DNA of 64,000 nt from contig JBANAY010000003.1 in NCBI GenBank assembly GCA_037952775.1, forward strand, positions 20,398,001 to 20,462,000, written 5' to 3'. A program made the position numbers and the translations under genes. The notes under the pieces were generated by a model. It did no database searches and had not been told where the DNA came from. It saw only the letters and a program-made list of their open reading frames with translations. This stretch comes from Clonostachys chloroleuca (taxonomy: Eukaryota > Ascomycota > Sordariomycetes > Hypocreales > Bionectriaceae). Position 1 is the first letter of the stretch; each line of letters starts with the position of its first letter. Positions 1-64,000 of the stretch are shown here, one piece after another.

Positions 1-187
1 GCGGTCGGCAGGTTCGGTCAGGATGGTGCGGTAGCGAATTGCGTGCAGAGAGGTCCTGGAGCTCGATCTCCAGCTCGATGCTGGCCCGAGGCTGGTGGGC
101 TGTATATTGAAGCAGAGCCTTGGCGGCGTGGGTTGGTGCGTGGGCCAGGATTCTTAGTAAGCGACTTTCGGGATGGGCGAGGCTCAT
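1..187 (-). CDS. Possible 5' end of an unidentified gene cut by the window edge
   Basis: On the minus strand an ATG at 187 opens a frame (MSLAHPESRLLRILAHAP...) that stays open for about 62 codons to the edge. The segment is rich in Leu, Ala and His and has no recognisable domain. The upstream DNA (188-470) is A/T-rich with pyrimidine runs like a fungal 5' leader, which is the only contextual support for this start. A longer overlapping frame on the same strand starts further upstream but looks less protein-like. It could equally be non-coding; no function can be given. Confidence 0.3.
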   Translation of the reverse strand, partial: MSLAHPESRLLRILAHAPTHAAKALLQYTAHQPRASIELEIELQDLSARNSLPHHPDRTCRP

Positions 188-2700
188 GATCACGGTGGTG
201 ATTGTGAACAGCTATTGATTGGTTGGATGCCAGTAGTAGTAATATTGGATAACAAATAGCTTGCGGGGGAAATTTTTTTATTGTAGATGGTAACTTTGTT
301 CGCTTGGTTGTAGTGTTTCTTTCTTCTGCAGGGTAAGTCAATTGTCGTAACTTAAATTTTTTTGGTATTTTTTTGGCAAGTGACCTTATTCGACTTATCT
401 TGGACAAAAGAGAAGCAGTGAAGCAGTGTGAAAACAACAACAAAATCATGCGATGTTTTTTCATCTGTGTATCAGCCCAGCAGGGTAACGGAGCTTAGGC
501 ATCCGCCGGCGAGGATTTCCCTTTCTGTATCGGTTTCAGATGGAGCTGATACCAGGCATTCTGCTGGACAGGGACGGCAGCAACCGGGTATCTAAGTTAC
601 AGGGGAACTCAGCCTGGTTTCGCTTGTTGACAACCCGTGAATCACACAAACAACGAGAATTCAACTGATGGGTAATCATGTGATCAAATTTTTCAGGTCG
701 CGTGATCAGCCGTGATGGTAGAAGGATGCTCAAGACCCTCACGACCCGTGGTTGTCTCCTCCCAAGTGCCACCAGAAGCTGGCACCGGCCATGTTCCGTA
801 AACTCAAACTACAGCGTCTACGGGTATTTCTCTGCATGCAGGGAGCCTACCTAGCGCCTCTGTTCAGCCCATGTGGCGTCGTTAATTGGCTTCAAGGGCT
901 GTTTCGGCTCAGAAGCCATTGTAGGGCCCGTGTTGGTGCATCCGCGCCCTTGTTGATGGGTGCATCCTGCATGAAGCCAGGCCCACCGTTTATTGACTGC
1001 CACTTAAAGATGAGATTCAGCCTGATTAGCAGGTGTTGGCGCCTGATCTGGATTTCCATCATCGCTTATACCTTGATACGGAAAACCCATGTTAGGACAA
1101 GTCTCGGATCTGGCCACACAAAGGCTTCCGGTTTACCATATATGGTTTTGTTTTGTCAATGATTTTGAGTTTGTACAACTCATCATCTGCTGCATTGTGT
1201 GGAAACAAGATCCCTGGTGCAGAAATTACGTGATGGCATGATCTATAATCAATAGAATTTCCTAGTTAGCGACATGCAGGTGTGCTTTATCTCGTTGAGC
1301 GCATCCATACCGCTTCTGAGGCAGCGGTCTAGGGTATCACCACCTCAAATTTGTCGAGGGGGAAAAAGATGCACCACAATGAAGAGCTCGGCCCTTGGAT
1401 TTTCTATTCTCTGACTAGGCATTATAAAGGCCATGGTGAAAATGAAAGGCTAAAATTCCATCTAGTAAATGAGCCTATATTTTGTTTCCATGTGTTCATT
1501 AGTTGATGCGATGTCGGACATGGCCAATAGCCCCTCTCATGTCCCATATTTTTGTCACCAACCTCCAGCAGGTAGCGATGATTCATACTGACATCTCTAT
1601 CCACAATCGCGTGTAGGGCTTGCTCCATCCCTCGAGCTACGACTGCCCACCCATCCTTCCATACGGCATCAGCTCCCGCAGGTGTTCTCAGCAGTGCGGT
1701 GAAGCTGTTGCTGGCCACCGATCCCTCCCCCTCACAGCAACCCCTCACGCCGTCAACCCCACCACCACTTCCAAGACCTCCAAAATCGCCTGAGGAGAGC
1801 CCACTACGACGGAGATTCTCGTAAGGTGAGAATATGCTTATCAGCGGATACGAAGGGGCCTAGTCGTCCCCGCAGATGGAGTATGGTCGAAAATCCGTCA
1901 AACTCGCCTGAGGGTGACGACTGTTGTCGCAAGGCTGGCTGAAGAACTGAGCTTTTCGTCGGAGCGGAACTGCTGGATGCAGTAAGCCTCTCCAACAGCT
2001 CTTTCAAAACTTTCCCAACACCCCACCGGCTCAGATAAGGTGGGTGGCACTTGAAGATCTGATTGATCGGCAAATCAATAGGGTCCCCTGCTAGGGAAAT
2101 CCGTGAACCATGCAATGCAAGCAAGGGCACGACCCAGGGACCCAATATCAGCGAGAGAACTAACACCTCGAACGAGAGATCTTGTACGAATCACGCTCCA
2201 CCGTCGTCCTCTCTAAACGGAGGCTATGGATATCCAGCCTCCAGCTAGGCTCGCCACCCGGGAATTAGCCAAAAATAGGGTCCTTTCAAGGCTTGACACC
2301 TTGCTGCTTGCAGGGGAAAAGGTCCCATTTGCACGCTTGTTCTGGCTTGGAGCTTGATCTGTGGATACGTCCCAGCCCACAACACCAACAGATTTTTCTC
2401 CCGTCCCTTTTTTTTCTTCTGCTACCTTGCCTGACAGAGCTACTGCCGTCTTACCGACCTCGACTGACTCTTGATTACCTTTTTTTCTCTTTTTCCCGAC
2501 ACAGGCAACGCGACGCACCGCTGCAATGATACCATCCTGACGGGCGCTGATGGGTCCCGCGATGGCTGACAGGCTCCACGTGCAAGATAAGGCCTACCCA
2601 ATACGTTAAGTCCTCGCCGAGTCATTGTGGGCTGTGGATATGAAAAATTGGAGAGTAGAGAGGAGAATAGAAAGATCGTGAGAATACCATGTTCAAGGCA
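188..2700. other. Intergenic, no convincing gene
   Basis: Several open frames of 60-136 codons occur on both strands, but none has a family signature, coherent splice signals or coding-like composition. The stretch around 1800-2520 has minus-strand frames that could be fragments of something older, but I cannot identify them. Confidence 0.5.
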
Positions 2701-2751
2701 GAGGAGTTGACGGGATTGGAAATCCGCAGTCTGCTGGATTGTGGCGATGCC

Positions 2752-2760
2752 CTATATATT
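2752..2760 (+). promoter_or_regulatory. TATA-like element upstream of the MFS exporter
   Basis: A CTATATATT motif is followed by a pyrimidine-rich CT tract at about 2761-2800. It lies about 175 bases before the ATG at 2934, a plausible fungal core promoter layout. Assigned from motif and spacing only. Confidence 0.4.
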
Positions 2761-2933
2761 TGCCCTCTCTACACGCCTCTCCTCTGCCCTTCCCTCAGCA
2801 GCTACATCCATCCACCTTGACTCTGTAGCTAAGAAACATAATTCCTAGCTAGGAGCGAATAAAATCTTAGTTTTGATCTTGATTTACCATTGGTTTCTTA
2901 CACAAAAGTTAGGGAGACTAGCCATTGCCCGCC

Positions 2934-4666
2934 ATGTCCCCCGTCGCACAAGGCTCTGCAATCCCCAGCAAGGTCTTCGACACAGCTTCTCACCCACTCG
3001 ATGAGAAGAAGGAGCATGTTGCCGTGGAGGCTGTGAGGGAGCTTTCCTCGAGCGCGAGCTCCGACGCAGACACTGATGACGATGACGAGGATGTCCCAGA
3101 CATTCCCGCCCATCTCGCCATCTCTCTCAGCCATGTGAGCCGCAACTTGAGCCGCAGGCTGAGCCAGACCAACTCCCGTGTCCCTAGAGGGGATGAGCTT
3201 GAGCCCGCCCAGAAGAAGCAGCAGGACAGACCCAAGGAGTTCAGCACCGTGACTGCTGAGATCACATTCATCGCTGTGTGCTCCATGTCCCTGATGATGT
3301 TCTCCTTCCTCATCGGCAACGTCACTGCCAACCAGCAGCAGTTCCGCGATGCATTGGGCCTCAAGAATGCAGAGATCCCATGGATCAACGGCGCCTTCAC
3401 CACTGCCAACGGCCTATCCGTGGTAATCTCCGGATCCATCACCGATCTCATGCCTCCCAAGGGTCTACTCGTGGGCTCGTTCCTCGGCATCACCATCTGG
3501 CACGTCGTTGGTGCCTTCTCCATCACTCCCGACCTAAAGATCCTCTTCTTCGTCGTCCGCGCCCTCCAGGGCCTCTTCGTTGGCGTCCTCGTCTCAGGAT
3601 CCATCAGCATCCTCGGCCGCGTCTACAAGCCCGGCCTGCGTAAGAATCGCGTCTTCTCCGCCATGGCCGCCTGTGCCCCCTTTGGCTTCTGGCTCGGCCT
3701 CCTCCAGGGCGGCGGGCTCGCGGACCACCTCAAGTGGGTGTACGGCAGCAACGCCATCATCTCCGGCGCCTTCTGCCTAGCCGCCTACCTCTCCATCCCG
3801 AACCTCCAGCCCGTGGCCGACAAGCCGGGCCAGAAGGCCGTCTCAATGCGCCAGTTCGACTACGTCGGCGCCGGCCTCGCCATCACCGGCTGCGTGTGCC
3901 TCCTCTTCGGCCTCACGCAGGGTGCCGTCGTCCACTGGGCGCCGTACACGCTCGCCCTCATCGGCGTCGGCGCCGCGGCCATCGTCGGCCTCTTCGTCGC
4001 AGAGCGCTACGTCGCGCGGCCCATGATCCCCACCACCCTCTGGCAGGTCAAGGGCTTTATGCCGCTCATGCTAGCCTACTTCCTCGGCTTCGGCACCTTC
4101 TTCGGCGGGTGGCAGTTCTTTGCCGTCCAGTTCTGGCTGCGCATCCAGGGCGCCGCGCCCATGACCGTCGCCCTCTACTTCCTTCCCAACGCCATCGTCG
4201 GCGTGCTGGCGACATGGATCGTCAGCCGCATCCTGCACCTCGTCCCGGGACACTACATCTACGCCACCTCGATGATCTGCTTCACCATGGGCTCCGCCTT
4301 CTTCCTACCGCAGACGCCGACGACCAGCTACTGGGCCCTCGGCCTGCCGGGCGTGGCGCTCGTGACCTTTGGCCCGGACCTGGCCTTCGCCGCCGCCTCC
4401 ATCTTCATCACGAGCAGCGTCCCCCGGTCCTACCAGGGGAGCGCCGGCAGCCTGCTGGTCACGAACCAGAACCTCTCGGCGGCCATTTTCACCAGCATCG
4501 CCGAGGCCATCGGGGGACGCTCGATGCTGGGCCCGAGGGGGAGATTGGGCTCACGGGGCTGCGGGCGATTTGGTGGTTCGCGCTCGCGAGCCAGCTGGTT
4601 GCAGCGCTGATTACGATCATTTGGGTGAGGATCCCTAAGGAGGAGGAGAAGGAGCATGCCAATTAA
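2934..4666 (+). CDS. MFS transporter, DHA2/Atr1-like drug:H+ antiporter, with a frame break
   Basis: Predicted plasma- or vacuolar-membrane exporter of the 14-helix DHA2 group (aminotriazole/boron-efflux Atr1-like). An acidic, Ser-rich cytosolic tail of about 100 residues (with an S-S-D-A-D-T-D-D-D-D-E-D stretch) precedes the first helix near ITFIAVCSMSLMMFSFLIG. Family-like features follow: NVTANQQQF, a cytoplasmic loop with VYKPGLRKNR, and GSAGSLLVTNQN late in the protein. I chose the ATG at 2934; the frame is open three codons further up but only from a TTG. The reading frame breaks in a five-G run at 4512-4516: the current frame ends at 4610 in a non-hydrophobic tail, whereas the next frame supplies the expected last helix (GLRAIWWFALASQLVAALIT) and a stop at 4664-4666. 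One missing G explains it. No intron fits. Substrate unknown. Confidence 0.85.
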
Positions 4667-5482
4667 TGGTATCGATGCGGTAATGATGAATGTTTTTGAG
4701 ATGGAATTTTGGGTTTGAATGACAGAGCGATTTGGGACAAAAATTAGCAATCAAGCGATATATCTGGACATGGGAACAAGGTATATGGATTTTCTACTGC
4801 TATAATCTATTCGATTTTTAATACACATGGCGGTTGCCATCCTTTGATCAGTTTTCCGAGATCCTCTCCGAACTGGCCTTGGGTTACGATGATTGTGCAA
4901 TATATGGCCTGAGATTCTGTGCGACCGAAAGAACTTGTGGTGTCCCCTCACTGAGAGCCAAGGTTGCATCATACTGTGGCTATGGCCATGCCGAGGCGTC
5001 CAATGCGGGTTCTGGCATATGGTTCGCCTGCCATTTGATTCTTTATCGACTCGGTATTATGGAGATGCAGCATATCGTCATAACCCCGCGGATGAGTGCA
5101 AGTTGCATTAGTTCTCATGTTTTGAAGAGACGGCAAATAAGATCAAAGAAATGGCACACCGTACCGAATGTGCACTTGATGACGCTCCATGATAGGCTCG
5201 TCTTATGCAGGAGGCCCTCCTCCCTCCTTTACGAGACCATCCAGCCAATGGAAAGGGATCAGCTGTTGATGGCTCTGCGGGGATCTGAAAGTGAGGCGAC
5301 CTTCGACACTTAGGTGGCATCTGGCCTTCTGCATGTCAGTGAGCAGGTGTGCCTAAGCTCGCCCAATATTTATCAGGCGAAGCCCATATATGCTCGCGTA
5401 AAGTTCCCTTGAGTTAGATGCTATACACGGACTTTCTTGGCAGTAACAGAGACCACGCTTGATCTCTCGTACCTGTGTCATC
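4667..5482. other. Intergenic, no convincing gene
   Basis: A plus-strand frame of about 159 codons from 4834 starts only at a TTG and has no recognisable domain. The stretch serves as 3' region of the MFS gene and 5' region of the next gene. Confidence 0.5.
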
Positions 5483-6960
5483 ATGTCCGCGGAACCTCCG
5501 AGTAAGGACTCCTACCAGACACGCCTTGACCAGTTCTATGAAACCATGAAGCTGTCCGCGGCGCTGGGCCAAAGATTTCTCGCCAAGCGGTCGCGGCCCT
5601 CATCTGATGCGTCCAGCGAGGTGAACACTCAGCGCCGGTTCCTGAACAACCTTGCCTTTCTCTGTGACCATCGGAGGGACAGTTCGTTCAAGATTTCCAT
5701 AGCGATTGAAAGTGCCGATGACCTGTCTCGTTTCTGGATCGCAGCCGATACTGAACCGAGGGACAATGCCCTCCGTTGCCTCAACTTCATCCTGTCCCTC
5801 CTGAAGCGCGTCCTTGGGCTCCCGGAACGTCTGCTGCACCATGGAGAGGATCTGCTCCAAGGGGTTTGCGCCAATCTCGCCAAGAGCCGCTTAAGCCTAG
5901 AGGTAGAGGATCTATCCATTGCCGTCAAGGATTGCCAACCGGTGCTCCTCAAGCTCAACCACCCTGATCGTAAGGTCTCACCATTCCCTGATGAGTAAAC
6001 GCATGGCCGGCGCTAATCTCAAGACCTGCAGTGGAGGACCTGCCAGAATGGCTCGGCCAACTTGACCTCGAGACAAATCAAGATAGAAACAACTTGACCT
6101 GGTGCCGCGTCGCACACGAGGCCCAAGAATACGAGGCCATGGACAAGCTGAACTCGATCACGGGAGTGTCTGACATGCCAGTCCTGACCCTGCCGTTTGT
6201 CCAGTTGCGACATTCCATACGGTGCCTAGCTCGCCAATTCCAAGCCTGCAAGGACCTGATTGAAGATGGGGCGAAACTGAAGGGTCTGCTGCTGAGCAAG
6301 TTCCATGTGCGCATGGTGCCACCTCCTGAACCTGTGCCGCCCCCGAAGCCGGATCCCAACACGAACTTCGATGTGGTTGCAAGGCGACTTATCGAAACAA
6401 CTCCTCTGAGGAGAGAAATTGAAGCTGCGTTCTTGAGATTTAAGAAGAGCCATCCGGACATTGAAGAAAGGATCAAAAAGCAGTACGGTGAGGGCATGGC
6501 GGTGCCCAGGGTCCCCAGCGAGGTGCAGATCCTAGAACATTTCTACAAGAACCATCTCAAGTATTCCATGGGCGAGAGCTTCATAGGCATCAGCAAGCCG
6601 TCGTGCCTATGCTCGCAGGCCTACTTCCGGCACCACCCTGCTGCGTCTGTCAGCCCAAGTACGAATGGGGAGCTGTGCCAGAGCTGGAGCCCCACGATGG
6701 TACAGGAAGGGAGGTCTGATGAGAACATCCTTCTGCAGAATAAACTGCTCGAGAAGGTTCACTCAGATATCCGTCAGCGTGTGCTTCAGAGGATCCTTCA
6801 GGTAGATCAGTTGGGAGTTTCAGATGGGGCTTTTGATGAGGGTGCCGCAGGTGAGAAGTCTGCGGACGCGGATCATCCTGGTTTGGATGGGCACGAGTCA
6901 AAAGAAGACTGGCTTTTTGTGCCAGATGAGAGTGATGAAGAAGGTGGGATTTCTGTCTAG
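5483..6960 (+). CDS. OTT_1508-like deaminase family protein, probably catalytically degenerate
   Basis: Two exons, 5483..5969 and 6032..6960; the 62-nt intron starts GTAAGG, has a CTAAT branch site and ends TGCAG, joining ...HPD to LEDLPEWLGQ. The start is the ATG at 5483; upstream codons in frame begin only at a TTG. The product is about 471 residues. The middle and C-terminal part resembles the fungal OTT_1508-like nucleic-acid/nucleotide deaminase group: SEVQILEHFYKNHLKY, then FIGISKPSC with LCSQAYFRHHP. In the relatives I know, the first motif carries a His-Ala-Glu and the second an extra Cys for zinc; here His is replaced and the second Cys is absent, so activity is doubtful. The C-terminus is acidic. 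It is convergent with the P450, 241 bases apart. The family call rests on these motifs only. Confidence 0.6.
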
Positions 6961-7201
6961 TGGGATTATTATGTTGGTACATCAAATGCCTGTCTGAACA
7001 GGAATTGACATCTGTTGGAATATATATAGTCGATGTTGAGTTACCTTTGTCTGGTGCGAGCTTTTATTTGTGGTTGGAAATCGGAGAATGCTTATGCGTT
7101 CATCCATTTGCGTTGAGAACTTATTTAGATATAACAACTCACTTGTTAACCAATGAGGAGAGTTCTAAATAGGAGTGGAGTGAAGTGTACAATGTGCCAG
7201 C

Positions 7202-8863
7202 TCACTGCTCGCCGGCTGCTTCTTGAAGATGAATCCATATCGTCTTCTGTCTCTCCTCTAGCCATCCTGCCACACCGTCGGCGGAAGTTTTTGAATCCTT
7301 CTCCCCGCTCTTATGACTATCCACACCCTCCATATGATCTTGGACAATAGATGTTTGCATTTCTCCGTATACAACGGCCACAAATGCCCTCATAAGGCCC
7401 CATGCCACATTCATCCCAAGACACATCCTAGACCCGCTTCCAAAGGCGAGGAAATGACCCTTCATCTCCTTACCCGCACCTTCTGGGCCTCTCGTAAGAC
7501 TTTCATGATCGTCTGTGGCTAGCCAACGACCGGGGAACCATCTTCGTGCGTCACTAAACACACTTTCTTTTCTCTGCATTCCCATCACCTCAGCGCTGAC
7601 CTGCCAACCAACTGGGATAAGCTGACCATGAACAATGAGGCCTTGTTCATCCACGATCTCCCTTTCCATGCTGAAAGGGATTGGCGGGTGGATTCTCAGT
7701 GTCTCGCGTATGACCGCGTTCAACAATGGCAGTCGCTTTAGCTTTTCTGCCGTCAAATCTGCCGCTGAAGAAGCCCCGGATTCAGCTATGGCATCTCTAA
7801 TTTCACTCCTTAGCCGCTGTTGAAGAGTTTTGTTCTCTGGCAGGGAGAGGAGACGGAATAAAGGTGCTAAACCATCAGCTGTTGTGCTCACCCCAGCCCA
7901 AAATTGGTCCAGAGAGTCACTCAGGATATACTCCTCTGAGGGTACAGCCGCCGTGGGACCATTTGTCCGGAAATGGGCATGAAGACGGCCCATGAGTGAT
8001 TGGTGTTCATCTTCCCCTCCGCAATTTTCATCTGTACGTTTCAATGCTTCCAATGCTTCCCTTCCTACCTGGTCTGAGAACAACCTGGAAGGTGTTGTTC
8101 CATCCACGGCTCCCGGCGCAAGGCCACATCGCCGAAGCCAGAGCGTGATTCTCGGCAGCAAGAACATCATGGCTCCAGCCGCACTGGACATTCGTGCCTC
8201 CTGAAATTCGGTGTCCACCTCCATGGCTGTCCTTTGCGCTTGGTCGTTTACCAAGTTCAACTGGCTGCCGGGACCATACACAATGAAGCTCATGACATCG
8301 TAAAGCGCAGGCCGTAGCATCTCACGAACCTCCACCACCGCACCACCACCAGGGCTCTTCCTCCCTATTCGTGAAGCTAAACGCAGCATGTCTCGTGCAG
8401 CGCGCAAGGTTACGTCAGTGACCTCCTTGGACTCTGCCATCTTGGCCGAGTACATGCTTCTAAGTGGCTTTCTTCGTTCGTGATGCACATCTCCGCGCAC
8501 AGTAGACACGAGGTTCTCCTCCCCGTAGTTGTGGAACGCAGGCAAGGGATCTGGTCGGTCCAGGCGCTGGGAGACGACAGAGATATCTCTCAGTCCGCTA
8601 AGGTCGTTGACAGAGACGTGACGCGGGGCGACTTGGACCAGAGGCCCGAATTTTTGGTGTAGAGCCTCGACGAAGGCATCCCGAGAACCGGTTAATTCAT
8701 GGTATTGAAGCGGGATGTTGGTGAGCTTGAGGAGACGAGGCCCTGGAAATGGGGACCTGAGGCGCCGGAAAGCAAGGGTGCTTGTGGCCAGGACGATGGC
8801 GCATGCGACGGTGGACGGAGAGGAGAGCAAAGCTACCGCCGGGGCAACGTAGGGTACGGGCAT
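7202..8863 (-). CDS. Cytochrome P450 monooxygenase
   Basis: A single-exon, 553-residue microsomal P450. An N-terminal hydrophobic anchor (about residues 5-30, VALLSSPSTVACAIVLATST) is followed by a Pro-rich hinge (PFPGPRLLKLTNIP). The I-helix oxygen-binding segment reads FWAGVSTTAD, the K-helix ExxR is ETLRIHPP, and the haem loop is FGSGSRMCLG with axial Cys about residue 481. All core P450 motifs are intact, so it should be active. The start is the ATG at 8861-8863 with a TATA box about 180 bases upstream. There is no adjacent reductase or backbone synthase, so the substrate cannot be inferred. It lies convergent to the OTT_1508-like gene. Lack of introns in a fungal P450 is not rare. Confidence 0.95.
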   Translation of the reverse strand: MPVPYVAPAVALLSSPSTVACAIVLATSTLAFRRLRSPFPGPRLLKLTNIPLQYHELTGSRDAFVEALHQKFGPLVQVAPRHVSVNDLSGLRDISVVSQRLDRPDPLPAFHNYGEENLVSTVRGDVHHERRKPLRSMYSAKMAESKEVTDVTLRAARDMLRLASRIGRKSPGGGAVVEVREMLRPALYDVMSFIVYGPGSQLNLVNDQAQRTAMEVDTEFQEARMSSAAGAMMFLLPRITLWLRRCGLAPGAVDGTTPSRLFSDQVGREALEALKRTDENCGGEDEHQSLMGRLHAHFRTNGPTAAVPSEEYILSDSLDQFWAGVSTTADGLAPLFRLLSLPENKTLQQRLRSEIRDAIAESGASSAADLTAEKLKRLPLLNAVIRETLRIHPPIPFSMEREIVDEQGLIVHGQLIPVGWQVSAEVMGMQRKESVFSDARRWFPGRWLATDDHESLTRGPEGAGKEMKGHFLAFGSGSRMCLGMNVAWGLMRAFVAVVYGEMQTSIVQDHMEGVDSHKSGEKDSKTSADGVAGWLEERQKTIWIHLQEAAGEQ

Positions 8864-9042
8864 GATTCAAAGTGACCAACCGTCACATCTTTTTCAGGTT
8901 GAGGAAACGCCCATTGTTCGTGGTGCGTTTGTCGTGGCTTATTATGAGGCTTAGTTCCGCCCGGCAAATGCGATGAATACGCCCAGACCCGCTAGAAAAG
9001 AAACATGGTGTGAACTTTGACCGAGGATCCAATCGGGGAAAG

Positions 9043-9049
9043 CTATATA
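9043..9049 (-). promoter_or_regulatory. TATA-like element of the P450 gene
   Basis: Read on the minus strand this is TATATAG, about 180 bases upstream of the P450 ATG at 8863. Position and sequence fit a fungal TATA box. Confidence 0.4.
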
Positions 9050-9684
9050 ACCTGGTTGTCAATGACTTGGCGCAACAGTTCCTGGTCATCATGCAAAGGT
9101 CGTTTACTATCACGTGATAATTATCGAGCCACAGTCTCGGTTTGTAAAGCCTCACAGCCAGATGTTCATCAGACAAGATTGTGTATATGTCTCTGTCGAT
9201 AGGAGATTTAGGAACTGTTCTAGAATTCACTCGTAGATATCTGGTCGACTGCCAGAGCTCGACTTTAGTGATCCGTGGTGCGGGAGTGTCAGTAAGTGGT
9301 GATATTGATGAATGTTCCATTGTTTTGTAATTCGGGTTGTTTGTTCACTATTTATTATTACAGTAATTATTATAATTAAAGACACTCACTGAGCCAAGAA
9401 ATACCTAGAAGCCTTCAATTTCTTGATCTTATGTTCATTTATCCGCCTCCTTTCACTTTGAACCACGTAAGCAAATCTGGCAAGGGCCACGTCCGTCGTG
9501 TCGCTGAAATCTTTTGCCTTCCCCATACAGAATCCATTCAAATGATCATCGCTAACTCTAAAATGTAAATGCACATGTAACTTCCATTTAAGGGGCGAAT
9601 ATCTGTGTCAAGGTTTCGCCCGTCAGCCTCCATACGCCCCTTTTGTTGTGACTCATACGGCATGAGCTCAGCCTTCCAACCAAC

Positions 9685-9689
9685 CAAAA
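9685..9689 (-). terminator. RNA polymerase III terminator of tRNA-Pro
   Basis: Five consecutive T on the minus strand directly downstream of the tRNA, the usual Pol III stop signal. Confidence 0.75.
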
Positions 9690-9700
9690 AGAGAGCTTCA

Positions 9701-9783
9701 GGGCCAAACCGTGAATTGAACACGGGTCTCACGCAGAATGAATTTCTTCCAAAGCGTGAATTCTACCACTAAACCATTTGGCC
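9701..9783 (-). tRNA. tRNA-Pro(UGG) with a 12-nt intron
   Basis: On the minus strand, starting at 9783, the acceptor GGCCAAA pairs perfectly with TTTGGCC. The D arm contains the A-box-like TGGTTTAGTGGTAG, the anticodon stem is CACGC/GCGTG, and the T arm CCGTG-TTCAATT-CACGG carries the B box. The anticodon loop is 19 nt, TTTGGA plus extra bases; removing 12 nt directly after position 37, the canonical nuclear tRNA intron site, leaves a normal 7-nt loop with anticodon TGG. The base after the acceptor stem is C, as in eukaryotic tRNA-Pro. A TTTTT run 12-16 bases downstream (9685-9689) is the RNA polymerase III terminator. The exact intron borders are inferred. Confidence 0.93.
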
Positions 9784-10857
9784 GCCTGTTCTTGTTGATG
9801 GTGTTGAAGTTGAACTGCCTTATCAAGGGTGTCCGTGGCCAACCACCCTGCGGCCTGACTCCCTCTATGCACGAGCCTTTAGCACCAAAAGCGCTCAAAG
9901 GCCAGGAATTAGGCTTGGAAGCATGAGGTACCTGAGTTAGTTAGATTACCTATTGGACATTACATGTCCTGTGGCCTAGACCATACTGAATACTTCTGTT
10001 TCCTCCTCTATTCCAGTTTCGCTCAAATACCCGCCGTTCATGGTGCCTTCCGCAAAACGCTTTGAAATCAACTCGAACCTGACACTCATAGTCACCGTAT
10101 ATGCCTTTTGGCCGAGGAGATATGGGATATCACCTCGATGAGGAAGAACGAGAACGTCCCGGTTTTTGCTACCCATCGACAGAGACCCTAGTGCCCAAGA
10201 AGAACTACAAAAAGGCACGGGCCCTAGACGAGCCCATCGAGGATAAATCCTGACGCCCAGAAAACAGAGCATTTATAGTTAAGGACATTCTATCATAGCG
10301 GGTAGGCAGGAGATTTGTCAGGGATGATGCATACACGTTCGTGGACGTGATTCGGAGGTTTTGTGAGTCGTTCAATTGTGAGTTTTCATCGCCTTGTTGG
10401 ATATCTATAACACGAGCTTCTTTCTTCGAAGGCACGTTCAAAAATACGGTAGAGCTACTCGAGTAATACCAGAATGGGCCAAGACAAAAGTGTAGGGTTT
10501 CAAAGGCTGTACGAATATTGCCTGATCTCGTCTCTTATAGAGAAACACCCCCTCAAGGAAAGAATTGATATACTGGGAAGATACGAAATAATGGAAGGGG
10601 TGTCAACTATAAAACTCCCACAGGGCCGCGTTTAATGAAGCAACGATCAATTTCATTCACCAGAACTTTTGATTGAATCTCAATACACCTATTTATGCTT
10701 GAACAAAAGAGAAACGAATGACCGAGAAGTTCAATTCGATGCGCCAACCGCTTTCAGATGCGGTTCAGCCCAAAGTCGAGAGCACTCTTGCAAATCCCCC
10801 TGGAATGTTGATCGCAAACCCCAAGCTGTGCGGATGCAAACAAAGGGTGGCGGTTTG
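9784..10857. other. Intergenic between the tRNA and a small gene
   Basis: Short minus-strand frames at 9976-10441 overlap each other in different phases and lack ATG starts or clear splice signals. I call nothing here. Confidence 0.4.
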
Positions 10858-11226
10858 TCAAGAGCTGCCCCAACCAGGCGGCATATTGGCACCTGGAGCT
10901 TGCTCCCAGAGCCAACCTTTAGCCTTCAGCTCTTCAATGAAAGCATTGGTCCATTCCCGGAAATCTTTCTGGGAAGCCGTTGTGTCGGTTTGGGCCATTT
11001 CAAGCACCTGCTTGGCGTCAAACTCGTCGACCTCGCCAATTTGTTTCATGTAGTAGTCCGGGTAGGTTTCCTTGAGTTTGATCCCTCTTTCGATGCTCAC
11101 TTGGTTGGTGCCATTCTGGGTGATGTGTCGAATAAGATCGCCTGAAATGTCGCTCTTTTCCTTCATGATAAAAATGGCGTGGCTTCCGTCCTTGAAATAA
11201 ACGTGTTCTACCTGATAAATGTCCAT
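10858..11226 (-). CDS. Small conserved-looking hypothetical protein
   Basis: A single-exon protein of 122 residues starting at the ATG 11224-11226 (MDIYQVEHVYFKDGSHAIFI). Composition looks genuinely coding: mixed alpha/beta, slightly acidic, ending in a Trp-rich tail (LKAKGWLWEQAPGANMPPGW). There is no signal peptide, membrane segment or motif I recognise. A TATA-like ATTTATA lies about 140 bases upstream of the ATG on the same strand. Such short, single-domain proteins are common in filamentous fungi and mostly uncharacterised; I give no function. Confidence 0.7.
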   Translation of the reverse strand: MDIYQVEHVYFKDGSHAIFIMKEKSDISGDLIRHITQNGTNQVSIERGIKLKETYPDYYMKQIGEVDEFDAKQVLEMAQTDTTASQKDFREWTNAFIEELKAKGWLWEQAPGANMPPGWGSS

Positions 11227-12718
11227 CTTGCTAAGAAAGATCGTGCTCTAGAAATATGTGATGAGTTGTCTTTGCTTTCGCTTTTGGCGGGGGCTCTTGT
11301 GGTTTGGTGATGATGATGATGAATAGTAGCAAACTCGTCTCAGAAGCTCGGGGAGGCCACCCTATTTATATGGTTGGCACCGGGGAGGTCGACTGTTACT
11401 TGAAATTCGTGGCATTTGGAACCTGTTGTTCCTGATTTTATTCATCTCATGTTTCGGCCAGCCTGTACCACCAGCCTCTTCTCAGAACAACCTCAGTTGC
11501 GGCCACACAACTTGGCAGTCTTAACTTGCAACTCCCATCCCGTTTTTTTGAACATTTAAATCATTGCACGGCTCTGTTAAGAACATTCTAAGATTTATCA
11601 CGAGACTCGCCAATACTAAACCCAGATATTGCAAAACACTGCGCATATTCCTTCTTCTCTGGTTACTCGAAGTTAAATGAATTGATATGCAAAGAATTTC
11701 AATTTCTTGATATTTGGAAACGGCTATCATCTTGAGTATTCATTGTAGAGTCTGGTTTGCAGCAAAATAGGAACTGAATGAGTTGGTAATATACTCTAAT
11801 CACCCACCACTTGTGTGTTTTCAGCCAATTCAGATTATTCCGGCTTCTTGTACCACTTTTGAATTTTCAAGTGGATACAAATTGTCATTGATTTGATTGT
11901 AAACTGCTGGTGGTTAAAGTATCCTATTCGGAGATTAACGGTTGATTCGAGTTGCGGAGGTAGTACATAACGTAAGTTCCTAAGCACCTACAGATGAGGT
12001 AAAATGTTACACTGGATCGTGCATAAGCGAACACGTTAGAGATTCTGTTACCCCAAAACTGCAGATCGTGGTGTTACAAAACAAGAACTCATTGTATTCT
12101 AGCCCTACCAGTGATTATGGAACTAGTGAAACGTAGGACAGCTTCAGACAACGCATCATGAAGACAAATGAATATTTATATACTCTGTAACTTTCAAGAT
12201 AAAAAGTGTTGTCAGGAATCAGTAGGCGTTAGGAGACCCGGACCTCGATAGTGTTGGATATTATCGCCAGCACGGAGGGGAAATGGTCAGCCCTACCAGT
12301 TCCTACCTGCTATTTTTGGTGTGTGGCGATTCTCGATCGGTTTCTGGAAGTATTTCATAAAGACCAGGGTCAAATGCTGCGCGTCTGCATTGTGAATGGC
12401 ATTAAATGACATTGCTGACGGCTGTTTGCCACGCTAACTGCCACAGTTATGCATTGCGGCGAATAGTGATCTTCTTATGTCTGCCGCGGTTCCCACATTA
12501 TGGTTGATTAGCACGTATAGAAAGCCGCAACACTTCAGGGATCGGACTCCTTCGATGCTGGATACTCCGTAGGCTGCTTACTGAAACGCGCTTGAAGAAA
12601 TGTGCTCCATATTAATTCGAGCGTTATTAATAAATACCCCTTCTTCTTTCTTCTCAATCCATCAAACTGTCTCGTTCGCCTTCAGATCTCATTCTCAAGA
12701 CGTAAGTTGGAAGTGAGA
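11227..12718. other. Intergenic, A/T-rich, no gene seen
   Basis: About 1.5 kb with frequent stops in all frames. It contains the TATA-like element of the upstream small gene (11364-11370, minus strand) and the leader of the DUF3176 gene. No repeats or RNA genes were seen. Confidence 0.5.
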
Positions 12719-14730
12719 ATGGGGTCACCAACCACCCGGTCCATCGGGCTGTGGACCTGGGAAATTGCTTCCCTCGTCGCGTCAATAGCGCAGTTTGTTG
12801 CCATGATTGCTATCCTAATCTCCTTTGACGGCAAGGAGATATTTGATGGGCCGCTTGTAACCCTCAATACTGTTGTGTCGATCCTGGCACTCGGGTCCAA
12901 GGCCTCGCTGTTGACATTGGTCGCAAATTGTATTAGCCAAGCCAACTGGTCCCTTTTCTCCGGACCGCCGCGTCGCCTGTATGATTTCGAAATCGTGGCC
13001 GACGCGAGCCGTGGGCCTCTGGGCAGTTTGCGACTGCTCATTAGCAGAAGTTTCAAGGGAGGGTGAGAGAGATGGAGAACCCGATCGCGTAACAGACGGT
13101 GGAAGGAGAGATGATGGCTAACAAGAACCGTTTTAGAGCTATTGTGCGCGCAGGCGCATCGATCACCATATTGGCCATAGGGCTGGGCCCGTTTGCCCAG
13201 CAACTCATCCAGATTGAGCAAAGACAGGCGGTGGAGAATGGTGGGAGGTTTGCACGAGCTCAGTACTATGATCTGTCCTATGCAAAGTCTACCGAACTCA
13301 ACCTCATGGAGGATGAAGCTGAGAGCTATGTTGCCGTCACCACGACACCAGTCAACTTCGGAATGCAGGCCGCCGTGATGTATGGCCTGACCGGTAAAAC
13401 AAAACTCATTTTGCAACAATCCGATTACGACTGCCCCGGTAGCCACTGTGAGTTCCCCAAGGTTACTTCTCTAGCTGTATGCAGCAAGTGTGTCAACCTC
13501 GAATCTTCTCTGGAAAGGCGTGAGAAAGAAAACAGCACTGTGTTTTCCGTCGCCCTACCAAACGGGGTTACATGGCAAGAGGTTGGAACTGCAACGAAAT
13601 TTACACTTCCGAACGGGCTGTTTTTGGACAACCTCCATAATCCGCAGAAACGACAAAGGGTTCTCATGACAATGCTTGGGACATCAAACTCAAGCAAAAC
13701 AGTTGCTATGAAAGACATCGACACACTCATCTGGTCGCAAAGCGTAATCAAGATGAATAACGAAACTGGATATCTTGCGAAGAACGAGAGTTGGACAGAG
13801 CCAAAGGCTGAAGCAACGGAGTGTGCCCTCTACTACTGTGCAAAGGATTACGCGTTTGAAGCTCGTAACGGTACACTCATGGCCACATCTTCCGTGGTCA
13901 ATGAAGCATATAAACGGAACCCAAACTCATGGAAGCTAGATGATGAAGCCAACATGGTTGGATCAGAATTTGCTCCGCCGCCTTTGCCAGCGGAGCAACA
14001 AGAGAGCTTGGCTTTCCATAGAAACTATTCCTGGTACACTCGATCTGATCTACAGCTCTCGAAGGATTTTACGAAAGATGAGGGTTGGAATATTACCCAA
14101 ACAGCCGTTGAGGTTGTCAACTATATCGCTCAAAGCGTTTTCTCGACCTGCAAGCCAGACGAGAGGAAGAATTGTTCAGCCGTAGCGGAGGATCGAGGCG
14201 CGCCGACAGGTTATCTCAGTGATCAATATCGAACAACAAACCTGAGATACGATCCCGAGGTAGCGCAAATTCTCTGGGACTCTAACGACATCCCACAGAC
14301 CTTTGAGAATCTCGCTATGAGCATGAGCAATACGATTCGCGCTGGAGATAGCATGCAGTCCACTGATGAGGGCAAAGTTCTCCATTATGTCACTGTGTAC
14401 AAGATTCGGTGGGTTTGGGTTGTGCTTCATGCTACTGTCGAGGTTTCTGCGGCCCTATTCCTCATTTTAACTCTGTTGTACAAGTTCCCAACAGGAGGGA
14501 GAATTCCGGTGTGGAAGTCGAGCGAAATGGCGACAATGTCAAAGGGAAGTCAAGTTTCGAGTATTTTCAAAGGCGCACGTACTCTGGAGGAATTGAACAA
14601 GCGAGCAAAGGAAGCTTCCGTCAAACTAGTCATCAAGGACGGCGAGCCCACCGAGTTCGTAGGGGAGGAATACGTGCAAATGGTTGGGAAGCAACATAGC
14701 TCACAAGAATACCTGGGGCATGGGAATTGA
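12719..14730 (+). CDS. DUF3176 family multi-pass membrane protein
   Basis: Two exons, 12719..13062 and 13137..14730; the 74-nt intron (GTGAGA...GCTAAC...TTTTAG) joins SRSFKGG to AIVRAGASITILAIG and gives 645 residues. The N-terminal block (TWEIASLVASIAQFVAMIAI, then LLTLVANCISQANWSLFS and the GPLGSLRLL segment) is the fungal DUF3176 signature. Two helices lie in exon 1, one at the start of exon 2 (ASITILAIGLGPFAQQLI) and one near the C-terminus (WVWVVLHATVEVSAALFLIL). Between them is a large, presumably extracytoplasmic region with many Cys and several Asn-X-Ser/Thr sites, followed by a short cytosolic tail. The role of the family is unknown. It ends 113 bases from the end of the convergent HET gene. 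Confidence 0.88.
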
Positions 14731-14843
14731 GTGACAAACAACGCAGGAGTATGTAGTAATGTCAACCCCATGATTATGAGCTCGGTGAGCATTGCATACT
14801 ATCACGACCTTTTCAGAATGCGAGACGGATGAAAAGAAGTATC

Positions 14844-16856
14844 CTATTTCAGAAGGAATAGGTCGCCAACATAATATCCATCGCCCTCTATAGACTCATC
14901 TTTTGCCAAGCCTTGGACTCCCTCTCCGTCCATCATGCCATGTACGTATGCCTCACTTCAGAAATCGTATTAGCAGCATTCTGATGGAATGGTGTAGAGC
15001 ACTCACCCGATAAACTCAAAGTCTTTGCCATTGTCCTCAGCTTTTGGACGTAAAACGCAAGGCCAGCGAAAACCAAAGAGGATAGCGATTACGTCGCCCT
15101 CGGTCACCTTGTGGTTGGCCAAACCCATGTAGCTGGTGTCAGTGAGGAAGAACCTCCGCTCGCAATATGCGTCCAGAATCGCCAGCAACCATTCGGCGCT
15201 ATATCCTAGTTTGTAGAACTTTTCGAGAGCCTGATCCCGCACAGCTCTGTCTTCGGGAGTAGCCTGCGGCATTTGCGTGACGTCGAAGAAGTCCATATAT
15301 GTCTCAACGTATCTCTCCATTGAGATTTCCTTCTCTTTCAAACCCTTGCTCAAAATGCCGCCCAATATCGTAAGCCCAAAGGCTTGCTTAACGTCTTCGC
15401 CAGTCGGGTAGGTATCTAGTCTTTGCATACAATCCTGGTAGACTTCGCGGAGCCCACTGGACTGGAACAATTCGCCAAAATGACAATACTGACTCCTGTA
15501 GGTTACCTTACCGATGATCTTGCCCTGTACTGCCAGAGCATATGGATCGTCCGTAGGAATATACTTGTATCTACCATTCCTATGAGAATTTATCTTGAAT
15601 GGTTTCCCGATCTCCCACTCGCAGCCTTGTCCAGTTCGTTGCCTCCAATCTGGGACCCAGCTCGGCCAGCCTAGTTCGTTGCTTGGTTGTCTTGCTGACC
15701 ATATAAGATCAACACCATCCGAAAAATCTGTTCTCAATATTATATCGGCCGCATTCGTGAATACGTCCTTGACAGATAGGGAGTAGTCTACGGCAATCTG
15801 CTTGTCATCTCCGAAACCGCCATCCAGCTCAGAGATGCCAACCACAGAATACACCTTGTCTCGGGGATCAGAAGCCAGGCGAGGCCGCAACTCCTCAAGA
15901 AGATCACGCAGACCCCACTTGCATGTAGGCCTCATCTTCTGCCCAAAAAGTTGCGGGTGGTATTCGCTTCCCATCTTGGCGCGCCATGGGATAGACACCA
16001 TCTGATTGACCAGCCACATGCCACCCACGCCGCGGCTGTGGCGGCTGTGTATGGCCTCGGCTTTGTAGACGAACCACTTGGCGGCGGCACTCACGAGCTC
16101 CCATTGCAGAGTGTAGGAGCCGTACACGACGAAGGCCTTGCGCGCTTGGATGATCTCCTGCACGGTCCACATCCGTTGATACCAGGGTTTGTCAAAGAAC
16201 TCGGAGAAGGCATCCCAGGACTCCAAATCATCAAAAGAGATGCCCAACTCGTTAGATTTCTCCACTGTGTATTTCTCAACCTTCTCGAGCTTCGTAGCTT
16301 CGTGTTCTTCGTCATCAACATAGTGGTCCCATCGGAACATGTCCGTAGTATCGGGGAGGGCGATTTCTCCAACCTGCTTGACGAAATCAACAGCTTTCGA
16401 GGCACTTTCGGTTTCCGGTCCCAACCAAATGAGGACCGTTTCTGCTTCTATTCACTGTGAGCATGCGGGTCTGATGCTAAGAGGGGAAATGGACGTACTG
16501 TCATATATTACATTCATCTTACTAACTTGCCTCGATTTGTCGACTAGGTCCTCCTGGTCGATGCATATTTGATCAATCCATAAGGTCTTGTGAGGACTAA
16601 CCTCAACAATCTCACAAAGTGCCTCGTGGAGTGAAGTCGTGATACTCAGCACCTTTCCATCGCATGGAACGTCGACCCGGGTGGAGGGATCTCCCCAGCA
16701 ATAGGACAGCGCCGTGTATTTTATCGGATCATCTGAGTTCAGTGTAACGTGTTGTATGCTCGCTTCCAGCTCGCCTTTCTTCGCCTGATTGAAAGTCACC
16801 AGACGGATTTCCGAGTCCGTCACTGGCGAGTAGGCGTATTTCTCTGAACGTGACAT
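14844..16856 (-). CDS. HET-domain (heterokaryon incompatibility) protein
   Basis: Three exons on the minus strand, 16499..16856, 15007..16447 and 14844..14955, total 636 residues. Intron 1 (51 nt) restores IYDKAETVLIWLGPE; intron 2 (GTGAGT, branch GCTAATA) joins EFIG to EAYVHGMMDGEG. The HET block is complete: IKYTALSYCWGDP, TTSLHEAL, LWIDQICIDQED, then VLIWLGPE. HET proteins trigger regulated cell death after fusion of genetically different hyphae, usually together with NLR-type partners; whether this one does is not shown. The C-terminal half has the common LASDPRDKVYSVVGIS and GYYVGDLFLLK-type ending of long HET proteins. The start is the ATG at 16856. Confidence 0.92.
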
Positions 16857-17613
16857 CGTCTATGCCAAAAAAAAAATTATCCCGTGGTTTGTGACGTCTT
16901 GTTGTGATTCATGTGCGAAGAAACCACCGAAACCTAGTTGCTTGTCTACTTTGAAATCAGCGAATGATAGTATTTGGGAGTCTGGCCGCATGTAACTCAC
17001 ATCTGGCGTGGCGGTGTATTGGGCTGACGTGAGAAGGCTGTGAGGGCCCAGATATGAAACGGTCTAATGCGGCCTGGTCCACCTCTAGGCAGCCGGGCTC
17101 TTGCAAGGACTGCGCTCCTCCATGGTGCGCCCTATCACCCTAAATTTTGCTTCAAACTGTGGAAGTATGTTCTCCAATAGCTCTAGCATCAACATTGCCC
17201 TATTTCTTCCCGAGTATTCCATGATTGAGCAAGAAACCATTACGAATATCCTTAACACCTGTTTGGTAAGTGAATACTCTGACCGCTTCGTCTACATTGC
17301 TAACCGTGGCTTATTCCCGTCAGTAACTCCTATCAAGTGACTATGTAATAGGTTGTAGTTAAGTTAGAGTTCCATGAATCAAGAATAACTTTTGCAAAGG
17401 TTGCAATCCAAACAAGCCGAGGACGAGAACTTCTGATCAGAAATAAGATAATCGTGAAGTGTTATGCCAGAACGTACAATTCTAAACCCTAAGAAGCTCC
17501 ATGATGTGAGGTGTTAGCCCTCGGTCGTGACCTATGCAGCAAACTTTCCGAATTCCAACCAGCGAATAGCGTATGTTCCGGGATTTCTCATGTATTCTAA
17601 CATTGATTTGGAG
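16857..17613. other. HET upstream region, no gene seen
   Basis: A 79-codon plus-strand frame at 17101-17340 has no features and no supporting context. A run of nine A near 16866-16874 lies just upstream of the HET start. Confidence 0.5.
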
Positions 17614-18529
17614 TCATTCTCGATAGTTGTATTGATGGGCTATACAACTTGAACGGCCATGGCCAGAAACCACTAGGAACCTAGCCATTTGTGGAGCAGA
17701 AACCTCAAACTTGAAGATTTGGCCTTCGGCGGTTGTCACATATCCTGATACCCCGTCTTCCGCCAGGGTCAATGAGCATGGCCGCCCCATTTCTACATTC
17801 TGCGCAATCTGAGTTGCGGCGCCATTGGGAAACACTCTGACTACGCTGGGGTTCCGCTGCGGCCCTATATCTGCGATCCCATGTTTGTCAAGAGCAAAGT
17901 CATCCGAACTGGCATCGGTAGAGATAACCTGGATGTCTCCAGACTTTTGGCCGTCTTCAGTAATGGCGAATTTCCCATAGTAACTAGTGTCCGTGTTGAC
18001 AAAGTACACATAGTTGTCGAGGATCTTGAGCCCGTTCACACCGGGGTTTCCAACTAGAAGATCATCTTTGAGAAATGATTTCTGACTCTCCGCTTGTAGT
18101 GTTAACCCTAATGACCATCCCAGCGAGGGCATCAGAGACAAGGACCATATCAGGCTGAGTGAGGACAGTCACCAAGCCATCTGGGAGGTCAGCGTCGATA
18201 CTGGCGGCAGCTTCAATTTCCGGACTCTGCTCGTTGCTCAAATCAACGGTATACACGGTTCCGTTGCTCCAACGAGAGAGACCTAGACTTGGGATACCAG
18301 CTGCGATCGCATATTTATCTTCGCCGACGGAGTCAATTCCAAGGATGCCATATTCTCCAAATGTGGCCACGACTCGGCTAGATGGGCTTTCTGATTGAAT
18401 ATCGATATCCAGAAGAATCCTGCTGGTTATGGTGGTGACAAGAAGGTTGCCATTTGGTCGAATAATGCTGTTCTCGAAGTTGAAGTCGGAATCGTTGAAT
18501 ACCAAGGTTGCTGCGTTGATTGACGACAT
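17614..18529 (-). CDS. SMP-30/gluconolactonase-type six-bladed beta-propeller protein, frame broken
   Basis: Two overlapping minus-strand frames make one protein of about 304 residues. The first, from the ATG at 18529, reads MSSINAATLVFNDSDFNFEN and then RPNGNLLVTTITS, the first blade typical of fungal SMP-30/LRE-like propellers. The second supplies LLVGNPGVNGLKILDNYVYF, DDFALDKHGIADI and GRPCSLTLAEDGVSGYVTTA, with blades in the correct order. They are out of frame by one base at an AAA run (18067-18069): removing one A gives EIISQDDLLVGNPGVNG as in homologues. No intron fits there. Homologues usually have a secretory signal before the first blade; none is attached to this ATG, so the 5' end may also be missing. 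Either a pseudogene or a consensus error. Confidence 0.65.
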
Positions 18530-19826
18530 TTCCACGAATGCCTATGAGAATGACACCGGGAATCATACGTTTGCAGCGTCAAAGAATTGAATGTAGGAGT
18601 AGTTTATTATAACAAACGGGCCCTCGATCAGGGTCTCGGGTTTGAAACAAGGCATACGCAATCGCCCCTAAAAACAAGCTTCCTTGCCTGGCAATTTCCG
18701 AACTTTCAAATATCACCTGCCTATAGAATACATCCTAATTGATATCATCTGCTATATAACCATGCGGCCTACTGGGAAAGGGACCACATAGAGGTGAAGG
18801 TCAAGACCCACAGTGGAAAGTTACAGAAGAAACGAGCTCAGAATCAGATGATGGTGATTAGGTAGGCCTCAACACCAAGAGAGCCAACACCGTTCTTTCA
18901 GTGTTCATCTTTCAGTACATTGTGTTGATGGCGGACGCCTTGCCTCGGCGATATCACAGACAGCCTTCACGACAGCTTGCAAACCCGAAGGGAGATCAAC
19001 GAGCAGGTGGATCTCGAGGGTAATGAATTTCTAAACTCGATATAAGTTGAATCGTACGATTGAAATGAAATATAAACGTACTCCCCATATTGATATCCGA
19101 GTGGCTTGTGGGAGAAGAGACAATAAGGATGACCGCGCCCAATAGGTGTATCTGCAGGCACTATGCTGGGTTATCACTTCTTGATCGGTCCAATATTGCC
19201 CATCTATTTTGGCTTTAAGAATCAAGCTAGAGATTTATTCTAGTATTTTTCTTTTCCACATCATAAATTGACATATTTGGTGAGGCTGAAAACGCCTTAT
19301 GGCTGTGCGGTCGCCAGTCCAACAGTTCTTATCGATAGGCCCCGCCACAACGCGTAAAAAAGCTCGAGCGTCAGTCAGCACCAGAATAAGTTGAGTCAAA
19401 GTCGGCATAAAATCATAATTGCAGTGATTGGCCTACCCTTTTAGCCACAATATGCAATAAGCTAGTCGCTTTCAACGAGTGACGGCTGCCCCGATACCTG
19501 CCAAAGCTCCGATAAGCGCCAGTGAAGTGTTTTGCCACGTCCCGTCACACGTAAACAGACGACAGCGGCACAAACAAAGGGAGGCACCACGTCAAGCAAC
19601 ATTCTCTCAGCGACCGCAGGGCGAGGCGTTACATAAAAAGGAACTTGATTGCGTCGAGCTGGAGAGGGAGCACGCACTTTTCATCCCTTTCTCATTGACT
19701 GCCCGTTGGTGATTTTTTCTCGTGAAACTCGCCGACTCACCCCGCGTAAGCACCTACCAGCAGCGCCGTGGTCATCTCAAACAGGCGGGCCTGTTTACTG
19801 TCAAGAAGAAGACAGACGATTCAATC
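18530..19826. other. Intergenic between propeller gene and cdk1
   Basis: No gene recognised. A missing signal-peptide exon of the propeller gene could lie at its left end (an ATG at about 18566 in another phase) but cannot be joined cleanly. The right part is the cdk1 promoter and leader. Confidence 0.45.
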
Positions 19827-20889
19827 ATGGATAACTATCAGAAGCTAGAAAAGCTCGGCGAGGGTGAGTCCCCCGGCGGCCCCCAAGATACCCAGCCTAA
19901 CCTCCATCACAGGAACCTATGGTGTGGTCTACAAGGCCCGCGATCTCGCCCACGGCGGCCGTCTGGTAGCCTTGAAGAAGATCCGCCTCGAGGCCGAAGA
20001 TGAGGGTGTTCCCAGCACGGCCATCCGCGAAATTTCGCTTCTCAAGGAAATGAAGCATCCCAACATCATGCGCCTCCACAACATCGTCCACGCCGACGGC
20101 CACAAGCTCTACCTCGTGTGCGAGTTCATTGATCTTGATCTCAAGAAGTACATGGAGGCACTGCCTGTGAGCGATGGCGGTCGCGGAAAGGCCCTGCCCG
20201 AGGGCTGCTCGACACAGCTCGCCCGTCTGGGCCTGGGCGACGTCGTCATCAAGAAGCTCATGCTCCATCTCTGCGAGGGCGTCCGCTACTGCCACTCTCA
20301 CCGCGTGCTGCATCGCGATCTCAAGCCTCAGAATTTGCTTATTGATAGAAACGGCAATCTCAAGCTTGCTGACTTTGGCCTCGCCCGCGCCTTTGGCGTC
20401 CCGCTGCGCACGTACACCCACGAGGTCGTGACGCTCTGGTACCGCGCCCCCGAGATCCTGCTCGGCGGCAGGCAGTACTCTACCGGTGTGGACATGTGGT
20501 CCGTGGGCTGCATCTTTGCGGAGATGTGCACGCGAAAGCCCCTGTTCCCCGGTGACTCTGAGATTGACGAGATTTTCAAGATCTTCCAGTACGTCGTCCA
20601 CCCTTGGCCTTGATGAAAATGCATTAACTAAGTCTACTACAGAACCCTGGGAACCCCTTCAGAGGAAGACTGGCCCGGTGTCACGACGTATCCCGACTTC
20701 AAGGCCTCGTTCCCCAAGTGGGTTAGAAACTCCTCGGTCGAAATCTGCAGAAACCTCGATCAGACGGGTCTCGATCTGCTCGAAAACATGCTCGTCTACG
20801 ATCCCGCGGGCCGCATCTCCGCCAAGGCCGCCGTCAATCACCCCTACTTTGAAGGCCTGCCTGAGGGATCGGCACTAGCTACAGCTTAA
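19827..20889 (+). CDS. cdk1: Cyclin-dependent kinase 1 (Cdc2/NimX)
   Basis: Three exons, 19827..19863, 19913..20588 and 20643..20889, giving 319 residues. It is the main cell-cycle Ser/Thr kinase, driving G1/S and G2/M with cyclins in nucleus and cytoplasm. Diagnostic residues: Gly loop GEGTYG (11-16) with the inhibitory Thr-Tyr pair, catalytic Lys34 in VALKK, the exact PSTAIRE cyclin-binding helix (46-52), HRDLKPQN (146-153), DFG (166-168) and T-loop Thr181 in [14 protein letters not shown]. The insert after the hinge ([10 protein letters not shown]) is typical of Pezizomycotina Cdc2. Intron 1 splits the Gly loop codon at GEG|TYG; intron 2 joins IFQ to TLGTP. Everything is intact, as expected of an essential gene; its neighbours are accessory. 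Confidence 0.98.
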
Positions 20890-21462
20890 ATATGCGTAGG
20901 GGTAGACGGTTGGCACGTGGCGATGAAGAATAGAGCATTGGAGGGATACAACAGGGGCAAATTGCTCAAGTTTGACTGCATTGCTATCTTTTCAGCTTTG
21001 CAAGGCTATCTAAAGACTTGCGACCAGAGGGAATAAGGAAGAGGCAAGCAGGGCGTCTGTAGCACATGTTTGAAAAGCTTAACTCTTTGACATTATCAAG
21101 CTTATAAGTTTCACTAGCAATTCACTACATTTTCTGTTGCACCAAACAATCGGCACAAAAGTCATCAGAATGATGAACGGGTAGATGAGCAGTACCCTTG
21201 TAAGCCCTCTCCTCTCGATGAGAATGATTGGCAACGCGCGGTGGCTGTGCACGGCGCTTAATATGCATGCTTACATCCAGCTGAATCGAATATGCCTTGC
21301 CTCCAGTCCCCGCCTATAGATTAGGCATAACTCTACGATGCCCAAAGGCATCTAATCAGCTCAACGAGAGCATCCAAAAACTGCCGCCATCTGTGTCCGC
21401 TTCGAGATCAAACTAGTACAGGTATCAATACTAGATGCGCCGGGCTGCCCCTTTCTGTGCCG
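20890..21462. other. Intergenic between cdk1 and the NACHT gene
   Basis: Holds the cdk1 3' region and the NACHT gene leader. An out-of-frame upstream ATG (about 21434) precedes the chosen NACHT start. No other gene seen. Confidence 0.5.
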
Positions 21463-24400
21463 ATGACAACGCAAAGTACTATCAGCAGTGCAGATGTGGA
21501 GCAACAGGCTATCAGCAGAGCGGCGGCTGCCTTTGCTCAACTCCGCGGGGGCAATGATTCGCTCAAAGAATGCATCAACAACGCGACGAACGTTTCTGGG
21601 CTGGTAGAATCCATTGAGAGACGCCATAGGCACCTGGCAAGGAAATCTTCATCCAAATTACTCGCACTTCTTCAAAAGCACACGACATGGCTGGACAGCT
21701 TTTCCGGACTGATCGATGGTGCCGTGGAGACTCGAGCTGATCTCCTCTGCCCCGTGTGGGCGCCTATCCGGCTCTTACTTCTCGTAAGGAGAATCTTGTG
21801 AACCCTTGAGACTTTTAAGAACTTCAGCTGTTGACGAGTGTAGGCGTCCAACTTTCACGCCCAGGTTGCCCAGCAAATCACTACAATGATTGAAATCATT
21901 ACCGAGAGCCTGCCTCGGCTAGAACTGTACAAGAAGCTACAGTCAGACAAAAGTCTTCAAATTGCACTCTTGAATATATTCACGGATATCGTGGAGTTTT
22001 GCGCCGTCACATACAAGTACTTCAAGCGCGGGACGTTGGGTACGTTTCACTATGATATAATCTAAGAGTGATGTAGCTGAACTGCTAAACCAAAATATGA
22101 GCAGTGCGCATAGGAAAGTTGATCCTAACACCTCTCAAGACGGAATTCGACAATCTGTGCAAGCGCCTCAGATGGCACACCAAGAATGTCGATGATACTG
22201 CAGTCGCCATCGAGCTTTTGCGGGCTGCTGATTTCCGAGCCAAGATGCAGGCGCAGAACGCCGAGAATATGAGGTCCAGGTGCGACACCTGGCTGAACCC
22301 AGCGAATATGCTGGGTGTCCATCAGGCAAGGTCCCGGATGAGAGTCGCCGGTACGTGCGAGTGGCTGTTGTCGAGCCAAGCATACGATAGCTGGCTCAGG
22401 ACCGAGAGTTGTCTGGCCGAGGACAGATTGCTCAGTATTCTTGGCAAGGGCGGCTGTGGGAAATCCATCCTTTCGTCTTACATTGTAGAAAATACGCAGG
22501 AGTGGCATGGCATCACGATATACTTTTCGTTCTCCGGGGCGGATGCACCTCGCCAGACGCTCCGAAGCCTGGTTCGCTCGTTGGTGTCACAACTCGTTCA
22601 TAAGCCTGAGTATATGGGCGGGTACGAACTGGTGCATGAGTTGACTATGCAAGAAGGGTACTCGACGTATGATCTGTGGACTCTTCTGCATAAGATTCTC
22701 GGCTTGGGCACGGCTCCTCTATTCTTGGTTGTCGACGGAGTAGACGAGTGTTCTGAGCCAGCCGAACAGCTAGTCGAACACGTCATGAATATTCTCAACG
22801 TTATTCAATCTTGCAAGATCGTTCTCCTTGGGAGAGCTCATGTTTCGGAATTAAGAAGCCATAGCAGCAACATCATCGAGATGGACTCCACGGTTATCAA
22901 ATCAGATTTGCAATCATTTATCACCACCCAACTCCGCTCAAACACCAGACTTTACAGCCTTGGCATACAGGATTCCATTTCTCAAACACTGCTCGAGAGA
23001 TCCGACGGCATGTTTCTCTGGGTGAAGCTCATGATTGATGATTTGTCGAGGGCCTCCTCCGTGTCCGAGGTGACCCAAAAACTGGAGTGCCTGCCGAGAG
23101 GACTTCACGCAGCATACCACCAAATCATCCAGCACCTTGTACACACTCTAGATGATGTTGAGATCAAGCTAGCACAAAATATTCTCAGTTTCGTCGCAGC
23201 AGCAGGAAGGACGCTGGAGGTCGAAGAGCTGCACTGCCTTCAGGCCCTGTCCTCCCGGGCCAGCGCTGGAGATTACAGCCCAGGGTCCATACGGAATCAT
23301 ATTTACATCGACCCAGCCGAGAAGTTCTCGCGCGTATGCGGTGGTCTGCTCCATATCCTGGATGGAAAGGTCACGTTGGTGCACGTAACCGCAAAGGAAT
23401 TCTTGCAAAGGCCGGTCAACAAGCTGGAAACAGAGAGCCACCCTCAAGCGCTACTCTTTAGGGTTGACCTGATTCGTTCTCATGCGCTGTTCACCACAGC
23501 ATGCCTCGACTTTCTGCTGCTCGACGGAGCCGGAATAAGCCAGACGGACACACCACAAAGTCCCATGACCAAGAACATGCAGTTGTTCTTCAAGTATGCT
23601 GCAAAGTTCTTCGTCCACCATATCAAAAACTCTGGGCCAATTTCTGAAAGAAGATTGGCGAGAATCAGACAGCTCATCAATTCGGGTGGGATGGTTTCTC
23701 TCTATGAGCACTATTTTGTACTCATCCTTGAAGATGGGTACTATGAAGATCTAGAAGATGAATTCTCGAGCTTCTTCCAATGGGCCGAGACCCAGAATCT
23801 GGAACTTGGACCACAGAAGTCTTTCTTCACTGTTGCCCATGAAGAGTGCGTCCAAAGATTTGGCGCTGAAGACTGGCGGACCAAAGAGCTGGTGAGTCTA
23901 CTCACGGGCGAATCGCCACCGACAGAACATCCGCAGGTTGATCCAGCCGACAAGGTGGGAAGCAAGCAGGCCGCCGAGAGAGTCTCCGCCCTCATGAACT
24001 TGCTCAAAGAGAATCAGCAAATGCAAATAGTGACCAAAATCGACTTGCTTCTGAACATGCGATCACTGATCAGGATAAAGGCGCTGACTGACCCTCTTGA
24101 GGCACTCTTCCTCTTGATAATGAGGCAAGCGCACAGACTCCCAGCCGTCTTTCTAATGCTCGTCGGTAGCTTCTACCTAGATTTCAAAAAGCCACGACAG
24201 GCTTTGGCTGCGTTCGAGGCTGCTCTTGAAAATGTAGAACATCTCGACACGGCACTGAAGTTTGAGATATTGGATATCATCGGCAAGATATATACTTACA
24301 ATCTCATTGACTACACAAAGGCCGAGGCTGCCTACCGGAAGTCAGCATCGGGCAGACGTGAGATTCTCGGGTCTAATCACGAGAAAACGCTACATAGCCT

Positions 24401-25430
24401 CAATTGTCTGGCAAACGCGCTTTACGAACAGAAAGATTACGCCGCTGCCGTGGAAATATGGGTGGAAGTCTACGAGAAAAGGATGGCGTCACAGCTCAGC
24501 GCCACCTCTTCCAAGACAAGCCCGCGCGAGTTTCGTTTCGACCAAAGTCAGTTCTACGATAAGTTCAGACAGCTACGTCTGATGAGGGAAGAATTGCTTG
24601 GGAAAGAAAGTTTTGGTCTCGTTGGAGTGTCGGGCAGCCTGGCGTGTGCTCTCCACGCACAAGGCTATTTTGGCTTCGCCAAGATCTTATGGACATATGA
24701 TGTCGAAGCTTGGAAACGGCTACGTGGGGAGGACCACGCAGATACCTTGGTCATTATGAAAAATCTAGGTAATGTAATGGCGACTCTCGACCCGCTAGAA
24801 GCCGAGAATATATACAGGCAGGTATATACCTCCCAGAAGAACACGCTGGGGGAGGATCATCCGCAGACGCTTCAGAGCCTTTTTCATATAGCAGATACAC
24901 AGTACAGGCAGAAGAACTACTTTGCTGCCGAGAAGTCATTCCGTGCGGTCATCAGGATCAATGAAGAGGTTCAAGGAGATAGATACACAGGACCCCTCGA
25001 TCCTGTGGAGTCTTTAGCATGCACCCTGTTCTTCCTAAACAGGTTCGAAGAAACAGAGGTTCTCGATAGGCAGCTCCTTGCAAAGAGACAGAGGGAACTT
25101 GGAGCTAAAGATCCGAAAACTTTGCGCATCTTGGTACATTTAGGGCAAACGCTTCGCGCAAGAGGAAATTACGAAATGGCCCTCAAATTGGGGCGAGAAG
25201 CACTGCAGGATCAAGAGCATGTATTGGGAAGAGAACACCCCGACACTCTCGAAAGCATGTATCAGGTGGCGTACTCCTACCTCATGCTGGACCAGGAAGA
25301 AGAAGCCAAACAGGTATGCTTCAATGGTATTGAGAGACAGGTGCGAATCTTGGGCACGGAGAATGTGGTCACAAGGGGAACCATCCTTCTTCTCGCCACG
25401 ATATACACCCAGAAGAGACCGTATTGGTAG
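21463..25430 (+). CDS. NACHT-TPR STAND protein (fungal NLR-like receptor)
   Basis: Three exons, 21463..21783, 21844..22039 and 22105..25430, 1,280 residues. Order: an N-terminal helical region of the kind found before fungal NACHT domains (WLDSFSGLIDGAVETRADLL, VWAPIRLLLLASNF, likely DUF7708-like); a NACHT NTPase with Walker A GKGGCGKS (about 286-293) and Walker B LFLVVDGVDE (about 379-387); a winged-helix-like region; a linker; then kinesin-light-chain-type TPRs in the last 400 residues, seen as repeated GxxHxxTL blocks (LGSNHEKTLHSLNCLANALY, GEDHPQTLQSLFHIADTQYR, GREHPDTLESMYQVAYSYLM). Such STAND proteins act as signal-triggered switches in non-self recognition and cell death. Introns 1 and 2 are 60 and 65 nt with good signals. 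The gene appears intact; ligand unknown. Confidence 0.95.
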
Positions 25431-27308
25431 AAACATCATTTAGCGATCTACAAGATTAATACTGCCCTACCTCCAAGAACTCATTCCATAGTCGAGAGTA
25501 TTGGAAATATAGAAGTTCCAAGACAGCATATCTGGCTTTCCTTCACCACAACCATACTATCTGTTTTCACAAATGAGTCAAGGGCTGTTTAGTCACTTCC
25601 ATCTCTTGGGAATTGTATCTACCACGATGTACAAATAAATACTGAACATAAGAGGATTGCTGCCTATCGAATCCCTCACATCACAAACCACAGTCAGACC
25701 CGACTTAGCCCGACGATTTCGTTGTAGGTGTCTGTATCTAAAAGGTATATTTGACCATCCCGCTGATTATTTCCGGCGGAGCTGATCTTCTAGAGCTGCG
25801 AATCTAAATCGTAAAGCAACTAAGTCAATCATCCCAGCACACTCATTAGCCATGAAGCAGGTGCAAACCATCTCTTTGGATATGTATGGGTTTGGAACAG
25901 GAAATTGCCTTTAGAAAGTCACACAACCATTGCCTACAGGGGTGTAGGGCATGACATCAAGGCTAGATTTTGGGGTGACCCGTCTTTCGGTTCTATGAGC
26001 TAGCGCAAGCCGTATCTTGGTACTACTGTAAATTTGAGATGAATTAGGAGTTCAGATCTGAGCAGATCTATGGGGAGGGCTCTCTGCATCCGCACGTACT
26101 TTGATCTCTCGCGGCATCAAGTTATTGAGGTGACCTCAACAACTAAGCGTCTATAAGCTTGTCAGACATTTCCATACACCAAGTCCTCGCTAATTACCGC
26201 TAGAAAAACTTCAAGCTAGGCATGATTTACATAGACACAGGCCGGGCGCCTCAAGAGTGCCTTGTGGGCCGTGCTGCTCTGCTGAGCTTACCAGATCTAC
26301 CAGTACTGAATGATGATCGACTAGCACCATTGTCCAACCCCAACTACGAAGCAATTATAGCACGACTAAGCTGAAAGCCTCAAAGTCAGTTTGGTTCGGC
26401 ATTTGGTCATTGGTCATTGATCGCCAAAGCTAGAGCCCTCAAATTCTACGAGCCAAGAGTTCAGGGACCACATCCAACGCATACTGGTCGAGGTATTACC
26501 TAAACACCGAAGCGCTCATTCCCTGAAAACTGGATAGGCTCGTCGAATGGATAGCCTTCAGCGAAACCGTGAATCTAAAATGGGAGGGTTGAGTCTGGTG
26601 AGACACCAACGATCACCCAGTTTTCCTTAATGTCCCTATCCAGATCATTATTTTATTCCACAACAACCTCCTGCGACAGGCAAACCTCCGCAATACTCAC
26701 TCCGACTCCACAATTCCAGTCCAGGCCCAACAGCTCGATATTAGATTATTAATCATTTTGAAAAGGCGGTCCTAGGTCTTTTAGACGACCCCAGTTTACT
26801 GAGGGTGTATTCACAAGAACTTATAAAACTGTTTCCCTTTGCCTAGACCTTCAACCCAACTTGCCCTTATCAGCTTCATGCCAGGCACCTAGACGAAGGT
26901 TATCTTCGACCACAAGTGATAGGTCAATATGTTACCTGACATAAAGGAATGAGTTCAGTCATAAAGCGGCACGTACCCAAGGCAGACACCGAGAAAGAGA
27001 AGGTTCCCTCCCCTACACAGTAACATTCAACATGCTCTATTCTACCATTTGTGATGCTAAAGACAAGCCATGGAGTTTTTTCAACAGTATCGCAAGCTGG
27101 GACAAAAGACTTTGGAGGCAAATTGGGCAAGATAGTGGCATTGATAGCTAATGAAGAAAATACAAAGTGTTTATTCACGCTCTTAATAAGAATAAACTAA
27201 CCCAATCTCAAATGGGATTCGAAAATAATATGCTCGATATCCTCCTCTAAATCACCTCCCCGTCCCCCTTCTCCAAATTATATACGGTTGAAGTGTAGTT
27301 ATACATCC
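25431..27308. other. Gene-poor 1.9 kb between NACHT gene and repeat precursor
   Basis: Mostly short frames and frequent stops. The only piece worth noting is the exon-like minus-strand block listed separately at 26946-27151. No tRNA, transposon ends or long repeats recognised. Confidence 0.5.
26946..27151 (-). other. Possible isolated exon of an unrecognised secreted-type protein
   Basis: A minus-strand open frame (84 codons in full, 26924-27178) is bounded by an acceptor-like CTTCATTAG and a donor-like GTACGT in sensible positions. The encoded piece has three Cys and reads like a small secreted protein (FVPACDTVEKTPWLVFSITN, VECYCVGEG). I could not find convincing partner exons, so it may be chance or a relic. 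Borders are approximate. Confidence 0.2.
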
Positions 27309-28331
27309 TTAATATTCAGAGCGCTTGTGACCAGGGCGCTTAGTCTTACCGAAATCGCCGGTGCTGCCGGGGATGACAATAGGAGGCTTAAGGCCGCCGC
27401 CGCCGCGCTTGTGGGGAGGACGCTTGGTCTTGCCAAAGTCACCGGTGCTGCCAGGGATGACAATCGGAGGCTTGAGACCGCCACCGCCGCGCTTATGAGG
27501 ACGCTTGGTCTTGCCGAAATCACCGGTGCTGCCGGGAATGACGATAGGGGGTTTGAGACCGCCGCCGCCGCGCTTGTGAGGACGCTTGGTCTTGCCGAAA
27601 TCGCCGGTGCTGCCGGGAATGACGATAGGGGGTTTGAGACCGCCACCGCCGCGCTTATGAGGACGCTTTGTCTTGCCGAAATCGCCGGTGCTGCCGGGGA
27701 TGACGATAGGGGGTTTGAGACCGCCACCGCCGCGCTTGTGAGGACGCTTGGTCTTGCCGAAATCACCGGTGCTGCCGGGGATGACAATAGGGGGCTTAAG
27801 ACCGCCGCCGCCGCGCTTGTGAGGACGCTTGGTCTTGCCAAAGTCACCGGTGCTGCCGGGGATGACAATAGGGGGCTTAAGACCGCCGCCGCCGCGCTTG
27901 TGAGGACGCTTGGTCTTGCCAAAGTCACCGGTGCTGCCGGGGATGACAATAGGGGGCTTAAGACCGCCGCCGCCGCGCTTGTGAGGACGCTTGGTCTTGC
28001 CAAAGTCACCGGTGCTGCCGGGGATGACAATAGGGGGCTTAAGACCGCCGCCGCCGCGCTTGTGAGGACGCTTGGTCTTGCCAAAGTCACCGGTGCTGCC
28101 GGGGATGACAATAGGGGGTTTGAGACCGCCACCGCCGCGCTTGTGAGGACGCTTGGTCTTGCCCATATCACCGGTGCTGCCGGGGATGATAATCGGAGGC
28201 TTGAGGCCGCCGCCGCCGCGTTCCTCCAGCACGATGTCGGCGGTAGCATCGTTGGCCCCCATAGCAAGTCCCTGGCTGGCAAGTCCCAGCCATAGGAAGA
28301 GGGCGGCGCCAAACTTGTTGATGGCGACCAT
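27309..28331 (-). CDS. Secreted Kex2-processed tandem-repeat peptide precursor (KEP/RiPP-like)
   Basis: Single exon, 340 residues, ATG at 28329-28331 (the frame continues upstream only to a GTG). Residues 1-23 form a signal peptide (MVAINKFGAALFLWLG, then LASQGLA); residues 24-38 are a short pro-segment ending in LEER. Eleven tandem units of 27-28 residues follow, each GGGGLKPPIVIP, then GSTGDFGKT, then KRPHKR, and a three-residue end SEY. Each unit ends in Lys-Arg, a Kex2 site; the inner Lys-Arg is followed by Pro and should be spared. Kex2 plus carboxypeptidase trimming would release eleven 25-mers of almost one sequence. This is the architecture of fungal Kex2-processed repeat proteins, which include alpha-pheromones and dikaritin/epichloecyclin precursors. 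The cores have no Cys or Tyr, and no UstY/DUF3328 gene is in the window, so modification is uncertain. Confidence 0.92.
   Translation of the reverse strand: MVAINKFGAALFLWLGLASQGLAMGANDATADIVLEERGGGGLKPPIIIPGSTGDMGKTKRPHKRGGGGLKPPIVIPGSTGDFGKTKRPHKRGGGGLKPPIVIPGSTGDFGKTKRPHKRGGGGLKPPIVIPGSTGDFGKTKRPHKRGGGGLKPPIVIPGSTGDFGKTKRPHKRGGGGLKPPIVIPGSTGDFGKTKRPHKRGGGGLKPPIVIPGSTGDFGKTKRPHKRGGGGLKPPIVIPGSTGDFGKTKRPHKRGGGGLKPPIVIPGSTGDFGKTKRPHKRGGGGLKPPIVIPGSTGDFGKTKRPPHKRGGGGLKPPIVIPGSTGDFGKTKRPGHKRSEY
27321..28217 (-). repeat. Eleven-unit 81-bp coding tandem repeat
   Basis: Eleven direct repeats, 81 bp each except two 84-bp units at the 3' end of the gene. Three consecutive units (about 27840-28082) are identical base for base. 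The others differ mainly at third positions (for example GGC/GGT, CTT/CTC), so the amino-acid repeat is kept. The first translated unit differs most (PIIIP and DMG instead of PIVIP and DFG). The last two carry an extra Pro or Gly in RPPHKR and RPGHKR. Confidence 0.97.
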
Positions 28332-28494
28332 TTTGAATGAGCCGAAAAAAGACACAAGGAAAGAAAAGAAGAAAAAAGGAAAGGTAGAGAACGGAAGGCC
28401 GGCTTCTATCAGATGATTGTTGAGTCGCTGTGTTGTCGATGTGTTGGTTTGCTGATGGAGTAAAAGGTCGAACTCTGGAGGCAGAAGTGTACAA

Positions 28495-28501
28495 CTTTAT
28501 A
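28495..28501 (-). promoter_or_regulatory. TATA box of the repeat-precursor gene
   Basis: Minus-strand TATAAAG about 165 bases upstream of the ATG at 28331. The spacing suits a highly expressed fungal gene. Confidence 0.5.
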
Positions 28502-31500
28502 CATTTCCGTCCGATTTACTCTGGCAACGCCAAACATCTTTGATATCGAGAATGTGGTAAATTTAGAGGCGGATTCCACCCCCAGCTCTCAATGCCAGCA
28601 TTGACAAGGCACCTCAACGTAGGGGCATCCTAGCTCCTGCGTATCTTGACTGATATCAGCAACCACCCTCTCGGTGACTGGGGGATCTGCCACGCGGCCT
28701 CTGTTTTGGAGCAGCTTCCTGGCGTTCGCAATTAACGGGAGACCCAATCCTGTGAGCACTAGTCAGGTTCTGAACCGTGGGTTCTCAGTCTCGTAGCGAT
28801 TGTCGCCCCAATAGCGGCCGTCGAAAAGACGCGTAGCCGCCAAGCGTCAGTAGTCTCCAGTCGGCCCCGGGGCTCAGTGGGACCCGAACATAACATGAAA
28901 TGCAAAGTGATGGAGGATTGTGGCTAGGCCTGCGAGATGGATGCTGTTGGTTGGGACCGATAATGCTCCAGCTAATGCAAGGGTCGTGCCATCGTTTCGA
29001 GCTAACGGCACTATACCAACCCAGGCCTTGTTACGGCGAGCCTGGATGAGCTATGAGTAAGAAATATTCCACAGATTGGCGCGTTATGATTCCACCAAGG
29101 GCAAGTATGTCTCTTGGTGGGTCGCACGACAGGGGAAATCGGCAGTTGGTCGCGTGGTTCGTCAGGCACCAAATGAAACCCCGGAATGGATGTAACGGCA
29201 CTTTGATTCACATGTCGGTATCTATTAATAACCTAAACAGCAGTTGTACAGTCGAGCTTTATCGGCGGCCAGACTAGTATCCCTGGTAGATGCAGCATTA
29301 GTATCGCGAAATTTTTAGCTTTCTTAACCTTGGCCAACATCTAGACGCGATCCATGACAGTTTCTAAAATAGCAATCATCTCACTTTAGTGGAATGGCCA
29401 GCCTGAGCGGTGCATGGATGATGTCTCGTCGTCTCTCGCACTCGGCTGTTAGCCAGCAGTCCCGATTCGGCGCCGAATCCAGCCATGAATGAAATGATTG
29501 GCAAGGATGCTTTTAGCAGCGGGTCTAATCGGGGGCTCTCTCACCGGCAGGTTAAGACTGGTGTTTTCTTTAAAAATTGATCCAAATAGAATTCATTTGT
29601 GATGTACGGAGGACGGACTCAGTTAATGCCGAAGCTGCGAATCCGCTACCCTATACCATCCACCAGGTTGGCGCCATTTCAAGAATCTACCCTGAATTTC
29701 CGCAACAACTCCATTCACTATGAATCCGTGGGAAACACCTGTTGTCTATGTTTTTTTTTAAAAATTACTGCATGCGATAGGCATTCGAAAGGCATTGAAA
29801 CAAGTTAAATAGTGTAATGTCTTTGTAAACAAAAAAGTGTTGAAGCTGTCAATACGTTTGAGTTCTCGATCTTCAGCGTGTGAGATCTTACCCCAAACGG
29901 GCTTTCGCCGGAAGGATGAGATTATTAAATTTAAGATGATGGTTACTTTTCCAAGCATTGTTTCTCGATAACGTGCAGAAGAATAAAGCCCTTTGTGGCC
30001 AATTGATGCCCCGCATCGGTCTCTACCACCTACGTACACATGGGCCGGGCAACTAAATTACATCGCGAGTGGACCCAGCTCCCCACCGGCAGATGGAGAA
30101 GTTGTAATATTGGACAGGGAATCCCATGCTGCAAGCCAGTGGTAGCCTCAGGGGGTTTCTCCTCATACTTCTGCTTGGCCAGCAGCAATTCATCTCGTTG
30201 GGTGTGTTGGCTAAGCTTTCAACGCACATTGGTGTTGTGTTGAACATGCGTACCAACTAATCTGTTGTTCGAAACTAAATAGTTGACAATAGGAGTGCGT
30301 TCCATGCCGGTAGGATGCATCTTGGGTATGACAATGCATGCCGGTCGCCCGGGATTTGCCGCCGTTGGCCGGCAGTTGGCAGCCGCTCTGTAGGATTGCG
30401 CCCATGCAACATGTTGGCAACCTGAAAATGCTCTACACATCCCCATAGTATTACGTTGGATTTCTATACTTCAACCATAACTCGTTGGTTGCTGGCTAAA
30501 AATGGTGCGATGTTGGCCGTAGGTAATAACCAACAAGACCTGCCCATGACCAACAAACCAAGGTGGATCAACTCGGCCACGGTGGACATGAGGCAATGGA
30601 GCCCAAGGGTTAATTTTGCGTGCAGATATCCCCGATTTGGACAAATTATGGCAGATGCTGAATTGCCTGGTTCAGAACGGTTCTTGGTGCTGTCGAAAAT
30701 GTTGATGGGCCGGCACACAGGCTCCGAAAGGAAGTTGGCCGCCGACTGCTAACACGCGAAATGAGAAGGTGCATCATGCTTGCTTGGCATCCGGCCGGCT
30801 GGTTTCAACTCTATCGCGCTTTGGGCAGTGTCCGTCTCAATCCAGCCAAGTGCTTACTATTCCTACTGCACTTCTACTATTCTGTGATCCAAGCTTAGGA
30901 CTTGGATGATTGTTTCAATACCGAAGGGAAGCAGTATTTAGCAATACAACCCGAGCGGAATACCATAATTACGGCTTGGCGTTCACATCCTCTTCGATGT
31001 GATTTGCACTCTTATCCGCCTGCTGAATGTAGACCACCCTTGACTCTATCTCGGAGCCGAAAGTGAAAAGTACGGATGTTACGCCCAATGCTCCGGACTT
31101 CCGCTTCACCCGAAGGAGAGGTTACGTATCGGCTTTGCCCTGGATATAGCTCTGTCCCTCTCTTCTCTCGGTATGCCTCCCCTTTGATTTGCAAGACGCC
31201 AACTATCCGGCTTGGCTACAGATGGACCACGGAATCTCTCTATGTCCACTGCGAATAATACTTTTTATCGCTCCTTAGCCCGAAAACTCTTTGCCCAAAG
31301 GGCCACCCCAAACAAATCCCTCTCTCACAAGGAGGTATTCGCGGCATACAACGTGCCTCAACTGAAGATCGAATCTTGCATCAGCATATACCCACTGCTG
31401 CACCGGAGGATTTGAGAATAAAATCTGTTCCCCATCCGCCGCATAACTAACAGCGCTCGACACGGAACTTCGTAACCCATTGACCGAGAAGGCGACCGAA

Positions 31501-32261
31501 ATATTATTATGCGATAAAAGAAGTCATGTTTCCTGTTTGTAGGCCTCCCAGACCTATCAAACAGGGGTTTTAGCAAAACAAGAATGAAAGCAAAGAGGCA
31601 GTCAATTCGTCTCGTTGGATCTGCTCTCAAAGCTCGAAATGCGAGAGCGGTAGCCGTGAAGATTGCAAGGACCACCTATCAAAACAGTATCAAAACAGCT
31701 GCATTCCGACAAGTGGCAGATGCTGATCGAGCGGGAAATAAAACAGGCACTACTAGTTTCCATGCCATAAACATTTCTCCCTTTCGCCCATGGTCTGATG
31801 TAGGAGTATCCCACGGATGTCCTCATTCATCCTGGTGCTCTGACTGGAGCCTAATATTATCCATATCTTGAAAGTTTTCCAGAGCTGAGAGCTAACACGC
31901 CAAAAACTTAATAGTAGCGGCGTTTATATTTCAGGAAGATGCAAAGCATTACAACAGCGGTCGTGGCCCTTAGGAATAATTTGAATGGCTAACTGCAATC
32001 TGGCCCTCGCGGCTTCGTGGCATCCATAGCAAAGAGCATCAAGTTTGAAGCTATTGGAAGAGCGAGCATCGAAACCTATCATTTATTACTGACGGAGGTT
32101 CTCACTACACCCTTTTGCCAGTGACGAAACTACCTTCCCAAGTAAAGGAAAAAGTTTGTCGAATTAAAATGCGGAGTATAATACCGCTTGAAGCATTTAT
32201 TGTAAGGTAAGTCTGTATTGCGTAATAGCTTTCATGAGGGGAGTCACGGCTACTTTTTGCC
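28502..32261. other. Gene-poor region of about 3.8 kb
   Basis: Only short frames with no recognisable domain on either strand. A minus-strand 105-codon frame near 31358-31675 begins with a hydrophobic segment (MVLAIFTATALAFRALRA) but then loses protein-like character. No transposase, reverse transcriptase, LTR or tRNA was recognised. It may hold decayed genes or the regulatory region of the repeat precursor. Confidence 0.45.
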
Positions 32262-33865
32262 TCATGACTGACCTGTCCGAATCATTGCAACAGCTATTCC
32301 CAGCTTTGCCATAGAGCTTTTCCCGCCAACGACCTTTTTCGATGTGTCGACTCTCTCCAAGTTATCCAGCAGATATGATCTCTCATCCTCGCTCATCGCC
32401 TCTACCGTCTGCACGATACACCCCGTTAAGCGAATTGATAGATAACCTAGAGAGGTTGCGTAGGGAATGAACTTCCACAGCTCCATACAGACGGCCCGGT
32501 AATTCTCATAGTCCTTGGATATGTTGGTTTCATATAACGCATTGATGTCGTAGACGATTTGCAATACATTTGCCCGAAAGGAGAGAAGCCCAGCCAGCCC
32601 CGTGGCAAACGCAACAGAGCGGAATTCGTATCTGATACCGGTAATGCATTCCGGGTCCAGGATCGCCTGCATGTTCCCGCTGTATAAAGCTGCCTGGATG
32701 GAATCGTCGATGATCTTTTCTATATTGTGGTCACATTTCTCGATTTGCTGAAGTAGCTTGGCTTTGAGTTTTCTGTTCTCATGTGGCCTTGCTTGGATCA
32801 TTCTGACGGTGTGCGTCCACTCGACCAGCTGGGTTAGGAAGCTGCTGAATGTGACGATGTGCTCTGAGAAGCCCTTGATCTCTTCCGAGGTTAGGTAGTC
32901 GTAGTGAGTTTCATCTGCATAGCCCTGCCAAGGGGACTGTGTGAATGAGCCATCGCCACTGGCAGATACAGATTCCGGCGTTCAGGAGTTAGTCGGTTTG
33001 TACAACTCAATAGCGTAATTCTAAGATATGTGTAGGGATGAGTTAACGATGATGTTTAGTCCTTCCCGTGTCAACAGAATATCAAACTTATCATCCGGGT
33101 TCGGAGGTGGCTTGTTCGCAAGTACCCAATTCATGGCAGAATAGTGCGAGGACATGTTGTCCAAAATCTCCTTGGTGCCGAAGGATATGGTGATCCGTTC
33201 CAGCATTTGCATCGCAGCAAGTGTATCGACTGTGCAAACCTCACTGCCACTAATCTCGCGTTGAAGACTTCGGATAGTCTTTCCATATAAGCTTGTTGAA
33301 AATAGAGACCGAGACGAGCGCCGATGACGATACTCGTCCCAAGCATAACAAAAGAGGGACGTCGTGTTGAGGAGGCACTCACTCTGCGATAGGCGTTGTG
33401 GGAGGTATAGAAGATAGCTCATTTGCAAACAGAGCACCGTGTCATAACCCCAGGTTAAGAAGTGGGCGAGCTGGCTTGCAACCCGATCAGATCTAGCCAT
33501 GAGACTGGCACGAGGGTTTGCCGGGAAAAACACGCCCTCAACACCGTCTCCCTTGCCATAGGTTGCCAGTTTGGTCCAGTTCTGCAATTTCCCCGGCCGG
33601 CGTTTCATGTTCCCGTCCGGCGGCTGAACCTCTGATGGCTGCGAGGCTGGCACTTTTGCCCGGCGATGCGACACGAAGATTAGTGTAGCCGACGGACCTG
33701 GACATGTCCGCTGTGAGCGCAAGCAGTTCCGCATGTTGGCCACTTCTCATCGCACTGCAGATAGTCAGATATGAGAGCAATTGTGAGCTAGGCCAAAGAA
33801 CGGTCCACCTTGATCTTCCTCGTCTTGCAGGGCTGGCAGCCTGCTGATTTCGGCCCCCTAGGCAT
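32262..33865 (-). CDS. Zn2Cys6 transcription factor with a frame break inside the zinc cluster
   Basis: Exon 1 (33809..33865) encodes MPRGPKSAGCQPCKTRKIK; a 54-nt intron (33755..33808) follows; exon 2 begins CDEKWPTC. The next cluster residues, NCLRSQRTCPGPSATLIFV, are present but one base out of frame: TGC-GGAAC would need one more C at about 33729-33731. Restored, this is a standard C6 binuclear zinc cluster. Exon 2 runs to about 33048 with a regulator-type helical middle domain (LLYLPQRLSQSECLLNTTSL). An intron of about 111 nt (32937..33047, phase fits) leads to a last exon ending at 32262 (SPWQGYADETHYDYLTSEEI... AVAMIRTGQS). The borders of that second intron are my best fit only. DNA binding would be lost unless the break is a sequence error. 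Targets unknown. Confidence 0.65.
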
Positions 33866-34283
33866 TTATTTATCTTGCAGTACACTCGCGACACGCAGTT
33901 TCTGTTGGTATCCTTTATGTTCAATGTTGGTTACAGCATCCAAGACGGAACGATTGGAGAGCAGGGGCATCGGCCAAAGCGCGTACCCGTGCCACTGGTA
34001 ACGAATCGGATGACTAAGCTGCCAGTTTTCCTCCCTCCGTGACCGATAGAATTGAACTTGAGAGGATCCTTGACCCATGCACATACGCGGCACCACTTTG
34101 CATAACAAGTTGTACGTGTGTGCGGCCTCACCTTCCGAAAGCAGGGGTACTTCCTATCCGAGAATTATATCTCGGCTCATCTGGCTTTGTTCACGGATAG
34201 GTCACGGTTATAACATTCACCCATCACACGCTTCGACTTTGAACGCCCCCACCTAACCAACAAGCAAGCTGAACTTATCCACC
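33866..34283. other. Divergent intergenic region, regulator / F-box gene
   Basis: 418 bases between the starts of the Zn2Cys6 gene (minus) and the first F-box gene (plus), so probably a shared promoter region. No clear TATA element or other feature seen. Confidence 0.5.
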
Positions 34284-35835
34284 ATGGAGAGAATGCCAGT
34301 TGAACTCCTGCGAAATGTTCTGCAGGAGCTTGACCCCTCTAGTCTCAAAAACGTGAGACTGGCGAGCAAGCGATGTGCGGAACTGGCCACCCCAATCTTG
34401 TTCAGCGTGATCAAGCTCGTGGGCGAAGGGCAGATTCTAATTCGCGTTGTTGACCCTCAGCTCTATCCAAAACGCTCCGTTGAGTTTGGAAAGTTGCATG
34501 AGGCGATTGCCGAATTCCTGCCACTTGCCTGTAATGCAACCCGGCTGGTGTTTGCTCCAGCATTTTACCGAGAAGGTTCGATGAGAATGCTGAGCGATGC
34601 GGTTCTGGCTATAGCAACTGACACCCTTTGTAGGATTCTGGGATGACTATCGGGAATATTTGCATGATCTGATGGAGGCACCCGTGGACGAGGATGATTC
34701 AGACTTTTCTGAAGACGGAGGCGAGGACGGAGGTGAGGGCGAGGACGAGGACGAGGACGAGAGTGAGAGCGAGACGGAGGAACATCGCTACGAGGCCCGA
34801 ATTCAGGCCGTCATCGCTAGAAGAGCAGCCCGGCCTGAGGCCGAAAGGGACCAAATACAAGAAGCCGAAGAGCACTGGAATCTAAAGAGACAAGAGCAAG
34901 AGGCAAACAGCGAGAGAATTGAAACCTCTCTAGTCGAGCTCATCTCGTGTACAAACCTCAAAGAAGTTGAAATCCAAGAATGGGAGTTTTCTGGCTTTGG
35001 AGGCCTCGATTTCGAAAGGTAAGCTAACAACCACGTGGACAGGGACTTTAACTTACATGGAAGCAGCTACGAGATCGATGGAATTCGGAAAGTCTCATCA
35101 CCTACCGCTCATCATCTGCATCTCATTGCTCGCTGCCTTCACAAGTGCGGCCGCCATATTGAGAAGCTGAATGTTCGTGCACTTAACCCAGAGGTGATTC
35201 AAGATTCGCCCGCTATGCGTTATGCGTTTGAAGGTCTCCGCCACCTCAGACTCGATATATACCATGTGGACTCTGTTCTTGAGGATTCATCCTTTGACCA
35301 CGCACTGCCTAAGCTACTCGAACATGCCGGTCCCACTCTGGAACGCCTTGAATTGGTATCCGGTAGCAGTTGGCCTCAGCTTCCGAGCCGTGGTGTGCAT
35401 TCATTGGGCAAGATCTTCAACCACAAAGAGACTAGCAAGAGCCTATCTTTCCCCAACCTCCGATCCTTTCGGCTCGTCTCTTTGATCGTCAGCACTACCT
35501 CCCTGTTGGAATTTCTGACCGCTCAACCAAAGATCGCCAAGGTTGAGTTTAGCTACGTGTATCTGGCAACTTTAGGCATGGGGTGGGAGTCTCTGGCTAG
35601 CGCCCTCCCTGCGTCTGTAGAGACCCTGGAGGTATCTGGTAGGGTCGGCCATGAACCGATTGCAGGTTTTGAACCTCCGATTGCATACAACTGGTGTGCT
35701 GATTGGCCCTATTTCGGGAGGCAATTGCTTACTGAAACAGGCTGGAAGGGGAGGGCGCGGGCCCGACTCGAACTCAGTTCCGCAGAATCGAGAATTCTAG
35801 TAACGAGGAATGAAACTTGTACCGCTGGCCTATAG
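34284..35835 (+). CDS. F-box protein with acidic insert
   Basis: Three exons, 34284..34575, 34634..35018 and 35067..35835, total 481 residues. The N-terminus is an F-box (MPVELLRNVLQELDPSSLKN, VRLASKRCAELATPILF), which recruits Skp1-Cullin1 to ubiquitinate bound substrates. Exon 2 holds a strongly acidic, low-complexity stretch followed by a charged helix (RYEARIQAVIARRAARPEAE). Exon 3 has leucine-rich, LRR-like segments (LEFLTAQPKIAKVEFSYVYL). Intron 1 uses an unusual GTTCGA donor but restores YREGFWDDYREY; intron 2 (48 nt) is standard and joins LDFES to YEIDGIRK. F-box families with variable C-termini are numerous in filamentous fungi; the substrate is unknown. Confidence 0.85.
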
Positions 35836-36797
35836 GTACATGGAATTTTCTTTTAACACACAGTTGAGCAAAGCCCAGATCCACTGTGGGAAAAGAGACA
35901 ACACAGAACAAAGGTCCAATGTATATGGAAACCGAAGTTTTATCCTCTGATATGGGCAAGTATATGTATGATGGGGCTCAAAGGCTGGAGGTTTGATTCG
36001 CAAAATGAAGATTATTCGTATGGGTGCGCCAGCCGTGATCTTTGCGTCCCAGAGACCACATTTCATGTTTGGCATCCGAAGGCCTTGCTTTTAACGTTCG
36101 CCTCGGTTTATCCTTTTTTATTAAACACGAATATTGCCAGATGGGGAAAGGCGTTTCTGCACTGCGGATGCTTCGATCGTATACCGCTGCCCTTGATGCG
36201 CCATTTTCAATCGTCATAGCATCTTGTGAATCTAGACCTAGACCAGGCTGATTGTCCACAAAGCAGTTGATAACCCCCAAGATTCCAGAGCTTCTATCTA
36301 GCGAGTAAATGCCACACCAAAGCTTGTATGGGATCAATTCTCCAGCTTTATGTGCTTTCTTATTGGCTAGTTTTCATTTTCGGGAATGGGCCATATTCTA
36401 AGTTGACTGCATAATGTATAGTGATGAATCAAGGAGAAGTATAGCGAGAGATGGCGATAAAAAAAATTGATGTTGTCGCAGTCATCGTGTTGCCATTCCG
36501 ATGCTGCTTTGAGGTTATCCCCAAGCCCTGTCTTCATCCACCCGGATGCGGGTGCTGGCGGATCAATCATACCGGATTTCACTGCTCTAGTGTTATGAGC
36601 TGTGGATAACCTGTTCCATCGTTTCCTTTTCGTTGGGACTTTGCTGGCCTGGCAGCTGAGCTTTGCGTCCGACGTTCGTCCCCGGCCGTGACTCAGCCCG
36701 GCCACTCCACTGTAGGTTGAAATAATAAGGCGAAGGCTTTTTTTCGTCTCTTTTTGCGTCGAGGCGTTTTATTTTCCAACTTATCACGAACTGGCAC
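35836..36797. other. Intergenic between the two F-box genes
   Basis: No gene seen. Minus-strand frames at 35978-36337 and 36367-36705 have no domain features. A pyrimidine-rich tract at 36738-36756 precedes the second F-box gene. Confidence 0.5.
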
Positions 36798-38228
36798 ATG
36801 ATGGCGCAAAGCACCTCTCTCTGCACTTTGCCGCCAGAGATCAGGATCTCCATCGCCGGCCACCTTGATGCGAAAAGTCTGCTGGCGCTCAGCCTGACGT
36901 GCACCCCCTTTCGCCGCCTAATCCAGCTGACTTCGGACCAGCGCCTTCAGATCCTGCTTCAACTTGAGCTCCTTGATCGACATGGCGGTAAAATGAGAGT
37001 CTACGGACAGCGACCGGAAAATGGAGGAGAGCGGTTTGCGACAGCGCAGCAAATAGCGGATTGGGGACGGTTTCGATGGGCGTGCTCTGGATGCCTGCGC
37101 CTGCTGCCTCATCTTGAGTTCGACAACCGATTCGTCTTTGGGAGATCGTACCAGAAGCCAGTACACACACGGCCGAACGATCACGTCTGGTCCTGGGATT
37201 CTCACCTGGATGAGGTTGACAGGCGATTGCTCGGTTCGGGAGAGAAGCGTCATTTGCGCCAATGCAACGAGTGTCTGTCCCGCGGAGGCTCGTCATCTCT
37301 CCGCTACGTAGACGAATTTTTCTTGGGTTCTGCAGTAACCGCGCCCCCAGACCTGTCCCGTCGTATCCCGGTTGCCAACAGCCGCCGAATACGTTGCGCA
37401 TCTGCAACAAACAGATTCTTTCCAGGATTTCTAGACTTTCTTTCGCGCAGTCTGGACGAATCGAAGGAGGTGCCTAGCAAACGGGCTTTGCAGTATCTTG
37501 GATACCACTCACGGCTTTACTCTGTTCGCTCTTTTAAATGCTACCTACTTCGCTGTCCGTCATGTGAACGATGGAAGGAGTTGCGATCTTTTCCCGTCCC
37601 ATGTAACGTCTCCTGTTGGAGCGTTGATACGGAATCGGCCAAAGAAAGGTTGTTTGTTTCGTCTGATCGCGTGCTGCAGTTTGACGAGCACCACCCCATT
37701 AATTTGGGCTGCATGGCGTGTCTAGTTGCTCAAGGAAACGGCTATGACTCTATTGCTGAGGTGGTGCTGAGCCTGTTTCAAAGCGAGATGGATCTTGCGA
37801 TTAGGGCCGAGGAACAACGCTTGGAGGTTGGTTGGTACGTGATGGCAGAATTCATCAAGTCCGAGTGGCCCGAGTCCATCCGCCAGGAGCTGGAGATAGT
37901 CAAGGGAGTTCTGGACGGAAGCAGGCAGGGAGGCACGAATCTAGATTTGCGGCAACTGGGAAACTCTCGAAGAAAGCTCAGGGATTTCATGGATGAGGTT
38001 TCTAGAGACCCTTCGTTTCGACGCGATTGCTGTTCACAGAGTTGCCCACGGTCGACAGTGGCGGCATTTGTGAGGTACTACGATGCTATGGAGGAAGAAA
38101 TGAACTGGCTGCACGAAGCAAAGGCGGCTATAGAAGCGATGCCAGAGCTTTTGACCAACTGGGTGTTGGACCCGCAGAACATGGACAAACCACCATGGGA
38201 CCAACCCGACCTTCCGGTGCGGGATTGA
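36798..38228 (+). CDS. F-box protein, intronless, Cys-rich
   Basis: A single-exon protein of 476 residues starting at the first of two adjacent Met codons. The F-box lies near the N-terminus: LPPEIRISIAGHLDAKSLLA then LSLTCTPFRRLIQ. Further on there are paired cysteines that could bind metal (WACSGCLRLLPH, RQCNECLSRGG, LRCPSCERWKEL). The C-terminal part is helical and charged. It is unrelated in sequence to the neighbouring F-box protein beyond the F-box itself, so this is not a recent tandem duplicate. Probable SCF substrate adaptor; the target is unknown. Confidence 0.85.
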   Translation: MMAQSTSLCTLPPEIRISIAGHLDAKSLLALSLTCTPFRRLIQLTSDQRLQILLQLELLDRHGGKMRVYGQRPENGGERFATAQQIADWGRFRWACSGCLRLLPHLEFDNRFVFGRSYQKPVHTRPNDHVWSWDSHLDEVDRRLLGSGEKRHLRQCNECLSRGGSSSLRYVDEFFLGSAVTAPPDLSRRIPVANSRRIRCASATNRFFPGFLDFLSRSLDESKEVPSKRALQYLGYHSRLYSVRSFKCYLLRCPSCERWKELRSFPVPCNVSCWSVDTESAKERLFVSSDRVLQFDEHHPINLGCMACLVAQGNGYDSIAEVVLSLFQSEMDLAIRAEEQRLEVGWYVMAEFIKSEWPESIRQELEIVKGVLDGSRQGGTNLDLRQLGNSRRKLRDFMDEVSRDPSFRRDCCSQSCPRSTVAAFVRYYDAMEEEMNWLHEAKAAIEAMPELLTNWVLDPQNMDKPPWDQPDLPVRD

Positions 38229-38614
38229 GCTGAACTATGGTAAAGAAGTCTAAGGGTGGAATATAGAGTGTAAATAACTTATTAGGATATAGGATGGTTT
38301 ATGCTTGATAGTACAGATGGAATCCCGGCCCATACTATCTTGATGGAACCAAGTTCATGTTAGATATCCGAAGTTGGTAGTCCAACACTCGCGAACAAGT
38401 GAGCCGGATCAAAATCGATATGTTTAGGTATGAATGAGAAAATTTCCGTTTATCTTAACTCTTAGAGTGTATAATTGTAGTGTGCTTTGCTGTTTGTTCA
38501 TTTTGCATCCAACCTAATACCCCCGATTCCTTGCTCTGCGCTGTGTCGTAAATATTCTGATGCCGCCCCCTTGGCCGAGAAAGGCAAGTATATAGCATAG
38601 TTGCAACTCTGGTG
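38229..38614. other. Short convergent intergenic region
   Basis: 386 bases between the ends of the F-box gene and the next minus-strand gene; nothing recognised. Confidence 0.6.
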
Positions 38615-39223
38615 CTATCGTTCATAAGAAAGCCTTCCACTGTCCCAGACATCTGCGTTCAATATTATGTCTGGCTTGGAGTTTGCATTTTCTTTGGCCA
38701 TAGAGCAAATAAGAGACCAGTCGACAATATCCACATCAGCTTTTACCCACGAAACCTGGGACCCGGGGCATAGCAGTTCCAATTTGGTGATTAAATTAGC
38801 CGTTTCGTCCGCCAAAACATTTAGTTGCTCGATATCTTTCCTTGCCCTGCGAACTGGTCTGCCCTTCCGCCAGATAAAGTCCTTCAAACTGAACCTTTCT
38901 ACCAGCGGTTGCTCTTCCTTGCTTGGTAAGAATCGTGACGGCCCTGAGAGATGCAAATGGATGATATTCTCGAGAATATCTTTAACCTGACTGTGTATAT
39001 CATCGTTCTGAAGCAGCGGATGGAACTCGCTCAGCGTAGGAAAATCTCGCATGAGAGGAAACCCGTTGGCGCGGCCCCATGTGTAGAGGCGACCATCCTG
39101 CCTAACAAGCTTATCCCTCACGGCGTAATGCTTTTTCCCGAGGCGTTTTAAATCTTGATGCTGGCTCAAGTGCTTGCATGCGAGCTCATACGGTGCCTGC
39201 AGGGTCTCGGGAGAGGCGGCCAT
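38615..39223 (-). CDS. Hypothetical protein, 202 residues
   Basis: Single-exon frame. The start is the ATG at 39221-39223 (MAASPETLQAPYELACKHLS), because the seven upstream codons begin only with TTG. The product is mostly helical and charged, with KDILENIIHLHLSG and RRARKDIEQLNVLADETANL, and has no signal peptide, membrane segment or motif I recognise. The coding-like composition over 200 codons makes a real gene likely, though it could be the 5' or 3' remnant of something larger. No function offered. Confidence 0.55.
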   Translation of the reverse strand: MAASPETLQAPYELACKHLSQHQDLKRLGKKHYAVRDKLVRQDGRLYTWGRANGFPLMRDFPTLSEFHPLLQNDDIHSQVKDILENIIHLHLSGPSRFLPSKEEQPLVERFSLKDFIWRKGRPVRRARKDIEQLNVLADETANLITKLELLCPGSQVSWVKADVDIVDWSLICSMAKENANSKPDIILNADVWDSGRLSYER

Positions 39224-41547
39224 CTGTGCGGTTTCGGCTAACAAGAGATGTATTGGCTAAATTGAAAGATGCTCTGTGACGGTATTAAGTCATGGATGTA
39301 TTAATTCAAAAACCGAATTGGAGGTGATGGGAAACACTATTTGAGTAAGCTTACGTTGAAGGGGTTGAGGATGAGCTGACTGGCACCCCGCACATGTGCT
39401 GACGGACGGAGTATGCCTTGCGTTATCCAGCCAATCAAGCGTGCATAATGACCGTTTCAGTCATATTCTGCATCGTCGGTTGCAGTCGGTACACAAGGTT
39501 ACTGTTCTCTAAATAACGCTTTGAAAGGCGTGATTGGCCTGTTCTTGAAGACTAACATTTCTACACTGCTGACAAGCGTTTCTCTTTACATGTAATACAT
39601 TATCGAATAAGGATCATTCAACTTTGTTTATTCCTTTATTAACTGTTCGTGATCTTATCACTTGTGACTTAATATGTAAATTGAAACATATCAACTGAAG
39701 ACACAGAATGGCTTCCGACGGACGAAAGCAGCTCATCCCCAAGCCCGGCCTGTTGCACAACTACCCCAGCTGAAGACTCAGAACAGACCGACCACGCGCA
39801 ACGATGACTTCGTCCTCCGACAGGGAAGACGATAAAATTATACTCGTGGGGCCCGACAACATACGAAGATGTCCATCTAGGCTATGCAAAGAATGACGTG
39901 ACAATCGAATCATGAAAGACTACTTCGGCTTTCATATCAAGTTTCTCATTGGTACCACCGAAACTGATGACAATATTATTCTCAAGAGTCGCCAGAAATA
40001 TCTATTAGGACATTTTATGAAGGATAATTGTACCGAGAATGGCTCGGTGAGCACATTGGTCCCCGAAGTGACCAGGGGAGCATTTTAACACTATATTGCC
40101 AACAATCTTTCAGGTTTACCCTTGGATACAAGCACAGAGACACATTTTAAGGAGGCCTACAAGCAGATAAAACGAAAATGTCGGGCCTTTGGCCAGGTGC
40201 CACGTTACGAAACAGAGGAACAGGGCACCGCCGTCGTCGATTTGGCTTTGAAGCGCACGTGGGAACAGCCCAATCCGCAGCCAAGGCCCTGCGAGCTCCA
40301 GGAACACTGTTGAATAACTTTTGCCAAAACGTGTGACATTATCTTTCTATATCTAGGTACTTTGAATGGTGCTAAAATGGACTCGAATAACCATGAGATA
40401 TACCTTGGGCTGACCCAGAGCCTCGAACACCGTTTCTTCGAAGACACGACCGCTCGCTATTTCACCCTAATCAGCTAACTCGTATGACTGATCAAGTTCC
40501 CCATATTGTGCGGTTTGTTGAGCAAACTATTGCGAACGTATTCAATACTCCCTCATGATAAAGAACCAGCATAGTCAGAAGCTTACTGGTCGACTCCAGA
40601 CTGCCATTCACAATGGACCTATTACTTCATTCAAATGAGACAACTGAGGTGAGTCAAGCCAATTGCCTCTTCTGAAATGGCCAAGGCGCTAACGGATCAT
40701 AGGATATGAGATTTCAAGATAAGGAAGAGTCTAAAGAACTATACGACTATTAAGGACTTTTCTTTCTCCAGCAGGAGTGGACTTCGGGTTCTCTCTGGAT
40801 TTGCTTCCTCCTTATGCTTGACATTCATATGTGGCCAACTCCGCGACGTACATCTTTGGAACCTAGGTATCTATCTTGAAGACCGTGATAGCACCCGGCT
40901 TGTATCGGTACGGCCCTTGGATAAGCCGGTCGTAGCATCACGCGCAGAGCAGGAATCAGCTAGCATTGCCAAGGCGACCGCTTAGCTGGAAAAGAAGGCC
41001 AGGGAGGCTGCCAATTTCAACCCTCTGTTGATGTTCTAGAAACCGGGCGGCTACTTGCGATGGGAGAAGAACGGCAGAACGACTTTGGACGCAGTAGGGG
41101 TTATGGCGTCTAAGAATAGGTAAGCGCAAGAAGCTGGTCAAGGAGTGGGAGAACGGGTTGCAGGCGGGCCGGCGGCAAAGTAGGTCTCTGGCAGGCCTAG
41201 TTGCCCCCAATGGCTGTGCTTATGCATGTATCGCTCTTATTCAATCAATGCCAGTGAACTTGCATGTACATGCGGTCGTCTGGACAGGCTACGAAGCTAA
41301 GACGCGGCTGGTAGGACACGCCGAGAACCCCCAAGATGTTGGTATCATCCATCTAGGCTGGGATTGGCTGACTTAGGTGCCGTGACACACACTTCTTACG
41401 ATTGTGGTCCAAATCCTGTTCGTTGGCTGCATCAAGACCAGACGGGTCACTTGAATGTTTCAATTTATGCATCCATTTATTCAAGGTAACACTCGTATCC
41501 AAAAAGAGATAACCAACGGTCCAATCATCCAACGGACAGACAGCCGC
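39224..41547. other. Gene-poor region with traces of decayed coding DNA
   Basis: From about 39708 a plus-strand ATG reads MASDGRKQLIPKPGLLHNYP before a stop. The next in-frame blocks (IMKDYFGFHIKFLIGTTETD and following) still look protein-like but are interrupted by stops. Near 40614-40710 there is an intron-like GTGAGT...GCTAAC...ATAG after MDLLLHSNETTE. No frame is long enough to call a gene. Probably a relic; identity unknown. Confidence 0.4.
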
Positions 41548-43321
41548 TTACTGCCCCATAATTTCATCCCCATCCACACGGCTCGAGATCCATGCCAAAG
41601 CCTTCAGCCATGTAACCTCTGCCTCTCTATCACCAGATCTCGCCAATGGTTGTGAAACAATACCAGGTCTCATAAGCAGAGCAATAGGCCGCCCTTCCGT
41701 CTGCGAGCCAAGAGTGGCAAGTGCCTGGGCGTCAGCATCCATCGAGAGAGACTTCCATCGAAATGGAACGTTTGCGAACTGGTTAATGTAGTGCACGTTG
41801 ATATAGCCCTTCTTCTGCCAAAGTCGCAGAGACAAGTTGGCAAAGCTCAGGATTATCTTGGCTAGATCACTTTTCGCGTCCTTGTCCTCCCAATATATTT
41901 CGTCGATCAAAAACCCAAAGTTACCTAAAAAGATTCTTGCAAAATATCCCGCTGCCTCTATCGTCATAGGGGTAGACTTTTCCAAGGTTCGCAATGTATT
42001 GATTCGCCAGTCCATGGCAGCATCGGGTTGTGCTAAATTCTGATCAGTTTGGTAACAAATGGCATTGGAGAAAGGCATACCCTTGGCTAAGGCTGACTCA
42101 ATTGCACTGAGGGCCGAACTGCCTGCAACCTGGCTCTGTCCGTGCAACTCAGGGTTCATATCCACGAGAAAGTATGGTGATCCCAAGAACTCGCGACAAA
42201 GAAAGCTAGAAAGCGCTGCTTGTAGCAGAGGCAATGACGCCTCACCATCACCTAGTCTCAAATCTAGTTTGAGAAAGTCAGGAGACCGAAGGTAAGCCTC
42301 GTTGGTGTTTAGGAGGTTCATCGAATGGAGAAGCTCTTGCGCCTGATCTGGATCCTTCAACTCTGGAGCGCAAAGATCCGAGCACCAAGAAAAAAAATCA
42401 CCCTGGAAAAAGAGTCTTAAGGCTTCTCGTACCTTGTCGTCCGGTAGTTCGTTTGAGACTTCAGAGGCGAGATCTGAAATTTGTCTGGCGCGAATGTTAG
42501 TGACTACCGCTTCCTGTTGTTTTATTTCTTTCTTGGCCACTTCTAGCTGGGCCATTGTTGTATTCAGTTGGGCCTCAAAATGAGACCGCTCCTGACAAAC
42601 TTTCTGGTATTGATTTGCCCATTGTTCGTGCTGTTCCTGGATTTGGTGCTGGCGCTTTTTGCCTTGTTTGTGAAAGCGCGCCTTGGCCTCATCCAACTGC
42701 TTGTCCTTGGAACGCAGTTCCTCTTCCAGTTCAGCGATACTTTTTTCGATATTGTTGTTGGGGTCTTCCGTTCGACCAGGGAATAACGAGGTAATGCTAT
42801 GAAGAATCCCCCCGCTTGGTTTTACTACAATACGATTTCGTGAAAAGTTACGGGAATTTGTTTCCCGTGGATCTTCGGGTGTATCGATACCTCGAGAGTC
42901 CTGACGTACGTCTCCAGAAGAGTCAATCGGTGGCCTGCCTTCACAATCGCCGTTGGTCTCGGGTAACCCTTCATCATCTTGAGTTTTGAGTTTTCCAGAA
43001 TGGGTTGTGTGACCTGCACTTCTCTCATCATTTTCTCGTTGAGAAGTGGAGGTGGAGACTTTCTAAATCAATTGACAAGTCAGTGACTGGAAAAGCTTGC
43101 AATTTTTATCTCAACTCTTATTTCAACTCATACCTTATATCTTTCTTCTCTGGATGAGCCATGATTATCGGTAGATTTGTGGTCTCTGTCTCTTTGCGTT
43201 GGTTGATGACCACCAGACCGCTGGAAATTTACTTAGTCCACTCTTCTCGAATTTGACCCTGCTAGAGGCGAAAACTTACAGGTTTGCTCTTGTAGCTAGC
43301 TGACACTGCTTCTTTCATCAT
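41548..43321 (-). CDS. Coiled-coil protein of unknown function, divergent partner of the Hsp70-like gene
   Basis: Three exons on the minus strand, 43280..43321, 43134..43220 and 41548..43062, all introns phase 0, total 547 residues. The first 130 residues are disordered and polar (MMKEAVSASYKSKP, RSGGHQPTQRDRDHKSTDNH). A coiled coil follows (KSIAELEEELRSKDKQ onward through QWANQYQKVCQERSHFEAQL), then a globular C-terminal half (SFLCREFLGSPYFLVDMNPE, YFARIFLGNFGFLIDEIYWE). I recognise no named domain. Its start lies 569 bases from that of the Hsp70-like gene on the other strand, so they probably share regulation, and a partner or client role is a reasonable guess only. The 5' end is supported by three consistent splice joins. 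Confidence 0.72.
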
Positions 43322-43890
43322 TGGAGATGTTGGTGATCCTGCTTTGCGGTAGAAAAAATGTTTCGAGGAGGACGACTTGTTACGACAGGGGCAGTAAGGA
43401 CTCAGGAGGAATGAAGTGAATGAACAAGAGAAAAGAGATGCTCTCGCGAGCCACGAGTCTACTCCATTCTCATAAAGCTTCTAAAATTGGTCGTGTTTGA
43501 AACAATTTCATTTACGCGCGCGCTCCTGCATCTTGCATTAGAATGACTGCAGGAGGCTGTGCTGCAGGAGGCTGTGCATATGGTTACATTCAGGGCCAAC
43601 AGATTTGAATGCAATGTGGAGGGGAGAAACATGATTGGCCGCCGCCCCTGTCTATTGGCCTCCTGCATGTTTCGTCTCAGCCAGGCGCAGAGCACATGTG
43701 ATCAGGCTCCCTCACCAGCACTATCATCTCACAGTATTTGATATGCTGGAATGCATGAGCGGAGGGACAAATCCCACATTCATCTGTTATCTTGTTCTTT
43801 TCTCCAAATTCTCACCTTGACTCTGGATGAATCATTTCCATTAGTGCACTCTCACCAAATCTCTGTTGTTGGTAAATCAACCTTCTAGCC
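43322..43890. promoter_or_regulatory. Divergent promoter region, coiled-coil gene / Hsp70-like gene
   Basis: About 570 bases between divergent starts. It contains a near-duplicated GCAGGAGGCTGTGC at about 43549-43575. No clear heat-shock element (nGAAn arrays) or TATA box seen. Confidence 0.4.
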
Positions 43891-46161
43891 ATGGCTTTCA
43901 GAAACAAACAAAAACTGATAGTTGGGATTGATTATGGCACTACGTATTCGGGTGAGCCCATATCAAACACAGAGGCTGGATAGAACGCTAATGATAACGT
44001 TGAAGGACTCAGTTTTGCTCTCTCCAATGCATCTGATTTGAAAGATATCAAGCCTTGGACAAAGTATCCCGGTGCCTCATCTCATCATGCTGAGATGGCA
44101 GTCAAAGCCCCAACACGAGTCGCGTTTGCATGTGAGAATGAGGACCTTGACGAAGACGCGTGGGGTTATCAGGTCGAACCAGACATGAAGGCGTACGCCT
44201 TGACAAAGCTCCTCCTGGATAAAGATGCGCTCCAGTCAGAATATGATGATCCGGAACTGGCTACATCTATTTCCAGAGGAGACGAATTCATGCTCCCCAC
44301 CGGCAAGTCAGCGCTTACCGTTGCCACGCGATTTTTGAAGGGAATGTATGACATGTTCGAAAAGGCTGCAATTGAGATGTTAAGTGAAGATGGTTTCAAG
44401 GACATGCCAATTGACTACTGGCTTACTGTACCTGCGACATGGAGCGAGAAAGCCAAGCTTCTCACAAAACGCGCCGCTCTCGATGCCGGGTTTGCTTCGA
44501 ATGAGAGCGACAGAATCATGTTAATCCCAGAACCAGAGGCAGCAGCACATGCAGCGCTCAAATCCGGCCTGCACACTTTGGCCAATTTCGTCGAGGTAAG
44601 CAAGGATCACACAGTCCCGCCGCCAATCTAATTTTCTGACAAATGTGCTTAGACGGGGACTAATGTGATGGTTTGCGACTGCGGCGGTGGTACTGTGGTT
44701 TGTTTGCCCCACATCCTCGTGAATGGCAGAATACTGACACAATATCAAGGACATTACTTCATACGAGATTCAAAGAACACATCCTACCCTAAAACTAAGA
44801 GAGGTAGCTGTTGGGGCAGGTAAGTAATATTCAGTCCCATTGATTAATGTAGACAACATTAGTGACACTTGTGATTCCAGCCGGAAAGTGTGGTGGTACA
44901 TTCGTGGATAGGAATTTCTTCAAGCTCATGGTTGAACGATTTGGCGAGGCTTTCACGTCACTCGGGGCCGACCAGATTGGCCCAGCAAGTGCCTTTATGG
45001 ATCAATTTGAGCTAAAGAAAAAGGATTTCAGTATGAAGAATCCTAGCAAACGACCTCATCGTCTGGTTCTTCCAATGCCTTTGTTGCAGCTGACTCCGGA
45101 AATTCAGAAGTACTACGAGAAGCGTTCGTCTTCAATTTTGCTTAGGCCGGAAGACTTTAAGGCCTTATTTGATCCTGTCATCGACAAGATCGAACAATTG
45201 GTTCATGATCAAGTCTCTGAAGTGGAGCAACGGGAAGGATCTTCCATCAGCACCATCATCCTGGTCGGTGGCTTTGGATCTTCACCGTACCTCAACGAAA
45301 GATTAGAGAGTTGGTGCAAACAACGAAACATCCGGCTCAAACTACCGTGGACAGGCGGGTATTTCCATTTGAAGCCCTCTAAACTTGTCTAATATACATG
45401 TACTAATGCCTCCAGATGGTCTGCCATCGTTCGTGGCGCGGTTCTCCGAGGACTTGAAGGTTCAATTGTCAAAGAGAAAAAGTGCCGGCGTCACTATGGC
45501 TACTCACTTGACCAACCATACTATCCCTTACTCCATGCAGGATACGACAAACTGAAACGCTCTATTCATTACGACAGGTTCGACAGGATGGATTACCTGT
45601 CGGGATTCATGATCTGGAGTATGGGCAAGGTTCGGACAACTCCTTCCTTCAGCCAAGCAAGTGAGAATCGCTAACAAGATAGACTTATACAGGGTACTGT
45701 TATTGATTCTTCGACTGAAGTTGACAATTCATTTTGTACAAGGTTCTCCGATCGTTCAGTTTTAAATGAACGCATAACTTTATATTCATGTAGCTTGGAT
45801 GACGGCCCACCCACCATTGAGAATGACAGTAAGTGGTTTTTGATGCCATGTGTGTTGAGATGCCGGGTCTGGCATCTCTAGTTGCTGTTTTTAGCTTTAT
45901 ACTCAAACTCTCTCCCACCGTGAAACAGGCTAACTTTGAGAAGGAATCGAAGAAGTTGGAAAAGTCAGGTATTCGATTCAGCTAGAGCTTCTAGACCTTG
46001 ATAAAACACGGAGCATTGTTGACGAAAAGGGGGTTACCTGGTACAGTCTTGACTTCACTATGCGTACCCGACTTGACGATGATTCAGGCCACCTTATGTT
46101 CTCGGTGCACTATGAAGGGAAAGAGGTCGGCAAGGCGGGAATTGAAATAGCTTCTAGTTGA
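43891..46161 (+). CDS. Hsp70-like actin-fold ATPase, eight exons
   Basis: Exons: 43891..43951, 44006..44595, 44653..44697, 44750..44819, 44881..45358, 45416..45629, 45693..45828, 45944..46161; 603 residues. It has the actin/Hsp70 ATPase fold: phosphate-1 VGIDYGTTYSG (11-21), PATWSEKAKLLTKRAALDAG, phosphate-2 VMVCDCGGGTVD (split by an intron after TV), the VGAAGKCGGTFVDR segment, and the adenosine motif IILVGGFGSSPYLNERL. This is the divergent fungal Hsp70-like group (related to HSPA12) rather than a canonical Ssa/Kar2; there is no EEVD tail and the C-terminal substrate domain is replaced by a short beta-rich end. Intron 6 uses a GTTCGG donor. Every splice restores frame. A role in non-self response is possible but unproven. 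Confidence 0.88.
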
Positions 46162-46913
46162 GGAAATTTATAATAATGCTTCTTATTGTGTAATAGTAAG
46201 CAGATGATATTCCCTAATAATTGCCTACCAATTTCTTATCAATATTATTACGAACTATTGTCTATCAATATTGTGGCCTATTTTGAAGACTTGAGGTTAA
46301 CATACTTTTGCAGTTCCTGTTATTCTAATACCCACTTGTCCCCCTCAATGCCCTTCGCTATCTCGCCCTATCAGCGCGCCCAATACTCAGTCTTGCATAG
46401 AGGGGGGATGATCTGCACTGATACTAGGCCGGATCCAACTTGAGGTGCTTCTACAAAACGCCTCATCTGCAGGAGGCCCTCCCTCCTTATCAAATGAGGG
46501 CCTACGAACTCTAATTGTAGGGCCTGGAAGTTTCTTTGCATGCTTTCTTGGGTTGTGTCTCCGCGTTATTCTAGGATTCATCCTCGTTATTTTGCATCTT
46601 CACTCACCGACATTGGGGAGACGTGGCTTCGTCATTAATGACAGAGTTTCACTTCCCAATGATAGGCTAGGCGTAGGACATTATCTGCGTTGCACAGCCG
46701 GTGGGCTTTTTGCCTTTTCCGTCATGTTGCCTTAGAGGCCAAGGGTGGTAGAGTAAAGTGTAAGAATCCATATGTAACTCATTACTATAAATTAGGCAGC
46801 ATCCCAGGGCAAACGTCACAACATTTGGTTGATAGCAAGTCAAGTTCAATCGAGCAAACCATACATTGATTCATATTATTTACCTCGTACAAGGTTCCAA
46901 GACACACTTCACA
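46162..46913. other. Intergenic, Hsp70-like / dynamin-like
   Basis: No gene recognised. A plus-strand frame at 46445-46735 has hydrophobic stretches but no start context or domain. The right part is the dynamin-like promoter. Confidence 0.5.
46786..46792 (+). promoter_or_regulatory. TATA box of the dynamin-like gene
   Basis: TATAAAT about 125 bases upstream of the ATG at 46914. Confidence 0.4.
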
Positions 46914-49251
46914 ATGAACATCAAACCAGAACCCTCTAGCCTCGTTGACTCATCTCTCCTAGAGAAGATCGATGCGCTCTTCGCATGCAACCTCGGCCAC
47001 GACGTTGACCTCCCACAGCTCATCGTGGTCGGTCAGCAATCTAGCGGCAAGAGTTCGGTCCTGGAGGGCCTCACCGGCCTCCCTTTCCCAAGGGATAGCA
47101 GCCTCTGCACCCGGTTTGCCACTCAGATCATTTTCAGGCGTGCGCCGAGAAAGAGCATCTCGGCTCGGATCATACCATCCAAAGATAGTCGCTCTGAGCA
47201 TCAGGAGAAGATGAAGAACTGGCGCAGAGACGAGTTGACAGAGCTTGATGCAGACTCATTCGCTGGGATTATGCGCGAGGTAAATATATATTTCTTGACT
47301 CGACCCATAGAGATACTGTTGGCTAAATATGGTGAAATGGAGGTCATTGACTTGATGGGTGTTGGTCCCAATCAAGAGCCAGGGTCGCCTGCTTTTTCCA
47401 AAGATGTTCTCGTCCTGGAAATTGCGGATCCTACCCAGGAGCATTTCAGCGTCATTGATGTGCCAGGTACCTTCAAGAGAACCACACAGGGCCTGACCAC
47501 CAAGGATGATATCGCTCTAGTCGACAACATGGTCAAGGGATACATGACCAACCCTCGGTCCGTGATGCTCACGGTCGTGCCCTGCAACGCCGACATTGCC
47601 ACTCAAGAGGTCGTCGAACAGGCTGAGGATCTTGACCCTGCCGGAGACAGAACTCTTGGTGTGCTGACCAAGCCCGATCTTGTCGACAAGGGTGCTGAAA
47701 ACGACATCATCGAGCTGGTTGAGGGTAAGCGACATAAGCTGAAGCTCGGCTGGCACCTATTGCGCAATCCGGGCCAGGCAGAGCTGGCCAAAAGTCAGAG
47801 TAAATCGCGAAACGAACTTGAAGGGGCTTTCTTCAGAAATGTAGCGCCGTGGAATAGCCTTGATGGCGAGCTCGTTGGCGTCAAGTCGCTCAGAGATCGG
47901 CTTCAAGGTATATTGGCCTCCCACATTCGAAGAGAATTCCCAAAGGTGAGATCTGACAACTCTGAGGGCGTAGTAATCAAGCATCTGATGTCAGAACTCG
48001 TCGACTGATGTAATTTCAATAGGTCAAGTCCGACATTCAAAGCAAGGTGAGGGCGGCTGAGAAGAAACTAAAGGGGCTCGGGCCCGCAAGGCAAGGCCCA
48101 ATCCAGCAGAGACAATACCTGATGAGGGTCGCCGGGGAGTTCCAGGAGATCGTCTCATCTGCCATTGGCGCTCAGTATTCTTCGTCTCCTGATTTCTTTG
48201 ATGAAAACGACAATCGTCGGGTGTCTACGAGAGCAAGGCAGCGAGCCGAGGAATTTTCCGAGCTTATGACCAAGTCCGGTCACAAATTTGATTTTGCAGA
48301 AATTAGCGATGAAGCAGACGAGTTAAAGAAGTGTCTCTTGGGGTTGGAGGTGGTCGTCGAGACCACCCGGAGCATTGCCGAAAGTGACGATATTGAAGAC
48401 ATCGTTTCCGTGGATGTCGACGTCGAAGACCCCTATGACGAGGGCATCCTTGGCTGGCTAACAGAGGTGTACAAGAGCTCTGTTGGGTTTGAGCTTGGGA
48501 CTTTCAACTCAAGCCTTTTACGTACAACAATGCAGAAGCAGTCCCAGAAGTGGAAGGATATCGCGAAAGGATATATCAGCGACATCATCGCGATTACTCA
48601 CTATTTTGTCTCATCCTTGCTCCAGTATATCATCCCAGACTCACGCGTTCTGGAGGGATTGAGCTCTCGACTGTCAGACCACCTCAGGGCAAAATACCTT
48701 GAGGCTTTGGAGAAGACAGATTCTCTTTTGCGAGTCGAGCTTGAGGGTACGCCGGCGACACATAATTCCATTTTTGCAGAGACACTCAATCAATGGTGTG
48801 TTTTATCTTCAGAACATAATCCAAGGAGAAATCCAAAGCTGACTGTTAGGTTTATAAACACAGCCGACAACAACGTCAGAAGGCATGGCTGAAGGGCAAA
48901 ACGGTTGAAACGAAGCAGTACGGAGAGGTGGTCCGTCTCGAGGATGTGGTTTCCCAACACCCCCTCCAGAATGGGGAGCAAATGATCCAAGAGATCCACG
49001 ACATTCTCAAGTCGTACTACCTGCTCTCTCGGAAGAGGTTTATTGACAATGTTCGCATGCAGGTAGCAGACGACCTTCTGGTTACGGGACCAAATACACC
49101 TTTGAAGATCTTCTCGTCAGAATTTGTTTCGGAGATGACGGATGAGGAACTTGATGATGTGGCGGGCGAGGACCCAAATGTAAGACGTAACAGAGAGGCA
49201 GTCCAGGAAAAGATCAACTTGCTTAAGAAAGCAATGAAGATTCTTCGTTAA
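46914..49251 (+). CDS. Dynamin-like large GTPase (Mx/Vps1-type fungal family)
   Basis: Four exons, 46914..47279, 47343..47945, 48023..48795 and 48864..49251, 709 residues. GTPase motifs are complete: G1 VVGQQSSGKSSVLEGLTG (about 39-56), G2 around SLCTRFATQI, G3 VIDVPGTF, G4 LTKPDLVDKG. The central stalk follows (IRREFPKVKSDIQSKVRAAE, GPARQGPIQQRQYLMRVAG), and the C-terminal part matches a GED (QEIHDILKSYYLLSRKRFID). There is no PH domain and no transmembrane segment. Intron 1 is 63 nt without a stop, so an unspliced reading is also open; family alignment favours removal because it joins MRE to VIDLMGVG. Accessory dynamin-like proteins of this type are expanded in filamentous fungi; membrane remodelling is presumed, the specific role unknown. 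Confidence 0.92.
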
Positions 49252-49744
49252 AACGAGGACATGGGTTACCGGCATGATGCTAACCTACGAGGATTTAGAA
49301 TAGAAAATGTTTGTCTTAGCCCAACCTTGATACAATGGAGTAGTAATAGCAGAAATAATGATTATCCTGGATCAATAAGCCGTTCGCGTAGATTTTCTGG
49401 CCTGGACTATGAAGCCTTTGCGTCAGTCCCAAGCTCAACCTTTAGGATCGATCAAAAACAATTAGAAAAGTTTTCCCTTAGAGTAACGATATCGTATTGG
49501 CCTACGTTCCTAAAAGGGGTGATGATGCTAGCCTATTGAGCGGTTCTGCTTCATGGTTGAGACGCTGGCAGGTTTGGAATTGAGACAGGGCTATGAGATA
49601 ACATTGATTTTTAGCTATACTGAAGCCCAACAACACAACTAAGACGAGGGTGACAAGATTAAGATACAAACAGAATGCTTAGAGGTACTAATACCTAGTT
49701 AGAAAGTCAGAGTCCCAAAGAAAGAGCAAACAAAAGAAGAAAAG
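49252..49744. other. Intergenic, dynamin-like / Nudix (convergent)
   Basis: A 92-codon frame at 49261-49539 has no recognisable features. Otherwise nothing seen. Confidence 0.55.
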
Positions 49745-50518
49745 TCATTCCTGATCTACCGCCGACGACGCCGCTCGCTTAGCGCTACGCGCAGCCTCGA
49801 CCATCTCCCCTATAAGCTTCTTCATGCGGAAGCCCTCAATGATCGTCAGACGCATCGCCTCGCTCACGAAATCAAACGGGGCACCGTTCTTGCTCTTCAT
49901 GCGGCTCGTCCTGACCTCCTCCTCTGTGACCCAGGCGTACTCGGAGTGCTCCTCCGGTCGCAGCTCGACCTCGTTCCACTCGCTCCCCGGCTCGGCCATG
50001 ACGAGGAAGGTGACTACGGCCCACGTCTTCCCTGCGGATGGGACCAGGCAGACGCTGAGCTCCGGGTCCATCCTGGCATCGCGGCCTTCGTCGTCGATCC
50101 AGACGCCGGCGTTGCCGGCGATTCCCAGGGGGATTGGGCAGATGATGCACTGGGCGCGCAGGCCCGTCTCCTCCCAGAGCTCGCGCACGGCGGTGGAGAT
50201 GATGGTGGGGTCCAGCTCAGGGTCTGCGGTACCGGCTGGGACCTCCCACTTCAGCGGGTAGGAGTCAGAGGCAGACCGGCGGAGGAGGAGCGTCTCGTAG
50301 ACCCAGTGGTCGCGCACGCTAGCGAGGGTCGGGCGGAAGACCATGCAACCGGCGAGGACGTTGTGGATGTCAGGGCGCGAAGCTAGGAAGTCGGAGGGAG
50401 ACACCGACAAGGCCTCAGTGCCGGGCTGGAGGATGACCGTGCAATGAGGAGGCCCATCGTGGGCGTTGCTGGAGGTGGCCTCGAGCTTCGAGGAAGTTGG
50501 AGCTACTGCTGTGGTCAT
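49745..50518 (-). CDS. Nudix hydrolase
   Basis: Single exon, 257 residues, ATG at 50516-50518. The Nudix helix is present, with catalytic RELWEETGL in the segment following KWEVPAGTADPELDP. The invariant REx2EE core that binds Mg is intact, whereas the upstream Gly and Glu of the classical box are shifted or replaced (Ala and Pro at those spacings). The surrounding fold has the usual strands (VYETLLLRRSA, WAVVTFLVMAEPG). Nudix enzymes cleave nucleoside diphosphates linked to other groups (NDP-sugars, NADH, CoA, dinucleotides); the substrate cannot be assigned. There is no targeting signal at the C-terminus (AVDQE). The next gene upstream on the same strand encodes an acyl-CoA thioesterase. 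Confidence 0.9.
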   Translation of the reverse strand: MTTAVAPTSSKLEATSSNAHDGPPHCTVILQPGTEALSVSPSDFLASRPDIHNVLAGCMVFRPTLASVRDHWVYETLLLRRSASDSYPLKWEVPAGTADPELDPTIISTAVRELWEETGLRAQCIICPIPLGIAGNAGVWIDDEGRDARMDPELSVCLVPSAGKTWAVVTFLVMAEPGSEWNEVELRPEEHSEYAWVTEEEVRTSRMKSKNGAPFDFVSEAMRLTIIEGFRMKKLIGEMVEAARSAKRAASSAVDQE

Positions 50519-51378
50519 CTTTTCATTTCAGTACAGATTAAAGATGGATGATGGTGGAGAGAGAAGTGAGACAGGATAAAAGAGAAGATAAGGAAGGAAA
50601 GATGGTACGGAAGAAGGACGCTGGTGATGGCGAGGAGGCAAGCGCTGCCCCGACTTAAGGGCGAACGAAGGGTGCGTCGGCAGTGCGAAGCAGCTGTGAG
50701 ACGCAATCACAGCAATGCATCACTCGGCGTACGCTCGCACAGTGGCAAGGGATGGTGAATCGAGGGACCTGGTTCGTAATGCGACGCTGGGTGTGGGTGG
50801 TGCGAGACGAGAGGATCGGATTGACTGGCGCCACGATGCAAGAGCGAAGATGCAGATGCCAGGCAGACACATGGAAAGCGGCCAGCTGGTGGTGGTTTTT
50901 TGGCGGTTTCAATTCGAACCGTGAGGCAGACTTCCACCATTCAGTACTGACTGGCAGCTGTCGCGTGGGGGCGCTTGACAGGCGCCTCAGCGGGTGATTT
51001 ACAGGGGACCCGCTGCTGCAATGGTTCCAAAATAGGCCCAGACACCACCAACAGCCGGTGCAGGAAGCGATCCCCATTGGCGATCTGGCCAATCCTTCGT
51101 CTCTTGAGATAAAAATACCACAGCAGAGGAGCGGTCTCATTTGCCTCCCAGCAGGGGAAAACGATGTGAGGTAAATGCGTTACTATCTAAAGCAAATCTC
51201 TAGGGTCTAGACAGCGATTCATATCCATTCCTCCCGCGCAGCAGGTCAGTGCTCCAGTAATCAAAATGTCTCTACCAGCATGCCAGTTGACCGTGATGGT
51301 CCGCCAGCGACGCTCCCTATGTGCTCCTGTGCTCCCCCATGCTCAAATCACAATCACAGCCTGGTGCCCAAGCCATGG
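50519..51378. other. Intergenic, Nudix / thioesterase
   Basis: No convincing gene. Overlapping 60-160-codon frames occur on both strands because the DNA is moderately G/C-rich; none has features. Confidence 0.5.
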
Positions 51379-52347
51379 TCACAGCCTGGAAACCGAAGCG
51401 CCCTTGAGGGGACGCATGATGCTCTGCTGCGTCATGGACGCCACAAGGACGCCCGACTCGTCGTACAGCCTCCCCTCCGAATAGGTGCGCCCGTTGCCTC
51501 CGCGCGAGGTGATCCTCTCCCTCAGGTGCCACTTGTCCATCTTCACCTCCGTGACGAAGATGCGGAGCGCAAAGTCCAGCGACGAGCAGGCGCCCGCGTC
51601 CCCGAGCCCCATATGGTTGTGCGAGAGCGGGACGAACGACAGCGCGCCGTCCATGAAGAACGAGAGCACGGCCGCGTTCTGCGCCGGCGTGGTGACGGGG
51701 ACGTGTGATCGCTGCCACTCGGCGGACTTCTTGGAGGTGATGGGCAGACTGTCCTGTGTTGTGACATTGCCCTTGGCCGCACCAAACAGGTTCTGGGCCG
51801 ACACTCCGTTGACGCAGAGCCTGGACTCGAAGAAGTTGTTCCCTACTCCGATAGATTGCTTGAACCCCTTGGCTTCGTCATCTGTCACAAGTCCCTTCTT
51901 CCTCAGTGTCTCTGCATAGTCCAGGTAGCCCGGGCAGTCCTCGGGCTTCGGATAGGTCCCGGCGGGCGGCGCGGAATACTCCAGCAGCGACGGCTCGCTG
52001 ACATGGAAGTCGGCGGTCAGCTCCATGCACGGGCGAAAGCTGCCGTCGGCCTGCTTCTGCTTGACCTGGACGCGGCGTGTTGCAAATGACCTGGTTGTCC
52101 GTACTTCCTGGACGGTGCAGTACAGCTTCTCTTCCGTGGACGCAGGCCCCAGGAAGTGGCCGAGCACAGAGTAGAGCGAGTACTCTGCTGGGACTGTTGC
52201 GCACGCCGAGCTCACGGCGACTGAAATGGTGCTTCCTCCATAGGCGATTGGTTGCGCGTTTCCCATTCTAATTGGTTTCGAGCGTGAGACGAATTCGTTG
52301 GCCTGCAGCTGCTCGACCGCGACCTGCTCGATGATGGAGTGAGCCAT
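51379..52347 (-). CDS. Peroxisomal acyl-CoA thioesterase II (TesB/ACOT8 type)
   Basis: Single exon, 322 residues, ATG at 52345-52347 (MAHSIIEQVAVEQLQANEF); an in-frame extension upstream starts only at TTG. Double hot-dog thioesterase: the N-terminal hot-dog has IAYGGSTISVAVSSACATVP and YSVLGHFLGPAS followed by VRTTRSFATRRVQVKQK, and the second has NHMGLGDAGACSSLDFALRI and SRGGNGRTYSEGRLYDESGV ending in TQQSIMRP. It hydrolyses acyl-CoA to free acid and CoA, usually alongside beta-oxidation. The last three residues, Ser-Arg-Leu, form a PTS1 peroxisomal signal, supporting that location. The start codon is unambiguous and no introns are needed. Confidence 0.92.
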   Translation of the reverse strand: MAHSIIEQVAVEQLQANEFVSRSKPIRMGNAQPIAYGGSTISVAVSSACATVPAEYSLYSVLGHFLGPASTEEKLYCTVQEVRTTRSFATRRVQVKQKQADGSFRPCMELTADFHVSEPSLLEYSAPPAGTYPKPEDCPGYLDYAETLRKKGLVTDDEAKGFKQSIGVGNNFFESRLCVNGVSAQNLFGAAKGNVTTQDSLPITSKKSAEWQRSHVPVTTPAQNAAVLSFFMDGALSFVPLSHNHMGLGDAGACSSLDFALRIFVTEVKMDKWHLRERITSRGGNGRTYSEGRLYDESGVLVASMTQQSIMRPLKGASVSRL

Positions 52348-53387
52348 CTTGACTAAAGATGGGAGAAATGGTCGTAATGCTGGTCTTCCCGTCGCAACCA
52401 AAGGTGAGGTAGACGGCAGACCGTGTTAAATGAAGGCCAATCCAGGCCCCTTATCTAGATCCTGGGGAAATCCTCTCGGCGGGTCGACCTCGGCCCAAGA
52501 AGCTGCACCATCCCGCCTTCGTAAACGGATCAATCATCTGTATCGCCTTGCCGAGGAGTTAATCGGGTGGATTTGGTAATGACACCGACGCTATCTGGCT
52601 GAAGGTGCTGCGCCCCCACGACCGCTTCAATCAATCATAGTAAGGAGTAAAGAAATGAATATTTCATGACATTCAGCGCAATTTGGGGGGGGGGGGGGGG
52701 GGAGGGTACTGTTAGGTTGATCGTGTAATTTTGGCACTTCATCGGCTATTGCCTCGTCTTGCCTGCTGCAAAGTTGCCTACCCTATACCTCATCTTCGTT
52801 GTACAAGAAAGAGTGAGCGCAACTATTGAAAAGAGTCTAACGGTATTGGCCATCTCGATCATGAGTTTAATGAGACGCACCGTACTTGAATACAAGTTCC
52901 TTTGTGAAATTGATCCAGTTCCTAACCTTGCCGTGCACTTCTCCCTGCTTGTTTCTACACAGTTACAATCCAACTCTGGCCAGAATTTTAAGGCGGACAG
53001 GGGTGAGGAGATTGAAGGCGAAGAGCAAAAAAGTTTGAACGCATACTTCGGCATATACATGGGCGGGTATAGCACGTCATTTGCCATCGGAGAATTCGTG
53101 AAAATATGCAGAATACTGCTGTAACTGTGGGCTCCGAGGAGAACTTGATCCATCGAGATCGTAATCAATCGGCAGATGCATAAGTGTGGGGCCAACAGGC
53201 TGATAAAGCCCACAGGTAAGCCGATTTCCAGGGCTTAGTTCGGCTGTCTTCAAGCTCACTGACGGCATGTTTCTTCCTTTTCAGCAACCGCCCTTTGTTT
53301 CGCCGATCAGCGCGGCAAAAAAAAGCTCAAGGCTGTTCTAACGGCATCACTCAACACCAGCAGTTACCGAGTATTAGGTACAGCGAG
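52348..53387. other. Intergenic with a long poly-G tract
   Basis: Contains the G18 run listed separately. Two overlapping frames on opposite strands at about 52746-53213 (121 and 155 codons) share the same DNA, and neither has a domain or good start. A TATA-like element for the downstream regulator was not found. Confidence 0.45.
52685..52702 (+). repeat. Poly-G tract, 18 bases
   Basis: Eighteen uninterrupted G followed by AGGG. Non-coding; its length is likely variable and hard to sequence. Confidence 0.9.
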
Positions 53388-55033
53388 ATGGTGGGTGTCC
53401 CGGGGAAGTCCAAGGGATGCGAAACCTGCCGCCATCGCAGGGTCAAGGTAGGATCAACCCAGTCGCGTCTGACCGACAATTACTCACACACCAGCAATCG
53501 CAGTGTGACCTACAGCGGCCGGCGTGCGGCCGATGTCTGAGGACGAACCGGACGTGCCCGGGATACGAGCGTGGATTGATCTTCGTGAATAATGCGCCGC
53601 GGGAGACAAAGGGTGGTGTGGCTGTTTTTCGCCCCAAGCAATATGCTCGTGACAACAAGACCAGCTTCTCATCACACCTCCGTCTACTGCCGCCCGGACT
53701 TGCGACGAGTGCGAGTGAGCAGCACCTGATTGGGTCCTTTTGGTCCAGTTACCTCCCCAACGGACGCTTAGCCACAGACGAGGTCATCAAATTCTCCATG
53801 TATGGTTGGACGAATGTCGTCGATGAGTTATATCACAAGACACCGATGATCCGGCTCGCGTTATGTGCCTGCGCTCTGGGATTAAGGGGGCTCGGGGAAA
53901 AGGACCCCAGGTTGCTTCAGAAGAGTTACCAAATGTATGGGAAAACTCTCTCCAGTCTGCAAAGATGTATCAGGGAGCCTGAATTTCAACATCGGCATGT
54001 TGTGCTCACGACCTTGAAGCTTTGCTTCTTATATGAGGTGCGTTGCATTCCTTATGGCATTATGCCTTTTGCTGACTGTTTGCTAGATATGGCTTGGGGC
54101 CAAGGATGAAGGCTCGCTTCAATTCGCGTCATGGGTCGCTCATGTCAAAGGCAACACCGCTTTTATACTGAGTTGCGATCCGGGGATGTTCTCACACGGT
54201 CACGCGCATCGCATGTTCGCGGATTGCCGGTTCGAGACGGTAAGAACCGAAGATACCATTTGCAGACTTGATGTTGCTGACGTTCTCCCTTTAAAGGCAG
54301 TTATTGCAACCCTCACTCGCAAGCCTACGGCTCTGTCTACATCCAAGTGGAAAGAGATTCCATGGAAATGCATCCCAAAAACCCCGAGAGATCGCTTAGT
54401 GGACACCATGCTGGATTTTCCCGAGATCACGACGGAAGTCAGTAGATTGGATCTCACAACGAGGGAATTCGACCAGCTGTTCCAGCGAGAGAAGCTGATA
54501 GAGAAGTGCTGGTCGATTATCCGAGACCTCCGAAGATGGGAGGATACCTGGGGTGCAGAGGCCGTCAAGTTTGCAACCAACAGAGTGAATACAGAGTCTT
54601 CTCCAGAGCCCCCCATTTCGCCTCTGAAGACCTCGCTAAGGGCCATATTATGCTCATATATTGGTCACATTGCATCATGATATGCGACATATTTCAATCG
54701 CAAATTAGGCAAAGTTTGAAGCCGAGGACGCCAGCCGCCTGGCCCGAATACACGAAGCCAGCAACTTACTGCCGCAAATTGGCCAACCTTTTGCGGTTCT
54801 TTCAAATAAACAAGTCGGGCTCTTTCTTTATGAATATGGTTCTTACAACGACGGCATACTGCTTTCAATATCTTAGCAGAGAGGAAGAGGATGGGCCGCC
54901 TATAGAAAAGGGAATCCTTCTGAAAGCATTGCGTGGTCACATCGACAAAGACGCGGCGGTTTTTGCCAACAGTTCCAGGGTTTTTCTAAACACAATAGCC
55001 AATCAGCCATATTTGAAAAATTTAATCAAATAA
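53388..55033 (+). CDS. Zn2Cys6 fungal transcription factor, with a frame break in the C-terminal third
   Basis: Exons 53388..53447, 53504..54037, 54087..54239 and 54297..55033. The zinc cluster is intact across intron 1: KGCETCRHRRVK then CDLQRPACGRCLRTNRTCPG, i.e. CX2CX6C...CX2CX6C. A fungal-specific regulator middle region follows (LYHKTPMIRLALCACALGLR, GKTLSSLQRCIREPEFQHRH). All introns are 49-57 nt with CTGAC branch sites. The frame shifts at a six-C run (54609-54614): up to it NTESSPEPP, after it, one base off, HFASEDLAKGHIMLIYWSHC to the stop at 55031-55033. A seventh C would restore one frame of about 488 residues; as read, the protein stops at 54680. Its position beside hydrolase, transporter and monooxygenase genes suggests a cluster-specific regulator, by context only. 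Confidence 0.85.
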
Positions 55034-55750
55034 AAATGGATATTAAAGACGAGTGGCCACGGACTCAGTCGGGCGAGCCAAGGCCGCAAAGGAGGGCTAA
55101 GAGAAATCGATAGTCAGAAATATATACAGAGGCTCAGCTGACCAATCTTCCCCTCACCAAGTGAGCAATGGCCACGTTTCGATACCACCTACAATCTCAG
55201 ATTCTCGAGCAGCTCTTTCCAGTCCCTCACCTTGCCTGCTACATTGCAATATTATAGCCAGCACTAATACCATCCCGGAATTTTTTTTTTGCTCAAGTTT
55301 CTTGCAACACAGTCGATCAACCTTTGGCAACAAGGTAACGTTGAAATTGATACGCCCAAGCGTCATCCTGCGTGTTGTCGAGTCTGTAACTACTATTGTC
55401 ATATCAGTGAAAGCCAATAATCAACATTCAACAAAGAAAACTAGAACCACAAATTCAGTCATTTTTATAATGCAGCATTATCTGACCATTGCAGAAAGCG
55501 CCCCACCTACCACTGCTCTTCGGTTCCATGTCTTATTTCTTATGTCACCTAGTTGACTGGGTAATTTACCCGGCCTTCAGTGCCTTCCATTCAAGTTGAC
55601 GCTATAACTTGTCACACTTCGGGCTCGGGGAAAACCTGTTCTCCGCGGAGGACCGAGATCCCGCTGCATAATGCGGAGTTCGGGTATATCTGCCTTCACT
55701 ACTCCAATATTATCAAAGAGAGAATCTATTTGTTCTTTATTTTTAGAAAA
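55034..55750. other. Intergenic, regulator / hydrolase
   Basis: A 131-codon frame at 55161-55556 shows no domain. A ten-T run occurs near 55281-55290. No gene called. Confidence 0.5.
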
Positions 55751-56923
55751 ATGGCAAACCTTGATAGCGTCGAAGGCTTGACTGAACTCGGGAAAACCTA
55801 GTAAGTATCGAACTTTCCCCAGTAATAGCGCATTGCTTCTTGAACAACCATCCTAACAATGGTACTTCAGCCCGGAATTAGAAAAGGTATCTCCAGGCTT
55901 GAACTTGGATTTGCATCAACTGTTGACAGCTTTTAGCATCTAGCCAGCGCTGAACTTAGCCCCGTGGTAACCTTACCCTTCGAACAGGTTGCGAAACTAT
56001 TCAAAAGCAATCTTCAGCCGGTGCCACCGACTTCGGACCTGGAGTTCACTGCGCAAGCGTTGATGAGAGACGGCTACCAGAATGAATACCGAGTTCATAG
56101 ACCCGACGGCTCATCTGTCACCCCACTGGTAGTCCTTGTTCACGGAGGCGGATTTGTCATAGGCCACAATAGCCATATCAGCGTCTACTCGCGAACCATC
56201 GCCAAACTTTATGGTGTCACGGTCGTGAACGTGTCTTACCGACTCGCCCCGGAGCACCCATTTCCTGCAGCACCAAACGATGTGTGGGACGCTCTGAAGT
56301 GGCTCACGCGACCTGAAGCTGTAAATGAGCTAAAAATCGACCCCTCGTTGGGGTTGTACATCGGCGGTGTCTCCGCCGGCGCAAACTTGGCCGCAGTTAC
56401 CGCGCAGCGATGGGTCACAGACCAAGAGTCTCCTAAACTGAACGGCGTGTGGCTTAGCATACCGTATGTGCTGGAAGCAGACCTTGTCCCATCCAAGTAC
56501 AAGCACCTATGGCTTTCGAGAGAACAGAACGCGGACGCACTGATCATCAACAAGAAAGCAATTGAATTCTGCACCAAGGCTTACGCGCATGACTTCTCGT
56601 CGCCTCACTGGTCCCCGTTCGCCACCGCCAATGCACACACCGGCATGCCCCCTGTGTACATCCAAGTCGCTGGTCAGGACCCCCTTAGAGATGATGGGAT
56701 TATTTACGAGAAGGTACTTCGAGAGCATAAGGTGTCCACAAAATTGGATGTTTATCCTGGTGTTCCCCATGGGTTTGCTGAGGTGTTTCCTGAGCTTGAA
56801 ATCGCTCGCAAGGCTGCTCTTGATACTCTAGCTGGATTCGGCTGGCTGATGGGAAAAGAAGTGGAGGAGGCGACTCTTGCGAAGGCGTGGGATGACTCTG
56901 TTGCTATACAAAAATCTGACTAG
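55751..56923 (+). CDS. Alpha/beta hydrolase (HSL-type esterase/lipase) with a 16-nt exon
   Basis: Exons 55751..55800, 55871..55886 (16 nt) and 55937..56923; 350 residues (MANLDSVEGLTELGKT-YPELEK-HLASAELSP). Hormone-sensitive-lipase-type fold: oxyanion motif HGGG (91-94), nucleophile elbow GVSAG (166-170, Ser168), catalytic Asp in GQDPLRDDG and His in VPHGF, plus the family VSYRLAPEHPFPAA. It hydrolyses carboxylic esters, probably small or secondary-metabolite-like, in the cytosol (no signal peptide). The ATG at 55751 follows an A-rich AGAAAA context. The middle exon is supported by a GTAAGT donor, two acceptors and exact frame restoration. Substrate unknown; its neighbours suggest a small catabolic cluster. 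Confidence 0.92.
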
Positions 56924-57414
56924 TTGAGAATATATGCGCGGTACGGTGGCAACCACCTTCGCACGAGGAATACGCTCTGGAAGGGCGCTCGTGGCAACAC
57001 AGAAAGCCCACTCTACATAGATCTATATAAGAGTATCAACTTCACGTGTAAAGATGATGCCACAGCTCATATAGGAAGGGACCAAACATTGATGTTCCCA
57101 GCTCTCCTTTTCAACTAAAAGTCGGAAGGGCAGGACCTCCTTCATGCCACCCATCTCCTTTTATTATCTAGCCTCATGATTTCTGTAAACTAGGGATCAC
57201 ACCCGGAATCCATTCATGTTGCTTCTTTAAATTGAACAACAATATAATTCGGCTACGACAATAGGAGCACCATCCCACACAGGTCTCTACCGCTCAGTAC
57301 CAACTCATCCGGGAAGTGTTATCAGTCTTTCGATGGCGTGTTGCTCTCTACCCAACACTAAGACCATTCGAAAGGTAGCTCTAGTCGAGCTGGAGTGAGA
57401 GTATCAACTTGAGC
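56924..57414. other. Convergent 3' intergenic region
   Basis: Nothing recognised besides 3' regions of the hydrolase and transporter genes. Confidence 0.6.
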
Positions 57415-59705
57415 TTACAACTAGGTACATTGTTAGAACTTGTGCCACCAAGACAACACGGGACTACTTACGACGTATCGGAATCCAGGGAGCTCCAAAT
57501 CTGTGTTATCTGAGAACTCATCACTTGGTGAACTCTGATCTTGGCCTTCGCTCAAAAGCGCGTCTCGTCTCTTATTCTCGCGAACATAATATATGCGCAA
57601 GAGAGTGAGGAAGATAGCTAGCGCAGTTTAGTATCTCAGTCACCCAAACATATACCGTAAAACACAGTACTTGCCTTGCAGCCCAATGCATATGATGTCT
57701 GCGATGAAAACTGATCGGTAGGCAGGTGTTTCGCCTGGTTTAACCGTGAAGGGGCCGGTAATGTTGCCCAACGCATATCCAAAGAAGGCATAAGAGGACA
57801 GTGTGATACGCTTTGTGTATCCAGAGCTATTCACACCGGGAAGGGAAAGGACGATGAAGAGGCAGGTAGCAAAGGGCGGAAATAGATATACTGTATTCGA
57901 AAATTAGTTTTGGCCAAGGGCAGCTGTGGATTTGAAGGCTTACCTCCGATCAGAAGTCCAGCTACATTCGACCTTGGGAGTACAATCTGCAAGAGAAGTC
58001 CAATAAAGGTAGGAACCAGCATGCCGATGCATACATAGATACGAGCATTCGGTAGCTTTTGTGCGAGCCAACCTCCAAAAAGAATACACACCATATTGAT
58101 AAATCCCTGCGGAATGTAGATGAGCGTTGACTGAAGAGAGTCGAAACCGAAGCTCTGGATTGTAAGAGTGCCAAAAGCTCCAAATCCGCCACTATAGTTA
58201 TATTAGAACAAGCAAGGATACATGTGTGCATAGTGAACTTACTTCAAGACTTCATTGCAGTAAATAGTCAAGAATAAAAGCAACCCTTGAGGGTCTCTGA
58301 ACGGGTTGAGGGCTTCTTGAACTTGGTTCCATTTGAATTGTCGGTTCAAAATTCCCTGTTAGTATCACTATTAGCGTTTGGGAATACGAAAGAAACAGGC
58401 TTCATCGAACTTACGGTCTTGTTGCTTCGAATTCGGTGAACGGCGAGAACCCTTTGCTTTTCAGTCAAGAACCTGGCGGTCATAGGCGATGCTGGGAGGA
58501 AAATGAACACGAGTGTGCCTAAGTACGGTCAATATTTTTGTGAGCATACATCTAAAATTGGTGTGCTCACCCCAGACAACGGTTATTAGTCCTGCAATTC
58601 GTGGAGCATAGCTGTTAGTAACAAAGATCTTATGATCAATTCGTCTGGAATGACGAACCGTTGAGAATAAAGATCCACAATGAAGTTGTTAGTATTTCTC
58701 CCAAGAAAGGGACCCTGAATTCTAGCACATACCTTCCAACCGGGAACACCTGCGTTGACCTGCCCCATGCCATAAGCGACGATACCTCCGATCATTGCTT
58801 ATTAGCAAGTTAGCTACCACGCCCAAAAACACTGCGTTCTATATGGACCAACTCACATCCGAACCCGTTCGCACATGCCCAGGCACCGGTTCTCAGGACT
58901 TGCTCCTTCCTTGTGTAATACATGCCATTCTACATGTATCCATGGTGAGCTTGATGTGTGTACGAGATGTCGGAGTTGAGAGACTCACGATGAGAACGAA
59001 GGTTGGAGTTATCAGTGATTCGAAACCACCCAAAATGAATCGTAGAACAGCCATGCCAGCAAAATTTTGAGCGCCTGCCGTTGCAATAAGAATTCCACCC
59101 CAGAGCTTGGGTGAAGAATTAGCACATGCAAAATTCCACCTCGATTCCGTTGTATTCAAGCTTACCACGATGGCAACGCCAATGAAGCGACCAATTGGGA
59201 ATTTCTGAGACAACAATGTCGTCGGATACTCGAAGACCAGGTACCCGAAGTAAAAGAGCGAGGATAGCCATGAACTGATTGATAAGGTGTGAGCATATAA
59301 CCCCAGAAAGTCTGAATCATCGTCATTTGCGTACTATTGCTTGCCAACGAGGCCTAGGTCTTTACTCAGTGTGAAGACCGAGGCATATCCAAGACAACTT
59401 TTGTCAATACATTGAAGCGCATAGGTGCCGAAAAGGAGCGGTAGGACGAGCCTGTCCAGCTTGCGGACGATATCGCTGTAGTCACTGTCTGTTGCTGAAG
59501 CCGTGATCGAAGCCACATCGTAGTTTTGCAAAAACTGTGTCGAGCACACATCAGTACCACGGCATCCAGACTTGTTGCTTCTGAAAGAACCCACCTTCCC
59601 TGCTTCGTCCTGATCGCTCAAGTAAGCTTTAGGGTCGTTCGCTGTAGGGTCGACATTGACTTGAGGAGACTTCGATGGCTCCTCCTCGATGGTATCGCTA
59701 GCCAT
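57415..59705 (-). CDS. MFS transporter, anion:cation symporter family (allantoate permease/Dal5-like), 14 exons
   Basis: Exons in transcript order: 59595..59705, 59335..59534, 59166..59274, 58989..59105, 58857..58929, 58733..58797, 58659..58677, 58571..58591, 58415..58518, 58243..58355, 57944..58191, 57675..57890, 57472..57617, 57415..57420; 515 residues if all are joined. Family marks: KLDRLVLPLLFGTYALQCID, YSWLSSLFYFGYLVFEYPTT, LRFILGGFESLITPTFVLI, MYYTRKEQVLRTGAWACANG, FLPASPMTARFL, and a late LSSYAFFGYALGNITGPFTV. It probably takes up small organic anions at the plasma membrane. Oddities: exons of 19 and 21 nt, a GC-AG intron (57618..57674), a last exon of six bases, and no AG at the acceptor before the 19-nt exon (58678..58732), where TTG stands instead. 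Without that splice the reading frame ends early. Confidence 0.85.
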
Positions 59706-60865
59706 ACTCTCTGTACTCTGACTTGTATCGGTCCGAATAAGTGTTGATGGAGCGAAAGAGAATCCCAGGAAACTGTTCAGATGGCGAACTCTGACGCAGA
59801 TTATTGTCAGACTTCCAGGTCGCTAAAATCTGCTATTGGTTATCGAATGCTGCCTAATGCCCGCTTCCGAGTGGCAAAGTGTTGGCAAGATGGTGATAAT
59901 GGCTCTGTAATATAGATTGGTATTCGTCGCATTCCGATAGCAAATACTGAGAAATCAAACTCAAAAGTTCCTGAAAGGGGAAATCCCAGCATCTTGGCAG
60001 AAATAACGAGATGAAGAGGTGGGGAAACGACGTTTGAAGGGCAAGTCCTTGATCACGACATCACTTTCACGTTTCTCGGTGGGCCAACCCAACCCACACA
60101 TGGGCATTTTTGCCTGGAAGAAGTTGTCATTTGATGGTAAACTTCCACCTGAACTCAAGGTGAGAATACACTAATCTGACCAGGAAGAGGACCCGCAGCA
60201 TGAAGACTACCATAACTCCATGATGGGTTTCACTCCTCTCTTTCTTCTGCTTTCTTCCCTTCCTTCGGCCAATAATAATATTGATTGATCTGTAAGAACT
60301 TCTTGATCTCGTAATTCTACTGAAGCAATACTCAAGCTTTCTTTTCGGCTTCTTCTGGCCTCTCGATGTGAATATCGTGGATTACTATGCCTGTAACACC
60401 CCATTTGACGTTAGGGATAGCCCAAATCACGCCTTCACAACCCCGGCCTTGCGTTATGGGTAACATGTCCGATATCGTTCTCTCCAACGAAAGTTGCTGG
60501 CGGGAATAACGTTTCCGGCACAAATGGTGCCGAGATGTGTTATTGAGACATTTATATTGGGCTTTTCTGTCTCAATCTTAGTATCATCCCATGTCGATTG
60601 GGTTGATGATCGATTTCTAGATGTACTTAATTGGCCACACTGATCATTCAATCACACCATGATGATATTCCAAACTACAAACGGAATCAAGGATTCTCTC
60701 GGTTCTATTAGGACCCCGGCTCGGAGCCATAGCCTTGGAACCATCGTTTTGGAGCCACCGCCTCGGGTCGAACTTTAGAACCACGTTGTTGGGACCTCCT
60801 CGCTACCAGCTCTTCGGTAGCTCACTCACACCAATCCTACGCAACCCAACCGAAACGGCGATACC
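59706..60865. other. Divergent intergenic region, transporter / monooxygenase
   Basis: About 1.16 kb between divergent starts; probably holds both promoters. No gene, RNA or repeat recognised. Confidence 0.5.
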
Positions 60866-62709
60866 ATGGGCGGTGCATCTTCTATTCCAGGGACACTACC
60901 CAAGGCCCCGACGCAACCTCCTGTCTGGCACCCCCTCAGCCTAGAGGAGCATCCTATCGACCAGGCCCCTTCTCTCAAAGTAATTGTGGTTGGCGCAGGG
61001 ATCGCTGGGATCAACGCAGCCATTCTGTTACCTGCAAAGGTCCCAGGACTCGAGCTGACCATTTATGAGAGGGAGGCAGACATCGTAAGACTTCCAGGCA
61101 CCGCACCGGTATACGCAATGGCTAATGATAAGACCAGGGCGGAGTGTGGCACCAGTGTACATATCCGGGGGTTCGCTATGACGTCCCATCACACGTGTTT
61201 CAATCCACATACGCACCATCGAAGGACTGGTCTGAGCACTATGCGCAAGGAGCGGAAGTCAAAGCCTACTGGAAGCAAGTGGCTGCGAAATATGAAGCTT
61301 CGAGATACATACGCTGCAACCATACTGTCCAGGACATCAAGTGGGATGAAGCCAAGTCAAAATGGCTCGTCACAGTGGCATTTGAGAAACGACAGACAGT
61401 CGATGAGGCTCACTTTGTCATCTTGGCCACTGGCGTCTTCAGCCATCCCACGCTCCCCAACCTGCCCGGGCTGTCCGACTTCGAAGGCCAGATCATCCAC
61501 AGCTCAAGATGGGACAACAAGTTTGAACCTGCAGGAAAGAACATTGCCATCATTGGAAATGGCTCCTCGGGGATGCAACTGTTGCCGCAGCTGCAAAAGG
61601 TAGCAGGCCGCATCGATCACTACGCCCGGAGCCCAACCTGGGTGGCAGGAAGCTTCGGTGGAGAAAAGATTGACAAGGAGAAAAAGGTACCGCCCGAGGT
61701 GCAGGCCACATTTGATGATCCTGAAGCGTATTTGGCATACCGGAAGGAGATTGAGAATCGTTCCTTTAGCGGGTACGGAAACATCATGAAGGATAGCGAC
61801 AAAGTAGAAGCCGGCCGCCAGAGATTTACTCAAATTATGAAGAGTCGCCTGGGAGATCGTATAGATGTTCTGGAAGCAATCACGCCCGAATTTCCACCCA
61901 GCTGTAGGAGACTGACACCCGGGCCTGGATACCTCGAGGCATTGACCCAGGGGAATGTTGAATACATCACTTCACCTATCCAAAATGTCACAAAGCACGG
62001 GATCGAGACGCAAGATGGGAAAGAGAGGCGCGTGGACACTATCATCTGCTGTACAGGCTCAGAGAAATCACTGGCACCTCCGTTCTCCGTGAGAAGCGGG
62101 AGTGTCGACCTCTCAACGGCATGGCGCCCAGACGGCGAGATCGGGTTTCCCAACACCTACATGGGCATTGCTGCTCCGGGCTTCCCCAATCTCTTATTCA
62201 TCAACGGTCCCCAGGCCAGTGCAGCTACGGGGACACTTCCGTTTGCAACAGAAAGTCAATTAACCTTGGCGGCCAAGATTTTACGAAAGGCCCGGTCACA
62301 GGGAATCCGGAGCATGGCCCCGACGCTCCAGGCGACGGAGGACTTTAGAGCCTTCTGTGAGGCTTACTTCCCACGCACTGTTTTGAGCGAGGAGTGCCGG
62401 TCGTGGTTCAACGGTGGTCAGAAGGGTGGTAGAGTCATAGCCAACTGGCCGGGCAGCGGAACGCACGCGAACATGGTGAGGAAGGACCCACGCTGGGAGG
62501 ATTGGGAGTATTCGTACCAATCTGAGACTGGGAACAGGTTTGCATACTTTGGAAACGGGTGGACTGTCAAGGATGTTGAAATTAACCAGGATCCGCCGGA
62601 CGGACGAGATAGACTTCGGGAGGTCGACATGACGCCTTACTTGAATGCGGCGTCAGTGACCGGTGATCTAGATCTAAGAGCGTACCACGAAGTCTGGTTT
62701 GAGATATAA
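60866..62709 (+). CDS. Baeyer-Villiger-type flavin monooxygenase
   Basis: Two exons, 60866..61084 and 61138..62709 (53-nt intron, GTAAGA, branch GCTAATG), 596 residues. FAD-binding GAGIAG (43-48) follows VIVV; the join gives YEREADI-GGVWHQCTYPGVRYD, the usual BVMO segment. The fingerprint FEGQIIHSSRW (188-198) matches FxGxxxHxxxW, and a second dinucleotide motif GNGSSG binds NADPH. Such enzymes insert oxygen next to a ketone to form esters or lactones, or oxidise heteroatoms. The adjacent HSL-type hydrolase could cleave such an ester, an inference from gene proximity. The N-terminus MGGASS could be myristoylated. The start is supported by a CC-ATGG context. Intact. Confidence 0.93.
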
Positions 62710-63712
62710 GGAGCAAATATCAGCGCTTGTTACCGGCTCATAACAACCCATAGACATACCACACCTTGCAGTTCAAGTACAAAGCCCAGCCAGGCGTAGT
62801 GAATACAATCAAAAGCAAATAGAAGAAAGAAGGGTCAATTATGAAAAGGTTAAAGGTCACAAGAATAATGGACGCCAGATCAAATTATAGCTACAGAGAA
62901 GTTACATTGTCAGAAGGATTAAAACAAGAGACGCTTTGAGAAGTAGCTACTATGACTATGTAAAGTTTATATTCGAGGCCCGTCTTTGTAGTACCGGTTC
63001 CATGCCTACCGTCCTCGAAAGTGCCCAATTTTCGAAAGACTTCCAGTTGACGCAAATCGATTTGGAGCTGGTTCAGTTCGCTGGTTTTCGGACGTTGCAC
63101 CGCATGCTTTCCATGCCAGACAGCATCCCACGATTGGAGGAACAATACAACCCGTGTTGGTTGGTCCTATTGACACGTTGGTCTAAGCGGTCGTAGCACA
63201 TGATGTTGTGGGCCAACGTTGCCCAGCCTGGCGCTGACTCTTCGACGTCAGCTCACTTCTGGCACGGAGCAATATGCCTTGATTTGATCCGCGTACCCTC
63301 CCTCCTTCGCGTATTCTTAACTTAAACAAATTCTCCCTACTTGGTCCGCTACTGACGTTATGAGCCAACGTCGCGTATACTGGTATATTATACAGCTGAC
63401 TCTGCTATATTTGCCTTGATATAGTCAATCACTTGCACCTTGACGTAGGATCTACGCGACCCTAGCTAGTGCGTTACTTGGTCGCAGGGGTTAGGCTGAC
63501 ATATTCATCCTCTCTCTATATATTACTGATAATCACTCCTAACTTTGGCGGACTTTCTACCCCCTTATTAACCCCGGACGATCCTGCGAAGCCTCTCTCT
63601 CCTCCTTTGCCTATTCCTGTATTGTCACCTCGGAGACTGGTAGGCTCAGCTTAAATCAAGGGGGTGTTGAAACCCAGTTTGTACATACCGAACTTTGCTT
63701 CCTTCATTTATA
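62710..63712. other. Intergenic with possible LTR-element remnants
   Basis: No gene. Two 18-base near copies (63205-63222 and 63357-63374) differ by three transitions, and a purine run followed by TGTTGA lies at 63658-63670; see findings. Short plus-strand frames are not convincing. Confidence 0.4.
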
Positions 63713-64000
63713 ATGGAAAACCGCCGAATCCGCATTGGAATTATCGGCGGAGGCCTGGCAGGCGCGTCGATCGCCAATTCTCTATCTCGAATTCCCTCTG
63801 TCGCAATTGATGTTTTCGAGGCGGCCCCTGAGTTCTCGGAGCGCGGTGCAGCGGTGGGCTTGGCTCTTCCTTCTCAGCGGGCACTTCAAGAACTGCTAGA
63901 GGATGCAAAGGAGACTCTAAGAAAGGCTCAAAGCGTCCCAATTGCCAGCAGCAGGCTTATGGTTGTAAGTGTCTCTCCTGGTTCAGATTTCGGCTGACAT
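63713..64000 (+). CDS. FAD-dependent monooxygenase, salicylate-hydroxylase-like, 5' part only
   Basis: From the ATG at 63713 the product begins MENRRIRIGIIGGGLAGASI, a Rossmann FAD-binding motif GxGxxG (GGGLAG), then VAIDVFEAAPEFSERGAAVG and LALPSQRALQELL, the opening of group A aromatic hydroxylases of the salicylate hydroxylase/zeaxanthin epoxidase type. A GTAAGT donor at 63965 after SRLMV marks a likely first intron, so the first exon is probably 63713..63964 and the rest lies beyond the window. It is a second flavin monooxygenase next to the BVMO. Substrate unknown. Confidence 0.85.

Follow-up and report, generated by a model that had tools for sequence, protein, structure and literature searches.

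The 64,000 nucleotides of Clonostachys chloroleuca analyzed here (GenBank assembly GCA_037952775.1, contig JBANAY010000003.1, positions 20,398,001 to 20,462,000), referred to below as the window, contain a gene that, at a probability of about 0.65 by our estimate from sequence comparison, encodes a single-exon secreted precursor of a multi-copy peptide and belongs to a large set of Clonostachys genes that join one conserved leader to many different cargos. The repeat-precursor frame itself is real: on the minus strand, 28331-27309 is one uninterrupted open reading frame that runs from ATG to TAA, encodes 340 aa and requires no intron. That the gene is a peptide precursor we consider highly probable, and its membership of the shared-leader family, judged by sequence similarity, is more probable still. 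Eleven unmodified basic peptides would likely be released from the encoded protein.

The protein begins with a predicted signal peptide, MVAINKFGAALFLWLGLASQGLA (residues 1–23; 28263..28331, minus strand, as are all parts of the gene given below), whose cleavage point is placed from the sequence and from the similar leaders of paralogues. As the first-pass annotation had proposed, the N-terminus resembles a signal peptide, being hydrophobic, typical in layout by eye and common to the paralogues. The pro-segment MGANDATADIVLEER follows (residues 24–38; 28218..28262), defined by the sequence and the paralogue alignment. The annotation had also described a short pro-segment ending in Arg; an acidic segment of 15 residues (net charge −3) is indeed present, but it ends in EER, with one Arg instead of a dibasic pair. 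At the position aligned with the LEER of the window protein, nine paralogue pro-segments end in ER or QR. Unit comparison then delimits eleven units, each closed by KR, which is the number and the ending first claimed. Nine of them have 27 aa: unit 1 (28137..28217, with the variants I10 and M18), unit 2 (28056..28136), unit 3 (27975..28055), unit 4 (27894..27974), unit 5 (27813..27893), unit 6 (27732..27812), unit 7 (27651..27731), unit 8 (27570..27650) and unit 9 (27489..27569). The last two have 28 aa, namely unit 10 (27405..27488), with the C-terminus RPPHKR, and unit 11 (27321..27404), with RPGHKR. A tail of SEY and the stop TAA (27309..27320) complete the frame as read from the sequence. 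About 165 bases upstream of the ATG we noted by eye a TATA-like box, TATAAAG (28495..28501), which is a consensus match only.

The units share the consensus GGGGLKPPIVIPGSTGDFGKTKRPHKR; unit 1 differs from it at two residues (V to I and F to M), and units 2–9 are identical as proteins. Together the repeats make up 299 of the 340 residues, and TRF describes the array with a period of 81, 10.9 copies, 93% matches and a score of 1413, while the remaining four TRF rows of the window score 51–62. Units 3, 4 and 5 have the same DNA over the 81 aligned bases, beside other unit pairs that differ at up to 12, as expected for an array expanding from within. Over 81 aligned bases, a length that omits the additional codon found in units 10 and 11, the units depart from the consensus by 20 distinct substitutions. 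Of these, 17 are synonymous and 3 nonsynonymous, for a nonsynonymous expectation of 74% (binomial p = 5e-8). This excess of synonymous differences points to purifying selection on the peptide. Openness of the frame alone proves nothing, since a period of 81 is a multiple of three and other frames are therefore also open; it is the pattern of unit variation that settles the reading frame, with a synonymous to nonsynonymous ratio of 17:3 against 2:18 in each of the two stop-free alternatives. Two stop-containing frames give 1:19 and 0:20, and one further alternative also gives 17:3, yet it contains a stop and has the same wobble position.

Beyond the signal peptide, the protein has 22 dibasic sites, and every one of them is KR. 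The eleven at the unit ends precede Gly (ten) or Ser (one), and the eleven internal ones always precede Pro; Kex2 spares KR-P. Because the units are near-invariant as wholes, conservation of the KR sites adds nothing beyond that of the units. Trimming of KR would leave a 25-mer from nine units and a 26-mer from two; the earlier prediction of eleven 25-mers ending in KRPH is thus right in length for the nine, whereas the two longer ones do not end in KRPH. Published KEP criteria comprise at least three tandem repeats of 8–100 aa between KR, KK, RK or RR sites, with the repeats accounting for at least 15% of the protein, and the window protein has 11 units of 27–28 aa over 299/340 residues. A profile search of the genome gave one P_proprotein match above the cut-off, over 57 of 86 positions, and the neighboring frames carry what we take to be the Asp and His segments of a subtilisin, together with a putative membrane segment and an acidic tail; by these sequence features, a Kex2-like gene is present in the genome. 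The repeat values, the eleven KR-Gly/Ser sites and this gene bear out the Kex2-processed repeat layout proposed at first pass.

Processing would then proceed as follows. Signal peptidase would remove about residues 1–23, Kex2 would cut after each KR that precedes Gly or Ser, Kex2 or another protease would cut after the single Arg of LEER, and Kex1 would trim the KR from the released units. Eleven basic, Gly/Pro-rich 25–26-mers (net +3 for the 25-mer) would leave the cell unmodified, with the internal KR-P intact. As for single Arg, several peptides of KEPs expressed in Pichia were apparently cleaved after such a residue (PMC9769878).

Searches for relatives of the whole protein and of its cargo gave little. 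Among the best 7994 candidates by shared words (about 187–595 aa) in the protein collection, none matched the whole protein at E <= 1e-3; the phmmer self-match, run as a local control, reached 719 bits, which means that any near copy present in the scored set would have shown. Residues 1–65 had no match at E <= 1 among nine candidates. The PDB search returned no match and the Pfam search only matches below the cut-off; one of these, Myotoxin (E 5e-4; 20.7 bits, where the cut-off is 25), we took as a composition match to the Lys/Gly/Pro repeat. Eight words of the cargo were absent from all 30 relatives listed by the leader-group profile, and cargo words had no match in the literature searched. 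When the unit was compared with 48 cargos, with 300 shuffles each, the best were P0013 (1/300) and L060 (15/300), which is not significant for 48 tests. With Pfam above its cut-off, the PDB and the scored protein candidates all empty, the cargo fits the first-pass description of a peptide of no known type. These searches found no relative of the cargo; the membership of the gene in its group rests on the leader.

A search of its own genome with the whole protein found one other place, L002, whose alignment was confined to residues 1–42 (E 3.9e-5 for one genome). With the leader of L002 as query, 14 places were obtained at E <= 10, the best at 2.2e-23 (the query itself) and the weakest at 0.026, and 11 of them, query and window counted, lie at E <= 1e-5. 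The window was matched by this leader at 9.1e-7 and by that of L014 at 5.3e-5 (one-genome E-values), and was not recovered by the leaders of L023, L020 or L043. Adding the leaders of L014, L023, L020 and L043 brought the number of distinct places, which lie on three contigs, to 23; this is to be read as at least 23, since five leader queries may miss members. Met stands at the matched start in all 23. The leaders of L021 and L023 match at 6.1e-10, and that of L043 matches L060 at 2.1e-8 and L061 at 7.8e-6; both subgroups (L021/L023 and L043/L060/L061) join the main group only at E 0.001–0.03, and the six weakest places (L042, L045, L046, L048, L069 and L070) have a best E of 0.02–0.36. A reversed L014 leader and an unrelated cellulase N-terminus, which also ends in LEER, gave no match, but both are weak controls that yielded no first-look candidates, and the leader claim is therefore carried by the E-values.

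The consensus of 17 aligned leaders is MVA.KqLSlAALlWLGLAsqGLAl..D..tndL.lveR, from which L017 and L022 were omitted for their frames and L060, L061, L069 and L070 as found later. The window leader is divergent: its mean identity to nine others is 58% in the signal and 32% in the pro-segment, compared with 67% and 45% for all ten among themselves, and its best score to 30 relatives corresponds to an E of 4.8 when scaled to the whole protein collection, which is not significant. Two further places were found at C3:30447887, equal to P0027 over 467/467 residues (100%), and at C3:28.05 Mb (L072), while frames at C3:29.72, 7.94 and 22.68 Mb match only in acidic repeats. The first-pass annotation had overlooked that the leader belongs to a large paralogue group with differing cargos. 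Six members (L010, L013, L015, L017, L022 and L048) have a stop or a frame change within the one-exon reading, which may reflect an intron, decay or an assembly error; the L015 group has intact relatives in other Clonostachys (P0011, P0016 and P0017).

Most bodies in the leader group differ from each other, and in them acidic spacers such as DFDDELYER alternate with cargos that are amphipathic or basic and rich in Gly, Pro, Arg and Lys. When 15 bodies were compared from residue 43, nine pairs matched at E <= 1e-3, seven of them in acidic stretches and two, L011–L016 and L018–L020, at the level of the cargo. A GGASIN-type cargo is shared by L014 and L015, and an SKPK-type cargo by P0027 and L072. 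Seven units of KITAKGVAKGVGKVAKGALKLLFR type, with acidic DLEER/DLEAR spacers, occur in L011; L012 has two units of GMGDMIFGKEKTISYNP, L014 two of GGASINL, L043 four of PKGGGSRPKPSPPP and L060 five of the related GKKD-x-PV; L018 and L020 have RPGDD units with Trp-Gly and Gly/Arg or Gly/His tails, L021 and L023 Pro/Arg stretches, and L046 a Lys/Ala stretch. We defined 21 open members with a frame of at least 90 aa, namely 19 of the 23 leader places (L010, L015, L017 and L022 are shorter) plus L072 and P0027. At least two acidic blocks occur in 13 of the 21. A predicted fragment with a net charge of at least +3 is present in 17 and absent from four, by our own cutting rule and with L013 and L048 counted although part of their frames looks wrong. 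Unlike most of its sisters, the window member has no acidic spacer separating the units; its acidic part is the pro-segment, and the body as a whole carries a strong positive charge (+51). Synonymous differences also prevail among the units of L011 (26:7), L018 (10:2), L020 (17:4) and L043 (20:3); the units of L060, the other one of the five precursors tested, show no such excess (3:5).

Long acidic stretches of the D-F-D-D-E-L-Y-E-R type occur in L011 (C4:9524709), L042 and L074. L042 (C4:5876447) consists of acidic repeats only, with no basic cargo, and L074 (C3:29.72 Mb), a long frame, has acidic repeats without basic cargo in the part seen, so that this repeat may not serve only as a spacer and may itself be a product. 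L069 (C3:14568115) and L070 (C3:13331003) are near copies separated by 1.2 Mb; they lie on opposite strands, their flanks match, and they are probably a recent duplication. DUF5987 and ATP-synt_C exceeded the cut-off in L011 as whole-protein sums, with no single stretch doing so, and were taken as repeat artefacts.

A ten-member profile with the window protein as its last row was used to score the best 7988 candidates, and at least 30 proteins among these were found at E <= 0.1. In the 30 listed relatives, 25 are named Clonostachys or Bionectria, four are JGI entries and one is Ephemerocybe; the species include rosea, solani, byssicola, rhizophaga, chloroleuca and ochroleuca. Cassettes recur between them with varying copy numbers. 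The L012 group has two copies in chloroleuca (where L012 equals P0004), four in rosea, four in JGI entries, three in byssicola and two in solani; the L014 group has two in its own genome, four in solani and three in rosea; the L015 group has one in rosea, three in rhizophaga and four in byssicola; the L011 group has seven in chloroleuca and six in solani; and the P0027 group has five in chloroleuca, five in ochroleuca and six in solani. The Ephemerocybe protein (P0031, E 0.086) is from the mushroom E. angulata, a basidiomycete, and has a similar acidic-spacer layout. In P0031 and in the JGI entries P0020, P0024 and P0030, acidic ER-ending spacers and basic stretches are similar and the N-terminus is different.

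For the peptides we predict an outward-acting role in contact with other microbes. Clonostachys is mycoparasitic and root-living, and also endophytic (PMC9978495); the genus, together with the finding that most sister cargos are basic or amphipathic, leads us to an antimicrobial or antagonistic role as a first guess, which we hold tentatively and at somewhat below even odds. Sections 3.3.3 and 3.4 of that paper name no such peptide family and list uncharacterized orthogroups and effectors. The window 25-mer is basic (+3) and Gly/Pro-rich, with a mean hydrophobicity of 0.05, a calculated average mass of 2473.8 Da if unmodified, and one Phe as its sole aromatic residue besides the terminal His. 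An amphipathic helix was rejected for it (4037 of 5000 shuffles equal or exceed its value); the L011 cargo (88/5000 as high) and one stretch of L046 (58/5000) are amphipathic, and the result for a unit of P0023 was weak as well (504/5000). AlphaFold, given the uncut window protein as a single sequence, returned no confident fold (mean pLDDT 52.6), which decides nothing.

Other readings have to be weighed against this role. Le Marquer et al., on the model of Rep1 of Ustilago maydis, speculate that KEPs of stress-tolerant species may act in the cell wall (PMC6339444), and the Gly-rich, repetitive window sequence could suit peptides, or an uncut protein, that coat hyphae or spores; the polar, basic cargo is nevertheless unlike a water-repelling coat and the sister cargos seem too varied to build a single structure, so we think a structural or surface role unlikely. 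Much the same low probability attaches to a signaling peptide, either a self-acting fungal hormone or a ligand for receptors of plant or fungal partners. Such a peptide would agree with the KEP layout of alpha-pheromones, with the strong conservation of the units among themselves and with the endophytic life that Clonostachys leads besides that on fungi (PMC9978495), but ascomycete alpha-pheromones have a PCW-type Trp/Cys end and XA/XP steps for Ste13, and the window units have no Trp, no Cys and no XA/XP after KR. Moreover, the cargo has no relative in the searches made, and many cargos under one leader suit an arsenal better than a single signal.

Cyclization or another modification of the peptide is less probable again. 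Fungal RiPPs such as ustiloxin derive from KEPs (PMC7329392), and the window also includes, at a distance of about 18 kb, a frame (7202-8866) that resembles a P450 by eye, so a RiPP precursor served by enzymes other than UstYa can be conceived. The precursors of dikaritins (ustiloxin, phomopsin) have the same KEP layout as the window protein. Dikaritin cores carry Tyr or a similar residue for cross-linking, while no unit of the window protein contains Cys, Trp or Tyr, just as the annotation had stated. It had also reported no DUF3328/UstY gene in the window, and we found none there: the PF11807 (UstYa/DUF3328) search of the genome gave seven matches at four places, the nearest on the same contig and 6.8 Mb away, which makes dikaritin-type cyclization unlikely. 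The leader loci, moreover, are scattered over three contigs. The four UstYa-like places (C3:9.96, 27.26 and 28.99 Mb and C4:11.29 Mb) are candidates for dikaritin-type clusters in their own right. The least probable alternative is a non-functional minisatellite that is open by chance. An 81-base period would allow it, for one stop-free unit keeps the frame open and other frames are open as well; yet variation at the wobble position is specific to the coding frame and the leader and start are conserved, which already largely contradicts this explanation.

The multi-copy precursor with a shared leader remains the preferred reading. KEPs are an established kind (PMC6339444, PMC7329392, PMC9769878), and the window gene shares with them a signal-peptide-like start, near-identical tandem units separated by KR, a unit class of 25–50 aa and the lack of a DUF3328 neighbor; such a neighbor accompanies 22% of KEPs, leaving 78% without (Umemura 2020, PMC7329392). 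Unlike the surveyed KEPs, its leader is common to up to 22 other places with mostly different bodies, and its sisters are dominated by acidic spacers ending in a single Arg. Neither Clonostachys nor Bionectria is named in the main texts of the KEP surveys (Le Marquer 2019, PMC6339444; Umemura 2020, PMC7329392). We found no description of the shared-leader group in the literature searched, outside which lie supplements, preprints and most subscription papers, so a prior description is possible; the acidic-spacer words of the sisters had no match in this literature either. In the window, about 2 kb from the peptide gene, there is also a long frame of 1109 aa (22101-25430) that by eye resembles fungal NACHT/TPR proteins of the receptor type.

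Two animal systems offer comparisons of layout. In the precursors of amphibian skin defense peptides, the signal and the acidic pro-piece are conserved from one paralogue to the next while the mature peptides are unrelated, and the leader group resembles them in its constant signal and acidic pro-piece and its varying peptides; in contrast to them it is fungal, often has many copies, uses Kex2-type sites and is predicted only, and no homology is claimed. Insect precursors of the apidaecin type contain many copies of basic, Pro-containing peptides with acidic spacers that end in basic residues. The repeated basic peptides with Pro are found in the window gene and the acidic spacers in its sisters, whereas the window 25-mer has 4/25 Pro and no spacers, and no sequence relation is claimed.

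The leader-sharing family is the real interest of the finding. It may be, with about an even chance in our view, that Clonostachys possesses an arsenal resembling those of venoms and frog skin: one leader on some two dozen dispersed genes, mostly with different basic peptides, often in multiple copies and in many cases with acidic spacers as a buffer, the cassettes growing and shrinking in number from one species to another. The window gene would then be a spacer-less member carrying one orphan cargo elevenfold. KEPs are common and mostly have no assigned function, and the shared leader links precursors that no cargo search would link. It therefore provides a handle for the whole peptide repertoire of a biocontrol fungus, with which it can be tested whether such repertoires act against fungi.
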